Positions 1 to 58,196 of a stretch of 58,196 bases of DNA are shown one piece after another. Location of the stretch: positions 1 through 58,196 of the IMG/VR virus record IMGVR_UViG_3300035698_024774; one strand, written 5' to 3'. The position numbers and the translations under genes were made by a program. Within the stretch, counting starts at the first letter, position 1. The number at the start of each line of letters is the position of its first letter. The notes under the pieces were generated by a model. It was not told where the DNA came from and made no database searches. It saw only the letters and a list, made by a program, of their open reading frames with translations. This DNA is from a virus.

Positions 1-3000
1 ATAAGCGCCATTGTCTATAGTTATGAGATCTCCATCATAGTAAGCGCACAAATAATAGCTCTCTAACGGCCAATCTCCTTTATATTCTATATGACCAACT
101 ACAGTATCCTTATCAGGGAAGGAGCGACCACGAGGATCAAGAGTATTTTCAAGTGGAATTGTTTGTGTCCTTTGAGCTACTCCACTAAGACCACACCCAA
201 GGGCAGCGATATAACTAGTATCACCATCGGAGAACCCCTTATGTAATATATCTACCCAATCATCATCGATTAATGTTTTCCATTGATCATGATCCGCTGT
301 TTCTGGTATAGCTGTAGCATCATGTTGACGAGACCAACAAGTATGAGTGCCTGATGTAAAATCTCCAGTATAATATACTTCCACATCAGAACTATGTAAT
401 CTACCAAAAAATTCAACGCCTACTGATAGAACTGTAAGATCATCTATCTCTACCGATGATGTAAAAGAAACTTGACCTTCTTCATCCAAACAAATATAAC
501 TAGCACTATCGACACTGTTTATGTTTTTGCGAATAAGATTCCATGAATCAGCGGTAGCCCTAGATCTAATAATATTTTCATCATAATAACCAGTAGCATC
601 TGGGATTTGATGGTAGTATCTATTAGAATTACTGGTGACAAATAAATGTAATTTACCATCTCTATCATGTAGACTTCTAGTACCACTTCTTCCAACTCTA
701 TTGACAATATCTAACTGATCAGTAATGCAATACTCTTTCCACTCCTCAGCGACATAATCATATTTTACTAATGTAATTGGAACCTCTCTTGTCGAAGTAT
801 AATCGTTGATCTCTGGATAATTATTAGTAAACTCATTATAACAAAACATCAATGGCTCATCATTGTTGTTATAATCAAACCCCGGAAGCGCCCAAACATA
901 CATCGTATCCGCACTCCTAAACGCCTTACTATCATCACGATTAACAGCATAGTCTACTACGGTTGCATCACTACTTGAATATCCAGCGTGAGAACCATCA
1001 ATATACTCCCACTTATGATAACCAGAGTCCGATGTATCTAAGTCAGAATACATATACGTCAATGTTGTATATATATTATACCATTTATTATTAACAACTT
1101 GCGTTGCGAAGGAAACGTGTAATCGTTCTGTATCTGGATTATATTTCATACCAAATGTATATACTCTAGCAGATCTATCTCCATATTTACCACGATGGCG
1201 ATAAAACTCTGGGGCATAAGGATCATATAAAATATAGTAATTCCAATCACTCCACGTAGTACCATAATCATCCGTATAAGCATAACAAGTTCTACGATCA
1301 TTTTCACCACCGGAGCCACCTCTAACAAAAACATATAATCTAGATATAGAATCAACAAAAAAAGCATAAGGATAAGTAACAGCACCAAGTAATTGATGTG
1401 GATCACCAAAGTAATCTTCAGCACCAACTTTTGTATCCCAATGAGTATCTCCCTCACCACCTAAAAGATCATCATCACCCGGTAATGCCCCAGATACATT
1501 TGCTCTATTAGAGTATGCGTATTTTAAATTAGCAACACCAGATGAATGACTACCATAAAATATCCATAAAATACCACGATCATCTACAGTAATAACTGGA
1601 ACGTGATGAGAGTCAAATGTACTAAACGCTCTACCAACTCTAAATGGTACGCCCCACTCACCAGCAGCATGATCAAATGTTTGAATATATATTTGTAATT
1701 CTACAAGCCCTCCATATGCTTCTATTTTTCCAAGATAGGCAATGTGAGTTTTCCCATCATAATACAAAATGCCACCGTTCATCATATCTCCACCGCCGAC
1801 ACCTTCGTTAAACATTGCATTCTGAGCTATAATTTTTCTATTACCAGTTTTTATTGTAAAGTCCTGTGTATATCCAGCTGGTATTATATCATGGGCATCT
1901 GGGAACTCCAACCTACGTCTAAATGTATAATTATGATCAGACCACGCTCTTTCAGAAATAGTAAACGTTGCCGTATCACTAAGTTGGGTTTCTCTTCCAT
2001 CGGTATCTCTGAATTTAATTTGCCAATAATATTTATCATTATCTGGATCAGTTGATAATCCAAACCCGCTATATCTAACATTATCAGATCTCTCATTATC
2101 ACCAATAGAGCTAATATCAACCCATCCACTACTCCAAGCACCACCATTGCCAACCTCATTTTCAGATATAAAGATACTACACGCTGTAGATTCCATGATA
2201 CCATCAGCGGTAGCTTGATATAGGGCTGATAACATTGGATATTCATATATATTAGTTGGGTTCGTTTGATAGTCGCATAATAAATCAGTTGGCCTTGGGT
2301 GTTTATACCCCGTCCAATCTGTATTAATATTTATATCACTTGTATGATAATATGATGGCACATAATCTATTGCAATTTTTTTATTCATCGTTGGAATAGT
2401 ATTAATATGATCAAAAAGTAATTGTGTATCCTTACTTAAGATATATCTAAACGTAACTACTAAGCTTATCTCAGTTACATATAAATGAGTGTATGTGGCT
2501 GACCCTTGCATCCCAACTTTTATTTCTTTGAGCTTAGCCTTAGTCCACGCCCCACCATCTGGAGCTAATGGAAAATTGTGGCTATAATTACTTACGCTAC
2601 CGCTTACTTTTTTATAGTCACAGACATCTGTTGCCACACCAGTTTGGGATAAACCAAATTGTATATATGCATTACCTATACTAACTTTCATTGCCCTAAC
2701 AATAATCTCAACGTTTACAATATATAAATCCCCAAAAGAATCTATTAAATCTTCATCCAACCCATACCAATCATAAGCACTAACATCTTGCTGTAATCTT
2801 GTCACATCATTATCATCTCTAAGTAGAACATAATGATCACCGGAAGTAGATGGAACCCAAAAAAAAGAAATTGCGTAATCACTAAATGGTCTAAGTTCCA
2901 TTGTAGCATAAAAATCACCACTATGTTCTATATTAAATTTATATTTATTAGGAGTAAAATCAACACCATGACTCAATGGTATATTTTCTTGTTTTTCAAT

Positions 3001-3546
3001 TGCACCAACAAAATCTATTGGCGAATATCCATCAGTAGTAAGAACTGTAAAATCGGGACTATACTCTAGCCTAGCGTATATCTGGGAAACATATAGGTTA
3101 CCATTAAAATCAGCATCCGATAATCTAAGACCAATTTGCATAGCAGAAACTTCTGCGTATGTTGACGCTGGCGTCCCCAAAACATAACTATCATATGAAT
3201 AACTAGTATTTGAAACGCTAAATTGACTAGATTCAGACCAAGAATCAGCAGAAGATACAACCCTAAAACCAACAGTACCACTAGCCGATATTTTATTCCT
3301 AACATATACCCTAATGCTATCAATAGTATCACCGGGCTGCATACCAGTCGGTGCGGTAAGGGAAAGCATAACCCGCCTACCGGGAGTGGCTGGAAACTTA
3401 TCATCATAAAGTATATAGTCTGTATCACTAGGACTAGAGCTAGCCTCGTCAACATACGAATACATATTAACACTACTACCATCACTATTTTCCCAAACTG
3501 AAACAGCACCATCGGCACTCGGATATAATATTTCAAACTGAGACAT
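1..3546 (-). CDS. Very large BNR/Asp-box repeat virion protein (tail fibre or receptor-binding type), 3' end outside window
   Basis: Reading the minus strand from the ATG at 3546, I find an open frame of 1182 codons with no stop down to base 1, so the gene continues beyond the window. The N-terminal third is beta-rich and Ser/Thr/Tyr/Asp-rich with no motif I can name. The middle and C-terminal parts have repeats of the form VDDRGILWIFYGSH, LYVFVRGG and an Asp-box (AYTDDYGTTWSDW), typical of the sialidase-like BNR_4 beta-propeller family. This architecture suits a virion protein that binds or cleaves surface glycans. It is the last gene of the leftward head/tail block and its ATG overlaps the stop of the upstream gene (TAATG). 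The enzymatic activity is not proven; it may only bind sugar. Confidence 0.8.
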   Translation of the reverse strand, partial: MSQFEILYPSADGAVSVWENSDGSSVNMYSYVDEASSSPSDTDYILYDDKFPATPGRRVMLSLTAPTGMQPGDTIDSIRVYVRNKISASGTVGFRVVSSADSWSESSQFSVSNTSYSYDSYVLGTPASTYAEVSAMQIGLRLSDADFNGNLYVSQIYARLEYSPDFTVLTTDGYSPIDFVGAIEKQENIPLSHGVDFTPNKYKFNIEHSGDFYATMELRPFSDYAISFFWVPSTSGDHYVLLRDDNDVTRLQQDVSAYDWYGLDEDLIDSFGDLYIVNVEIIVRAMKVSIGNAYIQFGLSQTGVATDVCDYKKVSGSVSNYSHNFPLAPDGGAWTKAKLKEIKVGMQGSATYTHLYVTEISLVVTFRYILSKDTQLLFDHINTIPTMNKKIAIDYVPSYYHTSDININTDWTGYKHPRPTDLLCDYQTNPTNIYEYPMLSALYQATADGIMESTACSIFISENEVGNGGAWSSGWVDISSIGDNERSDNVRYSGFGLSTDPDNDKYYWQIKFRDTDGRETQLSDTATFTISERAWSDHNYTFRRRLEFPDAHDIIPAGYTQDFTIKTGNRKIIAQNAMFNEGVGGGDMMNGGILYYDGKTHIAYLGKIEAYGGLVELQIYIQTFDHAAGEWGVPFRVGRAFSTFDSHHVPVITVDDRGILWIFYGSHSSGVANLKYAYSNRANVSGALPGDDDLLGGEGDTHWDTKVGAEDYFGDPHQLLGAVTYPYAFFVDSISRLYVFVRGGSGGENDRRTCYAYTDDYGTTWSDWNYYILYDPYAPEFYRHRGKYGDRSARVYTFGMKYNPDTERLHVSFATQVVNNKWYNIYTTLTYMYSDLDTSDSGYHKWEYIDGSHAGYSSSDATVVDYAVNRDDSKAFRSADTMYVWALPGFDYNNNDEPLMFCYNEFTNNYPEINDYTSTREVPITLVKYDYVAEEWKEYCITDQLDIVNRVGRSGTRSLHDRDGKLHLFVTSNSNRYYHQIPDATGYYDENIIRSRATADSWNLIRKNINSVDSASYICLDEEGQVSFTSSVEIDDLTVLSVGVEFFGRLHSSDVEVYYTGDFTSGTHTCWSRQHDATAIPETADHDQWKTLIDDDWVDILHKGFSDGDTSYIAALGCGLSGVAQRTQTIPLENTLDPRGRSFPDKDTVVGHIEYKGDWPLESYYLCAYYDGDLITIDNGAY

Positions 3547-3890
3547 TATTTAATACCCTTTTGATCTATTCTCATTGATACCTCTCCGGTATAGTGATTG
3601 ATAGTTGTCATTACCCTTGTGCCTAACATATTCCAACCTATGGCATATAATAGCCCCTTACGTCCAGTTAATGTATTTATATGATTAAACCTTTGATAAA
3701 CTGGCTTTGCTATTTTAGGTATATTAATAGACACTAAAGGAAGTCCCTTAAAATTTGGAATAGCCTTTATATTGATAACTTTCTTTGGAGGATTTCTAAG
3801 ATCTACCTTATTAGAACTTCTATTATTCTCAACCTCGCCAAGCTCCGTTCCATCTTCAAATGTAAGCTTCCACGTATATCTAACATCCAT
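3546..3890 (-). CDS. Small structural-region protein, unknown function
   Basis: The 114-residue product has a beta-rich, basic sequence with the motif FEDGTELGEVENN near the N-terminus. No family is recognised. It sits between virion-protein genes; its stop overlaps the ATG of the giant BNR protein (TAATG), so the two are probably translationally coupled. A tail-fibre connector or assembly factor would fit the position, but that is inference. Confidence 0.7.
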   Translation of the reverse strand: MDVRYTWKLTFEDGTELGEVENNRSSNKVDLRNPPKKVINIKAIPNFKGLPLVSINIPKIAKPVYQRFNHINTLTGRKGLLYAIGWNMLGTRVMTTINHYTGEVSMRIDQKGIK

Positions 3891-3898
3891 TATGCCAC

Positions 3899-3964
3899 CT
3901 AGCCTATATAAAATGATTCATGATTCTCTGGGTCTAAATATATGTAAACATAGAAGTTATCCAT
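3899..3964 (-). pseudogene. Remnant of a GIY-YIG endonuclease N-terminus
   Basis: A 21-codon frame starts at the ATG at 3964 and ends at a TAG at 3899. Its product reads NFYVYIYLDPENHESFYIG. This matches the first beta strands of GIY-YIG endonucleases, where YVYxYLDP is followed by the FYIGKG segment, and it stops exactly where the second motif should continue. It lies between two structural genes. The simplest reading is the 5' stub of a deleted homing endonuclease; a genuine 21-residue peptide is possible but less likely. Confidence 0.5.
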
Positions 3965-3965
3965 A

Positions 3966-4502
3966 TTATAACTCCTCATATTCAATGTCAAAAGACTGCC
4001 CTGCCATATTTCCTTGTGAAGCTCCAGCCTCAACCCTTAATTGTAAAATTAAATAACCAGTAGAACTACCAATCTCAGATACAGTTGGTGAATCATCGAT
4101 AGGTACCCAAGCTGTTGATTGATCAACACTATAATATTGTTGTTGAGTATGAGTTGCTAATGTTGATACAGATGTTATTGGTGTAGCTGGAACGCTAGTA
4201 GACCCTATAAGTATTGTTAACTTATCAATAGGGTTATCCGGTTGCTGTTTTGGGCCCCATACTACAAAATTTTGGCAATAATTATCTGGAGCATTGGTAC
4301 ACTCCATTTTTAGCCATGTTTCATATGAATAAACAGGATCTTCTCCTGTTTCTGGAACAGCCACTGGAAAATTAGCAGCCACAGCATCAACAGTATCAGT
4401 GGATAGAAAGGCCGGGTGCTTATCGCAATCAACCTCACTAGCATGACTACCAGAAGTGGTGGCTCCTACACATTTTAATAGCTTAAAGGATGCAAGAGCC
4501 AT
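3966..4502 (-). CDS. Putative virion protein, unknown function
   Basis: The product has 178 residues, is rich in Thr, Ser and Val, has no transmembrane segment, and has four Cys in the N-terminal half. The composition and location between other structural genes suggest a virion (tail or decoration) component. I recognise no domain. A purine-rich Shine-Dalgarno (AGGAGGGG) precedes the ATG at 4502. Confidence 0.75.
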   Translation of the reverse strand: MALASFKLLKCVGATTSGSHASEVDCDKHPAFLSTDTVDAVAANFPVAVPETGEDPVYSYETWLKMECTNAPDNYCQNFVVWGPKQQPDNPIDKLTILIGSTSVPATPITSVSTLATHTQQQYYSVDQSTAWVPIDDSPTVSEIGSSTGYLILQLRVEAGASQGNMAGQSFDIEYEEL

Positions 4503-4514
4503 AATCCCCTCCTA

Positions 4515-5537
4515 TTATGTTGACTGACCGCTTACTTGTAACTTATAAAAAGTATTCGCACCAGCTTCGCCAGCGGGTAACTGTAACCTAATCCATACAC
4601 CACAAGATGTATCAGCACTAAAGTTCTGAGAATTAGGAACGTTCTTTGAATCACTACTAAAGGCCGTAAAGTTATTATAAGTTGCATCAGCTGTTGTACG
4701 ATTCATACCATGACCATTATGACTAGTGTGACCTAGTTCATCATCAAGAGCGAATGAAACTTTATCATACGCCCCTTCATCAACTTCATCGATAGCAGCA
4801 TTAGTAAGAGCTAATGTACCATGCAAGTTATAAGCAAAAACCTTTTCAAAACATATTTTAGTACTTCCACCAGTAGGATCAGCAGCTGCATTATAAAAAG
4901 GTCTACGCAACTCCTTAATAGGTGTATGATCTCCACTAATATTAATGTTATCCATTAACATACCTTCATAGATAACATAATGAGTTCCATTCTCAGGCTC
5001 TGTGTCCCAATCTCTTACCTGAGCAACATTTGTAGATCCAGTATATCCAACAACTTCTCTAGCTTGATTACCAGCTGTATGCATACTTGGTATAACAATA
5101 ACATGGAATGTATATGCATCATCAACAGCAGAAGCAGTAGAGTTTAATGTAATTTCATCTGTATCAGCTGCAGTCCCCATACCACTATGTAATTCTTGAC
5201 CAACAAACCAAACATCACCACTTGCATGAGCTGTAGCAAAACGCACTCTTAAAATTCTCTCATATGAATTTGAAGTAATAACCGCTGTATGTCCATTTAT
5301 TAATATACCTTCATTAATAAGTTCACCAGCAGCATTTCTCCCCCACACCGTAGCTGTCATTTGATTGGCAACTGGTAAGTTAGTAGCTCCATACATACTT
5401 AAAACTCCAGTTGTAGTGATTGGAGCCCAAGTCATTTTTGTTGTTTTATCACATGGGCCACCAATATAAGTCAAGGTATCGTTAGTAGGCATTGTAGATG
5501 AACCATAAAAAATTATATCTTTTTTCTTAATCGCCAT
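4515..5537 (-). CDS. Putative major structural (tail or decoration) protein, unknown family
   Basis: The 340-residue product starts MAIKKKDIIFYGSS and is beta-rich with many Ala, Thr and Gly residues, as expected of an abundant virion protein. It has no catalytic motif. A strong Shine-Dalgarno (AAGGGGTGG) precedes the ATG. It lies 12 bp upstream of the 178-residue virion protein and downstream of the capsid genes, so a tail-tube-like or head-decoration role is plausible; I cannot choose between these. Confidence 0.75.
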   Translation of the reverse strand: MAIKKKDIIFYGSSTMPTNDTLTYIGGPCDKTTKMTWAPITTTGVLSMYGATNLPVANQMTATVWGRNAAGELINEGILINGHTAVITSNSYERILRVRFATAHASGDVWFVGQELHSGMGTAADTDEITLNSTASAVDDAYTFHVIVIPSMHTAGNQAREVVGYTGSTNVAQVRDWDTEPENGTHYVIYEGMLMDNINISGDHTPIKELRRPFYNAAADPTGGSTKICFEKVFAYNLHGTLALTNAAIDEVDEGAYDKVSFALDDELGHTSHNGHGMNRTTADATYNNFTAFSSDSKNVPNSQNFSADTSCGVWIRLQLPAGEAGANTFYKLQVSGQST

Positions 5538-5553
5538 TTATTTTCACCACCCC

Positions 5554-5730
5554 TTAATCTTTAATTTTTTCTATTATTATTTTTACATTATTACCCTTGA
5601 ATTTATTATATATTTCAAATGGTATATTCATTGTCTCTCCGTAATCCTCATCATTCTTAGACTCTTGCCTAAAAGTAAAATGAACTGCCTCACTCATGGC
5701 ATACTTTTCTACTTTTCCTCTTAACTCCAT
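5554..5730 (-). CDS. Small protein (58 aa) in the structural operon
   Basis: The frame runs from the ATG at 5730 to a TAA at 5554 (58 residues, starting MELRGKVEKYAMSEAVHFTF). It is preceded by a GGGAGG ribosome binding site and fills the gap between two larger structural genes. It is charged, has no membrane segment and matches no family I know. Real-gene status rests on the good RBS, tight spacing and codon pattern like its neighbours. Confidence 0.7.
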   Translation of the reverse strand: MELRGKVEKYAMSEAVHFTFRQESKNDEDYGETMNIPFEIYNKFKGNNVKIIIEKIKD

Positions 5731-5739
5731 CTAACCTCC

Positions 5740-6351
5740 CTACTCTCGTGGTATAGGTTTTCTAGCTATAATTTTTTTAGTATCTTCTTCCTCTTCTTTT
5801 AATTGCTCTATTCTACTTTCACAATATTGTAAAATAGAACCGGGAAGATCAATAGAAACTTTTTCTTTAAAATAAGTTAATGAAAATATAGATGTCATAT
5901 TCTCTATATAGTTCTTTACCTTATCGGCATCTTTATTTTCTGTATAATCATTAATGATAATCTTAATCTGATGATCGTTTAATGAATTATAGTTAGTTGA
6001 TGGAACTGGAGCTTCTGACCATTCAATCACAAGCCCTTCTTTATATGCCTTACTTTTCATGATATCATCCCTCTCTCTAGGGGTTACATCATCTCTAATA
6101 GCAAGACCTTCAATTTTTTTATCACTACCATCATCACCCTTATAAAAAAGTAGACCCCTCATTCTAGATTTGAATGTATGAAAAGTCTTCTCCTCAAACA
6201 TTACACCATCTTCAGAAATAAATTTACTACCAGTAGCAATTGGCATTAAAATTTTTCTTTTTCCACCAGATTCTAAGTCCACTTTCTCTTGCTCCGCAAC
6301 TTTTTTATCAGCAACCATTGCTGCTGTTTTTTTCTTTGTATTCTTAGCCAT
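5740..6351 (-). CDS. Hypothetical head-region protein
   Basis: The 203-residue product has a Lys-rich N-terminus (MAKNTKKKTAAM), a central segment GSKFISEDGVMFEEKTF and a Glu/Lys-rich C-terminus that probably forms a helix. It follows the major capsid gene in transcription order. The position would fit a head-completion or head-tail joining protein, but no homology is visible to me. Confidence 0.7.
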   Translation of the reverse strand: MAKNTKKKTAAMVADKKVAEQEKVDLESGGKRKILMPIATGSKFISEDGVMFEEKTFHTFKSRMRGLLFYKGDDGSDKKIEGLAIRDDVTPRERDDIMKSKAYKEGLVIEWSEAPVPSTNYNSLNDHQIKIIINDYTENKDADKVKNYIENMTSIFSLTYFKEKVSIDLPGSILQYCESRIEQLKEEEEDTKKIIARKPIPRE

Positions 6352-6402
6352 TTTTTCCTCTCCTTATAATGGCGAGAAGGGTTACCCCTTCTCATTTAAT
6401 CA

Positions 6403-7299
6403 CTACGCTGCTAAATTAATACGATACATATTTTCTGGATGGAAGACCGCACAGCCTACCCTTGTCCAAACATGCATGTGCCACATTAAATCATCAACAT
6501 CTATATCAGCCATTTGCTGAATATCTTCAGTAACAACAAATTTACCAACACTATTTCCGACTACCAGAACTTCATCAGGATCAATTGTAGGCATGTGTTG
6601 ACCATCGTAATATTGAGGTAAACCAATAACAGGAACACCACGATATACTGTGATAACACCAGTTCTCATAATTTCATCCAATGTCTTATCTGAATAAGTA
6701 CCAACAGTAGCATTAAAATCGCTAATTGCATCCATCTTACTTCTACGTCCGATAATTGCTTTAGCTCCACCGGGTTGGTCATTTACCCAATTAAGGGCAG
6801 CGTCCAACGCAGCTTTAGTTAGTTTGGTTCCACTCACACTAGAGTAATTATCTCCAGTTGCAGGAACTGACGCAACCAAAGTATTAAATACTAGAGCATT
6901 AATTTGCCCAAGAATTTCATCTCTAGCTGCTGTCATTTGATCAGCTATGCTACCATAGCGACCAGCTTTTAATTGTCCAATTTCATACTCTGGATGGCAT
7001 GAAATCATATCAGTAGGAACAGTGAAAGCCCTTTGGATCATTTGTGTACGTGGAGCATAAGAACCCGGCGCATGCCAGTAGGCTCTTAATTTTTCTCTTA
7101 GGATATACTCAGGAGTCTGTCCTAATGCAAAATAATCTTTGTCCAGTACTAATCCACTAAGGTCTTGCAGTTCTACGTCAAGACGGATATATTTGACAAT
7201 TTTTTCTGCCATAGCATCTCTGCCAGCAGATGTTTGCCACATTTCTTGGAACTCTTGGCCAAATTCTTTGGCTAGAGCTTCTCTATCCTTCAAGTCCAT
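6403..7299 (-). CDS. Major capsid protein, HK97-fold type
   Basis: The 298-residue product has the layout of HK97-fold capsid proteins: a helical N-terminal arm, an extended E-loop region (YAPRTQMIQRAFTV), a spine-helix region (IADQMTAARDEILGQINALVF) and a C-terminal A-domain with AIIGRRSKMDAISDF, YRGVPVIGLPQY and a final WTRVGCAVFHPENMYRI strand. The order protease, scaffold, small head protein, this gene is the classical head-gene order. A GGAGGT ribosome binding site precedes the ATG at 7299. Confidence 0.85.
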   Translation of the reverse strand: MDLKDREALAKEFGQEFQEMWQTSAGRDAMAEKIVKYIRLDVELQDLSGLVLDKDYFALGQTPEYILREKLRAYWHAPGSYAPRTQMIQRAFTVPTDMISCHPEYEIGQLKAGRYGSIADQMTAARDEILGQINALVFNTLVASVPATGDNYSSVSGTKLTKAALDAALNWVNDQPGGAKAIIGRRSKMDAISDFNATVGTYSDKTLDEIMRTGVITVYRGVPVIGLPQYYDGQHMPTIDPDEVLVVGNSVGKFVVTEDIQQMADIDVDDLMWHMHVWTRVGCAVFHPENMYRINLAA

Positions 7300-7332
7300 A
7301 TAACAACCTCCTTAAGATTGATTAATTATTCT

Positions 7333-7983
7333 CTAAAAATATCCGACAGCACTTGCGAATGTTTCTTCTCTAGGTGCATAAGCAGTAGCACCCATAGCAC
7401 TAGCAATGTATTGTCCTCTAAATGCTCTAGCTTGTGGGAAGATCCTAAAAGCTAAACGTGCATTCGGGGCATACATACCATCGTATACTCTTGTAGCCAT
7501 GATATTCTTATTAAGTCTTGCAATACTACCACCAGCTGTAGCTGTTAAGTATCCCTCTTTGCCAGATGCATAACATACAACCAGCGGTAATCCACCGATA
7601 CCAAGTGTTTTAGTATAGGTAGCTGTATCTGTGATATTCGCAGCCGTATCCCAGAAGAAAGCTGACGGAGCAGCGGTCGAACCGATAGCAGTGTGAACGA
7701 ATTTATCCGTTACATACTCTCCACCATTTTCAAAAACAATTAATCTCTCACCACTTGAGATAGTCTCTTGAGCAGATGCAGTATCACTACCATCTTCCTT
7801 ATATAGGATTTCATTAAACGGGTAAACTGACATAATAGATTGAATCAAACTACGAGGTTTCTTAATTAAAAGATACCCATTAGTATCAACACCATTAATA
7901 AAACCAATTGTACCTTTGGTTAGGCTTTCACCAGCTTTATACATATGACCATTACGCATTCCCGGAATTTTTACTTCTAACAT
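7333..7983 (-). CDS. Putative capsid-associated (decoration-like) protein
   Basis: The 216-residue product lies between scaffold and major capsid genes. It is beta-rich, with an N-terminal module MYKAGESLTKGTIGFING and a C-terminus rich in Ala, Tyr and aromatic residues. The location and composition fit a head decoration or minor capsid protein. No motif proves this. The upstream RBS is GTGAGGTG. Confidence 0.65.
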   Translation of the reverse strand: MLEVKIPGMRNGHMYKAGESLTKGTIGFINGVDTNGYLLIKKPRSLIQSIMSVYPFNEILYKEDGSDTASAQETISSGERLIVFENGGEYVTDKFVHTAIGSTAAPSAFFWDTAANITDTATYTKTLGIGGLPLVVCYASGKEGYLTATAGGSIARLNKNIMATRVYDGMYAPNARLAFRIFPQARAFRGQYIASAMGATAYAPREETFASAVGYF

Positions 7984-8002
7984 ATAATTTTCACCTCACT
8001 TA

Positions 8003-8560
8003 TTATTTCTTATCTTTTATAAAAATTTTATCAAAAGATGTGAACATTGGTTTTACATCTTCATCACCAGTATTATTAATAACTGGTTTAGAATCTGCAA
8101 CCAAGTGTGCCTTAGCATCTTTATCTGTTGCATCGTCTTTATCATCTTTTTTTACATCAGCATCTGCTTTAACTTCTGCTTTTGTATCCTTGATAATATC
8201 CTTAAAATTAGCGAACTGTTCGTCATTCATATTTTTGAAAGATTCTAAAACAATGTCAGCTGTTTTATCAAATACATAACCAGCTTCGATCATTTCTTTC
8301 ATTCGAGCTTCGGACAATTCTTTATCTGCTTGAGCTTTTTCAATAGCTTCTTTCTCTGCCTTGACAGTCTCTACTATTTTTTCAGCAGCTTTCTTTTCTT
8401 CATCAGCTTTTGTTAGACTAGCCTCTAAACCTTCAATCTGTTTGTTCAGTTTAGTAAGTTCGCCATCCTTAGAAATTTTAGCAACCTCTTCTTGTACCTT
8501 ATCGGCTACTTGTTTCTGTACCTCAGCTTGTAATTCTTCTTCGGTATAAACTTTTGGCAT
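8003..8560 (-). CDS. Internal in-frame scaffold product (short form, 185 aa)
   Basis: Within the scaffold gene, an ATG at 8560 is preceded by GGAAGGAGGGGAG at ideal spacing, the strongest ribosome binding site in this region. The product would start MPKVYTEEELQAEVQ, which looks like the beginning of many stand-alone phage scaffolds. In lambda (C/Nu3), a nested in-frame start likewise yields the scaffold. I infer that both long and short forms are made. Confidence 0.6.
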   Translation of the reverse strand: MPKVYTEEELQAEVQKQVADKVQEEVAKISKDGELTKLNKQIEGLEASLTKADEEKKAAEKIVETVKAEKEAIEKAQADKELSEARMKEMIEAGYVFDKTADIVLESFKNMNDEQFANFKDIIKDTKAEVKADADVKKDDKDDATDKDAKAHLVADSKPVINNTGDEDVKPMFTSFDKIFIKDKK

Positions 8561-8845
8561 ACTATTCTCCCCTCCTTCCGAGAGCTTTGTTATTCTTTCT
8601 ATTAATTCTTCATTGTTAAACTTTTGTGAAGCATTTAACACTTTTTTTAACATATACAATCTATCATTAGAATCATATATTTTCTTTGCATCAGATCCTA
8701 GTATATAATCTACAGATGCGACAATATTATCTTCTGTATCCAAAGGACAAACTAAGTTAGTTGCATCAGCAAATAATCCTATGTCTGTACTATCTATTCT
8801 AGGTGCAGTAGATAATAATTCTTTTTTAATTTGTTTAATATCCAT
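8003..8845 (-). CDS. Head scaffolding protein (long form)
   Basis: The product is 280 residues if started at the ATG at 8845, which has GGGAGA 5-6 bp upstream; an in-frame ATG at 8857 overlaps the upstream stop but has its SD downstream. An N-terminal alpha-helical part of about 95 residues is followed by a long Lys/Glu/Ala coiled coil (about 100-190) and an acidic Asp/Lys-rich tail. This is the usual make-up of phage scaffolds, and it sits directly upstream of the capsid genes. A second strong start inside the gene is listed separately. Confidence 0.75.
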   Translation of the reverse strand: MDIKQIKKELLSTAPRIDSTDIGLFADATNLVCPLDTEDNIVASVDYILGSDAKKIYDSNDRLYMLKKVLNASQKFNNEELIERITKLSEGGENSMPKVYTEEELQAEVQKQVADKVQEEVAKISKDGELTKLNKQIEGLEASLTKADEEKKAAEKIVETVKAEKEAIEKAQADKELSEARMKEMIEAGYVFDKTADIVLESFKNMNDEQFANFKDIIKDTKAEVKADADVKKDDKDDATDKDAKAHLVADSKPVINNTGDEDVKPMFTSFDKIFIKDKK

Positions 8846-8856
8846 AATTTCTCCCA

Positions 8857-9351
8857 TTAAGCACTAGCAGAGGAAACCTGCTGATACATACCTTTAAATT
8901 TTAACCCCAATGCACTATTTGAATATATATTAACGTTTGGTATATAAACATGATAGTCAGCAAAAATATCGGTAATACTTATTGGAGCACTACTAGCAGC
9001 AGCCGTTGATCCAGAGTAAACCTCTAACATCATATATGCATCATCCCAACTATCACTATCATATTTAGCTCTTACATCAAAACTAATACTTTGGATAGTA
9101 GCTAGGGGCCATGCATCATCAGTCTTCCAATCATAAATAGAATAAAGCCAAGTATTTTGGGATGTAAACATACCTATCGCTCTTTCTTTTTGATCACTTG
9201 GATTACATGTCGATAGTTTACAAGTTGATCTACCCTCAATAACATCATCATGACAATAAAAATTTATATCAGGCTGACCAGTAACACTTGAAAATCCTAA
9301 AGTAATATAAGTATCGTCAGAATTAATTTTGTATTGCATTGTGTTTGCCAT
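8857..9351 (-). CDS. Hypothetical beta-rich structural protein
   Basis: The 164-residue product is rich in Ser, Thr, Tyr and Asp, with no membrane segment. It lies between the prohead protease and scaffold genes and shares the TAATG start-stop junction with its downstream neighbour. Its composition is like the other virion proteins here. No family is recognised. Confidence 0.65.
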   Translation of the reverse strand: MANTMQYKINSDDTYITLGFSSVTGQPDINFYCHDDVIEGRSTCKLSTCNPSDQKERAIGMFTSQNTWLYSIYDWKTDDAWPLATIQSISFDVRAKYDSDSWDDAYMMLEVYSGSTAAASSAPISITDIFADYHVYIPNVNIYSNSALGLKFKGMYQQVSSASA

Positions 9352-10065
9352 TTACTTCATCTCCCTCATGAATCTTAAATATTCTTCTTCTGTAAAATTA
9401 CTACCAAAAACATCGATTAAACTTGAAATAATGTGTTTCTTTTGATTGGCTAACACTAACCCTTTTGCATCATCAGCAGGATGCTCAACACAACCTGCAC
9501 CACCAAATAAAAGACCCCTTAAAATTCTACTACCCTCAGCACCACTTCTAAAACGATTTGATAAATGAGAACAATAGTCTCGGTCGCTTTCGAATTTTTT
9601 TCCACATACAGAGCACTCAGCTTTATCGAAGTATGTCTCCATAGAAAAGAAAAGATCACGCTTCTGATGTCGTGCTTGAATCTCTTTTGCTCTTTGAGGT
9701 AACTTATATTTATAAATAACACCCTCACAAACAATCTTATCAGTTTCTGTATCGACAGATGATGCATCAGCTCCGTCTTCTTTAAAAGGAATATATTCGC
9801 TATTATATATGTGGCCTATGATTTCGCTTGGCCTGTGTTCCCAATTGATAGGCTTATCAACAATTGTATCAACGGCAGCCATTAATTCTTCCGTTTGAAA
9901 ATTATCCTTATTCCTATTTATGTTAGCGTGTAATAGCTCAAATTTAATATACATTAAATCCTTAGTAATCTTTTTTGCAATAGCCTGAGATGCTTCATCC
10001 ATAGGTTCTTCAAATACTGAAACAGCACCCGAAGTTATAAAACTTATATTATTAATATCAAACAT
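9352..10065 (-). CDS. Putative prohead (capsid maturation) protease with a zinc-finger insertion
   Basis: The 237-residue product has features seen in prohead proteases: LLHANINRNKDNF, then DKPINWEHRPSEIIGHI with a conserved His, a Ser in LFFSMETYF, and a late LRGLLFGGAGCVEHPAD segment. Between the last two lies CSVCGKKFESDRDYCSHL, a C-x2-C/C-x-H zinc-finger-like insertion. The gene is first in the head-gene transcript, directly upstream of the scaffold region, as expected. Assignment of the catalytic Ser/His is inference from layout. Confidence 0.6.
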   Translation of the reverse strand: MFDINNISFITSGAVSVFEEPMDEASQAIAKKITKDLMYIKFELLHANINRNKDNFQTEELMAAVDTIVDKPINWEHRPSEIIGHIYNSEYIPFKEDGADASSVDTETDKIVCEGVIYKYKLPQRAKEIQARHQKRDLFFSMETYFDKAECSVCGKKFESDRDYCSHLSNRFRSGAEGSRILRGLLFGGAGCVEHPADDAKGLVLANQKKHIISSLIDVFGSNFTEEEYLRFMREMK

Positions 10066-10090
10066 TATTTAACCACCATAATCCTTTGCT

Positions 10091-10107
10091 TCTATTATAC
10101 ATACAGC
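10091..10107 (-). promoter_or_regulatory. Promoter-like motif upstream of the head/tail genes
   Basis: On the minus strand the sequence reads GCTGTATGTATAATAGA, containing a perfect TATAAT, preceded by A/T tracts (TTTTTTAAAAAAA). Nearly the same motif occurs at 15051, 37130, 37667, 40443, 40518 and 44922. It is about 25 bp ahead of the protease ATG in the longest local gap. Confidence 0.6.
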
Positions 10108-10220
10108 ATTTTTTTAAAAAACATAACATTTTTTTCACAAAAAACTTTTTTATCACCAATTTTTCTTTACTAAACAATTGCCGTTAATTTATTACATACC
10201 AATAGAATAATATCCATTTT

Positions 10221-10667
10221 TCATCCACCAATAGATTTTAAAATATATGGAATAATTAAATTAATAATGATAGATAAAGTAAAAGCCCCAATTAAAGCAT
10301 AGATAGCAACCTTTGTTTTTATCTCCCTGAAATCGCCCTTAATATCTGATATATTGGAAAGTGTTTTATCAACTTTTATATGTAAAAGTTTAGCTCTATC
10401 ACTAGATTTTACGTTAACATCTTCGCATCCAGTTATTATTCTATCCTTAACATCATTAATTCTATTTTCATTAGTATCACATGCACGTTGTAATTCTTTT
10501 TGTAATTTTATAATATCCCTATCTACATCCTCTAATGTATGGACAACAATACCCTTAAACTCCAATAAACTACTAGGATTAATCATACTCAACTGAAGCG
10601 TCATAGAATCACACATACTTTTAATTTTTATAACATTTTGCTCAAGTTGCTCTATTGTCATTTCCAC
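10221..10667 (-). CDS. Coiled-coil protein with C-terminal membrane anchor
   Basis: The 148-residue product is helical and charged over about 115 residues and ends in a single hydrophobic segment (about 122-143, IYALIGAFTLSIIINLIIPYI). Such tail-anchored coiled coils occur among phage lysis accessory and membrane proteins. It is the last gene of the terminase-portal transcript and its start overlaps the upstream cupin gene by 26 bp. Its function is unknown. Confidence 0.65.
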   Translation of the reverse strand: MEMTIEQLEQNVIKIKSMCDSMTLQLSMINPSSLLEFKGIVVHTLEDVDRDIIKLQKELQRACDTNENRINDVKDRIITGCEDVNVKSSDRAKLLHIKVDKTLSNISDIKGDFREIKTKVAIYALIGAFTLSIIINLIIPYILKSIGG

Positions 10668-11031
10668 CCTCCGTTGTATATAATACTTCGGGTGGGTGAA
10701 TAATTAATATTACCTTTCCACCTTTTGATATTTTCACAGAATGCAATTGATTAGGTAGAATAATTTTAGAATCACCAGAGCTTAAAACTGTACCATCATC
10801 AAAAGTAGAGTGTCCTACTAATTGATAAAAAATTTCCTTGCTATTTACGTGCATGTGCCCTTCCATTGGTGTCTCTTTACCATCATTATCAACACACTCG
10901 AAAACTTGACACAACCCTATTGTATCAATAAGATTTAATGGCCTAACTTTCCAGCTACCAGCAAGTATATAATCACTATCTCTTTCAAGTATAGTTTTTA
11001 ATTTATTTATATTGCTCTGCCTTTGTTCCAC
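10642..11031 (-). CDS. Cupin-fold protein
   Basis: The 129-residue product has a cupin core: GHMHVNSKEIFYQLVG (H-x-H with a following Glu) and LPNQLHSVKISKG with the second-motif His. These residues would bind a metal in a small beta-barrel. It lies between the portal gene and a membrane-anchored coiled-coil gene. Many cupins bind or isomerise sugars, and this phage has a large sugar cassette, but no link is shown. Substrate unknown. Confidence 0.65.
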   Translation of the reverse strand: MEQRQSNINKLKTILERDSDYILAGSWKVRPLNLIDTIGLCQVFECVDNDGKETPMEGHMHVNSKEIFYQLVGHSTFDDGTVLSSGDSKIILPNQLHSVKISKGGKVILIIHPPEVLYTTEGGNDNRAT

Positions 11032-11039
11032 TGTACCTC

Positions 11040-12536
11040 CTATTTCTTTTTATTGGTTTTATTTTTTAAATTTACATCTTGTTCAATTTTTGGTTTACCC
11101 GGATTCTTTTTATCAGGATCAGGTTTATCACCAGTTCTTGAATCGTCCTGAGAGCTAAAGGGTAAGGCAGGGGGAGCAAAGTCACCTCTTTCAACAAGAT
11201 GCTTAACTTCTTTTTTGGAGGCTAAAATAGCATCAAAATTATACCCAGCTTCAGTAAGTGCAGTCTTAGGATCGATTAATCCTCTGTCATAGAAATTAAC
11301 AACATGGTTTTTAATACTATCTGCATCATACAAGTTCATTCTAGCCATTTTAGATTTAGGATATTTATTTACAGAATTCTCAAGCGCAATTTGTCGATAA
11401 ATATCATTCAACCATTTCTTACCAACAGTCCTCATTGTTTCTAAACGCTCAATCATAGCTAAAAGATCCTCATAATCTACCTTAGCATCTTCACCAAGTA
11501 ATCCGGGAACAACACCAAGTGCCCTTTTTAATTCCTTATAAGCTTCAACATATTTATCCTTAAATGCTAATACTTTACCATCAGGGCCAGTTTGCAGCAC
11601 ATCAACATCATGAGGCCATACTAACATAGTGGACGCTTTAGCGTCAGCTAACACTCCCCTGAGCTCAGATAAACGAGCGGGGCCAGCTGGGAACTCATCT
11701 GTACCTAATTTAAAAATAGTAAGTAAGTTAACCAACCCCTCAATAGTTGCCTCATCTAACCTTCTTAACTTTTTAATAATAGCTATAGCAGAGAATGTTC
11801 TTGTTAATAGTGGGATACCCCATGCTTTATAATCTTTTGCTTTTCTTTTTATGTGTCGTATATATCTTGAATCTAATGGTATATCAGCGCAGCCCATCCT
11901 ACCATTCTTAATTTTTCTAACGATAGATGGTGGTAACGCTTTTTTAATATGCATTGACTCTGGATTACTTCTACCATCAGATCTAATGGCACTTACTATA
12001 CTTATGTCTGGTTGGAAATAAATAATCTCTTGACCAAATGCAACAGATTCTTCTGGAATACGAATATACTGTGGGTTCAACATAGTTATTGAACGAGGTA
12101 ATGCAACATCACCAACATCTGGAACTTTTACATTTTCCCAATAGTTATATGGGAAAACATTACCATTGATAATATATTCTAAATAAAATTTTTCTAATAA
12201 ATGATAAACACCACTCATGGTAGAGTTTGAATTATCATTTATGTTTTCATTAAAATGTTTTAAAATCTTATCTAACCTTTTATCACCAGTTGGCTCTGCC
12301 CAAGTATCAGTAACAGCAAACTCAGCTAAAACATCGACAGCATTACCTATAATACCTTCATACCTATATAGTAAATTGCATAGCTCCATTTGCTTTTTGA
12401 TATTACCATCTGTTTTATCATATTCCTTTGCATCACGCAAATAATTTAAAGGATCTTTAACGGTATTGGGAACCCTCATCCCTACCGCCAATTCCTGTTT
12501 ACTTGTATTTTGCACTTCTTGTGTAGATACAATCAT
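11040..12536 (-). CDS. Portal protein
   Basis: The 498-residue product follows the large terminase and matches the portal layout: N-terminal DPLNYLRDAKEYDKTDGNI, YRYEGIIGNAVDVLAEFAV, then stem and crown segments including IRHIKRKAKDYKAWGIPLLTR and GPDGKVLAFKD. The C-terminus is disordered and rich in Lys, Pro and Asp. It would form the dodecameric ring at the capsid vertex through which DNA is packaged. The gene order terS-terL-portal supports this strongly. Confidence 0.85.
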   Translation of the reverse strand: MIVSTQEVQNTSKQELAVGMRVPNTVKDPLNYLRDAKEYDKTDGNIKKQMELCNLLYRYEGIIGNAVDVLAEFAVTDTWAEPTGDKRLDKILKHFNENINDNSNSTMSGVYHLLEKFYLEYIINGNVFPYNYWENVKVPDVGDVALPRSITMLNPQYIRIPEESVAFGQEIIYFQPDISIVSAIRSDGRSNPESMHIKKALPPSIVRKIKNGRMGCADIPLDSRYIRHIKRKAKDYKAWGIPLLTRTFSAIAIIKKLRRLDEATIEGLVNLLTIFKLGTDEFPAGPARLSELRGVLADAKASTMLVWPHDVDVLQTGPDGKVLAFKDKYVEAYKELKRALGVVPGLLGEDAKVDYEDLLAMIERLETMRTVGKKWLNDIYRQIALENSVNKYPKSKMARMNLYDADSIKNHVVNFYDRGLIDPKTALTEAGYNFDAILASKKEVKHLVERGDFAPPALPFSSQDDSRTGDKPDPDKKNPGKPKIEQDVNLKNKTNKKK

Positions 12537-12548
12537 TTTACCTCCTTA

Positions 12549-14114
12549 TTAAGCCCAACCGCCAACGGCAAGTTGTCGAGTAGTCACCTCTGGAATACTC
12601 AAATAATCTTTCGCAGCATTATTAGCTAAAGCTAAGGCAACTGCTCTATCTTTTTTGCGTCCAGCAGGAGCATCAAATGTAAAATACATTCCCTTACCCT
12701 CTGCTACCAGCATTAATAATTCTTGTTTAGTTTGGTTTAAATCGTTTAAAGCTTTTTCAACTACTCTATCTGCATCTCTTCTTCTTGTAATCGGGAATAA
12801 CAATCTTTCGTGTTCCATCTCAGCCTTTAGTCCATGAAACAAGTCATTGTTAATAGGTCTTGTAGGGCTAATTAATCTTAGATAGTGTAATCCTTCAGCA
12901 TCTATATATTTTTTATCGTCCATATCAAAAATAGGTAACATTGTTTTACCATCAATAGGGTGAGTCCAAGGAAGTACAAGTAAATCATATATAGCCATAC
13001 CGCCACCCTGAGAATCCATATGTATCCTAACAACATTATAATTTAAACAAACATTCCTGATTGTCTCAACCATATCTGGATAAGCTACACCATTTAAAGT
13101 AATAGTTCTCACTAATCTTTTTTGTCTACCCTTTAGTCTGAGTATCTGAATAACAAAATTATCTCCACCCTCAACACGAGCAGCGTCAATACCTAATACA
13201 TATTTAAAAATACTATTACCAATTAACTCAACTGGAGACCCCTCATTACTAGTGGGAGTACAACCATCAATGAGCTTTGCGGAAAAGAAACCAGAACTTT
13301 CAATCGGGAATAAACATTTATTTTCCATTAAGAACTCATCAACTGTTGAGTTCGCCTTTAACATCTCTAGGTTTTTTTCATCTATCTGATATGGTGGATC
13401 TTTTACAATCATTAGGTCTTCATAGTCAAACTCAACAAAACCATATAAGTCTGGCCTTAGCTCAGACATTACATTGAATAATAAATATTGTTTATAATAA
13501 TGGTTCCAAGGATAGTATGCAGTGCCACCTATAACAAGCTTATTCTCAATACCCCTACGTTTAATGTTCATCATAGGGTTAACAACTAATTTTAATATTT
13601 CCTCTGGAACTTGAGCATACTCATCAACAACAATAAAATTATAACGCCTACCCCTAACCTTACTACCATCACCAAGAGGAAGACCCTCAATAAATGAACC
13701 ATTTTTAAACTCAATATACTCTCTATTCATACTACGACTAAGTTTTCTAACAGATGTCCTAAACATAGGGCAATCATGATAGAAATCAGCTATATAATCA
13801 AATAGAAAGCTTGCTTGCCTCAAAACTGGAGCAATAATACCAATTTTAGTTTTTGGATATAGCATTGCGTATAATGATACCACAAGTGCACTCAACCAAG
13901 TTTTACCAATCCCTCTACCCATTAACAATAAAAAGAATCTTAATCGCCACATCATTAGTATACATATTCTTTGATACCAAACTAATTCAACATTAAAAAT
14001 ATCCTTAGCTGCTTGGACGGGGTGAGCTCTCCAGAATAAAACGAGCTTCTCATTATCTGTATAGCCCTGTTTTTCTTTTTTTGTTAATCTTGCCTTTGTT
14101 TTTATTTTCGCCAT
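12549..14114 (-). CDS. terL: Terminase large subunit
   Basis: The 521-residue product has an ATPase domain with Walker A MGRGIGKT (residues 65-72) and Walker B FIVVDEYAQ (Asp164-Glu165), then a nuclease domain with VLGIDAARVEGGDN and a second acidic motif at MDSQGGG. The size and order are standard for packaging motor terminases. It starts at the stop codon of the small subunit gene and ends 12 bp before the portal gene. Confidence 0.93.
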   Translation of the reverse strand: MAKIKTKARLTKKEKQGYTDNEKLVLFWRAHPVQAAKDIFNVELVWYQRICILMMWRLRFFLLLMGRGIGKTWLSALVVSLYAMLYPKTKIGIIAPVLRQASFLFDYIADFYHDCPMFRTSVRKLSRSMNREYIEFKNGSFIEGLPLGDGSKVRGRRYNFIVVDEYAQVPEEILKLVVNPMMNIKRRGIENKLVIGGTAYYPWNHYYKQYLLFNVMSELRPDLYGFVEFDYEDLMIVKDPPYQIDEKNLEMLKANSTVDEFLMENKCLFPIESSGFFSAKLIDGCTPTSNEGSPVELIGNSIFKYVLGIDAARVEGGDNFVIQILRLKGRQKRLVRTITLNGVAYPDMVETIRNVCLNYNVVRIHMDSQGGGMAIYDLLVLPWTHPIDGKTMLPIFDMDDKKYIDAEGLHYLRLISPTRPINNDLFHGLKAEMEHERLLFPITRRRDADRVVEKALNDLNQTKQELLMLVAEGKGMYFTFDAPAGRKKDRAVALALANNAAKDYLSIPEVTTRQLAVGGWA

Positions 14115-15019
14115 TATCCTACACTCGGTTGTTTTTCTCTGTCCTTAATTTGCTCATAGTGCATTTTTTCCATCTCTTGACTAATATCAAGATCCTTATT
14201 CTCAACAGCATCAATACTAGATCCATCCTCACTAATTCCCAATAGAGCCACAACTTTTTCACGAGGGGGAAGTTGATTAACAGGGGGGCGCATATTCTTT
14301 TCCTTCATCATCTCTTCTTCTTCTTTACGCTCTTCAAGTTCAATCTTATCAATTCCTTTTGTTTTTGCGTCTAACTCTACTGATATTTTTGCTATATTTC
14401 CGTCCGTATCCTCAATCTCATCTGCTCTCTGCTGCCGAGTGATACCTAACTTCACCTGTAGATCATTTAGACGCTTGAGGTTCTCAGTAGACACCTTGCT
14501 ATAGTCTAAATTAAGTGGTGATGCTAATTGCCTTATAGCTATTTTTTGTTGTGTTAATTCTTCAACAAGAAGCTGTTGTAATAAACCATAGTCAGAGCTA
14601 TCATTAAATTCAAACTCGTCCGTATAAATCTTCTTACGCTTTGCCCACCATAATTTTTCTTCCTTACTTAAGGTAGATGGGATATCAAAACCGCATTCAT
14701 CAACGATATCATTATCGGTTTCCATTTTTTCAATTTTTTTCTGTAACTTCTGATCCCAACCTTTTTTCTTACCGAATCCTTTTTCGTTGTATCCAGTTTT
14801 TCTCGATACTCTTTTACTAAATTCTCTGGGAGCCCTTTGCCAACCTTTTAGGCATTCATCTAATCTTTTTCGAATAATAGCGTTGATCTCCCTTTTCCCA
14901 CCAATCTCCCCGGCTTCTTTATAGTAATCAAAAAGAACCGCTTCCCAACGCTTTCTTTCTTCTTCTGATATTTCAATAGCAATTATTTTTGCCGAACCTC
15001 TAAGTGAACCACCCTTCAT
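14114..15019 (-). CDS. terS: Putative terminase small subunit
   Basis: The 301-residue product lies directly upstream of terL and overlaps it by 1 bp. It is mostly helical and charged, with a basic central stretch (KRVSRKTGYNEKGFGKKKG) and coiled-coil character around residues 130-240. Small terminases are poorly conserved; the assignment rests on position and composition rather than a recognised DNA-binding motif. It is larger than most small subunits. Confidence 0.6.
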   Translation of the reverse strand: MKGGSLRGSAKIIAIEISEEERKRWEAVLFDYYKEAGEIGGKREINAIIRKRLDECLKGWQRAPREFSKRVSRKTGYNEKGFGKKKGWDQKLQKKIEKMETDNDIVDECGFDIPSTLSKEEKLWWAKRKKIYTDEFEFNDSSDYGLLQQLLVEELTQQKIAIRQLASPLNLDYSKVSTENLKRLNDLQVKLGITRQQRADEIEDTDGNIAKISVELDAKTKGIDKIELEERKEEEEMMKEKNMRPPVNQLPPREKVVALLGISEDGSSIDAVENKDLDISQEMEKMHYEQIKDREKQPSVG

Positions 15020-15050
15020 AAATCCTCCAATAAAAAAAAGACCATATGTA

Positions 15051-15068
15051 TCTAATATACATACAGCC
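15051..15068 (-). promoter_or_regulatory. Promoter-like motif upstream of the packaging genes
   Basis: The minus strand reads GGCTGTATGTATATTAGA, 14 of 17 positions shared with the motif at 10091. It lies about 35 bp upstream of the small-terminase ATG, in the 77-bp gap that separates the packaging genes from the sigma-like gene. Confidence 0.55.
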
Positions 15069-15096
15069 TTTTTAACGAAAAACTACAAAAAATAGC

Positions 15097-15600
15097 TTAC
15101 TTTGGTTTATATTTTAACTTTTCAGCCAATACTCTCCTTATTTTACCAATATAATAATAAAACATGCGCTCACTCATCCCAAGTCTTTTTGCGATTTTCT
15201 TGTATACAATTTTATCACCAACTGAATACAGGTCAAGAGAATAGACTATCTTTTTTTCTTTATCACTAAGGCTTCCTTCTATAATTTCGAAAATTTTACT
15301 ATTCTCTGGATTTATTAACTTATTAGCATCGCAATCGTCTAAATAACAAAATGATTCCTCAAAATTATTCTGCCTATTACGCTCATAGGCAACCCTAATA
15401 GCTAAATATTTAATACTAGAACAAAAGAATGTATCTAGATCATAATTACTATCATAATTATCTCTAATATACGTCCACAATAAGACCATAAGCTTTTGCT
15501 TATAATCATCATACCCCTGTCTTGCTCCGTATTTTCTCTTATAATTATCTATTAAAGCATTGTGCTTTTTGAACAATTTATCAAAATCAATATTTTCCAT
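15097..15600 (-). CDS. Phage sigma-70-like factor (first of two)
   Basis: The 167-residue product resembles minimal sigma factors: an N-terminal helical region with FFCSSIKYLAIRVAYERNR (like region 2) and a C-terminal helix-turn-helix, YKKIAKRLGMSERMFYYYIGKIRRVL (like region 4). Such proteins redirect host RNA polymerase to phage promoters. It lies just upstream of the promoter-like motif for the packaging genes, and overlaps the clamp gene stop by 1 bp. A second sigma-like gene is at 43863. The match is by pattern only. Confidence 0.6.
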   Translation of the reverse strand: MENIDFDKLFKKHNALIDNYKRKYGARQGYDDYKQKLMVLLWTYIRDNYDSNYDLDTFFCSSIKYLAIRVAYERNRQNNFEESFCYLDDCDANKLINPENSKIFEIIEGSLSDKEKKIVYSLDLYSVGDKIVYKKIAKRLGMSERMFYYYIGKIRRVLAEKLKYKPK

Positions 15601-16694
15601 TATAATAAAGGCTTAAAAAATTGTAATGTTTCTTCATCTGAAAGATATTGGATTCCCTGATCATCTTCATTATCCCAATTTATCTTTTCATTAAAAACAC
15701 TAATCATTCTTAATAGCATCCTTCCTTCTGTTGTTATCTCCATAGGTTCCATAGGCTTTCCATTAAGAAAAACTGTTTCTGATCCATTTGTTTGATTACC
15801 ATAATAAGCTTCATTTTTTATTTTTAAAAATTTCTTTAAAAAACTAATCTTAATACCTGTATACTGCTTATCACTTATACTTACCAAACGACATAAAGCT
15901 TCAGTTATTTTTTCTACACTGAAGTTTACATGAGAACCTTTTTTATTTGCCTTAACTTTTTTCAACCCGTTAACTATTTTTAATATATTATCTATAGGAT
16001 ATTCATCGTCACTCATAAAGCAGATGAATTCCATCGACTCACTCTTACCATGAAACTTACTATCACTAATGAATAACGTTATCTCATCATCAATAACATT
16101 ATTAATACAAGATAAGACGTTCTTATTTAGCATCGCACCATTCAAAACATTAAAGTTTAATTTTGTAAATGCACCATAACTACCATTGCACCCTATCATA
16201 TATTGTTTATGGATAAATATATTCTGCAAAGCAGGGATAGAAAAATCATTAGACAAACAATGAGAAACTGCACCTATTTTATATTTTAAATAATCAGTAT
16301 CTACTGTCTCTCTTTTAGAAACATTAGCTTCAAAAGAAATGTCACCGACATTTTTCATAAAAGAATTTATGCCTATCGATGTTAACTCGTATTTACCACC
16401 AGATAATTTCATTGATACATTTTCTTTATTTTCTTTTATATTACACTCACCAGATGATGTCCTAATGATATTCATAAATGATTCAGCATCAATACACACT
16501 CTTCCTTCTTTTTTAACATAAGCGCTAACAATTAATTTAACTGCAAAGAAATCATTGCAGATAACAATAGTTACAAAATCCTTACCCGTAGTTAATAGAG
16601 CAAATTTATGATGATCTCTACTACCCTTACTGAGAGCAGATCCAAGAAATTTAGATCCCCTATTAACGTCTTTTGTATTAAACACCGCTTCCAT
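15600..16694 (-). CDS. dnaN: Sliding clamp (DNA polymerase III beta-like)
   Basis: The 364-residue product has the length and three-domain layout of bacterial beta clamps. The segment FSIPALQNIFIHKQYMIGCNGSYGAFT corresponds to the second-domain start, where bacterial clamps have a similar PALQG and DG-R segment. It would encircle DNA and tether a polymerase. Identity to bacterial clamps is low by eye, and the usual domain boundary motifs are worn, so this is a diverged phage clamp. It overlaps the HNH gene by 17 bp. Confidence 0.6.
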   Translation of the reverse strand: MEAVFNTKDVNRGSKFLGSALSKGSRDHHKFALLTTGKDFVTIVICNDFFAVKLIVSAYVKKEGRVCIDAESFMNIIRTSSGECNIKENKENVSMKLSGGKYELTSIGINSFMKNVGDISFEANVSKRETVDTDYLKYKIGAVSHCLSNDFSIPALQNIFIHKQYMIGCNGSYGAFTKLNFNVLNGAMLNKNVLSCINNVIDDEITLFISDSKFHGKSESMEFICFMSDDEYPIDNILKIVNGLKKVKANKKGSHVNFSVEKITEALCRLVSISDKQYTGIKISFLKKFLKIKNEAYYGNQTNGSETVFLNGKPMEPMEITTEGRMLLRMISVFNEKINWDNEDDQGIQYLSDEETLQFFKPLL

Positions 16695-16983
16695 ATTTCA
16701 TCTCCAAAATATTGTAAACTTCTCCCCATCTAAAATACTCTTTGTCTTTTAGACCCCTGAGTATATCTAATACAATAGTATACTCACCATGAAACTTTCC
16801 ATCGTCTGTCTTGTATCCATTATGTATTATCATATGGCACGTAAAGCAAAGGGTTAAAATATTACCAATATCATCACTACGAGTTATAATGTGATGTGGT
16901 GTGAGATTAACTAGCTCTCCACAATACATACACCTACCGTCTAAAGCTATTGCTCTCTTTCGGTTAGCAACACACTTGATCAT
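16678..16983 (-). CDS. HNH endonuclease, small
   Basis: The 101-residue product has two zinc-binding knuckles and an HNH core: CMYCGELVNLTPHHIITRSDDIGNILTLCFTCHMIIH. The pattern CxxC-HH-N-CxxCH is complete. It is free-standing and lies within replication genes. It could be a homing endonuclease or, as with small HNH proteins beside terminases in other phages, an accessory packaging nuclease; the location beside the clamp favours the former. Confidence 0.8.
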   Translation of the reverse strand: MIKCVANRKRAIALDGRCMYCGELVNLTPHHIITRSDDIGNILTLCFTCHMIIHNGYKTDDGKFHGEYTIVLDILRGLKDKEYFRWGEVYNILEMKYGSGV

Positions 16984-17000
16984 TTTTGGTCTTAGTAAAA

Positions 17001-17600
17001 TTATTTACCCCATTTGCCCTCTTGGACTAACATACCTATTATTGCATATACTGCCATGTCTTCGAATGCATCAATGAATGGCTCATTTTCTGGATCAGGA
17101 GTTTTAATCTTAGAGAAGTCCATTGATATTTTAGTTTCCAATTTATCAAAAACCTTATTGACCATTTCTCTAGCAGCATCTATTGAACACCCAACGTGCG
17201 TTTCTGAGTTAATATCATCGAAAGCAGCCATTGCTTCCTCTCTGGCTATTTGCACTTCTTTAGCCATCGATGGAAATGATACACCCATTAGATTAAACAT
17301 TCTCGCCATCTTATCCCACATGCGCACCATTACTCCGGGAAGACCAGTGACAATAATATTAGCGGGTGAATAGTCTTTGTTTTTCTTTAGGTGCACTTGA
17401 TACATTCTCTCTGTAATATCCCTAAATCCCCTAGTTTGTATTGGAAGTTTAATTTCTGTTTGGTGTAATGATTTTGGTTTTGTTGTCTTAGCGCTATTAT
17501 CTTCCATACTAACTTCAAATTTAGCACCAAATGTTTTATTTATTATATCTTTTTTTGGTTCATAAGATGTCTTCTCTAATGTTTTTCCTTGTGCTAACAT
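17001..17600 (-). CDS. DUF1599 (nucleotide-modification-associated) protein
   Basis: The 199-residue product contains KNKDYSPANIIVTGLPGVMVRMWDKMARMFNLM followed by a C-terminal FEDMAVYAIIGMLV. This matches the DUF1599/Nmad1 pattern (K-x-xDYG, GxxVRMxDKxxR, DxxxYAI), a family linked with phage nucleotide metabolism or DNA base modification. The first 60 residues are a polar extension. It sits with HD and RNR genes, consistent with nucleotide work. Confidence 0.65.
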   Translation of the reverse strand: MLAQGKTLEKTSYEPKKDIINKTFGAKFEVSMEDNSAKTTKPKSLHQTEIKLPIQTRGFRDITERMYQVHLKKNKDYSPANIIVTGLPGVMVRMWDKMARMFNLMGVSFPSMAKEVQIAREEAMAAFDDINSETHVGCSIDAAREMVNKVFDKLETKISMDFSKIKTPDPENEPFIDAFEDMAVYAIIGMLVQEGKWGK

Positions 17601-17839
17601 TATTCTTCCCTTCCTTCTGATATTGCTTTTTGTTCCTGTTTATGTTTTGAACCTTCGAAATACCAATCATTAAAAACACCACAAAAATTAGATGAACAAT
17701 TACGACACATAATATTTGTAATTTTTATTTTCTTTGTTTTTAATTCTTCCTTTTCGAAAAAGAATCTTGACTGCTCCATAATAATTGTACTATACTCTTC
17801 TTTTTCCCTAAGTTCATCATTACAATAATCACACTTCAT
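17600..17839 (-). CDS. Small zinc-ribbon protein
   Basis: The 79-residue product starts MKCDYCNDEL and has a second knuckle IMCRNCSSNFC, making a treble-clef or zinc-ribbon-like C-x2-C ... C-x2-C site. It has overlapping ends with both neighbours (1 bp and 11 bp). Function unknown. Confidence 0.65.
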   Translation of the reverse strand: MKCDYCNDELREKEEYSTIIMEQSRFFFEKEELKTKKIKITNIMCRNCSSNFCGVFNDWYFEGSKHKQEQKAISEGREE

Positions 17840-18560
17840 CTTCTCTCCTTAATTTTAAAACCCTGTCCATTAACTCATGTAGCTCATCTATATAACAATT
17901 ATGATGAGCCAACTTATCACATATAGCAAAATTAATAACGTCTTCCGTAAAACCATTACAACGCTCATCAAATCTTCTTACTGCACTATCAGTCCAGTTT
18001 GGATTCCTTTGATATTGCAATGGGTGCATATGATTCATTATAACGTTCCTAACCCTATCAGCATTATCTACAATATGTATATGATAATTTGGTTCTAGTT
18101 GTAGTTTTTTATACATAACATTAAAACACTCTACACTTTCAATCTCATGTTTATGAAATGTTTTATTAATAATCCATGTCTGGTATTTACCAGTGTCATG
18201 ATATAGGGCAGCTATTTTCATATCCCTATCTTTTGGAAACAATTTATCAACCTCATTTAACACCTTGAGTGTATGATCAAACGCATCAAATACATCCCTC
18301 TTATTTTGAGGAACACTTTTTAAATAATACACATGTGGGAAAAATATTTCAATAATACCAAGTCTATCAAAATATTTTATCACATGGGCAGACCACTCAT
18401 ATAAAAATACCATTTGCCAAACGCAATTAAATATCCACAATGGAACGCTATGTAAATATCCCTTAAGCTCTTTTGCTTTTTTTATATCAACAAAATCATT
18501 CTTAATATTCTTCTTCGCTGATTGATATAAATCAGTCAATAAAATTAACGCCTCATACAT
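17829..18560 (-). CDS. HD-domain protein related to the C-terminal part of tRNA nucleotidyltransferases
   Basis: The 243-residue product has a helical N-terminal part (GIIEIFFPHVYYLKSVPQ), then DAFDHTLKVLNEVDKLF, IAALYHDTGKYQTW and a later NHMHPLQYQ and CDKLAHHN. The order H...HD...H...D, together with the preceding GI-x-FP segment, is that of the tail of CCA-adding enzymes and poly(A) polymerases, but the nucleotidyltransferase head is absent. It could act on 2',3'-cyclic phosphates or other nucleotides. The context is RNA/nucleotide metabolism. Confidence 0.65.
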   Translation of the reverse strand: MYEALILLTDLYQSAKKNIKNDFVDIKKAKELKGYLHSVPLWIFNCVWQMVFLYEWSAHVIKYFDRLGIIEIFFPHVYYLKSVPQNKRDVFDAFDHTLKVLNEVDKLFPKDRDMKIAALYHDTGKYQTWIINKTFHKHEIESVECFNVMYKKLQLEPNYHIHIVDNADRVRNVIMNHMHPLQYQRNPNWTDSAVRRFDERCNGFTEDVINFAICDKLAHHNCYIDELHELMDRVLKLRREDEV

Positions 18561-18561
18561 A

Positions 18562-19122
18562 TTAAAATACCCTATACCCTAAATACATACCCTTGTGTTT
18601 GGTTGAGTAAGTGAGCCCTATAATGTATTTATTAACACTTATATTACTCTCTACATAAGCTGTCTTATTGAAATACCCAACTCCAGTATACATACGAATC
18701 CTATTGTCAATAGCGCTAATATTTAACTTCCCCTTGTATTCAAAAATAAATTTATTCTCTGGAAAATAATATGTACTACTAACGTCTACAAATACATTAG
18801 ATTTATCATCCCCCGTAACGCTAAATGGTAACGGCCTCACTAATTTTTCAACGTATATAATACTATCATTAATAATAGTATCGGTAAGTGTATCATATTT
18901 AAATATCTCTTCATGGTAATTCACAGTATCCAATACAATAATGGTGTCATATACAATTTCAGAAACATTTACATAAACTGTGTCTATATGGCCAGTGGTA
19001 TCTATGATCCCATTACCATTACCGCCAAAAATAAACATAATAGCAAGAGCAATAGCAGCGAGAATATTTATTAAACCCATCTTACCGCTAAGGCTCTTTA
19101 ATTTATCAAACAACTTTTTCAT
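18562..19122 (-). CDS. Single-pass membrane protein with exported domain
   Basis: The 186-residue product has a positively charged start, one hydrophobic segment (about 18-34, INILAAIALAIMFIF) and a long beta-rich outer part with alternating hydrophobic residues (VYVNVSEIVYDTIIVLDTV). It resembles small inner-membrane-anchored phage proteins. It is followed by another small membrane protein gene, so an envelope or lysis-related pair is possible. No family is assigned. Confidence 0.6.
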   Translation of the reverse strand: MKKLFDKLKSLSGKMGLINILAAIALAIMFIFGGNGNGIIDTTGHIDTVYVNVSEIVYDTIIVLDTVNYHEEIFKYDTLTDTIINDSIIYVEKLVRPLPFSVTGDDKSNVFVDVSSTYYFPENKFIFEYKGKLNISAIDNRIRMYTGVGYFNKTAYVESNISVNKYIIGLTYSTKHKGMYLGYRVF

Positions 19123-19380
19123 TTAGTTAAACCCCATTTTATTACCCAATAAAGTTTTCATAATATCAGGATGAGCGTTTACCATCTGCCAATAATTTTT
19201 ACTGTCCTCTTCTCTCATCTTAACATCTATATTCATAACCCTAATACCATTTACAAAATTATAAACATATAACATACTAAAAATTACTATCAAACTCATA
19301 AAAACAGGATGGAACCCTAAGAAGTAAATCCCAACCAAAGATGATACGATCATAATTATTGAATGATCCCCTGCTTTCAT
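19123..19380 (-). CDS. Small two-segment membrane protein
   Basis: The 85-residue product has a hydrophobic N-terminal half consistent with two membrane helices (about 7-24 and 26-44) and a charged cytoplasmic tail. It is immediately adjacent to the single-pass membrane protein gene and to a coiled-coil protein gene. A holin-like role cannot be excluded, but no endolysin is seen nearby. Confidence 0.55.
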   Translation of the reverse strand: MKAGDHSIIMIVSSLVGIYFLGFHPVFMSLIVIFSMLYVYNFVNGIRVMNIDVKMREEDSKNYWQMVNAHPDIMKTLLGNKMGFN

Positions 19381-19862
19381 TAAATACCTCCCTGAATTGC
19401 TTGTTTATCCCAAGATAACATACTTCTAGCTACGTCTATACTTTTCTCTATTTCTCTTAACTTAGACTTACCTATCGATGTATGATATCCTAAAACTAAT
19501 TCATTATAACCCTCTTCATAAAAAGATGTTTCTTTATTGCCTATCTTAATTTTGTAACCCTCTGATAACTCATTTCTTTTTGTAATAGAAAGCGATTTGT
19601 ATTCTTCCTTTTTACTCAACTCACTGAATGCTTGATCTTTAATACTTTTCTTGGCTAACCCCGATGCCTTTTCAAGGTGAGTATACCAAGCTACCTTTTT
19701 GGCAACAGTAGAATACAAAGAAAGAACTTGGCTCAACCTCTCTCTTAGTGCATTGCCAACTAACTTCTGATCGATTGTTGCATCGTAATCATCAAAGGGA
19801 GAATCCTCGGCTTTTTTTACTACATTGAAACTATCCTTAAAGATCTGTTTTTTATTGACCAT
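19380..19862 (-). CDS. Helical protein of unknown function
   Basis: The 160-residue product is nearly all helical and Lys/Glu rich; I choose the ATG at 19862 over a GTG six bases upstream. No motif is visible. Its size, helical nature and neighbourhood of replication genes would fit a recombination mediator or DNA-binding accessory protein, but that is a guess. It overlaps the dockerin-like gene by 11 bp. Confidence 0.55.
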   Translation of the reverse strand: MVNKKQIFKDSFNVVKKAEDSPFDDYDATIDQKLVGNALRERLSQVLSLYSTVAKKVAWYTHLEKASGLAKKSIKDQAFSELSKKEEYKSLSITKRNELSEGYKIKIGNKETSFYEEGYNELVLGYHTSIGKSKLREIEKSIDVARSMLSWDKQAIQGGI

Positions 19863-20226
19863 CACCACTACCTGTTACTGTTTGAGGATAAACTTTCTTC
19901 ACTAAACTATCTATATCAGATCTATCGATATAACCATTAGCATTAAAGTCTCCATTATAAACAGGAACATATAAGTTTATCATAGTAATGACATCCATAA
20001 TACTTAATCGGCCATCTCTATTGATATCTCCAGATAACCCCTCCTCAGTGAGAGACATTCTACTTGCAGTCAAAAGCTCTTGAGGGGACTCTTCTATAAC
20101 CACAATATCTGGTGCAGTAATAACATCTACGGCATCCTGAAAGTTAGCCTGATAGAATGCACCCATGACAATAAGCATTATTAGTGCTCCAATAGCGCTC
20201 GCTGCTATCATTTTTAACCATTCCAT
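19852..20226 (-). CDS. Membrane-anchored dockerin-like (type I, Ca-binding repeat) protein
   Basis: The 124-residue product has one N-terminal membrane helix (about 5-24) and a C-terminal pair of EF-hand-like loops: GDINRDGRLSIMDVI (66-80) and GDFNANGYIDRSDID (92-106), each followed by a helix. This is the dockerin type I signature, with Asp/Asn at the calcium positions. Dockerins normally bind cohesins in cellulosomes or surface assemblies. It lies just downstream of the ribonucleotide reductase gene in the same transcript. Confidence 0.75.
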   Translation of the reverse strand: MEWLKMIAASAIGALIMLIVMGAFYQANFQDAVDVITAPDIVVIEESPQELLTASRMSLTEEGLSGDINRDGRLSIMDVITMINLYVPVYNGDFNANGYIDRSDIDSLVKKVYPQTVTGSGDGQ

Positions 20227-20235
20227 ATTATCCTC

Positions 20236-23202
20236 CTAGCATTTTGAATATCCACACGTTGTACACTTCCAACATCTCTCCGCATAAACAAGTGAGTTTT
20301 TTGTACATGATGGACATATTATTTGTTTCTTTTCTTCTTCTGTCTTTTCTTTTTTATAGTGCTCTTCTAATCTATTTGCTATCAAATCTATCACAGAACT
20401 ATATTTTTTACCAGCATGAAATAATGCACCATTACCCTCTATTCCCTTAAGGGCCTTTACTATTACACTGACATCAACCTTATGTTTTAGAGCATTAGAG
20501 ATCAACTTCCCTATAGCTGTATAGTGCATCTTAACATCGGCATCAGCATCTATATTAACAAAAACTTCAATAGGCTCATCATCCTCTAAACTATTCTTAT
20601 TAATTGTTAGATAAACCTTACCACTATTGGTTTGAATTTTCTCAGTTGTACCATTCGTAATATTAGATCTATACCTTAGCTTGGTTTCTTTTTTATCTTC
20701 CTTTTTTGTTGTAGATAAAACCTGATGAGGTCGGCTACCATCACGATAAACGGTTATACCCTTACACCCTAATTCATAAGCTAAAATATAAGCCTCTCTA
20801 ATACTTTTTTGAGTAGCATTCTTTGGTAGATTAATGGTCTTACTTACACCGCTATCGACAAATTTTTGAAAAGACGCTTGCATTCTAACGTGGTCTAATG
20901 GGTCTATATCCATTGCTGTTACAAAAACATTTTTAACTTCCTCTGGTATCCCCTTAATTTTTTGGATACTCCCTGTCTCACAAATTTTATCCCTTAATTC
21001 AGAATCAAAACGTAACCCATCCTTTTCTAACTTTATTATATTTTCATTTGATTCAAAATATTCACTGAAAACAGGCATCTTTGTATCGTCCATACATGTT
21101 CTCATATACCCTATAGCAAACAGTGGCTCACATCCAGATGATACATTAGCTATAATAGAAAGAGTTCCGGTAGGAGCTATTGTAGTTACACATGAATTTC
21201 TTCTTGTCTTATCCGATCCACAATACCCCCTTTGTTTTCCAAGAGCCTTACTAAATTTTAAAGATTTAACACTAATGAATTCCATAATACGTTCAGCAAC
21301 TTCAAATGATTCCTCGGAACCATACCTAATACCCATTTTAATAAGTATATCAGCAAAACCCATAACACCAATACCAATTCTACGTGAGTGTAGTGTTTGT
21401 TTTTGTATTTGAGGTAATGGGTATTTATTAACACTGATAACACTATCCATGAATCTGACTATAACCCTTAAGTCTTTTTCCAACTCTAACCAATTGATAT
21501 TAAGCTCTTCCGTTAGGTATTCATTCAAATTAATACTACATAAATTACATGAATCATTAGGTGGTAGAGGCTGCTCCCCGCATGGATTAGTAGACTCATA
21601 TAATATATTTTTATTCTTTTTATTAGCCGTATCTATAAAAAATATACCCGGCTCTCCGGTTTCGTAAGCATTTTTAACAATATTATCCATTACAGTTTTT
21701 GACGATAGTGTACCACACTTTTTACCATCACGAGGATCCACTAAATCATAATTCTCACTATCTTTAAGTGCTTTCATAAATTTATCAGTAATTGCCACAG
21801 AAATATTAAAGTTATTTAATTTAGTAAGATCTTGCTTACAATTAATAAACTCTAAAACATCTGGATGATCACAATTATGAACAAAAATATTTTCTACAGC
21901 AAAATTATGAAAATCAGGAACATGAGCATCATAAACATCTTCAAATCCAAATTTTTCAATTTTTCTTATTTTATGGTTACTATTAAATTGGTTCTTAAAA
22001 CCATCCCTATAATGTTTTTTGTAATCACTTCCCCCTAGCCCTTTATTCCAAACATCTTTTTTCTTTTTCCTTGCAGCTATTTTCATTTTTTCTTTCCATT
22101 GGTCTGCTTTTTCTTTACCATAAACATCCTCTAAGGTTTTACCTCTTCTTTCATTGGCAATCCTTTTTTGGTGTTTTTTAATAATACCACAATGTTTTTT
22201 AGCATGCTCAGAAAGAGTTAAAACTTGCAAATTATTAGGATTATTATTCAAACAATCACCATCAATATGATGGACAAATTCATCGTTTTTACCTCTTTTA
22301 CCATTATTTGTTAATGTTTTTAGCTTTCTTCTGATAATCATTTCACCGATAATAACAGATTCATCTCTATTATTTTCTTCAAAGGTGCTACCAATAGAAA
22401 TTCTACCATTTTGCATTACTTTATGCAATGCTTTGAGACTGCTTCCAATTCTTAAATCCTTAAGTTGTTTATAATTGTTATCGGAAGTTAAAAACAAATG
22501 ATCATCCGTAGAATATATAATATCATCATTATCTAAAGTAATCTTATATACCTCTTTATGGTCACTCTTAAAAAAATTAGCTTCTCTAATGGCAACTTCT
22601 TTGTTTTTAAAATCATAACAATATACATAAGCCTTTTTATTTTCTAATTCCTCAATGGGTATTTTACCATTAATAGTGTTAACTTTTGTTTTCCCACCTA
22701 AACATCGTAAAATTCCCATGTTCGCTCCTCTACGTGTACCACCTTGCTTTACCTGTTCGGTTGCTTCATTAATTACTTTCATAAAAGAAATCGGGCCAGA
22801 TGCTACACCATATGTACTGCCAACAACAGAATCACTTGGTCTTAATCTAGAGAATGAAAATCCAGTTCCACCGCCTGATTGGTGTACTAATGCAGCGTTC
22901 TTAACTGCATCAAAAATAGACTCCATAGAATCTTCTATAGGTAAAACAAAACATCCACTTAATTGTCCAATTTTACGTCCTGCGTTCATTAGTGTAGGGC
23001 TATTGGGTAAGAACTTAAGATCATATAATAATTCATAATATTTCTTTGCCCATTTTTTCCTACACTTTACTGGCTCATCTTTTGCAATGGCATTGGAAAC
23101 TCTCTGACATAAGCCATCCCAATCTTCTATACACTTGCCGTCTTTATCTTTTATAAAATATCTTCTTTTTAAAACTTCTATTGCATTATCACTGAGCGTC
23201 AT
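20236..23202 (-). CDS. nrdJ: Class II (B12-dependent) ribonucleotide reductase with intein
   Basis: The precursor is 988 residues; removing the intein (167-443) leaves about 711. Extein motifs include FLPNSPTLMNAG, LSGCFVLP (redox Cys84), HQSGGGTGFSFSRLRP, NPCGEQPLPPNDSCNLCSIN (active-site Asn, Cys and Glu) and a C-terminal zinc-ribbon, CPSCTKNSLVY then CWKCTTCGYSKC. These are typical of adenosylcobalamin-dependent NrdJ enzymes, which reduce ribonucleotides for DNA synthesis without oxygen. The host must supply or import B12. A remnant of another nucleotide gene overlaps its start. Confidence 0.9.
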   Translation of the reverse strand: MTLSDNAIEVLKRRYFIKDKDGKCIEDWDGLCQRVSNAIAKDEPVKCRKKWAKKYYELLYDLKFLPNSPTLMNAGRKIGQLSGCFVLPIEDSMESIFDAVKNAALVHQSGGGTGFSFSRLRPSDSVVGSTYGVASGPISFMKVINEATEQVKQGGTRRGANMGILRCLGGKTKVNTINGKIPIEELENKKAYVYCYDFKNKEVAIREANFFKSDHKEVYKITLDNDDIIYSTDDHLFLTSDNNYKQLKDLRIGSSLKALHKVMQNGRISIGSTFEENNRDESVIIGEMIIRRKLKTLTNNGKRGKNDEFVHHIDGDCLNNNPNNLQVLTLSEHAKKHCGIIKKHQKRIANERRGKTLEDVYGKEKADQWKEKMKIAARKKKKDVWNKGLGGSDYKKHYRDGFKNQFNSNHKIRKIEKFGFEDVYDAHVPDFHNFAVENIFVHNCDHPDVLEFINCKQDLTKLNNFNISVAITDKFMKALKDSENYDLVDPRDGKKCGTLSSKTVMDNIVKNAYETGEPGIFFIDTANKKNKNILYESTNPCGEQPLPPNDSCNLCSINLNEYLTEELNINWLELEKDLRVIVRFMDSVISVNKYPLPQIQKQTLHSRRIGIGVMGFADILIKMGIRYGSEESFEVAERIMEFISVKSLKFSKALGKQRGYCGSDKTRRNSCVTTIAPTGTLSIIANVSSGCEPLFAIGYMRTCMDDTKMPVFSEYFESNENIIKLEKDGLRFDSELRDKICETGSIQKIKGIPEEVKNVFVTAMDIDPLDHVRMQASFQKFVDSGVSKTINLPKNATQKSIREAYILAYELGCKGITVYRDGSRPHQVLSTTKKEDKKETKLRYRSNITNGTTEKIQTNSGKVYLTINKNSLEDDEPIEVFVNIDADADVKMHYTAIGKLISNALKHKVDVSVIVKALKGIEGNGALFHAGKKYSSVIDLIANRLEEHYKKEKTEEEKKQIICPSCTKNSLVYAERCWKCTTCGYSKC
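21874..22704 (-). mobile_element. HNH-containing intein in nrdJ (277 aa)
   Basis: The insert runs from Cys167 (CLGGKTKV) to Asn443 (NIFVHN) with Cys444 as the +1 residue; it interrupts GANMGILR/CDHPDVLEF. Splicing blocks are visible: YSTDDHLFLTS (TxxH-type block B), FEDVYDAHVPDFHNFAVENIFVHN (blocks F and G, penultimate His). The endonuclease is of HNH type (FVHHIDGDCLNNNPNNLQVL) rather than LAGLIDADG. All catalytic splice residues are present, so it should be active. Confidence 0.88.
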
Positions 23203-23290
23203 TTATATCACCTTCATCTGTAAATTTTGTAATCTGCCCACTGTGGAATGGTTGAAACCTTCCAACGAATACAATGTAATCAAACTTCAT
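23189..23290 (-). pseudogene. N-terminal remnant of an NMNAT/nucleotidylyltransferase
   Basis: A 33-codon frame from the ATG at 23290 encodes FDYIVFVGRFQPFHSGQ then unrelated residues, ending at a TGA at 23189 inside the start of nrdJ. GRFQPFH is the hallmark of NadM/NadR-type nicotinamide-nucleotide adenylyltransferases, whose next residues should be xGH; here they are SGQ. Phages such as KVP40 carry NAD salvage genes. I read this as a truncated relic; a leader peptide is the alternative. A GAGGAG ribosome binding site is retained. Confidence 0.6.
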
Positions 23291-23291
23291 A

Positions 23292-23438
23292 TTAATTCTC
23301 CTCGCTTAATCTCTTTAAGCTTTTAACGGCTTCTTTAATACTACTCTGTAATTCAAGAAAGCTTTTAATTAATGGCTCGTAAGCATTGTTTAATTTCTTT
23401 CTTAATTTTATTCTTTTTTCTTGTATTTCTTTATTCAT
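23292..23438 (-). CDS. Small helical protein (48 aa)
   Basis: The frame from the ATG at 23438 to the TAA at 23292 encodes a 48-residue Lys/Glu/Leu-rich amphipathic helix (MNKEIQEKRIKLRKKLNNAY at its start). It overlaps the stop of the upstream metallophosphoesterase-like gene by 8 bp and ends one base before the NMNAT relic, so it is translationally embedded in the operon. Unknown function. Confidence 0.55.
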   Translation of the reverse strand: MNKEIQEKRIKLRKKLNNAYEPLIKSFLELQSSIKEAVKSLKRLSEEN

Positions 23439-24147
23439 TTCTTAATATATCATTACCTGTAAAATTCCATGTTTTTGTATCTAAAACACCATAAGCATTA
23501 GTATTTAACTTTGGAAGAGACACTAAAGCTATATGTCTAAATACCTTTGGCCACATTATATTAAACCATCTTTCGTAATGTCCCGTAAAAGCATAGAAGG
23601 CTAAAGTATCATTGAACATGGTTAATGTATCATCACTGAACTCTACATTTTTCCTAACCGATGGGCTAGGTAACTCATGCATCAAAAGGATATTTGTTTC
23701 CCTTCCAATTTTATCAACATCATCGTTTGTAAAATGCCTTCTCCTATTTCCAGTAAGATGCTTCATCTTATAACTAGTTGGACTATAGCCTCTGCCTAAT
23801 CCTGTTATCCCAACTGCCTCTCCCTCTATATCTAATACGCATTTTTCACCCTGATCTAACAATTTAAAATTAAAAATTTCTATCTTGTTATCTAATATAT
23901 ACTTAACTAAGTTGAAATTTTCATTAATTCCGGGCACAGCAACGATTGGCCTGATAAATTTCTTTTTTCCAGAAACGTATTCATGGAAATTACCAGCGTT
24001 ATGTTTTGATCTTTTGAGGTTTTTGTCATTACGATAGTATATCCCAATACTCCCTGTGGCAAGTATAGCATCACATTTCGACTCCTCCGCATACTGGTTA
24101 TAAAGATCTATATTACCATTTGTAGCACCTACAACAAGTAGCTTCAC
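23431..24147 (-). CDS. Metallophosphoesterase-fold protein with degenerate active site
   Basis: The 238-residue product follows the calcineurin-like/lariat-debranching order of motifs, but ligands are replaced: VVGATNGNID (7-13) where GDxHG is expected, LATGSIG (29-35) for GDxG, VPGINENF (71-78) for GNHE, then LLMHELPSP (with His158 kept) and FTGHYERWF for GHxH. The fold looks intact and codon use is normal, so it is probably a functional protein without metal chemistry, perhaps a nucleotide or protein binder. An intact relative is encoded at 52484. Confidence 0.6.
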   Translation of the reverse strand: MKLLVVGATNGNIDLYNQYAEESKCDAILATGSIGIYYRNDKNLKRSKHNAGNFHEYVSGKKKFIRPIVAVPGINENFNLVKYILDNKIEIFNFKLLDQGEKCVLDIEGEAVGITGLGRGYSPTSYKMKHLTGNRRRHFTNDDVDKIGRETNILLMHELPSPSVRKNVEFSDDTLTMFNDTLAFYAFTGHYERWFNIMWPKVFRHIALVSLPKLNTNAYGVLDTKTWNFTGNDILRNE

Positions 24148-24159
24148 ATTTACCTCCCA

Positions 24160-25170
24160 TTAACAACTCCCATCAACAACTCCATGAATGAGATTTGATA
24201 CTTCTCCCAATTGCATATCAAGAGAAAAGTTATGAACAACATAGTCTCTTAATCCTTGACGATAAGAATCTTTATCTTCGAGCCCTACAAACTTATCAAC
24301 AATATCAACACAATCTTTAATGCTTGTCCAAATATGTTCTTTCTTATATATATTTAAAGCACCAAACCAGTTATTAACCAATGGTAAAACTCCTTGAGCC
24401 ATACCTTCCATCATTGACATTTGGAATGATTCGAAAATAGAAGAAGAAACAACAAAATCCTTATCTGCAAGATACTTTGGAACATCTCTTTGCCATCCAT
24501 CAAAATAAATAGGAAAGTTAAGATAGTCAGAAATATGTTTTAAGTAAACAACAAACCGGGGATCTTGGTGTTCTCCTGCAATATGGAAACTAAATTCATT
24601 ATCATATTCATAGATCGCTTGAAAAACCTGCATCAATAGTGCGGGGTCTTTCTTGTGATTTAGATAGCCAACATAGGCAACCTTCTTATTAAATTTCTTA
24701 TCTTTCGGAATCGAAAATTTATTAACATCAACACCATTATAAATAACTTCTATTTTTTCATCTGGTAAATTAGTCCCCCGGATGCTACCCGGAATACCCT
24801 TTTGAATAATTTCCTTAATACTATCATTAACAACTACGACCTTATCTATGTTGTTCCAATTGATCTGATGCTGTATACCATTAAATACTTCATAGCTATG
24901 TATGCGCATAATGTGCTTTGCATACTTTGGCCCTCGTGTAATAAACTTCATTACATCATGACCCCACTCAAACCAACAGACATCAGAGCTACGCCATACC
25001 CTATAGTAGTATTGATCATCACCTGCACCCGGATTCTGCAGTTTCTGCATTAGTGGTGTTAAATCAAAAGTATCTATATCGAACCCCTCATAAGTCCTAG
25101 CATCCTTAATAATATCTTTTAAAAAGCTATCTTGACCGGGAGGATAAAAGAACGTTAACTTCTTACTCAT
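24160..25170 (-). CDS. Glycosyltransferase, GT4 type
   Basis: The 336-residue product has the C-terminal Rossmann domain of GT4 enzymes: EVIYNGVDVNKF, KVAYVGYLNHKKDP, HIAGEHQDPR and the nucleotide-sugar motif SSIFESFQMSMMEGMAQGVLPLV (E-x7-E). It would transfer a sugar with retention. It is the last gene of the leftward sugar cassette. Confidence 0.85.
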   Translation of the reverse strand: MSKKLTFFYPPGQDSFLKDIIKDARTYEGFDIDTFDLTPLMQKLQNPGAGDDQYYYRVWRSSDVCWFEWGHDVMKFITRGPKYAKHIMRIHSYEVFNGIQHQINWNNIDKVVVVNDSIKEIIQKGIPGSIRGTNLPDEKIEVIYNGVDVNKFSIPKDKKFNKKVAYVGYLNHKKDPALLMQVFQAIYEYDNEFSFHIAGEHQDPRFVVYLKHISDYLNFPIYFDGWQRDVPKYLADKDFVVSSSIFESFQMSMMEGMAQGVLPLVNNWFGALNIYKKEHIWTSIKDCVDIVDKFVGLEDKDSYRQGLRDYVVHNFSLDMQLGEVSNLIHGVVDGSC

Positions 25171-25178
25171 ATAATCTC

Positions 25179-26303
25179 CTAAAATGGTAAATCTAATAAT
25201 AATTCTTGACGAATATCTTGAATAATCCTATGAGCTGTATTACCATCGCCCCAATAACAATTATTCAATTCACTATTCCAATCTTCTTCTCTTTCAAAAT
25301 CATTTTCTTTAATATATTTAATAGTATCCTCTTTATTGCCCATAAGTACATTACCATGTAATAATGTAATTGGTCTCTCTGTAGAGGATCTATATGTAAT
25401 GCATGGCACAGACATTGCTGCACACTCTTCTTGGATCCCACCTGAATCAGTAATAACAAAATCAGAATTATATACATTTTGCAAAAACGTTAAATATGAC
25501 GCTGCAGGATATACAATCTTATATATATAATCATTAATCTTATTAGCCCCTCTTAATATCTGAATATTATTCATTAATCGTGGATGAGCAAATAGATAAA
25601 CTGGAATTATATCGTTGATATCTAATAGCAAATTAAGAACCGTTCTTAAATTATCATTAATATTTTCAGGACGATGAAATGTAGCCACACAATAAGGAAT
25701 ACCAGATGAATATTGTTTATCAGAGTTTATGATTTTATCTTTAAATTTTAATAAAGTATCAATCATTATATTTCCAACATATTCCACCCGCTTCCTTCCT
25801 AATATAAATTCATTATTTAAATTATTTACACCAGATTGTTCACTACAATACAATACATCAGAAACCGCATCTACATAATAACGGTTCATTTCCTCTGGCA
25901 TTTTCCAATCCTTTGATCTCAAACCAGATTCAACGTGTGCCAATTTAAATCCATGTGTCCGGGCAACCCAAGCTGCAGCGAAGGTGGAATTAACATCACC
26001 AAAAACAATTACTAAATCAGGATGATAGTCAATCATATCTGGCGTAAGTGCATCTATTAATACCCACCTATCACTTGACATAACCATTAAATCTAAATCA
26101 ATTTTTAGATCTAATACATTTAAGATATCACTACTCAATTGCTTTGAATAATGTTGTCCCGTATGCACTACCCTTACATCAAACTCATCAGCATACAAAT
26201 CCTTAAAAGCATGATAGAGAGGAGCAGCCTTCACAAAGTTTGGCCTTGCCCCTACCACCATATATATTTTCTTTATATTCTTTTGAGCCATAAACAACCC
26301 CAT
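25179..26303 (-). CDS. wecB: UDP-N-acetylglucosamine 2-epimerase
   Basis: The 374-residue product has the non-hydrolysing epimerase signatures: VVGARPNFVKAAPL, HTGQHYSKQL, VFGDVNSTFAAAW, HVESGLRSKDWKMPEEMNR, and ITDSGGIQEECAAMSVP near the C-terminus. It makes UDP-ManNAc-type sugars. The ATG at 26303 lies inside the 3' end of the upstream gene; an ATG at 26291 is an alternative start. A second, distinct homologue is at 31572. Confidence 0.92.
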   Translation of the reverse strand: MGLFMAQKNIKKIYMVVGARPNFVKAAPLYHAFKDLYADEFDVRVVHTGQHYSKQLSSDILNVLDLKIDLDLMVMSSDRWVLIDALTPDMIDYHPDLVIVFGDVNSTFAAAWVARTHGFKLAHVESGLRSKDWKMPEEMNRYYVDAVSDVLYCSEQSGVNNLNNEFILGRKRVEYVGNIMIDTLLKFKDKIINSDKQYSSGIPYCVATFHRPENINDNLRTVLNLLLDINDIIPVYLFAHPRLMNNIQILRGANKINDYIYKIVYPAASYLTFLQNVYNSDFVITDSGGIQEECAAMSVPCITYRSSTERPITLLHGNVLMGNKEDTIKYIKENDFEREEDWNSELNNCYWGDGNTAHRIIQDIRQELLLDLPF

Positions 26304-26845
26304 ATACCATCCTCATTGTGCTTATCTATTACCCACTCTGGGTGATCCGCTAAAAATTCTTCAATAGCATCCATTAAACCCTTGTTGGTATCAGCTGGAA
26401 TAGAAACATATGTTCCATGACTATCTTGACCTGTAGCACTTGCCCTAGCCATAAGTTTAGTATCATGGAACCCAATATATTTTTTTATCTTATGAGCGTG
26501 TAAGGCTAACTCTTTACATAAAAAACTATACATATGTAAAGAATCGATAAACAACATATCAGCCTCTTCAAAATCGGCATCGAGAGAGGATTTTTTTTCA
26601 ACAACAAATTCTGTATTACCATCGGCCACCAACTCCATTACATTATCTCCCAACATCGGAATGGGATCATAACCAATCCACTTCTTTGGTTGTGCACATA
26701 AAATGGCAACAGTAGAATTACCTATATGAATTCCAAACTCAATAACAGTATCACATTGACTATCCCTTGTGAATAAATCTTCATAATAGGGGCTCATATC
26801 TTTATGAGAAGGTAGTTTATCTTTTATACTATCAAATTCAATCAT
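26273..26845 (-). CDS. Class I SAM-dependent methyltransferase-like protein
   Basis: The 190-residue product has DTVIEFGIHIGNSTVAIL (SAM-binding motif I, with Glu-Phe-Gly), IGYDPIPM (acidic residue at the end of strand 2) and ADMLFIDSLHMYSF (the D-x-H of Methyltransf_24 proteins), then IGFHDTK. Such enzymes accompany glycan biosynthesis cassettes and methylate sugars or glycan ends. Substrate unknown. It overlaps the epimerase gene by 31 bp. Confidence 0.75.
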   Translation of the reverse strand: MIEFDSIKDKLPSHKDMSPYYEDLFTRDSQCDTVIEFGIHIGNSTVAILCAQPKKWIGYDPIPMLGDNVMELVADGNTEFVVEKKSSLDADFEEADMLFIDSLHMYSFLCKELALHAHKIKKYIGFHDTKLMARASATGQDSHGTYVSIPADTNKGLMDAIEEFLADHPEWVIDKHNEDGIWGCLWLKRI

Positions 26846-26857
26846 TTTTCTCCTAAT

Positions 26858-27811
26858 TTATTTAAAATCATATATGCTCTTCATCCACTCTATTGTTTTT
26901 GGGACGCCCTCTTCAAGTGTTATTGTTGGATTATGATTAAGCATTGCCTTAGCTAGAGTGATGTCTGGTTTTTTATTTACTGTATTATGAACGTCCTCCG
27001 GTAAGTATTTTACCATACTATCGTCCTTACCCAAAGTCGTAAGAACAATATCACTAAGTTCTTTGACTGATCGATATTCTTCACCGCCTATATTTACCAC
27101 TGCACCAGCCTTGAACATACCAACACAATTACATAAGGTAGGCATTAGATCATCAACATACATAAATACTCTATGGTATCCTTCAAATACCGAATACTTT
27201 CCACCAGATAAAGCATTAAAACAGAACAAGCAAACAACACTTCTGAATGGAGTATAAAACTCTCCCGGCCCATAGGCGTTAAAAAGTCTAATCCTCATCA
27301 CAGGAAGTTTATGCATCGCCTCGTGATTTAATATCTGCATTTCATTTACCCATTTAGAAATAGCATAATCATTATGCTGTATGATTGGTGTATTTTTCAT
27401 AACATCTTCATTAAGAGAACCTACATCAGCATTACCATACACCTCACTAGAACTAAAGAATACCAATTTGTCAAACATTCCACCCTTTTGAAGTTCTAAA
27501 ATGTTTTTTGTACCTATAGCATTTGTATTCCATACTTTTTCGTAATACATCTCACCATTCATTCTACCAAACTCAGCAGCTAAATGATATACATAATCGA
27601 CACCACCCTCTTTGTGCATTCCGAGCATACCATTAATAACACTAAAAGCATTAACAAGTTCTCTATAGTTGCCTATATCGGCTCTGATAAAAAGCGGATA
27701 ATCGCTGTGTCTGTTGTCTATTCTAAATACTTTATGCCCTGCAGCCTCTAAAGATTTTGCTAACGGAACTCCCAATGTTCCTAGTGCACCTGTTACTACT
27801 ATATTCGCCAT
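26858..27811 (-). CDS. NAD-dependent sugar epimerase/dehydratase (extended SDR)
   Basis: The 317-residue product begins with a Rossmann motif, VVTGALGTLGVPLAKSL (GxxGxxG), and has the catalytic SSSEVYG and YAISKWVNE (Y-x3-K). The overall size and IRLFNAYGPGEFYTP segment fit extended SDRs that act on nucleotide sugars, such as GalE- or WbpP-type epimerases or dehydratases. The exact reaction cannot be told from sequence. Confidence 0.88.
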   Translation of the reverse strand: MANIVVTGALGTLGVPLAKSLEAAGHKVFRIDNRHSDYPLFIRADIGNYRELVNAFSVINGMLGMHKEGGVDYVYHLAAEFGRMNGEMYYEKVWNTNAIGTKNILELQKGGMFDKLVFFSSSEVYGNADVGSLNEDVMKNTPIIQHNDYAISKWVNEMQILNHEAMHKLPVMRIRLFNAYGPGEFYTPFRSVVCLFCFNALSGGKYSVFEGYHRVFMYVDDLMPTLCNCVGMFKAGAVVNIGGEEYRSVKELSDIVLTTLGKDDSMVKYLPEDVHNTVNKKPDITLAKAMLNHNPTITLEEGVPKTIEWMKSIYDFK

Positions 27812-27821
27812 TTTTTCTCCT

Positions 27822-28295
27822 TTATTTTTCTGCCTTGATTCTCATTTCACATGGATTAGCTTTTCTAAGACCATCAAAATTATTATCAATTGTAATATTT
27901 ATAAACCCAAGTTGTTTTAATACCCATTCTACCATATCAAAATTTAACATACTTTTATGTAATTCTGGTGACCCTACAATATTTGTATGATTAGTAACCA
28001 TTACAAAAGATGATTCGTGGTCTTTCATTTGTTTAAACTCTGGGAAACCTATTTGTATCTTCCCCCCCTTTTCTAAAACCCTATAACACTCCCTTAAGCA
28101 AAAAATAATTTCTACCAAATCTAAACGCTCAATAATATGTAACATAAGAACCAATCCAACAGAATTATCATCAAACGGTAAGGTATCCTTACCAATATTT
28201 AATACATGCTTCACACTATCATTAACCTTAACCATATCTATGTTGATATAATCAACAAGGTCATATTGTCCACTACCTAAATTTAATTTTAACAT
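27822..28295 (-). CDS. Small SAM-dependent methyltransferase-like protein
   Basis: The 157-residue product starts MLKLNLGSGQYDLVDYINID, a SAM-binding motif I (LGSG) followed by the strand-2 acidic end (NIDM), then LPFDDNSVGLVLMLHIIERL and CYRVLEKGGKIQIGFPEF (motifs post-I and III of Methyltransf_11). It belongs to a family frequent in O-antigen cassettes. Overlap-free but only 2 bp from the next gene. Confidence 0.8.
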   Translation of the reverse strand: MLKLNLGSGQYDLVDYINIDMVKVNDSVKHVLNIGKDTLPFDDNSVGLVLMLHIIERLDLVEIIFCLRECYRVLEKGGKIQIGFPEFKQMKDHESSFVMVTNHTNIVGSPELHKSMLNFDMVEWVLKQLGFINITIDNNFDGLRKANPCEMRIKAEK

Positions 28296-28296
28296 A

Positions 28297-28539
28297 CTAA
28301 TCCTTATATAATTTATTATTTTTAAACATTGGCACTCTACCCTGCTGTATCGCTAGGTTAAGGGCCTCATCATATTCTTCTATTAGTACGCTTCTTTGTG
28401 AGTTACACTCCATTACTCTATCGGCAGCATCAAGCCTTTTCCCTTCAGGTAAGGATATATCTTTTTGTCGATCTAAAAGATGCCATATCCTAATATTAAC
28501 AACCGTTAACTTATCAACTATTTCACCTATCGTTTGCAT
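28297..28539 (-). CDS. Small helical protein of sugar cassettes (DUF4254-like)
   Basis: I place the start at the ATG at 28539, which overlaps the upstream stop (TAATG) and has GGAG upstream; the 80-residue product starts MQTIGEIVDKLTVVNIRIWH. The pattern IGE-x-VDKL-x-IVNI-x-IWH recalls a short helical domain (DUF4254-like) found in lipopolysaccharide gene clusters. Role unknown. Confidence 0.6.
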   Translation of the reverse strand: MQTIGEIVDKLTVVNIRIWHLLDRQKDISLPEGKRLDAADRVMECNSQRSVLIEEYDEALNLAIQQGRVPMFKNNKLYKD

Positions 28540-29681
28540 TATTTTTCTCCAATCAATGTGGCACAATGGTGTAGTGCATTTGCTAAATAATCCATATCGT
28601 CTAAACACAACTCTTGGTGACAGCCAACAATAAATCCATAATCATTGTAATAATTAGATCGTTCATATTTAGAAGCAATATCACCATATTTTTCAATGAA
28701 TATGGGCTGATTAGTCAATGATAATAGAACCCTACTATCAATCCCCTCCTTGAATAATTTTTTTAATAACTTTTCTCTATCTATTTTTTTATTCCTGACA
28801 ACAATCGGAAAAAATTGGAATATACACTCTTCTAAATATTCCTCATTAGGAAAAATATAATATTCCTGTAATACCTTACTTTGATTATAGCGATCTATTA
28901 AGCGTTTGGCATTTGCTTTTCTAGAGATAATCATATCATTTAATCTCAACAATTGTGATTGACCCAATGCCCCTAGAAGATTATTTGAACGAAGAGAGGT
29001 TCCAACCTTATCAAAGAAAAATCTATCCGACCATTCATCTTGATAGTCAGTAAAATCTCCACCAAACTGTCTTCCATGTGATATATGGCTCACCCCAAAC
29101 TTATATAAATCCTCATCGTTAACACAAACCATACCACCACAACCTGTGGTAATAATATGCGAAACATAAAAACTATAACAAATTATATCGCCATAATTAC
29201 AAGATAAATTACCCATTGCTTCACACGCATCTTCTATAATAAAATATTTATCTCTGATTTCTTGAGGGGGTGTCGCTACCTTTCCACATAAATCAACAGC
29301 AAGAACAACATCAGCAAAAGCTGTTGAGTAATTTATTTTTGAATAATCAAGATTATAAGTTTCATCAACATCACAAAACACCGGAGTACAACCAGTATTT
29401 ATTATAGCCCATAAGGTAGCAGCGTAAGTGGTAGCGGGAATAATAACTCTTAATGAATCTTTATTTAGCTTAACCTTAGCCATCTCAAGCGCAACCTCTA
29501 AGGCTGACTGACCTGAATTAACCATTAATCCAAAGCTCTTATTACATATTTCAGCAACACTATTTTCGAACTCTTTTAATTCTCTTCCCGTAGAAAGATA
29601 TTCTGATTTTAAAGCATTTGTTACATAAGATATATCATCATCATGAACCCTATATGTACCCATTGTAATTCTTTGACCCAT
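28539..29681 (-). CDS. DegT/DnrJ/EryC1-family PLP sugar enzyme with His at the Lys position (3-dehydratase type?)
   Basis: The 380-residue product (ATG at 29681, GGAG upstream) has the family layout: NSGQSALEVALEMA, IIPATTYAATLWAI, CDVDETYNL, IIEDACEAMGN and the cofactor loop SFYVSHIITTGCGG. In sugar aminotransferases that loop carries the PLP-binding Lys (SFxxxKxxTTGEGG); here it is His (residue 175). The same Lys-to-His change is known in ColD and RfbH (E1), which remove the 3-hydroxyl of nucleotide sugars. I therefore infer a 3-dehydratase making a 3-deoxy sugar rather than a transaminase. Confidence 0.8.
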   Translation of the reverse strand: MGQRITMGTYRVHDDDISYVTNALKSEYLSTGRELKEFENSVAEICNKSFGLMVNSGQSALEVALEMAKVKLNKDSLRVIIPATTYAATLWAIINTGCTPVFCDVDETYNLDYSKINYSTAFADVVLAVDLCGKVATPPQEIRDKYFIIEDACEAMGNLSCNYGDIICYSFYVSHIITTGCGGMVCVNDEDLYKFGVSHISHGRQFGGDFTDYQDEWSDRFFFDKVGTSLRSNNLLGALGQSQLLRLNDMIISRKANAKRLIDRYNQSKVLQEYYIFPNEEYLEECIFQFFPIVVRNKKIDREKLLKKLFKEGIDSRVLLSLTNQPIFIEKYGDIASKYERSNYYNDYGFIVGCHQELCLDDMDYLANALHHCATLIGEK

Positions 29682-29692
29682 AAACACTCTCC

Positions 29693-30760
29693 TTATTTAA
29701 AATAACCATTTCCCCTGTATGAAGGCTTATATTGATAAGCGCACATATCAAGACTCTTTATTTTACAGTTATCACAAATATTTCCTTCGACAAACCACTC
29801 TCTACCAATACCACCATTAACAACCCTATCCACCTCCCCACAAATAATCTCTGGTTTTATATCAGCGACCACCCTCATTTTTCTATTATACTGTAGTTTT
29901 TCAAGATAACTACTAAACATCCAATCTACTAATCTAGCATTAGGTTCTGGTTTAATAAAGGATCTAAATTCATTCTCTAACATAGATGTAAAATATAAAT
30001 ATCTACTCTGTGGTAAAACACATTTATTGGGAATTCCATTCCAACATGCATCACCATTCTCTTCACATGTATCTAAAATAATCAATGGCTTTTGAGCAAA
30101 AATAGCAGCCATATCCATCATTCCAGAAGAACAACCTATGGTAACGTCCATCCAACTCATGATAAACACTTCCTCTGTAGCGGTAAGCTGACCAAGATTA
30201 ATGCAATTATTTAATTCCACTTTTTCTTGTGTCGAACTTGTGAAAACAAATACATTATATTTCTCATGTAAAATATCAACAACTTCTTGCCATCGCTCAA
30301 CGGGATAACTACCCATTTCATTTAATAATGATGAATCATTACGAGGAAGATTGATAAATATACCAACGTTTTGTTTATTTGCATCACCATCAAAAGTAGG
30401 GTTATCTTTAATACACTCAAAAACAATAGGGTTAGCTTTGATACACTTATCCCACCCATCCTTATTATCTATGTTAAAAAATTTATTATGTAAATTATCC
30501 TTTAAATCTGAATCAAAAGATACTCTCAGAATATGATCGTATGTCTTATCATATTCTCTAATAATAGGATTATAGATAGTTTGAGTTTCTACGGCATCTA
30601 TAACACTAATATTTTTAAAAAACTCTCTATCGGATTCATGTGGAGATGTACCATATGTAATATGACACCCCTTGTATTGTGTTTTAAACATAGAAGCAAA
30701 CGGTAATCCCAATAATGTATCACCAAATCTTCTACTCATTGAGTCTATAAATATTTTCAT
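29693..30760 (-). CDS. Glycosyltransferase, GT9/heptosyltransferase-like
   Basis: The 355-residue product has FGDTLLGLPFASMFKTQY (the G-D-x-L start of GT9), GIFINLPRND, VERWQEVVDIL and GCSSGMMDMAAIFAQKPLIIL, typical of ADP-heptose:LPS heptosyltransferases. It ends with a Cys-rich ICDNCKIKSLDMCAY segment that may bind zinc and is unusual for GT9. It overlaps the GT2 gene by 4 bp. Confidence 0.7.
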   Translation of the reverse strand: MKIFIDSMSRRFGDTLLGLPFASMFKTQYKGCHITYGTSPHESDREFFKNISVIDAVETQTIYNPIIREYDKTYDHILRVSFDSDLKDNLHNKFFNIDNKDGWDKCIKANPIVFECIKDNPTFDGDANKQNVGIFINLPRNDSSLLNEMGSYPVERWQEVVDILHEKYNVFVFTSSTQEKVELNNCINLGQLTATEEVFIMSWMDVTIGCSSGMMDMAAIFAQKPLIILDTCEENGDACWNGIPNKCVLPQSRYLYFTSMLENEFRSFIKPEPNARLVDWMFSSYLEKLQYNRKMRVVADIKPEIICGEVDRVVNGGIGREWFVEGNICDNCKIKSLDMCAYQYKPSYRGNGYFK

Positions 30761-31575
30761 TTCAGTTCTTCCTCTACCTTTTCTATTAATTCCTGATGCA
30801 TCTTTTTTAAATCTGGATAATCTTCCGAAAGGTAATCTCTAGAATTTTCATCAAACCAGCTCGGATGCCCCTTTTCTAATTTCACATTTTTAATTAAATT
30901 ATATAAATAATATTGCTTTCTTTCCTCCACCGTTGGGAATCTTTTGTCTAGCTTACAATAATTAACAATTTTACCTGTTAAAGAATCGAGAGAAACAGAG
31001 CTATAGTGCAAAAGATTAAAATCAAGTAAAGTCGGTATATCGCAATATTCAGGCCATAACCTTTTATGTAACCCCTCAACTATATCAATCTTAGCATTAG
31101 GCAATATCTTATATAGTCTCACTGGACTTATTTGACCCAACCCACCATCAACTCTATGCCAATACTTAGACAACCATAGATTGCGCCAATAAAAACAAAA
31201 TGAATATCTAGATGGGGCATTAGGGGGAAGATTATTTGCTTCTACCATATGAGCTAACTGCTCTATGCTCATTCTTGTAAAAGATGGTTCTAAAATTTCA
31301 TCTGCATCAAAATTAAAAATCCAATCAGCGCCAAGTTCTTTTGCTTTCTCTAATAAAAGATGTTTGTTCTCCGTTTCTTTTTGCAGCTCCCAATTGTTTA
31401 CATTATTTTTTATAAGATGGTGTCCACGAGAGAAAACAATTTCTTTAGGATCTTCGTCAGACGCATCATCTAGAATAATTATCTCATCGCACAATTGTTC
31501 ATAACAATCCAGAGCTCTTTCCAAATTACCATTCTTGACCTCATTGTAAACTTGACATATACCTACAACTCTCAT
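30757..31575 (-). CDS. Glycosyltransferase, GT2 type
   Basis: The 272-residue product has the GT-A start MRVVGICQVYNEVKNG, IIILDDASDEDPKEI, and the metal-binding FNFDADEILEP (D-x-D). It would transfer a sugar with inversion. Ends overlap both neighbours by 4 bp, so it is tightly coupled in the cassette. Confidence 0.85.
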   Translation of the reverse strand: MRVVGICQVYNEVKNGNLERALDCYEQLCDEIIILDDASDEDPKEIVFSRGHHLIKNNVNNWELQKETENKHLLLEKAKELGADWIFNFDADEILEPSFTRMSIEQLAHMVEANNLPPNAPSRYSFCFYWRNLWLSKYWHRVDGGLGQISPVRLYKILPNAKIDIVEGLHKRLWPEYCDIPTLLDFNLLHYSSVSLDSLTGKIVNYCKLDKRFPTVEERKQYYLYNLIKNVKLEKGHPSWFDENSRDYLSEDYPDLKKMHQELIEKVEEELK

Positions 31576-32660
31576 TTTGTATCCTCATACTGTTTACTCA
31601 TAAGAAACCCAACGACTCTATTGCTTACATCATCCCACATATATTCTTCTGGAATTACCCATTTAAAATCTAATCTTGTTTTCATATATTTAAAAGCACC
31701 AATAATTTCTTGAGTTTTAACCCCACCCACAATGTTTGATCCGCACTCTATGGTCTCTGGTCTTTCTGTCACCATTCTTAGAATAATACTAGGAGTTCCA
31801 ACAATACACCCCTCCTCTTGAATAGTTCCACTATCAGTCATAATCATTGTAGCGTTGACCTCAAGATTAATTAAATCAAAAAGACCCAATGGCTCTGTTA
31901 CAATAATATTATCAGAAAAAGACAATCCAAATTTTTCAAATTTTTGTTTTGCTCGTGGGTGCATCGGATAAATAATTTTATATTCCTTAGATATTTCATT
32001 TAATGCATCGACAACTCTTTTAAATCTATATTCATAATCAACAGTTTCCTGTCTATGGCACGTAACAAGAATAAAGTGCTTACTAAGCAACCGATAGTCT
32101 CTCATTACAGTAGAAAGCTTAATATTACTATCGTATTTTTTTATGATTTCATACATAGGGTTTCCAGTAACAAAAATCTTATTCTTAGGGATACCCTCCT
32201 TCACTAAATTTTCTTTACTATATTTTGTATATGGTAAATTATAAGAAGAAATAGCATCAATAGCTCTCCTATTTGTTTCCTCTGCAATTGTTCTATCAAA
32301 ACATCTATTACCCGCCTCTAAATGATAAACAGGAATATTACATCTCTCAAAAATAAAAGCAACTAATGAAGTATTGGTGTCGCAAGGACAAAATGCTTTA
32401 TCTGGCTTTTCTTTTTCAATAATTTTTTCAATAGCAACAAAATTAGAGCCTATTTGATGCCCCACGCTTTTAGTATCCGTTCCTATTTTATAGTCTGGTT
32501 CTCTTAAACCTAATTCACGATAAAAAATACCAGAAAGATTATCATCATCATTTTGATTTGTGTCCACTAGGATGTGGTCACACACTTTGTCTAATTTTTT
32601 AATAATTTCAGAACATCTAATAATTTCTGGCCTTGTTCCAATTACTGTAATAATTTTCAT
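31572..32660 (-). CDS. UDP-GlcNAc 2-epimerase-family enzyme (FnlC/CapG-like)
   Basis: The 362-residue product starts ITVIGTRPEIIRCSEII and has DTNQNDDDNLSGIFYRELGL, HLEAGNRCFDRTIAEETNR and MTDSGTIQEEGCIVG. The DTNQN and R-C-F-D segments are those of the branch acting on UDP-6-deoxy-amino sugars (FnlC/CapG) rather than classical WecB. With the WecB-type enzyme at 25179 this gives two epimerases in one cassette, implying at least two modified amino sugars. Confidence 0.85.
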   Translation of the reverse strand: MKIITVIGTRPEIIRCSEIIKKLDKVCDHILVDTNQNDDDNLSGIFYRELGLREPDYKIGTDTKSVGHQIGSNFVAIEKIIEKEKPDKAFCPCDTNTSLVAFIFERCNIPVYHLEAGNRCFDRTIAEETNRRAIDAISSYNLPYTKYSKENLVKEGIPKNKIFVTGNPMYEIIKKYDSNIKLSTVMRDYRLLSKHFILVTCHRQETVDYEYRFKRVVDALNEISKEYKIIYPMHPRAKQKFEKFGLSFSDNIIVTEPLGLFDLINLEVNATMIMTDSGTIQEEGCIVGTPSIILRMVTERPETIECGSNIVGGVKTQEIIGAFKYMKTRLDFKWVIPEEYMWDDVSNRVVGFLMSKQYEDTK

Positions 32661-33592
32661 TAATCCTCCAGCAAGCTTCTCGTTACTTCTTTTTTTTCTT
32701 TAGCAGGAATACCATATGTTAACATATTATCATTGGTATCTTTATTAATACACGCACCCATACCAGAAACAACCCTACTGCCTACTTTCGTTCCCTGTAA
32801 AATATTAGTGCCCATTCCTATTCTAGAATTATTACCAATAGTAACACTACCGCCAATAACCGACCCCGCTGTAATTAAACAATTTTTTTCTACAATATCA
32901 TTATGAGCAATGTGGACTATGTTATCTATTTTACATCCCTTTTTAATAATAGTAAACCCAAGCGTTCCCCTATCGATACATGTATTACTTCCTATAACAA
33001 CATCGTCTTCAATAATAACCTTTCCAAGATGAGGGAATGCTATATATTTTTCCCCGTCTAATACATGACCGAACCCCTCTCCACCAATAACCGCTCCCGG
33101 TTGAATAATAACGTTATCGCCTATTTCTACATCTTTATAAATATAATTATTACCCATAACCTCAACACTCTTACCTATTTTTGCGCCACTCTCTATAAGA
33201 ACATTGGGGCCAATATGACTACCAGCATAACAAATAAAATTATTAGAAAAAGATGGGACTTTCTCTTCTGTTAACTCAATTAATAATTTAACAAACATTA
33301 ACCTAACATTATCAACAAAAATAAAGCACTGATTTTGTTGAGGAGAGACAGATTCTATTAGTGATGATTTTAATACAATTACAGACGCAAAACAATTATG
33401 TATCTCCATAAGGTCGTCTTTTTTATGAAAGGTTATGTCTCCCGCCCTTGCTTCACTGAATGGTTTAATATAGTCACTACCGGATATTTTTAAGCTACCG
33501 TTAACCACATCACAATCCATGTCAATTGGATCCAACAATTCCATAACACTAATATTATCAAGCTTCCTTAATTTATAATTCACTCTACCCAC
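32660..33592 (-). CDS. LpxD-like left-handed beta-helix acyltransferase
   Basis: The 310-residue product has an N-terminal LpxD-like domain (ITFHKKDDLM at about 50-60) and many hexapeptide repeats: GPNVLIESGAKIG, IGGEGFGH, IGSNTCIDRGTLGFT, CKIDNIVHIAHN, and GMGTNILQGTKVG. IDRG and the IAHN catalytic His are kept. LpxD adds an acyl chain to UDP-glucosamine in lipid A synthesis; here the likely acceptor is a cassette amino sugar, after deacetylation by the neighbouring PIG-L enzyme. This pairing is inference. Confidence 0.8.
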   Translation of the reverse strand: MGRVNYKLRKLDNISVMELLDPIDMDCDVVNGSLKISGSDYIKPFSEARAGDITFHKKDDLMEIHNCFASVIVLKSSLIESVSPQQNQCFIFVDNVRLMFVKLLIELTEEKVPSFSNNFICYAGSHIGPNVLIESGAKIGKSVEVMGNNYIYKDVEIGDNVIIQPGAVIGGEGFGHVLDGEKYIAFPHLGKVIIEDDVVIGSNTCIDRGTLGFTIIKKGCKIDNIVHIAHNDIVEKNCLITAGSVIGGSVTIGNNSRIGMGTNILQGTKVGSRVVSGMGACINKDTNDNMLTYGIPAKEKKEVTRSLLED

Positions 33593-34200
33593 CTTACTAT
33601 TTCAAAAGCCTCAGCAAAATCATAGCCAGACTGCATACCTCTTACCTTAGCTACCGCAGACATATCATGGAAACTGCGATGTCCTCTTAGTTGTGATTCA
33701 TAAATCGAATTAAGATTCATTTTACTTTCCATATTTAATTGCTTAAAATAATTAGGGTTAAAACCCTCTCCCTTTCTCATTGTTCCAAAAACATCCATGC
33801 CCTCAAATAATAGAACCTTCTTTACAAAAAAGTTTTTATCGTGAGGTCTTACTGCAGTTAATACAGCATCATGGACAACCCGATGGTCTTGATTGTATGA
33901 GGGGAAGGGTAATACCACCATCTCTGGCTTGATTATATTAATCATACTCTCGATTTCACTAATTAAATCGCCTATAGCTAAAGTATCTAATTCATTTATA
34001 TGGAGCCTATGTTGAGAATAATACGTATCACAACCTACTACATTTTTTAATTCTCTATTCTCTCTCATAACCTCAGTATCATCAACAAAACAATGTTGGA
34101 TATTACTATAAAAAATAGATACGTCCTCAACACTATCTAAAAAACTAGCGCAAGATATAACCTCATCATCCAAGTGTGGTGAAAAAATTAATACTTTCAT
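33580..34200 (-). CDS. PIG-L/LmbE-type N-deacetylase
   Basis: The 206-residue product starts VLIFSPHLDDEVISC, with the zinc motif PHxDDE, and has FPSYNQDHRVVHDA (second zinc His pair). The family removes N-acetyl groups from GlcNAc-type sugars or antibiotics. It overlaps the LpxD-like gene by 13 bp, fitting a deacetylate-then-acylate order. Confidence 0.85.
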   Translation of the reverse strand: MKVLIFSPHLDDEVISCASFLDSVEDVSIFYSNIQHCFVDDTEVMRENRELKNVVGCDTYYSQHRLHINELDTLAIGDLISEIESMINIIKPEMVVLPFPSYNQDHRVVHDAVLTAVRPHDKNFFVKKVLLFEGMDVFGTMRKGEGFNPNYFKQLNMESKMNLNSIYESQLRGHRSFHDMSAVAKVRGMQSGYDFAEAFEIVRWVE

Positions 34201-35216
34201 TATTTCTCCATGATATCTATAAGTTTATGAATTAATTTTTCATCCGTCCAATATTCATGAAACCATTGATAGGCACTTACTTTTCTCATTTGATAGAGCT
34301 CTTTACTCTGGGCATATTTTTCCATCCTATCGTATAATTCTTCTTCTGTGTGAACTATTTCCCAAGGTAACTCGTCTGACCCAATTGATTCCTTAATAAA
34401 ATCAATAGCCCAATCACTAAGTTTAACAAAATTAATTAACCCCAACGCACTATTCTCTACTGATGATAAACAATAGTAATCTAAATCTTGCATTTGATCA
34501 AAACCTATATCAGCTTCTTTTTTTATTTTTATGGAATCTTCAAATCCATGATTATCGATTAACACTTTTTTAAAATTTTTATATTTATCTGATAATCTAC
34601 GGCACACTCTATTGAATTCAGCAGTATTCTTATAAAATTTATGAGTAGGAGATGTAACCGCCGTTACATTCTCATGAAAATCATTTATTTTATATCTATC
34701 GAGAGAGTTTTGGATTAAGATGGGAACATAGTGGATATCTCCACCTCTTTCCTTAACCTCTTTATAGATATCTGGCTGACAAGTTATAATAGGCCAATCT
34801 TTATAAAGGCTAACATAGTAATCATAATTTTCTCTTAATGAAACCGATCCCAAGAAAAATACTGCTTTCTTTTTCCCTTTAGTATATTCATTCCAATCGA
34901 TATCACCCCACTTGGTACCTAATGTATCATCAAACGCTTCGTATTTACGAGATGCTAATCCCGGCGCTAAAGCAGCGTTAAAAATAAAATAATCTGCTTT
35001 GGATGCTAATTCTTTTAGCTCCTCTATCTTCTCTTCACTGGTTTTACCATCATCCTTAGACCACAGCTGTCTATTAATTACTATATCACTATCAAACCCT
35101 CTTGTATCGGTCAAGACAGCTAATCTGCACTCATGATCAGTATATTTGTTTATAGCATTACTATATGTATAGCACATACCGCCAGTATCAATCATTCCTA
35201 CCCATAAAATTTTCAT
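34200..35216 (-). CDS. Divergent GT-B glycosyltransferase-like protein (paralogue A)
   Basis: The 338-residue product has a Rossmann-like start (ILWVGMIDTGGMCYTYSNAI) and a C-terminal YYCLSSVENSALGLINFVKL segment in the place of the GT4 nucleotide-sugar motif (E-x7). The gene immediately upstream, at 35213, encodes a protein with the same overall layout and an almost identical SSVENSALGLINFV motif, so the two are tandem paralogues. Donor and acceptor unknown. Confidence 0.6.
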   Translation of the reverse strand: MKILWVGMIDTGGMCYTYSNAINKYTDHECRLAVLTDTRGFDSDIVINRQLWSKDDGKTSEEKIEELKELASKADYFIFNAALAPGLASRKYEAFDDTLGTKWGDIDWNEYTKGKKKAVFFLGSVSLRENYDYYVSLYKDWPIITCQPDIYKEVKERGGDIHYVPILIQNSLDRYKINDFHENVTAVTSPTHKFYKNTAEFNRVCRRLSDKYKNFKKVLIDNHGFEDSIKIKKEADIGFDQMQDLDYYCLSSVENSALGLINFVKLSDWAIDFIKESIGSDELPWEIVHTEEELYDRMEKYAQSKELYQMRKVSAYQWFHEYWTDEKLIHKLIDIMEK

Positions 35217-36202
35217 ATTATCCTCTCAAATATTTTAACTATTTTTTTTATAATTTTTTCATTATTCCAAAATGTCGCATGCCAACTCTTAACTATCATT
35301 CTATCATAAAATAATGCCTGTGGATATCTTACATAAGCAGATATTGCTTCGTATAATTTACCCTCACTTTCCACAAACCTCCAAGGGATTCTATCTACCT
35401 CTAAAAAATCTTGTAGTATTTTTCTGTCGGAACCCTCTAAATAAACAAAATTTATTAACCCCAATGCACTATTCTCGACAGAGGAAACCCCATAGTAATT
35501 AAAATCTTGATGAATATGGTCTACGCCAATATGAGAGCTTCTCTTTTCACTGATAGTATTTTCATAACTACAATTTTCTATAATATTAAAATCAACATTA
35601 TCATACTCATTCATTAAATAAGTGCCAATCTTAAGAAATGATTCTGTATTTTTATTTTGTCTATCTTGAGTGGAGTGAGTTAGAATAATCCAATCAGTAG
35701 GCGTTACAAAATTATCACCAACTAATTCCGGTATCATAATAGGTACAAAAAAAACATTAGCACGACCTCTTTTTTTGAGAGCACGATAAATACTTCCTTG
35801 TGTTGTTAAGAATATAAAATCTCTACGATAAGTATCAAAAATATTCATATCAGAAAAACACCTAATATCATCAATAAAAATAGCAACCTTACGCTTCTCA
35901 CTCTTTTTCATATAGCGAATAATTCTTATACCACCTATGGTCATAATATTGTGCCTAATGATAATTAAATCAGCACTATCTAAAGATGAGACTAAAAGAT
36001 TTTTTTTTGAGATTAAGCATTCTTTATTGGGTTTAGAAAATTTAGTGTTTTTAAAAACATAATCATCAGATATATCACTATACCCATGAGAATCTTTATC
36101 TATAAAACATACAGCGCAATGATCTGTATAAGAATTAATAGACCGGGAGTAGGTTGATAAAACTGCACCGGGATCCTCATTAGCAACAATAACTATGTTC
36201 AT
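35213..36202 (-). CDS. Divergent GT-B glycosyltransferase-like protein (paralogue B)
   Basis: The 329-residue product starts NIVIVANEDPGAVLSTYSRSI and shares with its neighbour the Y-x-TYSRSIN-SYTDH start pattern and the C-terminal YYGVSSVENSALGLINFVYL segment. The two have drifted far elsewhere, so the duplication is old. It overlaps both neighbours by 4 bp. Confidence 0.6.
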   Translation of the reverse strand: MNIVIVANEDPGAVLSTYSRSINSYTDHCAVCFIDKDSHGYSDISDDYVFKNTKFSKPNKECLISKKNLLVSSLDSADLIIIRHNIMTIGGIRIIRYMKKSEKRKVAIFIDDIRCFSDMNIFDTYRRDFIFLTTQGSIYRALKKRGRANVFFVPIMIPELVGDNFVTPTDWIILTHSTQDRQNKNTESFLKIGTYLMNEYDNVDFNIIENCSYENTISEKRSSHIGVDHIHQDFNYYGVSSVENSALGLINFVYLEGSDRKILQDFLEVDRIPWRFVESEGKLYEAISAYVRYPQALFYDRMIVKSWHATFWNNEKIIKKIVKIFERII

Positions 36203-36993
36203 AAATATTTAGCCTTAATCTCAACCTCTTCTCTTGCTCTATTGGTTTTAAAATGATCTTCTCCAAAAATATACATCATCTGATTTTCATGAGTATGGTG
36301 CACCATAAAAACATCACCGCAACACAATGCATCATACTCTTTGCTCATCCTTAACCACATCTCATAATCTTGAGTATATAAAAAATCATTATTAAAAAGA
36401 CCAACCTTATCTATTACACTCTTATGGAATATAACAGTATCACCACAAATAAAGCTACTTGGAAATCTCGCCCTTAAGTCCTCGTGTATTTTCTCTTTTT
36501 TAACAAGTGAAAATCCGTAAGTAGGAATATGATTAGACAGGCTATATGGTTTACCTAACTTTAATTTAATATCACGAAATCCCGTAAACGAAAATAAAGT
36601 CTTTGTTTCAATCATATTTGAAAGTTGCACGTAAGATTTTTCTGGATAGAAATAATCATCTGATGATAACCAAGAAATATAATCAAACTTAGCTTCTTTG
36701 ATAGCTTTATTTAAAGCACTAGAGACCCCACCATTTTCTTTTTTAATTAAATGAACCCATAATTTTTGATGATCGTCATGTAGACTAAATCCATCTTCTG
36801 TTGCGTGTTTCGATTCAAAAATATCTGTACCAAATAATTGCTCACAAACTAATTGCACCGAATTGTTGGTGGAGCCATCATCCACAATAACAATTTCTTT
36901 TTCTATATTAGATTGGTTTATCGCTGATTTAATACAGGTCTCCAATAAATCTTTTTCTTGATTGTAAACTGGAATAATTATGCTTAATTGCAT
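36199..36993 (-). CDS. Glycosyltransferase, GT2 type (first gene of the sugar cassette)
   Basis: The 264-residue product has LSIIIPVYNQEKDLLETCI, IVIVDDGSTNNS and WLSSDDYFYPE (metal-binding D-x-D equivalent), then YTQDYEMWLRMSKEYD, as in classical GT2 enzymes. It is the promoter-proximal gene of the cassette, after a 220-bp non-coding stretch with palindromes and a promoter-like motif. Confidence 0.88.
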   Translation of the reverse strand: MQLSIIIPVYNQEKDLLETCIKSAINQSNIEKEIVIVDDGSTNNSVQLVCEQLFGTDIFESKHATEDGFSLHDDHQKLWVHLIKKENGGVSSALNKAIKEAKFDYISWLSSDDYFYPEKSYVQLSNMIETKTLFSFTGFRDIKLKLGKPYSLSNHIPTYGFSLVKKEKIHEDLRARFPSSFICGDTVIFHKSVIDKVGLFNNDFLYTQDYEMWLRMSKEYDALCCGDVFMVHHTHENQMMYIFGEDHFKTNRAREEVEIKAKYL

Positions 36994-37024
36994 TTTTTGC
37001 CTTTCCTTAAAAAATTCCCCTTAC

Positions 37025-37117
37025 AAAGTAATTACTTTTGCTCTATTCTAATTACTGTATAAATTAGATGATAAAGCAAATGTATTCACTATTACCAGAT
37101 TTAAAAGTAATTACTTT
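37025..37117. repeat. Two copies of a 14-bp perfect palindrome
   Basis: AAAGTAATTACTTT occurs at 37025-37038 and again at 37104-37117, spaced 79 bp (about 7.5 helical turns) centre to centre. Both copies lie between the first glycosyltransferase gene and the promoter-like motif at 37130, that is, in the probable 5' leader. Such paired palindromes are typical of operators. Confidence 0.6.
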
Positions 37118-37129
37118 AAGTAAGCTTTT

Positions 37130-37149
37130 TAATTAATATACGTAAGTTT
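37130..37149 (-). promoter_or_regulatory. Promoter-like motif upstream of the sugar cassette
   Basis: The minus strand reads AACTTACGTATATTAATTA, a weaker member of the shared motif (ACGTATATTAAT instead of GCGTATATATAAT), preceded by long T and A runs. It is about 140 bp upstream of the first cassette gene. Confidence 0.4.
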
Positions 37150-37212
37150 TTGAGAAAAATGAAAACTTTTTTTTAAAAAATTTAAAAAAATTTTAAAAGT
37201 TGACATCCTTAT

Positions 37213-37497
37213 CTATTCTCCTTGTAATTTAATCCTTATGGCACTTGGAGTTACAGCATGTGTTAAAACTGCTGACCCTACAGTACCAAAAGACATTTGA
37301 ATTAACTGTGAGATGGTAATATCTGGAATTATTTTAAAACCGTATACCAACACCGCAGAAAATGAAAAAGCAAAAATTGCAACAATAGCCTGTGGTTTAA
37401 TAGGCAATGTTGGAGGTAAAATTCCCTTTATATATTGTGCGATTGGCATTAACACAACACCTGAAATGGTGCTGATTATGAGAGTAAGAGCGTCCAT
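37213..37497 (-). CDS. Holin-like small membrane protein
   Basis: I start at the ATG at 37497, which has GGAGG five bases upstream; a longer frame reaches 37575 but lacks an RBS. The 94-residue product has three probable membrane helices (about 4-24, 36-53 and 65-82) and a charged tail, as in class I or II holins. No endolysin gene adjoins it, so the lysis role is tentative. Confidence 0.55.
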   Translation of the reverse strand: MDALTLIISTISGVVLMPIAQYIKGILPPTLPIKPQAIVAIFAFSFSAVLVYGFKIIPDITISQLIQMSFGTVGSAVLTHAVTPSAIRIKLQGE

Positions 37498-37666
37498 AAG
37501 ACCTCCGTTTTTAATGTGGAAGAGGTGGGTAACGATCCCACCGGGGATTGCTTGCAAAGCATTCCTGCGCCCCATGCGCCTCCCCCTTATTTAGTAAGGG
37601 AGTGGAGGATTCCCCACTCCCAATAAAGATAAAATGACCCGATTAAGAAAGGATGGGTAATCGAAG
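37498..37666 (-). promoter_or_regulatory. Structured 5' leader of the holin-like gene
   Basis: The ~165-nt stretch between the promoter-like motif and the ATG can fold into several hairpins on the minus strand: an 8-bp stem GGGAGTGG/CCACTCCC (37598-37621), a GGAATGC/GCAATCC stem with one mismatch, and GGTGGG/CCCACC just upstream of the GGAGG ribosome binding site. GC content is much higher than in the flanks. It looks like a translational control element. Confidence 0.45.
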
Positions 37667-37687
37667 TCTCATATATATATACGCACA
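37667..37687 (-). promoter_or_regulatory. Promoter-like motif upstream of the holin-like gene
   Basis: The minus strand reads TGTGCGTATATATATATGAGA, close to the shared motif, preceded by T9-A6-type tracts. It lies downstream of the recA-region small gene and would start the holin transcript with its long leader. Confidence 0.5.
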
Positions 37688-37748
37688 AAAGTTCAAAAAA
37701 TTGAAATTTTTTTTAAATTTTTTAAAAAAAAATATAAAATGTTAATAA

Positions 37749-37859
37749 TCAATTGGTTAACTTCTTAAGCTTTTCTTTAGTTTTTTTTCTATCTTTTTTC
37801 TTTGGCTTTCTTTTATATTCATCTTCATCCCCCGTTGTTTTTCTCCATGTTTTTGACAT
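37749..37859 (-). CDS. Small basic protein (36 aa) downstream of recA
   Basis: The frame from the ATG at 37859 to the TGA at 37749 encodes a strongly Lys-rich peptide starting MSKTWRKTTGDEDEYKRK. A different-frame ATG five bases upstream (37864) has better spacing to GAGG and opens a 35-codon alternative; both products are basic. I favour the first because it has the look of small phage nucleic-acid-binding proteins. Only one is likely to be real. Confidence 0.45.
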   Translation of the reverse strand: MSKTWRKTTGDEDEYKRKPKKKDRKKTKEKLKKLTN

Positions 37860-37865
37860 AACATT

Positions 37866-39698
37866 TTACCTCTTAATTTGCTGATATATATCATCGAAAA
37901 CTTCTTGATGTTCCTGTAGAAACACAATAGCTTTCTCTCTTCCTTGTCCGATCCTATCGTTTTTATACGCATACCAAGAACCACTTCTATCTATAATGCT
38001 TCTCTTTTCGGCAATATCTAAAAGTTCACCAATTCTATCGAACCCTTTTCCATATCTAATATCGAGTTCTACTTCTCTCATTGGAGGAGCTACTCTATTT
38101 TTAACAACCCTTATTCTTGTCTTATGACCATAGGCTTCTTTTGTACTTACTATTCTATTTGTGGCTATTTTTCTAATATCTAACCTGATTGAAGAATAAT
38201 ATAACAAAGCTCTCCCCCCGGTAGTGGTTTCAGGATTGCCATACTGAACAATCTTCATTCTTATTTGATTAATAAAAACCAAAATTACATTTGTGTCGCA
38301 GACTAGTCCACTAATCATTCGACAAACTTGAGACATTAATCTTGCATGTTTACCCATATGAGCATCACCAATCTCACCATCTAGTTCTGCTTGTGGCACT
38401 AAAGCAGCAACGGAATCAACAACAATAATATCAAACACTTTATCTTTCATGATCTTAATCATAACACTTAATGCTTCTTCTCCACATGATGGATGAGCTA
38501 CTATTAGTTTTTTGGTATCGACACCTATATTTTTAGCGTATCTAATATCTAATGCATGTTCTGCGTCTATATAGAGAGCCTCGCCTTTAGCTTTTTGTAC
38601 TTCGGCAATTAACTCAAGAGCCATTGTAGTCTTGCCAGAATTATGGACAACAAACCCATCCGCAACAAAATTGTTATACGGAAACTCGCACTTGATATCG
38701 AAAGTATCCATAAGTCCAACATGTGTTATAGACTTAATTTTAACTAAAACAGCAACAAAACTCAAATTTCGTATTCTGTCTTTGGCATGGATCTTTCCAT
38801 GTTCCGATGGGTTTACCAACATTAGATTTGATATTTCATTATTATTAAAATTCTCATCTATATGGTGAACATGAATATTATCCGGCAATGTTATTAGGTC
38901 AAGTATGTTTCCAGCATTCAATTTACTTACATAATCTGTCGGCTCCATGCCGTTCATATGTGCTTCGTAAATCATTCTTGAATACTGAAGTCTATAGTAA
39001 AGATATTTTCCATCTACAATCTTTGTTGTGGCAAATGGATGGTGCTTAACCATAACCTCAGATCTATTTCCAGATTGCTTTTTACCTATGACTCTAGTGT
39101 TATTATGTACAAATACTTCTGTACCTACTTTAATATCCTTTAGAGGTATATAACCAGATACAGTTCTATATTTATGGTCTGCTGTAGTTTCTATAACTTG
39201 ACCGTCTTCTGTTTCAACTCTGAAACATTGTTTAAACCCAGTGTGAACTACATCCAATATCATATTTCTGACAATTCTATCATCGCCACATACAGACTTC
39301 ACATAAAACACAGAGTCATTATTCTGTAGATGAACACCCTGTTTTGGTTCACCTAAAGACACACTATTAAATCTTTCATACAGTCTATGAATTGTACCAC
39401 CTTTGTGGTTCCGTCTGAGTTTACCATCCCTAGTCCACACCTCGAATGGAATAAATGTTGATCCTGCCAAGCAGCCTTCTGGCCCAAAAATTTCTGTAAT
39501 GCGACCCTTTGGTATACCACCTACGCCAAGTGCCTCATCAAGGCCAATAGAGCCAGTGGAGACTACCTCTACGTTTTCTGAGATATCCCCTGCTTTCATG
39601 ATTGAATCTTTTCCGAAAAGTTTTTGAATATTTTGAAGGGTAGTTTCAACGGTAGCTTTTTCTACTACTTTTTTTACTACTTTTTTCTCTTTTTTCAT
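37866..39698 (-). CDS. recA: RecA recombinase with intein
   Basis: The precursor is 610 residues; without the intein (76-353) it is 332, near bacterial RecA length. Motifs: STGSIGLDEALGVGGIPKGRITEIFGPEG then SGKTTMALEL (a Walker A split by the intein), ALYIDAEHALD, DIIVVDSVAALVP, the L2 region with TTTGGRALLYY, and a shortened C-terminus. It resembles bacterial RecA more than T4 UvsX. It lies just downstream of the tmRNA-like RNA. Splicing is required for ATP binding. Confidence 0.93.
   Translation of the reverse strand: MKKEKKVVKKVVEKATVETTLQNIQKLFGKDSIMKAGDISENVEVVSTGSIGLDEALGVGGIPKGRITEIFGPEGCLAGSTFIPFEVWTRDGKLRRNHKGGTIHRLYERFNSVSLGEPKQGVHLQNNDSVFYVKSVCGDDRIVRNMILDVVHTGFKQCFRVETEDGQVIETTADHKYRTVSGYIPLKDIKVGTEVFVHNNTRVIGKKQSGNRSEVMVKHHPFATTKIVDGKYLYYRLQYSRMIYEAHMNGMEPTDYVSKLNAGNILDLITLPDNIHVHHIDENFNNNEISNLMLVNPSEHGKIHAKDRIRNLSFVAVLVKIKSITHVGLMDTFDIKCEFPYNNFVADGFVVHNSGKTTMALELIAEVQKAKGEALYIDAEHALDIRYAKNIGVDTKKLIVAHPSCGEEALSVMIKIMKDKVFDIIVVDSVAALVPQAELDGEIGDAHMGKHARLMSQVCRMISGLVCDTNVILVFINQIRMKIVQYGNPETTTGGRALLYYSSIRLDIRKIATNRIVSTKEAYGHKTRIRVVKNRVAPPMREVELDIRYGKGFDRIGELLDIAEKRSIIDRSGSWYAYKNDRIGQGREKAIVFLQEHQEVFDDIYQQIKR
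38640..39473 (-). mobile_element. HNH-containing intein in the RecA P-loop (278 aa)
   Basis: The intein runs from Cys76 (CLAGSTFI) to Asn353 (DGFVVHN) with Ser354 as +1, splitting GPEG/SGKTT. Block B (ETTADHKYRTV), block F/G (DTFDIKCEFPYNNFVADGFVVHN, penultimate His) are intact. The endonuclease part is HNH-type (IHVHHIDENFNNNEISNLML). Insertion in the P-loop means an unspliced precursor is inactive, which favours intein persistence. Confidence 0.88.
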
Positions 39699-39716
39699 TG
39701 ACTACTTTCTTTAAAT

Positions 39717-39823
39717 GGAGCTGCCCGGAATCGAACCGGGGTGTAGAGTTAGACCAAGATCTTAAGGCCCCACATCGGGGAAACCCTCCCTCAGTCTAAC
39801 TCCATCGAAGCCCGATCAGCCCC
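39717..39823 (-). ncRNA. Minimal tmRNA-like RNA (tRNA-like domain of ssrA, tag region almost absent)
   Basis: On the minus strand a 107-nt unit has a 7-bp acceptor stem, GGGGCTG with CAGCTCC, including the G3-U70-type wobble that marks alanine tRNA and tmRNA, followed by discriminator A. The 5' part GGGGCTGATCGGGCTTCGA matches the canonical tmRNA start. A perfect 5-bp T stem (CCCGG/CCGGG) with loop TTCGATT and a perfect 9-bp helix GAGTTAGAC/GTCTAACTC (tmRNA helix 2) are present. Only 39 nt lie inside helix 2, against about 250 in normal tmRNA. No CCA is encoded. It starts 4 bp after the upstream stop. Confidence 0.8.
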
Positions 39824-39826
39824 AAA

Positions 39827-40321
39827 TTATGGAGTGAAATTTATGAATAGATGTAATGTAGAATAATTTATACCCTCAACCTCTACAACATTAAACGATG
39901 GAGTAATAGTAATTTTTTCATATCCATCTTGAGCATAGAGTGGACACCACTCAAATTCAAAACCATACAATCCTTCTACTTGTTCTGCACCAAAATCATA
40001 ATTACCACCAACAACAAATCCACAGTCAAGATTTTTAATAAGAGGGAACTTCAAGACAGAAGTTGCGCCAACTTTAACTTTTGCACCAAATGCATCTACT
40101 CTGGCGAGTATTGCTCTTGCCCAAAGATTTTTTGCTGAATCAATTCTAATAAAAGAATTAATTCCGTAGTATCCACCAGTATTATTAAAGAAACTGGTAA
40201 AACCAACCCCACCATTCATCCCATAGGATATTGGTTTTTCTGCAGCATTAGCATTAACACAGCAGACTACTAATAGGACTACGCAAATAATTCCCATAAT
40301 AGTAATGACAGGTCTTTTCAT
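39827..40321 (-). CDS. Secreted beta-barrel-like outer membrane protein
   Basis: The 164-residue product has a signal peptide (basic start, hydrophobic stretch about 7-22, cleavage near NANAAE). The mature part has alternating hydrophobic residues, many Gly and aromatics, and ends in LHLFINFTP with a C-terminal aromatic-rich strand. This resembles small OmpA/OmpW-type barrels, though it is short. It is the first gene after the leftward promoter, suggesting expression early or in lysogen-like states as a moron. Function unknown. Confidence 0.55.
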   Translation of the reverse strand: MKRPVITIMGIICVVLLVVCCVNANAAEKPISYGMNGGVGFTSFFNNTGGYYGINSFIRIDSAKNLWARAILARVDAFGAKVKVGATSVLKFPLIKNLDCGFVVGGNYDFGAEQVEGLYGFEFEWCPLYAQDGYEKITITPSFNVVEVEGINYSTLHLFINFTP

Positions 40322-40442
40322 ACTTTTTCTCCTTTGTTAAATTAAAATATCCCTAAGAAGGCTATTTAATTAACTAGTATAAGCGATCTATTTGGGAGTT
40401 TAAGCCCCGATCACACAATCCCTCAAGCCTTTCAAAAGGGTT
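40322..40442 (-). promoter_or_regulatory. 5' leader of the beta-barrel gene
   Basis: About 120 nt lie between the promoter-like motif and the ATG. The minus strand shows short hairpins (CCTTTTGAAAGG, GGGGCTTAAACTCCC flanked by GATC on both sides) and a GGAG ribosome binding site at the end. No known riboswitch is recognised. Confidence 0.35.
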
Positions 40443-40461
40443 TCTCTATAATATATACGCA
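40443..40461 (-). promoter_or_regulatory. Leftward promoter-like motif at the divergent switch
   Basis: The minus strand reads TGCGTATATATTATAGAGA preceded by T9-A7 tracts. It faces away from an equivalent motif at 40518, 57 bp apart, so the two form a divergent pair from which the two genome halves are transcribed. Confidence 0.6.
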
Positions 40462-40517
40462 TATTTCTAATAAAAAAACCATTTTTTTAAAAAAAAATTG
40501 CATTTTATGAGTTTTTT

Positions 40518-40538
40518 TGCGTATTATATAATAGACGC
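40518..40538 (+). promoter_or_regulatory. Rightward promoter-like motif with inverted repeat
   Basis: The plus strand reads TGCGTATTATATAATAGACG, with TATAAT at 40527. It is bracketed by a 9-bp inverted repeat (TTTTTGCGT at 40514 and ACGCAAAAA at 40534), so the RNA start could form a hairpin or the site could be an operator. It precedes the tRNA array by about 40 bp. Confidence 0.6.
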
Positions 40539-40575
40539 AAAAAGATAGATAAAAGGAAGATAAATGAGAAATTAA

Positions 40576-40650
40576 GCTGGAGTGGCCAAACTGGTAAAGG
40601 CGGTGGTCTTAGAAACCACTATACTGTAGGTTCGATTCCTACCTTCAGCA
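40576..40650 (+). tRNA. tRNA-Leu (TAG), class I variable loop
   Basis: Acceptor GCTGGAG/CTTCAGC with A73; anticodon arm GTGGT-CTTAGAA-ACCAC giving TAG; T arm GTAGG-TTCGATT-CCTAC. The variable region is only 6 nt, whereas bacterial leucine tRNAs normally have a long arm. No encoded CCA. Confidence 0.85.
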
Positions 40651-40663
40651 TAAAAATAATAAA

Positions 40664-40730
40664 GAAGCTCCGGTTCATGATTGTGATTTTTATAATCAAA
40701 AACATCTTAAAAATAAAACACCGGGGCTTC
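40664..40730 (+). ncRNA. Hairpin RNA element in the tRNA array
   Basis: GAAGCTCCGG (40664-40673) pairs over 10 bp, with one G-U, with CCGGGGCTTC (40721-40730). The AT-rich interior contains a small TGATT/AATCA hairpin. It is not a tRNA (no T arm). It sits 13 bp after the first tRNA and 21 bp before the next gene, so it might be a processing spacer, a small RNA or a translational control element. Confidence 0.45.
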
Positions 40731-40751
40731 TACATACAAGGGAGAGTAAAT

Positions 40752-41048
40752 ATGAAGTGTCCGAACTGTCACGAAGAAATTACATCAGATAAGATTGGTG
40801 AATCAAGAGCATTTGAAGAAGATAAAAAATATGGGATACACCTAAAGATAAAACATAAAAATATTTGCTTCTTTTGTGAAAGAGTAGATAGAGTAGAGAA
40901 GGGAACGGCCTTAGTTAATGGATATCTACTTTGCACTGAACATGCAATCTTTATTCAACAAAATGATGTTAATAGTATTAAATCTCAATTTGGACAAGAT
41001 ATTGATGCTAAAAGTTTAAAAGATAAAATTAATATGGAACCAATATAG
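40752..41048 (+). CDS. Small zinc-ribbon protein
   Basis: I start at the ATG at 40752 (GGGAG upstream) rather than at an upstream ATG without RBS. The 98-residue product has CPNCHEEI and CFFCERVD knuckles and later CTEH. This CxxC/CxxC pair is likely a zinc ribbon. Function unknown; it is transcribed with the tRNAs. Confidence 0.7.
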   Translation: MKCPNCHEEITSDKIGESRAFEEDKKYGIHLKIKHKNICFFCERVDRVEKGTALVNGYLLCTEHAIFIQQNDVNSIKSQFGQDIDAKSLKDKINMEPI

Positions 41049-41064
41049 GATTCCACATGAATAA

Positions 41065-41138
41065 ACCGGGGTGGGCAAATGGTAAAGTCAACGAGTTTAA
41101 GCCTCGTGTTTTTGTCGGTTCGAATCCGACCCTCGGTA
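41065..41138 (+). tRNA. tRNA-Leu (TAA), class I variable loop
   Basis: Acceptor ACCGGGG/CCTCGGT, A73; anticodon arm ACGAG-TTTAAGC-CTCGT giving TAA; T arm GTCGG-TTCGAAT-CCGAC. As in the first Leu gene the variable loop is only 6 nt. Confidence 0.85.
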
Positions 41139-41167
41139 TAAAAATATGATAAGAAAAAAGTTACATA

Positions 41168-41240
41168 GCTTCTGTGGCCGAATGGATAAGGCAGGTGACT
41201 GCAAATCATCTTTTAGTGGGTTCGATTCCCATCAGAAGCT
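41168..41240 (+). tRNA. tRNA-Cys (GCA)
   Basis: Perfect acceptor stem GCTTCTG/CAGAAGC with discriminator T73, the identity base for cysteine; anticodon arm GGTGA-CTGCAAA-TCATC. No encoded CCA. Confidence 0.9.
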
Positions 41241-41245
41241 TCCAT

Positions 41246-41320
41246 GCTTCTGTAGCTCAGTTTGGATAGAGCAACGGACTGTTAATCCGCAGGTCGTTGG
41301 TTCGATCCCAACCGGGAGTA
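41246..41320 (+). tRNA. tRNA-Asn (GTT)
   Basis: Acceptor GCTTCTG/CGGGAGT with several G-U pairs; D arm GCTC/GAGC; anticodon loop CTGTTAA giving GTT; T arm GTTGG-TTCGATC-CCAAC. It starts 5 bp after the Cys gene and shares its first seven bases, perhaps from duplication. Confidence 0.85.
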
Positions 41321-41336
41321 TAAAAGAAAGATAGAG

Positions 41337-41609
41337 ATGAAAAAATACAAAAGGTACAAATGTAAAGAATGCAATGGAACTATTGATGTACCACTAGAGG
41401 CAGTGGCTATGAGTGCACAGATCAATCAAGGGGTTGGTTTTAATTTAGACTCCGTTTGTATGCACTGTGTTTTAGAATCATCAAAAGAAACAAAAGAAAT
41501 AGAAGGGAGGCTTTCTGATTTAAAACAGTTTGCAACGTTGAAATTACTTCCGGGTATTTTAGTAAAAGATGAAGATGGAAAAATTATTGAGGAGATCTTA
41601 GATGATTAA
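41337..41609 (+). CDS. Small zinc-binding protein
   Basis: The 90-residue product begins KKYKRYKCKECNG and has a second knuckle VCMHCVLE, giving C-x2-C ... C-x2-C. The C-terminal half is acidic and helical. It overlaps the lipoprotein gene by 8 bp. No function known. Confidence 0.7.
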   Translation: MKKYKRYKCKECNGTIDVPLEAVAMSAQINQGVGFNLDSVCMHCVLESSKETKEIEGRLSDLKQFATLKLLPGILVKDEDGKIIEEILDD

Positions 41610-42012
41610 AAAAATTGGATTAGCGTTAATCGCTATTATGGTTATTGGATGTAATATCCAAGCGGGGCCAGTTGTTACACAATTTACATGGACAGCGCCG
41701 GGCGATAACGGTAATGAGGGAACATGTTCCTCTTATAAGATGGTTTACTCACAGAACCCTATTACGGAAGAAAATTGGGATACCGCTAGTGAGATAGTGC
41801 AGTCAATGACTATGGAACCTAATCCCGCAGGAACAGCGGAAACATTACAGGTAACATTAGAGTTACAGTCAGAGACAGCTTATTATTTCAGAATGATAGC
41901 TTGCGATGAAGTTCCGAATTGTTCCGGTCTGTCTAATGAAGTAGTAAAGACGACCCCTGATCTCGATGGGCCAGACACACCGTTTATAACTGTTGATTTT
42001 ATATTACAATAA
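41602..42012 (+). CDS. Lipoprotein with a fibronectin type III-like domain
   Basis: The 136-residue product has a lipoprotein signal: basic start, hydrophobic core, and lipobox VIGC at residues 14-17. The rest forms an FN3-like domain: QFTWTAPGDNGNEGTCSSYKMVY, LELQSETAYYFRMIACD and GLSNEVVKTTP. Phage-encoded lipoproteins often block superinfection at the cell surface; that role is inference. It sits within the tRNA array. Confidence 0.7.
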   Translation: MIKKIGLALIAIMVIGCNIQAGPVVTQFTWTAPGDNGNEGTCSSYKMVYSQNPITEENWDTASEIVQSMTMEPNPAGTAETLQVTLELQSETAYYFRMIACDEVPNCSGLSNEVVKTTPDLDGPDTPFITVDFILQ

Positions 42013-42013
42013 T

Positions 42014-42086
42014 GGGGATGTAGTTCAATTGGTGGAACATCTGGCTTACATCCAGAAGGTCGTAGGTTCGATTCCTTCCATCCCTA
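42014..42086 (+). tRNA. tRNA-Val (TAC)
   Basis: Acceptor GGGGATG/CATCCCT, A73; anticodon arm TCTGG-CTTACAT-CCAGA giving TAC; the T stem GTAGG/CCTTC has one mismatch. It begins one base after the lipoprotein stop codon. Confidence 0.85.
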
Positions 42087-42096
42087 TAGAAATATT

Positions 42097-42168
42097 GCGG
42101 GGTAGAACAATTTGGTAGTTCATCGGACTCATAATCCGAAGGTTGGTGGTTCAAATCCACTCCCCGCA
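42097..42168 (+). tRNA. tRNA-Met (CAT) or lysidine-type Ile
   Basis: Acceptor GCGGGGT/TCCCCGC (last pair mismatched), anticodon arm TCGGA-CTCATAA-TCCGA giving CAT; D arm GAAC/GTTC; T arm GGTGG-TTCAAAT-CCAC. It may be elongator Met or, if modified, Ile2; the fMet hallmark pairs are absent. Confidence 0.82.
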
Positions 42169-42187
42169 ATTTAAAGTGGTGATTTAT

Positions 42188-42532
42188 ATGTTAGAAGTTA
42201 AATGTAATACATGTGGCAAAAATGTTCATAGAAACAAAAGTGATATAGCAAAATCAAAAACAGGATTTTCTTATTGTAGTAAATCTTGTGCTGCTAGTAA
42301 AAATAATACCTTAAGGCGAAAAGAAAAAAATCCAAATTGGAATGGTGAAACGTCTACATATCGAGAAAGTGCTATAAATCATTTCGGTGCTGTTTGTAAG
42401 CAATGTGGCTATAAAAAGCATAAAGAGGTATTACAAGTGCATCACAAAGATCATAATAGAAAAAACAATAAATTGGATAATCTTGAAGTATTATGTGCCA
42501 ACTGTCATATAACAGAACATATAAATGATTAA
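42188..42532 (+). CDS. HNH endonuclease in the tRNA array
   Basis: I start at the ATG at 42188. The 114-residue product has an N-terminal zinc finger (CNTCGKNV, YCSKSCAASK) followed by an HNH core with CKQCGYKKHKEVLQVHHKDHNRKNNKLDNL and CANCHITEH. It is inserted between the Met and Pro tRNA genes, a common place for phage homing nucleases. Confidence 0.85.
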   Translation: MLEVKCNTCGKNVHRNKSDIAKSKTGFSYCSKSCAASKNNTLRRKEKNPNWNGETSTYRESAINHFGAVCKQCGYKKHKEVLQVHHKDHNRKNNKLDNLEVLCANCHITEHIND

Positions 42533-42535
42533 TAA

Positions 42536-42610
42536 CAGGGTGTAGCTCAGTCAGGCCAGAGTTCTCGCTTTGGAAGCGAGATGTCGGTAGTTCAAATCTA
42601 CCCACTCCAG
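42536..42610 (+). tRNA. tRNA-Pro (TGG), weak acceptor stem
   Basis: Anticodon arm CTCGC-TTTGGAA-GCGAG gives TGG; D arm GCTC/GAGT-like; T arm GGTAG-TTCAAAT-CTACC. The acceptor CAGGGTG/CACTCCA pairs at only five of seven positions, with the two terminal pairs mismatched. It starts 3 bp after the HNH gene, which may have changed its 5' end. Confidence 0.75.
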
Positions 42611-42616
42611 TTTATT

Positions 42617-42688
42617 ATGAAACAAGAAGATGAAATAGATATATACTTACTGATTGCACTATTAGCAACAGTTGACGCATGGTTTTAA
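42617..42688 (+). CDS. Possible 23-residue hydrophobic peptide
   Basis: The ATG at 42617 opens a 23-codon frame encoding an acidic start and a hydrophobic run (YLLIALLATVDAWF). There is no good ribosome binding site, only 6 bp after the Pro tRNA. A small membrane peptide is possible but it may be chance. Confidence 0.25.
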   Translation: MKQEDEIDIYLLIALLATVDAWF

Positions 42689-42701
42689 TAAGGGAGTTAA
42701 T

Positions 42702-42842
42702 ATGATTGACGAAAGAAAGGGATTGGGAATTGGTGGTAAATGTATTTGTCCTAGTTGTGGAGCTACTGTTACCCATCAAACTAATACACCTTGTTTTAAT
42801 GTAAAATGCCCTAAGTGTGGCACTACAATGACAAGAGGATAA
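42702..42842 (+). CDS. Small double-CxxC zinc-ribbon/ferredoxin-like protein
   Basis: The 46-residue product (AGGGAG upstream) contains GGKCICPSCGATVTHQ, then PCFNVKCPKCGTTM. This Gly-rich start with CxCPxCGxxxxHxxxxPC...KCPxCGxxM is a widespread bacterial small protein pattern of unknown role that binds zinc or iron. Too short for usual gene finders. It ends 5 bp before the Gly tRNA. Confidence 0.75.
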   Translation: MIDERKGLGIGGKCICPSCGATVTHQTNTPCFNVKCPKCGTTMTRG

Positions 42843-42847
42843 TTAAT

Positions 42848-42923
42848 GCACCTATCATCTAACTGGCTAGGATTCTTGGCTTCCAACCAAGTGATCAGGG
42901 TTCGAATCCCTGTAGGTGCTCCA
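42848..42923 (+). tRNA. tRNA-Gly (TCC)
   Basis: Perfect acceptor stem GCACCTA/TAGGTGC with T73, the bacterial glycine discriminator; anticodon arm CTTGG-CTTCCAA-CCAAG giving TCC. It is the only tRNA here with encoded CCA. Confidence 0.92.
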
Positions 42924-42926
42924 ATA

Positions 42927-42998
42927 GGGGATATGATCTAATGGCTATGAGATCCGACTGTCTCTCGGAACGTGGGGGTTCGATTCCCCCTATCCCCG
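42927..42998 (+). tRNA. tRNA-Asp (GTC)
   Basis: Perfect acceptor GGGGATA/TATCCCC, G73; anticodon arm TCCGA-CTGTCTC-TCGGA giving GTC; T stem GGGGG/CCCCC. Three bases after the Gly gene. Confidence 0.92.
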
Positions 42999-43007
42999 GT
43001 ATAAATC

Positions 43008-43063
43008 AGGCAGTTCCTTTATCGTGTGACGACATGGAGCGTTTATAAGCACGTGGGCTGCCT
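43008..43063 (+). ncRNA. Second hairpin RNA element in the tRNA array
   Basis: AGGCAGTTC (43008-43016) pairs over 9 bp, with two G-U, with GGGCTGCCT (43055-43063). Inside, CGTG (43023) pairs with CACG (43050). No T arm or anticodon arm is found, so it is not a tRNA; a decayed tRNA or a distinct small RNA are both possible. It occupies a tRNA-like slot between the Asp and Ser genes. Confidence 0.5.
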
Positions 43064-43072
43064 AAAAATAAA

Positions 43073-43157
43073 GGAGGGTTGACAGAGTGGTAATGTATTT
43101 GGCTGCTACCCAAGAGTCACCCGAAAGGGTGCGTAGGTTCAATTCCTACACCCTCCG
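43073..43157 (+). tRNA. tRNA-Ser (GCT)
   Basis: Perfect acceptor GGAGGGT/ACCCTCC, G73; anticodon arm TTTGG-CTGCTAC-CCAAG giving GCT; a normal long variable arm with stem CACCC-GAAA-GGGTG. T arm GTAGG-TTCAATT-CCTAC. Confidence 0.93.
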
Positions 43158-43163
43158 CTTAAT

Positions 43164-43248
43164 GGATGGGCAAGTAGATCGGTGACTACAGCTGTCTTGA
43201 AAACAGTCGAGGAGAAATCCCTTGAAGGTTCGACTCCTTCTCCATCCG
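43164..43248 (+). tRNA. tRNA-Ser (TGA)
   Basis: Acceptor GGATGGG/TCCATCC, G73; anticodon arm GCTGT-CTTGAAA-ACAGT giving TGA; a long variable arm (GAGGAGAAATCCCTT), and T arm GAAGG-TTCGACT-CCTTC. Last gene of the compact array. Confidence 0.93.
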
Positions 43249-43267
43249 CTTTATAAAGGAAACGATT

Positions 43268-43876
43268 ATGAATTATTTGCAACTACAAATGATAGCCGAA
43301 TCATACAACATTAATTTTCCTAACTATCCCCCTCTCGTTATGTGGGAAAGTCCTAAAAAAGTTGGTGGCAAAAAAAGATGTTGGGTTTATGGGTATTGGG
43401 AAATTGGTAATGATTATAAGGGTAGTGGTTATCATGGATCTTATCCTCCAAGTTTCTTAAAAAGAATTTACTCAATGTTTCCAAAAGAAGAATATCCAGA
43501 AGTATTACAGCTATTTAGTGGTAGTCTCAAAAAAGGAGAAAGAGGTATACGTTTTGATATTAATCCAAAACTAAAACCAGATGTAGTTGGTGATGCAGAA
43601 GAATTATCTAAACATTTTAAAAAGAAGTTTGATCTTATTATAGCTGACCCCCCATACACCGAGGAAGATGCACTTAAATACGGTAACCCAATGGTAAGTA
43701 GAAATAAGGTTGTTAAGGAATGCGTTAAGGCTCTAAAAAAAGGTGGCGTATTAGTTTGGTTAGATATGGTAAAACCAATGTATCGTAAGGATGAATTAAA
43801 TCATGTGGGCTCAATTGGACTAGCTAGATCAACTAATCACAGAGTAAGATCGGTATTTATTTATGAAAAGATCTAA
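43268..43876 (+). CDS. DPPY-type methyltransferase-like protein
   Basis: The 202-residue product has LQLFSGSLKKGERGIRFDINP (a SAM-binding-like loop and strand), FDLIIADPPYTEEDALKY (catalytic DPPY motif of N6-adenine or N4-cytosine methylases) and ALKKGGVLVWLDMV. It would methylate an exocyclic amine in DNA or RNA. It is short and lacks an evident target-recognition domain, so substrate specificity is unclear. It overlaps the sigma-like gene by 14 bp. Confidence 0.7.
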   Translation: MNYLQLQMIAESYNINFPNYPPLVMWESPKKVGGKKRCWVYGYWEIGNDYKGSGYHGSYPPSFLKRIYSMFPKEEYPEVLQLFSGSLKKGERGIRFDINPKLKPDVVGDAEELSKHFKKKFDLIIADPPYTEEDALKYGNPMVSRNKVVKECVKALKKGGVLVWLDMVKPMYRKDELNHVGSIGLARSTNHRVRSVFIYEKI

Positions 43877-44342
43877 AAAACAAATGTTATCTGATATGAG
43901 TTATATTAAAAATGTATTATCTCAATATAGATACTCCGTTGACGATTTCGAAGACCTATTGGGAGAGTGCTACCAAGCATATTTTTTGTTATTAGATGGC
44001 GTTGATAGTAGGGAAGATATACACCCTTATATATATAAGAAAGTAAACTGGAAGGCTCTTGATTACATAAGATCGTGTAAATCTAGGGGGTATGGTAAAT
44101 TTGAAGAGCTCTCTGGTTTTTATAAAGACAATAATGTATTACAAGATACAAGGGTTGTGATAAAGGTATTGTTAGAAAAGTTATTACCTGAAGAGCAAGA
44201 AATTGTGAGATTGAAATATTGGGAAAAAATGAACGAGGATGATATAGCTAATATACTACAAATACCCCAATCAACAATAGCATATATGAGAAGAAAAGCC
44301 TTAGATAAAATAAAAAAAGAATTAAAAATATTGGAGCTATAA
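43863..44342 (+). CDS. Phage sigma-70-like factor (second of two)
   Basis: The 159-residue product has a region-2-like helical segment (LLGECYQAYFLL ... YIYKKVNWKALDYIRSCKS) and a clear region-4-like HTH: LLPEEQEIVRLKYWEKMNEDDIANILQI followed by STIAYMRRKALDKIKKEL. This is the layout of ECF-type sigma factors. It is the first regulatory gene after the tRNA array and may read the shared promoter-like motif. Confidence 0.72.
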   Translation: MKRSKKQMLSDMSYIKNVLSQYRYSVDDFEDLLGECYQAYFLLLDGVDSREDIHPYIYKKVNWKALDYIRSCKSRGYGKFEELSGFYKDNNVLQDTRVVIKVLLEKLLPEEQEIVRLKYWEKMNEDDIANILQIPQSTIAYMRRKALDKIKKELKILEL

Positions 44343-44566
44343 TGTTAGAATTTTTTAAATTAAATTTATTAAGGGTTAAAGAACCAGCTCTAGAAAAATG
44401 GGTTTCTCTCTTAGTTAAGATCTCACTTATTTTATTTATTCATTTGGTGCTCTCTATTGTGATCGGAATTATAGTGGGTTATTGGATGATCACTTGGGTT
44501 ATTATCCCTATATTCATAGGCTCATTGATTTTATGCCGTGTATTTTATGCGTGGTATAATGGATGA
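44342..44566 (+). CDS. Small membrane protein (two helices)
   Basis: The 74-residue product has two long hydrophobic segments (about 22-45 and 48-68) and few charges after residue 20. It overlaps the sigma-like gene by 1 bp and the next membrane protein by 4 bp. It may pair with the latter. Function unknown. Confidence 0.65.
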   Translation: MLEFFKLNLLRVKEPALEKWVSLLVKISLILFIHLVLSIVIGIIVGYWMITWVIIPIFIGSLILCRVFYAWYNG

Positions 44567-44937
44567 TTAAGTTTTTATTAAAAATTGGATACTTAAGATC
44601 CACTAGTAAAAAGTCTCCAGAATTATTTAGTTTCTGGCAGATACACCATTACGGGTTGGGGTGGATAGCGTCCACTATTTGCTTTTTCTTATTATTCCAG
44701 CTAACCGTAACTACCCCAATGATTTTGGTGGTATTATTATTAATTGCCACTACCATAGGTATGTGGGTTGTAATAGATGATGTTGTGCAACATTTTGCAC
44801 AGTATTTTGAATTGAGGGATAATAATTGGGAATATTTTACAATAGTATCATTCTGGCACTGGTTCTCCGGATGTTTGGGATTGTATAAATTATTTTTAAA
44901 AAAAAACTTGACAAATAGGAATTATGTATTATATTAA
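44563..44937 (+). CDS. Small membrane protein with His-rich segments
   Basis: The 124-residue product has about three hydrophobic segments (30-50, 54-72 and a weaker one near 90-110) and conserved-looking polar motifs QIHHYGLGW, DDVVQHFAQYF and SFWHWFSG. Paired His and Asp in membrane helices could bind metal. Its 3' end overlaps a promoter sequence for the next transcript. No family recognised. Confidence 0.65.
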   Translation: MIKFLLKIGYLRSTSKKSPELFSFWQIHHYGLGWIASTICFFLLFQLTVTTPMILVVLLLIATTIGMWVVIDDVVQHFAQYFELRDNNWEYFTIVSFWHWFSGCLGLYKLFLKKNLTNRNYVLY

Positions 44938-44940
44938 GGT
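44908..44940 (+). promoter_or_regulatory. Sigma-70-type promoter also matching the shared motif
   Basis: TTGACA at 44908 and TATATT at 44930 are spaced 16 bp, a good sigma-70 promoter. The -10 region, TATGTATTATATTAAGG, also matches the recurrent phage motif. It is preceded by T5-A9 tracts and lies inside the 3' end of the membrane protein gene, 21 bp before the next ATG. Confidence 0.6.
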
Positions 44941-44960
44941 AAACAAAGAAGGAGAGCAAA

Positions 44961-45425
44961 ATGAATTGGGAACAAGAATCAAAAGAAAAAGGATTCAAAA
45001 TAAGGCACTTCCTTTACGATGGGAAATTTTTGGCTACGCTAATTTACAAAGATGTTGAAAATGGTGCGGATTTAACACCGTTTGGATGGGCTCAAGTTTC
45101 AGGGAGAGATCAGGCTGATCGGAATAAGGGTAGAAGGATTGCTTACGCTCGATATCAAAAGGCTCTTAATGGAGAGCAAAAATCATACGGCGAAAAAACT
45201 TTTACGGATGATCAACTGGAGATTACCTCACATAAATTTCAATCACCATTCGCTCGCTTTATGAACGTAGAAGGTGAGGATGATCTTTGCACCTATGTTT
45301 ATAGTGATACTTTCCATAAAATAGCAATTGAAGAGTTTGTAAGAAGATTCAATGAGAAAAAATATGGCAAATATGGTCAGTATAAAAAATCAGATATAAT
45401 AGAAAACAATGATATGGCAGGGTAA
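44961..45425 (+). CDS. Hypothetical protein
   Basis: The 154-residue product is charged and soluble, with motifs FGWAQVSGRDQADRNKGRRIAYARYQKAL and KFQSPFARFMN. No known domain. It has a strong GGAGAG ribosome binding site and follows the sigma-70-type promoter, so it is probably the first gene of a transcript. Confidence 0.65.
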   Translation: MNWEQESKEKGFKIRHFLYDGKFLATLIYKDVENGADLTPFGWAQVSGRDQADRNKGRRIAYARYQKALNGEQKSYGEKTFTDDQLEITSHKFQSPFARFMNVEGEDDLCTYVYSDTFHKIAIEEFVRRFNEKKYGKYGQYKKSDIIENNDMAG

Positions 45426-45428
45426 AAA

Positions 45429-45632
45429 ATGAGTGAAAATAAACCAGATAAAAAAGAAAAAAAAACTAACCCTGATAACAGTATAGCAGAGGCAATTATA
45501 TATTTTTCTGATATTATTTTATTCTCTACTATGAAAGATTATGTGGTTAACCATAATGTAGATCACGAGGCTATGAAAGAGGTTATGCAACTGACTGCTA
45601 ATGTAAGGCACGCCATAAGGAATAAGCAATGA
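45429..45632 (+). CDS. Small hypothetical protein
   Basis: The 67-residue product has a Lys/Asp-rich N-terminal tail and a helical C-terminus (IAEAIIYFSDIILFSTMKDY). Not clearly a membrane protein. It overlaps the following gene by 4 bp (ATGA). Confidence 0.6.
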   Translation: MSENKPDKKEKKTNPDNSIAEAIIYFSDIILFSTMKDYVVNHNVDHEAMKEVMQLTANVRHAIRNKQ

Positions 45633-46096
45633 TAAATTTAATCAAGGTTGGTGCGCAAGTAATTATTAATGATGCCACTGGTAATAATTGGGCTGAGAAA
45701 AGAGAATTTATTACTGAGGTAAATAAGTCAACCTTTCAAACAGAAGGTGGCTATATATTTGATAAGCAAACTAAACTATGTATTAATAAAACTAAAAATT
45801 ATATGTTACCATATGTAAAGGCGGTTATACCTATGAAGAAAAGATATTATATTAAGGTCATTGATCGAACAACTGAGAAAGAAATTTTTGTTGATGTTGT
45901 GGATAATTTTTTACTTTCAACCATCTCATTAGTGAAAGACGAGACATATTTTTCAACCCTACATGCTGAAGCATCATCCGATCAAAATGGCTATCTTTTA
46001 TTAAATAATATTATTGATGATAGTGAATGGGGTGGTGCGGTTGAAGATATTGTTAAGGGAGATGTCCATGTTGATGTAGAAACAATAGAGTTATAA
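45629..46096 (+). CDS. Hypothetical protein
   Basis: The 155-residue product has a beta-rich N-terminal half (VGAQVIINDATGNNWAEKREFITEV) resembling an SH3-like barrel and an acidic C-terminus. It lies directly before the AAA+ activator gene and may be co-translated with it. No function recognised. Confidence 0.6.
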   Translation: MINLIKVGAQVIINDATGNNWAEKREFITEVNKSTFQTEGGYIFDKQTKLCINKTKNYMLPYVKAVIPMKKRYYIKVIDRTTEKEIFVDVVDNFLLSTISLVKDETYFSTLHAEASSDQNGYLLLNNIIDDSEWGGAVEDIVKGDVHVDVETIEL

Positions 46097-46100
46097 TATT

Positions 46101-47033
46101 ATGTTAAATATGGATACTATATATAGAGCGTTTCCCTATCTTGTTAATACAATAGATATTGAAAATATTGTCGCTACAAATGAGATAGCAATCATACAAG
46201 GTAACTCAGGGTGTGGCAAAATCTATTTAGCTCAACTCATTCATGATAGTGGAAATAGGTCAAAGAAAGTTTGCCGAAATATTTCCCTATCATCATTACC
46301 AAGTGGCTTGTTTGAGAGTGAATTATTTGGACATAATAAGGGAACGTTTACTGGTGCTAGTTTTCAGAAGGTTGGACTAATAGAATCATGCGATGGTGGT
46401 ACTTTGATTTTAGAGGATATTACAGATATATCATTAGATAATCAGGCTAAATTTTTACAGTTCTTAGATACATCTTCCGTTAGAAAATTAGGAGATAATG
46501 TTTTTAGGAAAATTAATGTTAGGATAATATGTACTACTAATGCTGATCTTTTAAAGTGTGTAAAAAATGGAACACTAAGGAGTGACCTATATTTTAGATT
46601 AACATCAGGTTTTACATATTGTTTACCAGATCTAATAAATATAAATAAAACACATATAAAAAATATTTTAAATGGGTTTATTCATGCAAAGAGATATACA
46701 TACTATGATTATATCGACATATCTATTAAGCATGAGTTTTCAAAAGATTTTTTTAACCATATAAATTTTTATTTAGGTGGCAACTATAGAGGGTTGAATA
46801 AACTATCTAATCTATTGGCGTTTTCAAAGAAAAAAATATTTTCAAAAGATATTCTTCCTAGTGAGGCTACATCACATAAAAATTACGGTGGTAAATTATC
46901 GGATCTGAAAAAAGATTTTTTGAAAGAGGTTACAAATAAAGCATTAAAAGACTGTAATGGTAATAAATCAATGACAGCTAGAACATTGTGCGTTACAAGA
47001 AACTCTCTTGATAAATATTTAAAAGGAATATAG
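46101..47033 (+). CDS. Sigma-54-activator-like AAA+ protein (bacterial enhancer-binding protein homologue)
   Basis: The 310-residue product has, in order, a Walker A GNSGCGK-I (34-41), the segment ESELFGHNKGTFTGA (73-86; the GAFTGA loop that contacts sigma-54, here GTFTGA), Walker B GGTLILEDI (99-107; usual order D-E is E-D), sensor I RIICTTNAD, arginine fingers in LRSDLYFRL (Arg160, Arg166), sensor II GNYRGLNKL, and a Fis-type HTH at about 281-308. There is no receiver or GAF domain. Host activators remodel sigma-54 polymerase; the altered Walker B leaves ATPase activity uncertain. Confidence 0.85.
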   Translation: MLNMDTIYRAFPYLVNTIDIENIVATNEIAIIQGNSGCGKIYLAQLIHDSGNRSKKVCRNISLSSLPSGLFESELFGHNKGTFTGASFQKVGLIESCDGGTLILEDITDISLDNQAKFLQFLDTSSVRKLGDNVFRKINVRIICTTNADLLKCVKNGTLRSDLYFRLTSGFTYCLPDLININKTHIKNILNGFIHAKRYTYYDYIDISIKHEFSKDFFNHINFYLGGNYRGLNKLSNLLAFSKKKIFSKDILPSEATSHKNYGGKLSDLKKDFLKEVTNKALKDCNGNKSMTARTLCVTRNSLDKYLKGI

Positions 47034-47034
47034 T

Positions 47035-47364
47035 ATGACTATAGATGATCTTCAATATGAACAGTGGGTATGGACAGGGAAAAATTTCCCCGGTCAACTT
47101 CCACATCAACCACTATTAGGAGTTGTCGAAGAGGTTGGTGAGTTGTGCCATGCTATACTTAAGAGCGAACAAAATATAAGGGGAAGTAAGCAGCAACATA
47201 GGGATGAGGCAGAAGATGCTATTGGCGATATTATGATCTATCTTGCGGGTGTATGTAGTCATAATAGTTTTATTATGCAAGATTGTATCGATAAGGCGTG
47301 GGCTGTGGTAAAACAAAGAGATTGGGAAAAAAATAAGGATACAGGTAAAAATGAAAAATGTTAA
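47035..47364 (+). CDS. mazG: MazG-like nucleotide pyrophosphohydrolase
   Basis: The 109-residue product has GVVEEVGELCHAILK (E-E-x-x-E) and DEAEDAIGDIMIYLAGV (E-x2-D), the metal-binding motifs of the all-alpha NTP-pyrophosphatase family. It would hydrolyse (d)NTPs or alarmones such as ppGpp. Overlaps rtcB by 14 bp. Confidence 0.8.
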   Translation: MTIDDLQYEQWVWTGKNFPGQLPHQPLLGVVEEVGELCHAILKSEQNIRGSKQQHRDEAEDAIGDIMIYLAGVCSHNSFIMQDCIDKAWAVVKQRDWEKNKDTGKNEKC

Positions 47365-48529
47365 GCTATGGATCGATGAAGATAAAATAGAACAGTCAGC
47401 ATTAGTTAGAATAAAAGATACCGCAAGCCACCCTAGATTATTTAAGCATGTTGCTATTATGCCTGACGTACACTATGGTATTGGGTGCAATATTGGTTCT
47501 GTTATTCCAGTAAGGGATGCTTTTATTCCCTCTGCCGTTGGGTTAGATATCGGGTGCGGTATGTGTGCCGTTAAGACTAGTTTGAAAAAAAGTAAACTAG
47601 GAGAGGTAGACTTTATTGACCTGCACCATAACATTAAAAGAAGTATTCCAGTTGGTAGATATCACAGAGGTGAAAATCAAACCGCAGCGCTTAAATTAGA
47701 TGCTTCTATGGATACTTTACTTGAGGGGTATCAGAAACTATACCCTAATAAATCAATTAAGGCTCAATTAGGAACATTAGGCGGTGGGAATCACTTTATT
47801 GAGTTGCAAGTAGACGAAGACGATAATATTTGGATAATGATCCATAGTGGCAGTCGTAATATAGGTAAATTAATCGCTGAGAAATATATGGCGATAGCAA
47901 AGAAAGAATGTAAGGATGATGTTCCACCAGATATGGAGTATTTAGAATTAGATACTAGATGGGGTAGATCCTACTATTCAGAGATGTCATTTGCTTTAAT
48001 TTTTGCAAAGACAAGTAGAGATATTATGATGAAAGATATTAAAGATCAGTTGATTAGAAAATTCCCTGATATAACATTTGATGAGGTAATTAATATTCAT
48101 CATAATTACGCTGCAGAAGAGAACCACTTTGGTGAAGATGTAATTATTCACCGTAAGGGTGCAACCAGTGCAAGAAAAGGCGAGATAGGTATTATACCCG
48201 GTTCTATGGGTGCACCTTCTTATATAGTAGTTGGTAAAGGTAATCCTGATTCCTATACATCCTGCTCACATGGTGCAGGTAGGGCGATGTCACGTAATGC
48301 AGCTAAAGGTAAAAAGAATTGGAAAACTGGTGAGATAAAAACTGTGGGTAAGCTAAGTATGGATGATTTTGAAGTAGATATGTCTGGTGTTTATAGTCAA
48401 GATGTTAATTTAGATCATTTAGATGAAGCACCACAAGCTTATAAAAATATTAATGAGGTAATGGAATATCAAAAGGATTTAGTTGAAATTAAATATAAGT
48501 TAACTCCCATATTTAATATTAAGGGGTAA
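47351..48529 (+). CDS. rtcB: RtcB-type RNA ligase
   Basis: The 392-residue product carries all RtcB motifs: MPDVHYGIGCNIGSV, VGLDIGCGMCAV (metal Cys), GTLGGGNHFIEL, IHSGSRNIG, NIHHNYAAEE, RKGATSARKGEIGIIPGSMG and SYTSCSHGAGRAMSR, whose His becomes guanylylated. RtcB joins 2',3'-cyclic-phosphate or 3'-phosphate ends to 5'-OH ends using GTP, repairing cut tRNA. It sits close to a tRNA array and a PNK-like kinase. Confidence 0.95.
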   Translation: MKNVKLWIDEDKIEQSALVRIKDTASHPRLFKHVAIMPDVHYGIGCNIGSVIPVRDAFIPSAVGLDIGCGMCAVKTSLKKSKLGEVDFIDLHHNIKRSIPVGRYHRGENQTAALKLDASMDTLLEGYQKLYPNKSIKAQLGTLGGGNHFIELQVDEDDNIWIMIHSGSRNIGKLIAEKYMAIAKKECKDDVPPDMEYLELDTRWGRSYYSEMSFALIFAKTSRDIMMKDIKDQLIRKFPDITFDEVINIHHNYAAEENHFGEDVIIHRKGATSARKGEIGIIPGSMGAPSYIVVGKGNPDSYTSCSHGAGRAMSRNAAKGKKNWKTGEIKTVGKLSMDDFEVDMSGVYSQDVNLDHLDEAPQAYKNINEVMEYQKDLVEIKYKLTPIFNIKG

Positions 48530-48531
48530 TT

Positions 48532-48897
48532 ATGAAACGTGACCTGACGATTGAAGAAGCGTTAGAAGCATATAAAGAAAAACAGAAAGTTCGATGTCCT
48601 TATTGCAATGAGGATTTAACATCAGATGATGAATTTCTTTATAACTCTGGTTTGGTCACTTATTGGGGCGAAACTGGGGGGGTTGAAATAGAATGTGATT
48701 ATTGTGAAAAAGAATTTTGGGTTACTGAGGTGATAGAAAGAACTTTTTCCGTCTCAAAGGATGACCCCGAAGGTTTTGACGATAATTATAAAAGTCCACC
48801 ACCCAATTTAAGCAGGAGGGTAACATTTAAAGTTAGAAAAAGATTACAAGGTAAGCCAAGTAAGTATGACAACATCCATGCAGGAGGAAGTGAATGA
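48532..48897 (+). CDS. Zinc-ribbon protein, paralogue 1
   Basis: The 121-residue product has CPYCNEDLTSDDE and CDYCEKEFWVTEVIERTF. The same spacing and wording (CPYC ... GLxTYxG ... CxxCxxxFxVTExxxRT) recurs in the protein at 54026, so they are paralogues. The C-terminal 40 residues are basic. Function unknown. Confidence 0.7.
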   Translation: MKRDLTIEEALEAYKEKQKVRCPYCNEDLTSDDEFLYNSGLVTYWGETGGVEIECDYCEKEFWVTEVIERTFSVSKDDPEGFDDNYKSPPPNLSRRVTFKVRKRLQGKPSKYDNIHAGGSE

Positions 48898-49007
48898 GTG
48901 AGATACAATGGATTTTGATGTGTGTCGTAGTTGGAGTGGCCTGTTTTTTGTTTGGTTACTTCAGTAAAAAGTTTGATAGATGGTTTGAGCGGAAAGGGAG
49001 GAAGTGA
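48894..49007 (+). CDS. Small single-pass membrane protein (37 aa)
   Basis: The ATG at 48894 follows GGAGGAAGTGA and overlaps the upstream stop by 4 bp. The 37-residue product has one hydrophobic stretch (ILMCVVVGVACFLFGYF) then a basic tail. It ends TGATG into the next gene. Too short for the usual cut-off but well placed. Confidence 0.65.
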   Translation: MSEIQWILMCVVVGVACFLFGYFSKKFDRWFERKGRK

Positions 49008-49651
49008 TGATTAAAAAATATAAACTTAAAAAAGAGATATATACTGGATTTTATAGAATTGTTGCTTTGAGGGATTTAAAACAGCATAACATCAAAAAAG
49101 GAGATATTGGGGGGTTAGTAGAATCGGAAAGTAATTTATCTCATTCGGGTGATGCTTGGGTTTATGGTGCTGCTCGGGTTTATGGTGATGCTCGGGTTTC
49201 GGGTGATGCTTGGGTTTATGGTGATGCTCGGGTTTCGGGTGATGCTTGGGTTTATGGTGATGCTCAGGTTTCGGGTAATGCTCAGGTTTCGGGTAATGCT
49301 CGGGTTTCGGGTAATGCTCAGGTTTATGGTGATGCTTGGGTTTATGGTGATGCTTGGGTTTATGGTGATGCTCAGGTTTCGGGTAATGCTCGGGTTTCGG
49401 GTGATGCTTGGGTTTATGGTGGAAATTATAAAGTGTCTCCATTATATATTCAAGGTTCCGTTTATTCACTTTGTAGTCCTGCACCTGATATATTAAAAAT
49501 TGGTTATATTAAGCTTCCTATTAAAACTTGGCTTAAAAAGTATAAAAGTATTGGCAAAAAAAATGGCTATACCACATCTCAAATTGAAGAATATTACGAA
49601 TACATAAAATTATTTAATAAGCTATGCGATACAGGGGGAAGTGATGAGTGA
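49007..49651 (+). CDS. Hexapeptide-repeat beta-helix protein (YdcK-like)
   Basis: I start at the ATG at 49007; the product is 214 residues. After a 45-residue head (KKGDIGGLVESESNLSHSG), about 15 tandem hexapeptides of the type [DN]A[WRQ]V[YS]G follow (about 48-139), which fold as a left-handed beta-helix, then a 70-residue helical tail. Similar proteins in bacteria and phages are annotated YdcK-like or polymer-forming; activity is unknown. Confidence 0.75.
   Translation: MIKKYKLKKEIYTGFYRIVALRDLKQHNIKKGDIGGLVESESNLSHSGDAWVYGAARVYGDARVSGDAWVYGDARVSGDAWVYGDAQVSGNAQVSGNARVSGNAQVYGDAWVYGDAWVYGDAQVSGNARVSGDAWVYGGNYKVSPLYIQGSVYSLCSPAPDILKIGYIKLPIKTWLKKYKSIGKKNGYTTSQIEEYYEYIKLFNKLCDTGGSDE
49148..49422 (+). 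repeat. Tandem array of 18-bp units within the beta-helix gene
   Basis: About 15 units alternate between GATGCTTGGGTTTATGGT and GATGCTCGGGTTTCGGGT types with near-identical DNA, including third positions. Such homogeneity implies recent expansion by slippage or recombination. The repeat also leaves the antisense strand open for 130 codons. Confidence 0.85.
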
Positions 49652-50030
49652 AAAAACAGATGAAATAATAGAAGGATTAAGGGAGCCAACTTGGAAAATT
49701 AACACTCCCGAACCAACGGTAGCGGTGGATGTCGAGGGTTTGGCAAAGGCGTTTATAACTTATGCTTCTAATAATTCAAGAGAAATTCTTGATATGGTAT
49801 TAGGAAAATATGTTCATCATTTTAAAAATTTACTTAAATCAGATATTAAGGTTTTAATCACCGACCACATCAATCCCTGTAAGTGCAAGGAATATAAAAA
49901 AATACTACACTTAAGAAATCAACAGTCTAAAAGTCAATTGAAGTCTATTGCAAAATTACATAATACACGAGATTACCTTAGAAAGAAAATAGCCGACCTC
50001 CAAAAACAAATAGAAGAAGGGGGGAAGTGA
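49644..50030 (+). CDS. Coiled-coil hypothetical protein
   Basis: The ATG at 49644 overlaps the upstream stop by 8 bp and follows GGGGGAAGTG. The 128-residue product has a polar N-terminus (PTWKINTPEPTVAVDVEG), a helical middle and a coiled-coil C-terminus (about 90-125). No family recognised. Confidence 0.6.
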   Translation: MSEKTDEIIEGLREPTWKINTPEPTVAVDVEGLAKAFITYASNNSREILDMVLGKYVHHFKNLLKSDIKVLITDHINPCKCKEYKKILHLRNQQSKSQLKSIAKLHNTRDYLRKKIADLQKQIEEGGK

Positions 50031-50108
50031 ATGAAAAAGTTTAAGGAATTTACTAATTTTAAAAAGAACGTAGAGATTCATAATCTGGCCCTTACGGTCT
50101 TGAGATAA
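50031..50108 (+). CDS. Possible 25-residue peptide
   Basis: The ATG at 50031 is preceded by GGGGGGAAG and follows the upstream stop directly. The frame of 25 codons (MKKFKEFTNFKKNVEIHN at its start) is basic. The good ribosome binding site supports translation; a function cannot be proposed. Confidence 0.4.
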   Translation: MKKFKEFTNFKKNVEIHNLALTVLR

Positions 50109-50130
50109 ATAAATTAGAGAAGGGTAAAGA

Positions 50131-50736
50131 ATGAAATTTATTAATTCTAGTAACATAATTGTTTTTGAGTCCGATGATGATAATGATGTGAGAAAAGCTA
50201 TCAAGCGGGGACTAATGGCAGATGATGATATGAGAGGAATTGATTTTAGTAATTGCGATCTAGCTGAAATGGATTTATGCTTTAGTGATTTTAGAGATTG
50301 TAAATTTAATAATACAAATCTAAGGGATGTAAATTTTAGCGGTAGTAACCTTAGAGGATGTTTTTTTAATGAGGCTAATTTAACTTCGGCAATTTTGGAT
50401 GGGTGTACTATTAACCGATGTAAGTTTGATAAAGCAATTCTAAGGGATATTTCTGTTGAAGATATAAAGGGCTACGGAAGATCTCTTGAAATTATGGGTG
50501 TAATTATTAATAGATTAGGAAGAGACTCGTTTTCTAAAGTTGATTTAGAGGTTGTTGATTATCTAATGACAAAAAATTTGTGCTATCCTCAGATAAAGTT
50601 AGATATCACAGAGGGTGTATTGGCCCTTTGTAAAAAATTAAGCGAAGGGGGATATTCAGAATATTATGAAATGTATAAGTTAGAATTAGAACAAAGAAAA
50701 CAAGATGATTACGTAACGAAAGATAAAATAAAATAA
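50131..50736 (+). CDS. Pentapeptide-repeat protein
   Basis: The 201-residue product contains A(D/N)LxF-type repeats between about residues 30 and 110: DFSNCDLAEMDL, CKFNNTNLRDVNF, SNLRGCFFNEANLTSAIL. These form a right-handed quadrilateral beta-helix, as in Qnr and MfpA proteins that mimic DNA and bind gyrase. The helical C-terminus (about 120-200) is unlike Qnr. DNA mimicry is a possible role; not shown. Confidence 0.8.
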   Translation: MKFINSSNIIVFESDDDNDVRKAIKRGLMADDDMRGIDFSNCDLAEMDLCFSDFRDCKFNNTNLRDVNFSGSNLRGCFFNEANLTSAILDGCTINRCKFDKAILRDISVEDIKGYGRSLEIMGVIINRLGRDSFSKVDLEVVDYLMTKNLCYPQIKLDITEGVLALCKKLSEGGYSEYYEMYKLELEQRKQDDYVTKDKIK

Positions 50737-50787
50737 TACATAGGACGATTTAATATAAATAGGATTTATATATTTATTGGAGTAATG

Positions 50788-50910
50788 ATGGTATTCACTT
50801 TATTTAGATTAATTTTTGGTAACAAGGAAAATAAAAACTCAGGTCAACAAAAGGTAGATAAATATGTAAAGGAAATGATTAAGGTAGTCGAACAAAGGGA
50901 GAACAACTAA
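50788..50910 (+). CDS. Small protein with hydrophobic N-terminus (40 aa)
   Basis: Two ATGs at 50785 and 50788 follow GGAG; the second has the better spacing. The 40-residue product begins MVFTLFRLIFGNKEN and ends with a charged helix. It ends directly at the next ATG (TAAATG). Possibly membrane-associated. Confidence 0.55.
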   Translation: MVFTLFRLIFGNKENKNSGQQKVDKYVKEMIKVVEQRENN

Positions 50911-51141
50911 ATGGACAACGCATTAATAGAAATGTATGAGGTTAATGGCGGTGAGGGCGGTGAAGTTTTTTGCTCTGACTCATGCGCTGAAACTTTCTTA
51001 GAGGAGTGTGGTAATCAAGATCCAATTGATTATAACATTGGAATGGTTACTGATGAAGAATATATTGAAGAGCTTAGGTATGCGGGTGTGATAAGATGTG
51101 AAAATTGTAATGTATTAATGTTTGGAGAAGAGGATGAATAA
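50911..51141 (+). CDS. Small zinc-finger-like protein
   Basis: The 76-residue product is very acidic and has FCSDSCAETFLEECG and IRCENCNVLMFG, a C-x3-C ... C-x2-C treble-clef-like pair. It overlaps the next gene by 8 bp. Function unknown. Confidence 0.6.
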   Translation: MDNALIEMYEVNGGEGGEVFCSDSCAETFLEECGNQDPIDYNIGMVTDEEYIEELRYAGVIRCENCNVLMFGEEDE

Positions 51142-51379
51142 AACAGAAGAACTGTTACAGAGATCCATACAGTGCGATTTTACTAAAATTATAAATAGGA
51201 TAAAGAATCTCATTAAAAGATCTCAAGATATTATTAGTGATGATTATATTTTATACATGAAAGAATTGAAAGAGATTGAGGGGCTATTTGAAGTTTTCGA
51301 AAATAGTGTTATCCGTATCTTTAAAACAAGAGATGCAATGGAATTAGCAAATAGGAAAGCTACGGGGAGTTATTTATAG
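51134..51379 (+). CDS. Helical hypothetical protein
   Basis: I start at the ATG at 51134, which has GGAGAAGAGG upstream, rather than at a TTG at 51122. The 81-residue product is all helical and charged. No motif recognised. Confidence 0.55.
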   Translation: MNKTEELLQRSIQCDFTKIINRIKNLIKRSQDIISDDYILYMKELKEIEGLFEVFENSVIRIFKTRDAMELANRKATGSYL

Positions 51380-51562
51380 ATGATATTTTATATTTTTAGT
51401 TGTATCCTATTTATTTATGCAGGAGCACTCCTTTTATTTAAATATGATTATCAAATTTATAAATATACAATAGGTAAGGTGGCAGATATAATAACGGGGA
51501 AAACTGGCTTATCTATATATCAAGGTGTAGAAGGGGTATTGTTTGAAACTCAAAAAAGGTAA
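51380..51562 (+). CDS. Small membrane protein (60 aa)
   Basis: The ATG follows the upstream stop directly. The product has one hydrophobic N-terminal helix (about 2-20, FYIFSCILFIYAGALLLF) and a polar C-terminus. It overlaps the macro-domain gene by 20 bp. Confidence 0.55.
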   Translation: MIFYIFSCILFIYAGALLLFKYDYQIYKYTIGKVADIITGKTGLSIYQGVEGVLFETQKR

Positions 51563-51986
51563 TATGTGGGATATTTATGATCAAACTGATCATTTTGTTA
51601 TTACTACCAATTCCTTTATTAAGAAAAATGGAAAGTTAGTAATGGGAGCTGGCATTGCTCTACAGGTCACTGAAAAGTTCCCAAATATTGCTAATAGGTG
51701 CGGTAGGGTAATTGTTGATCATGGATGTAGATTAAAAGACTATGGAGTTTTACTTATACCAGAAACAAAAATCTGTTTATTTCAGGTAAAGATTAACTGG
51801 TGGGATGATGCATCCTTTAAGCTAATAGCTAAATCTACAGATATGTTAAAGGAATTAGCTGAACAGTCTGATGAAAGATGGGATCTTAATTTTCCGGGTA
51901 TAGGTTGTGGTAGATTAGCAAAGAAACACGTTTTACCTATTATTAAAAGACTGCCAGATAATGTAAATGTGTGGGAGTATAAATGA
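51543..51986 (+). CDS. Macro-domain protein
   Basis: The 147-residue product has the fold pattern of macro domains: GNMWDIYDQTDHFVITTNSF, then MGAGIALQVTEKFPN (the ADP-ribose-binding glycine loop) and NFPGIGCGRLAKKHVLPI. The first in-frame start is a TTG at 51543, needed for the first beta strand; the first ATG is at 51564. Phage macro domains remove ADP-ribose or process ADP-ribose-1''-phosphate, a by-product of tRNA repair, fitting the nearby RtcB and PNK genes. Confidence 0.8.
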   Translation: MKLKKGNMWDIYDQTDHFVITTNSFIKKNGKLVMGAGIALQVTEKFPNIANRCGRVIVDHGCRLKDYGVLLIPETKICLFQVKINWWDDASFKLIAKSTDMLKELAEQSDERWDLNFPGIGCGRLAKKHVLPIIKRLPDNVNVWEYK

Positions 51987-52396
51987 GTATAATTGTTCGC
52001 TTCGATAAGGTAGCTGCACGCAATGCAGTTTATAGAGAGATGGTATCACCACCATTAACATGCGTAGTAGGATCTAATGGCAACTATGAAGATGTTCCAT
52101 TACTTATTGATAAGGTGCAAACAATAAAGAATGATTATTATCGTTATAAAATAGGGGATATAGAAATTCTTATTGAACCTAAAAATGTTAATATTTTTAC
52201 TAAGATGGTAAGCCGTTGTGCATACTCCATTCAGCCCACAGCATATAAAATAGCATGCGAAGAGTTAGACGTATTAAGAAAGAAAAATAATTTTGGTTTA
52301 ACGTGGTATAGTAGGATTTATAATGCCTCATTCTTTGGTCTTATAGGACTATGGAGAGAGGCTCGTAAGTATAAGAGACAAAGTATTAACATTTAG
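51983..52396 (+). CDS. Hypothetical protein
   Basis: The 137-residue product has a beta-rich first half (TCVVGSNGNYEDVPLLIDKV) and a basic, helical, aromatic C-terminus. No family recognised. It overlaps the macro-domain gene by 4 bp, and its stop codon lies over the first bases of the Trp tRNA. Confidence 0.55.
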   Translation: MSIIVRFDKVAARNAVYREMVSPPLTCVVGSNGNYEDVPLLIDKVQTIKNDYYRYKIGDIEILIEPKNVNIFTKMVSRCAYSIQPTAYKIACEELDVLRKKNNFGLTWYSRIYNASFFGLIGLWREARKYKRQSINI

Positions 52397-52465
52397 GTCG
52401 GTAATTCAACGGTAGAACATTAGTCTCCAAAACTAATGATGGGGGTTCGATTCCTCCCCGGCCTG
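52395..52465 (+). tRNA. tRNA-Trp (CCA anticodon)
   Basis: Acceptor AGGTCGG/CCGGCCT, G73 (tryptophan discriminator); anticodon arm TTAGT-CTCCAAA-ACTAA giving CCA; T arm GGGGG-TTCGATT-CCTCC. Its first two bases are the last two of the TAG stop codon of the upstream gene. It lies apart from the main array. Confidence 0.92.
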
Positions 52466-52483
52466 TTATAAAAAGGATAGGAA

Positions 52484-52990
52484 ATGATTTGGTTCACAGC
52501 AGATACACACTTTTGGCATGAGAAAATGCTGTTACCTAAATATTGTGATAGACCATTTAAATCAGTGGAAGAAATGAACGATGTTATTATTAATAACTGG
52601 AACGCATTAATTAAGCCTAATGATATAGTGTATCACTTGGGTGATTTCAGTTGGGGTAATATTTCTCAAATCAGAGATTCTTATAATCGATTAAATGGTG
52701 TTAAGTATATTATACTAGGAAATCACGATGATAAAAATAAGATAAAAAAAGTATTCGGGGAGAAGTTTATCCTCAATAGTGGTTATGTTGTAAGATATAA
52801 TAAAAAACGCATAGTCTGTGATCATTGGGCAAAATTACGTTGGCTTGGGCGAAGGAAAGGGTATCGTCATGCCTTTGGTCATTCGCATGGTAATTTAATT
52901 CATCCAGATAAGAAGGCTATGGACGTTGGTATAGATTGCCATAACTATAAACCAATAACTTTTGACGAAGTTATAGAAAGAACACAGTAA
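52484..52990 (+). CDS. Calcineurin-like metallophosphoesterase
   Basis: The 168-residue product has all metal motifs: WFTADTHFWHEK (D-x-H), VYHLGDFSWG (GD), YIILGNHDDKN (GNHD) and YRHAFGHSHGNL (GHxH), spaced as in the YfcE/phosphoesterase group found often in phages. It probably cleaves phosphodiesters; 2',3'-cyclic phosphates are possible substrates given the RNA-repair neighbours. Confidence 0.88.
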   Translation: MIWFTADTHFWHEKMLLPKYCDRPFKSVEEMNDVIINNWNALIKPNDIVYHLGDFSWGNISQIRDSYNRLNGVKYIILGNHDDKNKIKKVFGEKFILNSGYVVRYNKKRIVCDHWAKLRWLGRRKGYRHAFGHSHGNLIHPDKKAMDVGIDCHNYKPITFDEVIERTQ

Positions 52991-53005
52991 GGACAGGGGA
53001 AACAA

Positions 53006-53107
53006 ATGAGTAATAATGGAACAGCTTCTTATGGGGTCGGTTTTGGAACGGCAATGGCCATGATTTTATCTTGGTTCTATGTAATTTATTATGCTATCAC
53101 TTATTAA
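53006..53107 (+). CDS. Small membrane protein (33 aa)
   Basis: The ATG at 53006 follows GGACAGGGG. The product starts MSNNGTASYGVGFGTAMA and continues into a hydrophobic, aromatic helix ending YYAITY. A tiny single-pass membrane protein, plausible for interaction with host membranes. Confidence 0.55.
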   Translation: MSNNGTASYGVGFGTAMAMILSWFYVIYYAITY

Positions 53108-53122
53108 AGGAGAAATAATAAA

Positions 53123-54007
53123 ATGATTAAAAAACCTATGTTAGCTGTAGAGTGTCAGAAGGATCAGTTAGACTTTTCTAATAGCTATCTAGCCACCCCT
53201 AAGATTGATGGTATCAGGGCCATGATGGTTAATGGGGAACTAGTCAGTCGTAAATTCAAACCCATCCCTAATAATTATATTAGAGAGGTGTTAGAGGAGG
53301 TTCTTCCCGATGGTGCAGATGGCGAACTTGTATCGGGTGATTTTAGAGGAACGACAAGCGATATCATGTCTGAGGATGGTGAGCCTGACTTTAAGTTTAT
53401 GTGGTTCGATTATGTTCTCGATCCAGAAGAACCATACGCCGATAGAATGGAAAGACTAGAAAGAACTTATCGTGTAATGGGGAGCCATAGGAAAAGTGAT
53501 GTAGAGCACATTGAACCATTAATACCTATTCTTATTAAAGATAGGGAACACTTAGATAAGTATGAGGATAAATGTTTAGAAGCAGAGTATGAGGGCGTAA
53601 TCCTTAGAATTAGTAATAGCCCATACAAATTCGGTCGATCTACTATCAATCAGCAATATATGCTAAAAATTAAAAAGTTTTTAGATTCCGAAGCTATTAT
53701 CATAGATTTTAATGAACAGATGCACAATGCTAATGAGGGGAAGAAAGATAAACTAGGACACACAGAGCGATCATCTCATAAAGCTAATAAGGTTCCTATG
53801 AACACGTTAGGGGCGTTAGTGGTAAGGGAGTCATATACCGATGTAGAGTTTAATATAGGCACAGGGTTCTCAAGGGAAGAAAGACAGGATATTTGGGATA
53901 ATAAAGATAAGTGGATTGGGAAACAGGTAAAATATAGATATTTTCCAAAGGGTGTAAAAGATAAACCTAGACATCCATCTTATTTGGGATTAAGAGAGGA
54001 TATATAA
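53123..54007 (+). CDS. ATP-dependent DNA ligase
   Basis: The 294-residue product has the adenylation motif TPKIDGIRAM (Lys27), motif III (FMWFDYVL), motif IIIa, motif IV EGVILR, and motif V YMLKIKKF, followed by an OB-fold-like C-terminus (VRESYTDVEFNIGTGF, VKYRYFPKGVKD). It resembles small T7-type phage ligases that seal nicks in replication. A strong AAAGGAG precedes the ATG. Confidence 0.92.
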   Translation: MIKKPMLAVECQKDQLDFSNSYLATPKIDGIRAMMVNGELVSRKFKPIPNNYIREVLEEVLPDGADGELVSGDFRGTTSDIMSEDGEPDFKFMWFDYVLDPEEPYADRMERLERTYRVMGSHRKSDVEHIEPLIPILIKDREHLDKYEDKCLEAEYEGVILRISNSPYKFGRSTINQQYMLKIKKFLDSEAIIIDFNEQMHNANEGKKDKLGHTERSSHKANKVPMNTLGALVVRESYTDVEFNIGTGFSREERQDIWDNKDKWIGKQVKYRYFPKGVKDKPRHPSYLGLREDI

Positions 54008-54025
54008 TGGAAGGGAGAGTGATAG

Positions 54026-54295
54026 ATGAGTAAATCATGTATTGATCATTGGAGAACGCAGTGGGAAGAAGATCATCGAGTTAAGTGTCCATATTGTAAC
54101 TATATTATTAATGATACACATGAGTTGGGTGAAATAGGATTAATTACCTATTTTGGAGATGATAGTCCATTAGATCTTGATTGCCCTGATTGTGGTGTAA
54201 CATTTATAGTAACAGAAATGGTTGACAGAACCTATGCGGTTAAAGAACATCCAGATGCAGAAAGAGAATCAGTAATACATTATAATGGAGCTTAG
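54026..54295 (+). CDS. Zinc-ribbon protein, paralogue 2
   Basis: The 89-residue product has CPYCNYIINDTHELGEIGLITYFG, CPDCGVTFIVTEMVDRTY, the same arrangement as the protein at 48532. The paralogue pair likely arose by duplication within this block. Function unknown. Confidence 0.7.
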   Translation: MSKSCIDHWRTQWEEDHRVKCPYCNYIINDTHELGEIGLITYFGDDSPLDLDCPDCGVTFIVTEMVDRTYAVKEHPDAERESVIHYNGA

Positions 54296-54380
54296 ATGGA
54301 AAAAAATACAAGCAGAAAATGAAGGGTTAAAAAAAACAATTATAGATAGTGAGTATCGACTGCACTCTAAAGAGTGGTAA
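54285..54380 (+). CDS. Possible 31-residue charged peptide
   Basis: The ATG at 54285 lies within the end of the upstream gene, with the frame running to a TAA at 54380. The product (MELRWKKIQAENEGLKKTII at its start) is helical. Its stop lies in the first helix of the structured RNA. Weak ribosome binding site. Confidence 0.3.
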   Translation: MELRWKKIQAENEGLKKTIIDSEYRLHSKEW

Positions 54381-54508
54381 GTAATTCGCCGTTACAATTG
54401 GAATGTCGGAGATAATAGCCCATGAGGTTACGGTCTCGGCCACACACCCTAACTTCATGAATGGTGCATCGAAGCTTGATTCGGTGGGGTGCAGTCGGTA
54501 CTTACTAT
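54374..54508 (+). ncRNA. Multi-stem structured RNA of unknown family (about 135 nt)
   Basis: A 10-bp closing stem pairs 54374-54383 (GTGGTAAGTA) with 54499-54508 (TACTTACTAT, with two G-U). Inside: CATGAGGTTA pairs over 10 bp with TAACTTCATG (54421-54430 with 54451-54460, loop CGGTCTCGGCCACACACCC); ATCGAA pairs with TTCGGT; CCG-ACA pairs with TGT-CGG. Base composition is higher in G+C than the flanks, there is no substantial ORF across it, and it lies 28 nt upstream of an ATG. It may be a riboswitch-like leader or a free RNA. Confidence 0.65.
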
Positions 54509-54536
54509 ATCAAAGGGGATGAAAAGGAGATTCAAA

Positions 54537-54728
54537 ATGTTACTACAGTTTAGGGCCTTAAGAACAGAGGGTGATAATGAGGGTGAGTGGGCTTACTCTC
54601 AAAAGGAATCAGATCTTTGTGATTTCTTTTACGGTGTTAGTGATGGTCAAATTAATGGTAAGACATTACAACAGAAGTTAGGTACAGAGTGGGTGTCTGT
54701 TGAAGAACAAGAACGAGAAGAACTATAA
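54537..54728 (+). CDS. Hypothetical protein downstream of the structured RNA
   Basis: I start at the ATG at 54537 with AAAGGAG upstream. The 63-residue product is acidic and polar (RTEGDNEGEWAYSQKESDLC). No family recognised. Its expression may be controlled by the preceding RNA. Confidence 0.6.
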   Translation: MLLQFRALRTEGDNEGEWAYSQKESDLCDFFYGVSDGQINGKTLQQKLGTEWVSVEEQEREEL

Positions 54729-54739
54729 GAAAGGGAATA

Positions 54740-55390
54740 ATGGATACATTAATTTTAACAGTAGGATTACCGAGGTCTGGTAAGAGCACATGGTGTAGAA
54801 CGCAAGTTGGTAAGTGTCCCGTAGTCAATCCAGATTCAATTAGATTTGCTTTGTATGGTACAGACTTTATCCCTGAGTCCGAGGAAGTAGTATGGACTAC
54901 GGCTCACTTAATGGTTAAGGCTCTATTTTTAGCTGGCCATAATATTGTTATCGTAGATTCCACTAATCTTACCGAATGGCAACGTGAAGATTGGGCAAAA
55001 AGGATATGTGCAAAGATAGAGTATAAAGTCTTTAATGCCGATATGGCAACGTGCATAGAAAGAGCTCGTAGTGGTGGTAGAGAAGATCTTATCCCTATTA
55101 TAGAAAGAATGAACGAAACATTAGATCCAGATGAGTTAGATGAGTTAGATGGGCTTACTCTATCTGTATCTACCGAAATTATTCTGGAAGATGGTATTAA
55201 TGAAGATAGGGTTGTAAAAATTATTTACAAGGATTTGCATAGTAATAAGACCATTAGATATATTGAACCAATAGAAATATACAAGAAACCAGATCTATTT
55301 GTTAGAGCGTTCTGTAGATTTAGAAATGAAGAGAGGGAGTTTTGTATTGATAGGATTATAGAAGCTTCACTTACTGATGTGAGGTTTTAA
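54740..55390 (+). CDS. Polynucleotide-kinase-like P-loop domain fused to a WYL domain
   Basis: The 216-residue product has an N-terminal AAA_33/PNK-type kinase: P-loop GLPRSGKST (9-17), NPDSIRF (Asp32), IVDSTNLTEWQRE (73-82) and a lid with ERARSGGRED. From about 155 to 208 it has a WYL-type module: RVVKIIYKD, TIRYIEPIEI and FVRAFCRFRNEEREFCIDRI (the characteristic A-x-C-x-x-R ... F-x-x-D-R-I). The kinase could phosphorylate 5'-OH RNA ends; WYL domains bind nucleic acid or nucleotide ligands and regulate. I do not know of this fusion from characterised proteins. Confidence 0.8.
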   Translation: MDTLILTVGLPRSGKSTWCRTQVGKCPVVNPDSIRFALYGTDFIPESEEVVWTTAHLMVKALFLAGHNIVIVDSTNLTEWQREDWAKRICAKIEYKVFNADMATCIERARSGGREDLIPIIERMNETLDPDELDELDGLTLSVSTEIILEDGINEDRVVKIIYKDLHSNKTIRYIEPIEIYKKPDLFVRAFCRFRNEEREFCIDRIIEASLTDVRF

Positions 55391-55392
55391 TT

Positions 55393-55587
55393 ATGGAAAA
55401 ATATTCTGTATTTTTATCGGACGATGATGGTAGCTATCAGGAAGAAATAAGGGTAGATGCTATATCATCAAAAGAGGCAGTAGAAAAGGTGAAGGTAATA
55501 TATGAGCTTGGCTTAGTGTCGGTTAATCACTGGATAACGTTAAAGGAAAGGATTGATAATGAAGGTAATCAAGCTATCGAGGGGTAA
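55393..55587 (+). CDS. Small hypothetical protein
   Basis: The 64-residue product has a beta-alpha-beta pattern (KYSVFLSDDDGSYQEEIRVDA, then a helix). It overlaps the HNH gene by 29 bp. No family recognised. Confidence 0.55.
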   Translation: MEKYSVFLSDDDGSYQEEIRVDAISSKEAVEKVKVIYELGLVSVNHWITLKERIDNEGNQAIEG

Positions 55588-56062
55588 GGTAACATTAGTT
55601 GACGATGAAGATTATGAAAATCTTAACCAATATAGTTGGAGCGTTAAGGGTAATAAAGATACTAAGTGGGATGCTAATCGCTCTCTTTACGCAAGAAGGG
55701 CAGAAGTTATTGATGGGAAACATATATCATACTCTATGCATAGAGAAATATTAGGATTAGAGCGGGGTGATAAAATGGTTGTTGATCATATAGATGGTGA
55801 TGGTCTCAATAACCAAAGAAACAACTTAAGAATATGCACCGTACAACAAAACCTTGCAAATCAATATGGTCAAATAAATTGTACATCTAAGTATAAGGGT
55901 GTATTTAAATCAAAAGATAATAAGTGGGTAGTACAAATTAGGAAAAAATACATAGGTCGTTTTATAAAAGAAGAGGACGCAGCTAAAGCTTACGATGTAG
56001 AAGCAAAAAGAATATATGGAGAGTTTGCTAAGTTAAACCTAGATATACCAGAGGGAATATGA
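55559..56062 (+). CDS. HNH endonuclease with AP2 DNA-binding domain
   Basis: The 167-residue product (ATG at 55559) has an HNH core with MHREILGL and VVDHIDGDGLNNQRNNLRICT, followed by a C-terminal AP2 domain, SKYKGVFKSKDNKWVVQIR ... GRFIKEEDAAKAYDVEA. This is a common mobile HNH-AP2 homing endonuclease. Confidence 0.9.
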   Translation: MKVIKLSRGKVTLVDDEDYENLNQYSWSVKGNKDTKWDANRSLYARRAEVIDGKHISYSMHREILGLERGDKMVVDHIDGDGLNNQRNNLRICTVQQNLANQYGQINCTSKYKGVFKSKDNKWVVQIRKKYIGRFIKEEDAAKAYDVEAKRIYGEFAKLNLDIPEGI

Positions 56063-56241
56063 AAATAGAAATTAAGGAAGCGAAGAATGGATATATAGTT
56101 GTCCATGATACAACGGGTTGTATTGTTCCAAGTGGCTGTGTATCAATTGCTGTAGATGAATATGTCTGTCGTGATACTAATGACATTTTTGCAACTCTCA
56201 AAAAGTTACTTGATATTAATACTGCCACCGTTTCACCGTAG
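56059..56241 (+). CDS. Small hypothetical protein
   Basis: The 60-residue product is beta-rich with a DTTGCIVPSGC segment. It overlaps the HNH gene by 4 bp, and its stop codon lies in the 5' arm of a hairpin (56234-56277). No family recognised. Confidence 0.55.
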   Translation: MKIEIKEAKNGYIVVHDTTGCIVPSGCVSIAVDEYVCRDTNDIFATLKKLLDINTATVSP

Positions 56242-56277
56242 TCATTAGAAGACATACGATGTGACTTCGGATCGGTG
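56234..56277 (+). ncRNA. Hairpin between two small genes
   Basis: CACCG (56234) pairs with CGGTG (56273), and GTCA (56241) pairs with TGAC (56262); the inner loop includes CATACGATG. There is no U-tract, so it is not an intrinsic terminator. It ends about 10 nt before the ATG of the next gene and could affect its translation. Confidence 0.4.
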
Positions 56278-56288
56278 AGGGGGTAATG

Positions 56289-56516
56289 ATGAATATATGT
56301 GTAGAGTGTATAAGTTGTGTGCCACGTTGGGAACATACAATAGATGTTGATGGCGATCATTTATTGTGTCAGCGATTCCCCGTAGATGGTGTGTATAATT
56401 ATGTTACTGGAGAGAGACTAAATAAAAGATACGAGTATTGTAAAATAATTAACGTTGATGGTAAGTGTAATTTATTTTCAGGAAAGTTTAATTTTGGATT
56501 AGGTGATGAAAAATAG
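56289..56516 (+). CDS. Small Cys-rich protein
   Basis: I take the ATG at 56289, with GAGGGGG upstream, over the ATG three bases earlier. The 75-residue product has CVECISCVP, LLCQRF, YCKI and KCNLF; six Cys in all could form a zinc site. It resembles small metal-binding phage proteins. Function unknown. Confidence 0.6.
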   Translation: MNICVECISCVPRWEHTIDVDGDHLLCQRFPVDGVYNYVTGERLNKRYEYCKIINVDGKCNLFSGKFNFGLGDEK

Positions 56517-56526
56517 GGAATGGGAT

Positions 56527-57036
56527 ATGAGTGAAAATAATATAGAAAGATCGTTATACTATCTGAATGATACAAAAGATCATCAAAAAAAAGTAATGAA
56601 GAGTATGACTATGTGTGCTCAGGAAATTTTAAAAAGAGGGCTAGTGCATGACGAAAGCAAGTTATCGATTGAGGAAGAGCCTTACTACATCGATCCGGTA
56701 TATGAACTGAACACTAATGATATCGAGTATGGTTCAGAAGAATATAAGAAGCTAACTAAGCAGATGGGCAAGGGTTGGGATCACCACAAGATAACAAATG
56801 ATCATCATTTAGAGTATCATGTAAATCCATTAAATCCTTCTGATAACGCAATATATAAGATGAACCTCTTTAGTCTCATGGAAATGTTATGTGATTGGAC
56901 TGCAGCAGCTGAAAGAAAGGGTAACGATCCATCATTACCAATGAAGTCATTAGAGGAAAAGTTTAACATCCATCCGCAGGTTAAGTACATATTATTGAAC
57001 ACGCTAGATGGAATAGGGTGCATAAAAAATGAATAA
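56527..57036 (+). CDS. DUF5662-family protein
   Basis: The 169-residue product (ATG at 56527) contains ILKRGLVHDESKLSIEEEPYY, WDHHKITNDHHLEYHVNP and LFSLMEMLCDWTAAAERKG. The HD-x-SK-x-x-x-E and HHxxNxHH patterns with a W-D/A-A motif are those of the phage protein family DUF5662, which may bind metal through its many His. Activity unknown. It overlaps the next gene by 8 bp. Confidence 0.75.
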   Translation: MSENNIERSLYYLNDTKDHQKKVMKSMTMCAQEILKRGLVHDESKLSIEEEPYYIDPVYELNTNDIEYGSEEYKKLTKQMGKGWDHHKITNDHHLEYHVNPLNPSDNAIYKMNLFSLMEMLCDWTAAAERKGNDPSLPMKSLEEKFNIHPQVKYILLNTLDGIGCIKNE

Positions 57037-57241
57037 CAAAAAATGGGAAGAAGAATATTTAAGATTCATGATAGATAATGCTTCTTACAAAGAATTACTT
57101 TTTCGTTGGCGATTCTCTCCTGCAGGTGATCCTATTTTTAAGGGTGCTTTGGGTGAATACTATCTTGTTGTTATGGATAAGAAAAGGGAAAACATAGGGC
57201 AGGAAGAGCACGTTAAAATAAGTAAAAGTATAGGGTGGTAA
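57029..57241 (+). CDS. Small hypothetical protein
   Basis: The 70-residue product begins MNNKKWEEEYLRFMIDNA and has an aromatic, charged middle (KELLFRWRFSPAGDP). It has no membrane segment. No family recognised. Confidence 0.55.
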   Translation: MNNKKWEEEYLRFMIDNASYKELLFRWRFSPAGDPIFKGALGEYYLVVMDKKRENIGQEEHVKISKSIGW

Positions 57242-57256
57242 TAAAAAGGAGAATAG

Positions 57257-57430
57257 ATGATTAAAATAGAATCAGTAGACGGTGGGTTTATAATATACAA
57301 AGAGGACAAATATTTAGAGGATAATAAAAAAATTGTAACTAATAGGGTAGACTTATTAAGGTATGTATTACAATTATTGCCAACAGATATGATTAGTGAT
57401 AATCAAAGCATTAGGATAGAGTATGAGTGA
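57257..57430 (+). CDS. Small hypothetical protein (57 aa)
   Basis: The ATG at 57257 follows AAAGGAG. The 57-residue product begins MIKIESVDGGFIIYKEDKY and continues with a helix; the frame ends at 57430 and overlaps the next gene by 8 bp. Not recognised, but RBS, spacing and composition suit a real gene. Confidence 0.6.
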   Translation: MIKIESVDGGFIIYKEDKYLEDNKKIVTNRVDLLRYVLQLLPTDMISDNQSIRIEYE

Positions 57431-57704
57431 ATATATTACAAGAAAAGAAGCTATAGATATATGTAAGAAAACATTAACTGAACAAGAAAGGCTTCCCCAT
57501 CCATATGTTTTTAATGAGGAGATGGATACATCACCGCCCTATTTTAATGGTCATTTGCACCACTTTACCATTAAGCCAGAGGAGTGCAGTATAAGAAGAA
57601 ATTATGTAGAACGGTGTCAGTATTGCGATGGTGATATGACCCATATTTATGCTGACTATTATATAGGTGGTGAAACGGATGTTTACTGGTGTCCCCCATT
57701 GTGA
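57423..57704 (+). CDS. Small hypothetical protein with a CxxC motif
   Basis: The 93-residue product has an N-terminal helix (REEAIDICKK-like), several His (FNGHLHHFTIKPEEC) and one CQYCDGDM pair, plus a final Cys. A zinc site is possible. No family recognised. Confidence 0.55.
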   Translation: MSEYITRKEAIDICKKTLTEQERLPHPYVFNEEMDTSPPYFNGHLHHFTIKPEECSIRRNYVERCQYCDGDMTHIYADYYIGGETDVYWCPPL

Positions 57705-57808
57705 TACAGTATTAAGGTTACATGAAGGTGGAGTTGGTGGTAGATATTGGACTAAAGGAAGAACAATATAGGCAGTTCCTATACGGGACAACCTGTAAGG
57801 GAGTTAGT

Positions 57809-58036
57809 ATGAGTAGTTTTGGTTGGATCAGAAAATGTCGACATTGTGGGTATTTTTGTTATGGGCATCCACTTGATGGGCCATGTCCTAAGTGTGGAGC
57901 AATGCATACCCTAGCAACTGGTGAAACATGGGATTCATTTATAGGGAAGATAGAGCGAACATATGTAGGTGTTTGGTGGAAACCATCAACTTGGAATGAT
58001 TTTAAAATAGAGTTAATTTATAGGGAAAAAGAATAA
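57809..58036 (+). CDS. Small zinc-ribbon protein
   Basis: An in-frame ATG exists at 57722, but the ATG at 57809 has AAGGGAG at good spacing. The 75-residue product has CRHCGYFCYGHPLDGPCPKCG, a C-x2-C ... C-x2-C zinc ribbon, and an aromatic C-terminal half. Function unknown. The stretch 57705-57808 then holds no other supported gene. Confidence 0.6.
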   Translation: MSSFGWIRKCRHCGYFCYGHPLDGPCPKCGAMHTLATGETWDSFIGKIERTYVGVWWKPSTWNDFKIELIYREKE

Positions 58037-58071
58037 TGTATACCAGTGGTAAATTAGAAAGGGTTCATTAA

Positions 58072-58196
58072 ATGAATAATAAAAAATATTTTGCTAACTT
58101 TAATATGTTAGGCTTTAAAAAAGAAATGATTCCGGTTAAGGATGCAAGAGAGATTGTTAAACATTTATATATGTGTCCATATAACGATTGTGGAAG
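58072..58196 (+). CDS. Hypothetical protein, 3' end outside window
   Basis: The ATG at 58072 follows AGAAAGGG and opens a frame of 41 codons with no stop to the window end. The product begins MNNKKYFANFNMLGFKK and ends with a C-x4-C pair (MCPYNDCG), suggesting a metal site. Not recognised. Confidence 0.5.
   Translation, partial: MNNKKYFANFNMLGFKKEMIPVKDAREIVKHLYMCPYNDCG

Follow-up and report, generated by a model that had tools for sequence, protein, structure and literature searches.

The minus strand at positions 39716-39823 of the window, by which the whole analysed stretch of 58,196 nucleotides is meant, was found to carry the gene of a compact tmRNA-like RNA, 108 nt long up to the discriminator base (before CCA). 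The tRNA-like domain (TLD) of tmRNA is complete in this RNA, while the pseudoknots and the tag region are absent. The kind had previously been reported from a single phage (DS6A) and turns out to be far larger than reported. The RNA is read here as one that, charged but lacking a tag, competes with the trans-translation of the host, a reading to which a probability of about one half is assigned.

Identity, parts and setting of the RNA gene

The sequence of the RNA on the minus strand (39716-39823) is GGGGCTGATCGGGCTTCGATGGAGTTAGACTGAGGGAGGGTTTCCCCGATGTGGGGCCTTAAGATCTTGGTCTAACTCTACACCCCGGTTCGATTCCGGGCAGCTCCA. The Rfam tmRNA model RF00023 aligned with it from end to end in a 301-nt search (40.5 bits, E 4.7e-15), and the record-wide search gave 49 bits (E 5.4e-20), which is above the gathering cut-off of 47 bits. 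The RNA was not listed in the default whole-window Rfam gathering run, and ARAGORN called neither a tmRNA nor a tRNA at its position. As both pass over it, standard annotation misses this RNA. Both searches were among the checks proposed when the locus was first read from its sequence alone (the sequence-only reading); RF00023 matched the RNA, and ARAGORN did not call it. The features of the locus are given below.

39716..39823, minus strand: compact TLD-only tmRNA-like RNA gene (RF00023 49 bits, E 5.4e-20; model R1 58.5 bits, E 5.6e-11)
39817..39823, minus strand: 5' strand of the acceptor stem, GGGGCTG, with G3 at 39821; 7/7 paired with 39717-39723
39805..39816, minus strand: tmRNA-type D region ATCGGGCTTCGA (also written ATCGGGCTTCGAT), aligned to the RF00023 D region and to R1
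39789..39804, minus strand: 5' strand of helix 2, RNA 20-35; 16 contiguous pairs, with two-sided change at 8/12 compared pairs in the relative
39760..39788, minus strand: apical loop region with a CCCC-GATGT-GGGG hairpin, without pseudoknot or conserved frame (from the fold and from the frames in window and relative)
39744..39759, minus strand: 3' strand of helix 2, RNA 65-80, by pairing with the 5' strand
39724..39740, minus strand: T arm CCCGG-TTCGATT-CCGGG, also matched alone by positions 36-52 of RF04321
39716..39723, minus strand: 3' strand of the acceptor stem, CAGCTCC, with U70 at 39719 (alanine identity pair G3-U70), plus A73
39827..40321, minus strand: upstream co-directional ORF of 164 aa with a signal-peptide-like N-terminus; its stop codon is 3 nt before the RNA
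37866..39698, minus strand: downstream recA interrupted by an intein with an HNH endonuclease domain (PF00154 E 1.1e-98, PF14890, PF13392)

The tmRNA TLD elements recognised in the sequence-only reading (the 5' end, the CAGCTCC end, the G-U wobble and the T arm) are all present, and the sequence holds the alanine identity elements G3-U70 and A73. The extent of 107 nt at 39717-39823 given there was right in locus and form, and A73 adds one base to it. The anticodon arm is absent and a long helix 2 stands in its place. This helix had been described as 9 bp with 39 nt inside; it exists, but consists of 16 contiguous pairs, G-U pairs included (RNA 20-35 with 65-80), and encloses 29 nt. The resume codon, tag frame and pseudoknots of a full tmRNA were not found in these 29 nt, and the frame there is not conserved in the relative described below. 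The fold of the RNA (-51.7 kcal/mol) was more stable than those of 200/200 dinucleotide shuffles (-39.6 kcal/mol, z -3.8). The CCA end is not encoded, as is the case for most of the 12 tRNA genes of the window.

The RNA runs in the leftward direction of the structural genes and its 3' end is 17 nt before recA. Its location between a surface protein and recA, as first read, agrees with the signal-peptide-like ORF and the intein-containing recA listed above. A scan around the RNA found no promoter or terminator site, which makes operon transcription followed by release by tRNA-processing enzymes the simplest assumption; the scan result is consistent with operon transcription and is not proof of it.

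Besides the intein of recA, a second one with an HNH endonuclease domain appears to be present in the ribonucleotide reductase large subunit (20236-23202, minus strand). The phage also carries an RtcB RNA ligase (47351-48529), a polynucleotide-kinase-like protein (54740-55390) and an ATP-dependent DNA ligase (53123-54007), which alongside the twelve tRNA genes look like an RNA-repair set.

The syntenic relative and the class of compact RNAs

The nearest phage by terminase was IMGVR_UViG_3300025117_000038, with 65% terminase identity. This relative has a 99-nt RNA of the same compact form in the same place (58.3 bits with the covariance model R1, described below), directly after the stop codon of a 167-aa secreted-type ORF. 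The gene order of the two phages is collinear further on, and recA is not at the locus of the relative. Comparison of helix 2 showed that 8/12 compared pairs differ, that all eight differ on both sides and that all are still paired; the compact form with compensatory changes in a related phage, which the sequence-only reading had suggested looking for, was thus found. The pair G3-U70 is kept in both RNAs, and the interior sequences and reading frames of the two are unrelated. A relative with an intact full-length tmRNA had been set beforehand as one of the refuting observations, and the opposite was encountered: no longer tmRNA was found in IMGVR_UViG_3300025117_000038, which has the compact form only. 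The more distant terminase relatives (41%, 27% and 26%; L248-L251), whose contigs may be fragments, gave no compact-RNA match.

The search in IMG/VR revealed more than 100 compact TLD-only RNAs of about 73-132 nt in unrelated phages. A BLAST search of annotated phages with the window RNA matched T arms and nothing else, and a strict pattern (GGGGCTGAT...TTCGATGG...GGTTCGATTCC) gave no match in IMG/VR. Degenerate patterns returned forms of 100-132 nt, and a shorter interior gave at least 120 matches of 73-80 nt. With a looser pattern, false matches from adjacent tRNAs (GGGGATGATCTAGGTTCGAATCC...) were mixed with true compact RNAs; later scans required a pyrimidine after TCGA and an ANCTCCA end, which removed most of the false ones. 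Two tRNA/CDS-like matches (L072, L073) were excluded from the class.

The common structure was analysed on 47 compact RNAs, from which RNAalifold recovered the acceptor stem, the T arm and the outer helix 2 unaided. Two-sided changes in the stated structure were counted in 256 cells, where shuffling gave 88 +/- 8 and slid controls no more than 53, and 7/7 helix-2 pairs covaried in this alignment. GGGG, TCGAY, the T loop and CTCCA had been fixed by the scan patterns, so that conservation there is uninformative; helix-2 pairing, the 5-68 pair and T-stem pairing had been left free. The covariance model R1 was built from the same 47 RNAs, with the window RNA excluded. On the window it scored the RNA at 58.5 bits (E 5.6e-11) and the best tRNA at 26.7 bits, and other long forms reached 51-74 bits.

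At 74/101 loci ARAGORN found no tRNA in the examined stretch, which indicates that the compact RNA is not merely a passenger of tRNA arrays. Both flanking ORFs were on the strand of the RNA at 46 loci. Compact RNAs were also present, unannotated, in the Streptomyces phages LuckySocke, Shaeky and BRock, which are isolates with named hosts; a laboratory strain is given as host for at least one of them, and the RNA of LuckySocke has about 78 nt. An R1 scan of 395 genomes from one phylum, to which a Saprospiraceae bin belongs (E <= 1e-7), gave compact forms in three genomes; at this threshold the form is therefore rare outside phage-derived contigs.

Several further observations were made on these loci. 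In about 20 viral contigs (L084-L163) the compact RNA was seen, by sequence inspection rather than family search, to have a terminase-like gene on one side and a portal-like gene on the other, in a region from about -1660 to +145 in which the portal-like gene starts about 120-145 nt after the start of the RNA. TLD-only forms of 75 nt occur at three loci in bacterial genomes (L224, L225 and L227; G391 and G329); their acceptor stems are GGGC/GTCC, their D loop is altered, and two of the copies are within one genome. At L149:2970-3503, the end of a GOLLD-like RNA (142.7 bits, cut-off 150) is followed, after 14 nt, by a co-directional TLD-only RNA of 79 nt.

Other tmRNA forms were also encountered in phages. 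Tunturiibacter phage Tunturi_4 (L239, 423-770 and 706-1184) has a permuted tmRNA match (79 bits) adjoining a gene whose annotation is that of a release factor (RF-1 domain), and the protein carries a GGAGGQ stretch like that of ArfB-type rescue factors. Among tRNA genes of Gordonia phage GMA2 (L082, 619-1030 and 1340-1396) there is a full-length tmRNA that the annotation lacks (94.6 bits), together with a match to the Pistol ribozyme (56.8 bits). Unannotated permuted tmRNA matches of 73-130 bits were seen in RpAliso (L080), S-CAM1 (L081), SM1 (L235), CcrBL9 (L236) and QDWS359 (L237).

The G3-U70 wobble is the pair read by AlaRS, and a G-C pair in its place would be stronger. With a pattern in which G3 was fixed and position 70 was free, U70 was present in 88/88 distinct RNAs among the matches listed; many of these loci had originally come from a scan that required U70, and the free scan repeated that list almost unchanged in content and order, none of the loci listed being a new one without U70. 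The pair is also kept in forms found by BLAST or R1 (LuckySocke, BRock and the Bacteroidota-bin forms L224, L225 and L227), in spite of their differing 4-69 pair. As U70 is retained although G-C is more stable, the wobble read by AlaRS appears to be maintained, and, judged from sequence, alanylation appears to be under selection. The full conservation of this pair likewise argues that the RNA is used in the charged state.

Proposed function and competing explanations

According to the proposed mechanism, tRNA-processing enzymes of the host would cut the transcript out of the structural-gene operon, and host AlaRS, reading G3-U70/A73, would charge it with alanine. Host SmpB and EF-Tu would bind the charged RNA, which would enter stalled ribosomes instead of the full tmRNA of the host. 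Without a resume codon or tag it could add at most one alanine and would not direct tagging. It may thus be a dominant-negative or tag-suppressing form during infection, presumably to the benefit of the phage; one conjecture is that phage proteins would thereby escape SsrA-directed proteolysis. For the class as a whole, it is tentatively put forward, at slightly short of even odds, that alanylated tag-less TLD RNAs of ~75-130 nt, with host AlaRS supplying the alanine and host SmpB as the carrier, are a widespread tool with which unrelated phages seize stalled ribosomes during infection and so prevent SsrA tagging.

A DS6A-like TLD RNA is reported in PMC4131195 to inhibit tmRNA in E. coli whether it is chargeable or not, perhaps via SmpB titration, and the inhibition is also cited in PMC11915505. 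Since chargeable and non-chargeable forms both inhibited in that account, inhibition alone does not explain the conservation of G3-U70. The strict retention of the pair suggests that the charged form matters, and active entry into the ribosome is therefore favoured above the action of a passive sponge. For phage lambda imm-P22, trans-translation is a requirement (PMC2862035), so inhibition would not be of use to every phage.

The partner genes were also searched for. No SmpB gene was found in the 23 and 43 virus records searched, some of which are fragments. RF00023 gave one match per record at E <= 1e-15 in 45/45 records, with compact printed lengths and no second full-length tmRNA at this threshold. 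A tmRNA of 350-390 nt was found alongside the compact form in 6/7 bacterial bins, a coexistence that holds per bin and not per cell, as bins may include phage contigs. The compact RNA thus seems to come on top of the rescue system of the host. The sequence-only reading had offered a functional minimal RNA that is charged with alanine and interferes with or replaces trans-translation, or engages SmpB. A chargeable RNA that interferes or engages SmpB is the reading which the sequences appear to support best; replacement is unlikely where it could be checked, given the full-length tmRNA in those six bins.

The main rival to the competitor reading is that the RNA aids rescue, the charged TLD and host SmpB freeing stalled ribosomes and leaving products with one additional alanine and no degradation tag. 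The conserved charging identity is easier to reconcile with such a functional acceptor of alanine than with a passive decoy, and mitochondrial tmRNAs without a tag frame persist together with SmpB, a similar rescue being proposed for them (PMC11915505). The sole experiment on a phage-like TLD-only RNA, however, gave inhibition of tmRNA (PMC4131195), and the RNA has no stop codon for the recruitment of release factors. This explanation is considered rather unlikely.

It is quite improbable that the RNA acts uncharged, just titrating SmpB (or AlaRS/EF-Tu). The D region and elbow, which form the SmpB-binding part, are intact, and a non-chargeable TLD is reported to inhibit tmRNA as well, perhaps by SmpB titration (PMC4131195); but a passive decoy would be suited by a stronger G-C pair, and U70 stood in every one of the 88 RNAs among the matches listed. 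The same 88/88 count, together with the long covarying helix 2, is left unexplained if the tRNA-like fold serves as processing punctuation, at which RNase P and 3' enzymes cut the operon transcript and charging is irrelevant, since the acceptor-T stack suffices for this. Such a role would fit the usual co-direction of the RNA with its neighbours (46 loci with both flanking ORFs) and the 20 loci where it lies between terminase-like and portal-like genes, and is given a very low probability.

The fossil, one of the two options of the sequence-only reading, would be what is left of a decaying full tmRNA; together with a version in which the RNA is a copy of a host tmRNA at an attachment site, it is contradicted by the data, with hardly any probability left to it. 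The tmRNA genes do serve phages as integration sites, and Shandong1 has a 3'-end-only copy near its integrase. In the present RNA neither end of the TLD is damaged and helix 2 shows compensatory change, the relative likewise has the compact form only, and dozens of independent forms are conserved, with the U70 count given above. The attachment-site version was rejected for the window, where the 5' half is complete and a family search with PF00589 alone found no tyrosine integrase match in the record. Least credible of all is a mini-tmRNA encoding the 8-residue tag MWGLKILV: the open frame with its stop in helix 2 exists as first written, but it is absent from the relative, no pseudoknot lies upstream of it and class members of 73-80 nt are too short inside, so that a tag role is unsupported.

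Comparison with known systems

The DS6A TLD-only tmRNA reportedly goes back to Mao et al. 2009. The tmRNA of this mycobacteriophage is listed as 'TLD only' in PMC4131195 and is cited in PMC11915505. The window RNA is likewise phage-encoded with little beyond the TLD and belongs to the DS6A kind in this sense, the likeness being one of description. It has a long helix 2 and comes from an unrelated phage with a syntenic relative. The 2025 survey of RefSeq viruses names DS6A alone as a phage TLD-only tmRNA (PMC11915505), and the ARAGORN survey of 18,146 phage genomes described one- and two-piece tmRNA forms and no others (PMC9004378).

With the bacterial one-piece tmRNA (ssrA, RF00023), the window RNA shares the acceptor stem with G3-U70 and A73, the D region, the T arm and the position of helix 2. 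It is without resume codon, tag, stop and all pseudoknots, and has 108 nt against about 350. The full-length and permuted tmRNAs of phages (many mycobacteriophages; Melnitz, PMC9004378) are phage-borne ssrA relatives like the window RNA, but they keep the tag frame and are capable of full trans-translation. Loss of the mRNA-like region is shared with the tag-less mitochondrial (jakobid/oomycete, RF02544) and Mallomonadaceae plastid tmRNAs. The mitochondrial ones are mostly permuted and have a nuclear SmpB partner, whereas the window RNA is likely an additional copy, brought by the phage into a host with a normal system of its own.

What is new is the breadth of the class, the covariation of helix 2, the conservation of the charging pair and the three isolates with named hosts. 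The window RNA, its relative and more than 100 further loci show the TLD-only tmRNA to be a common, structurally conserved phage gene overlooked by ARAGORN and default annotation, and it becomes testable if, and for what reason, phages interfere with ribosome rescue in their hosts. If the proposed reading is true, the oddity of DS6A would be the first described case of a strategy that is general among phages.
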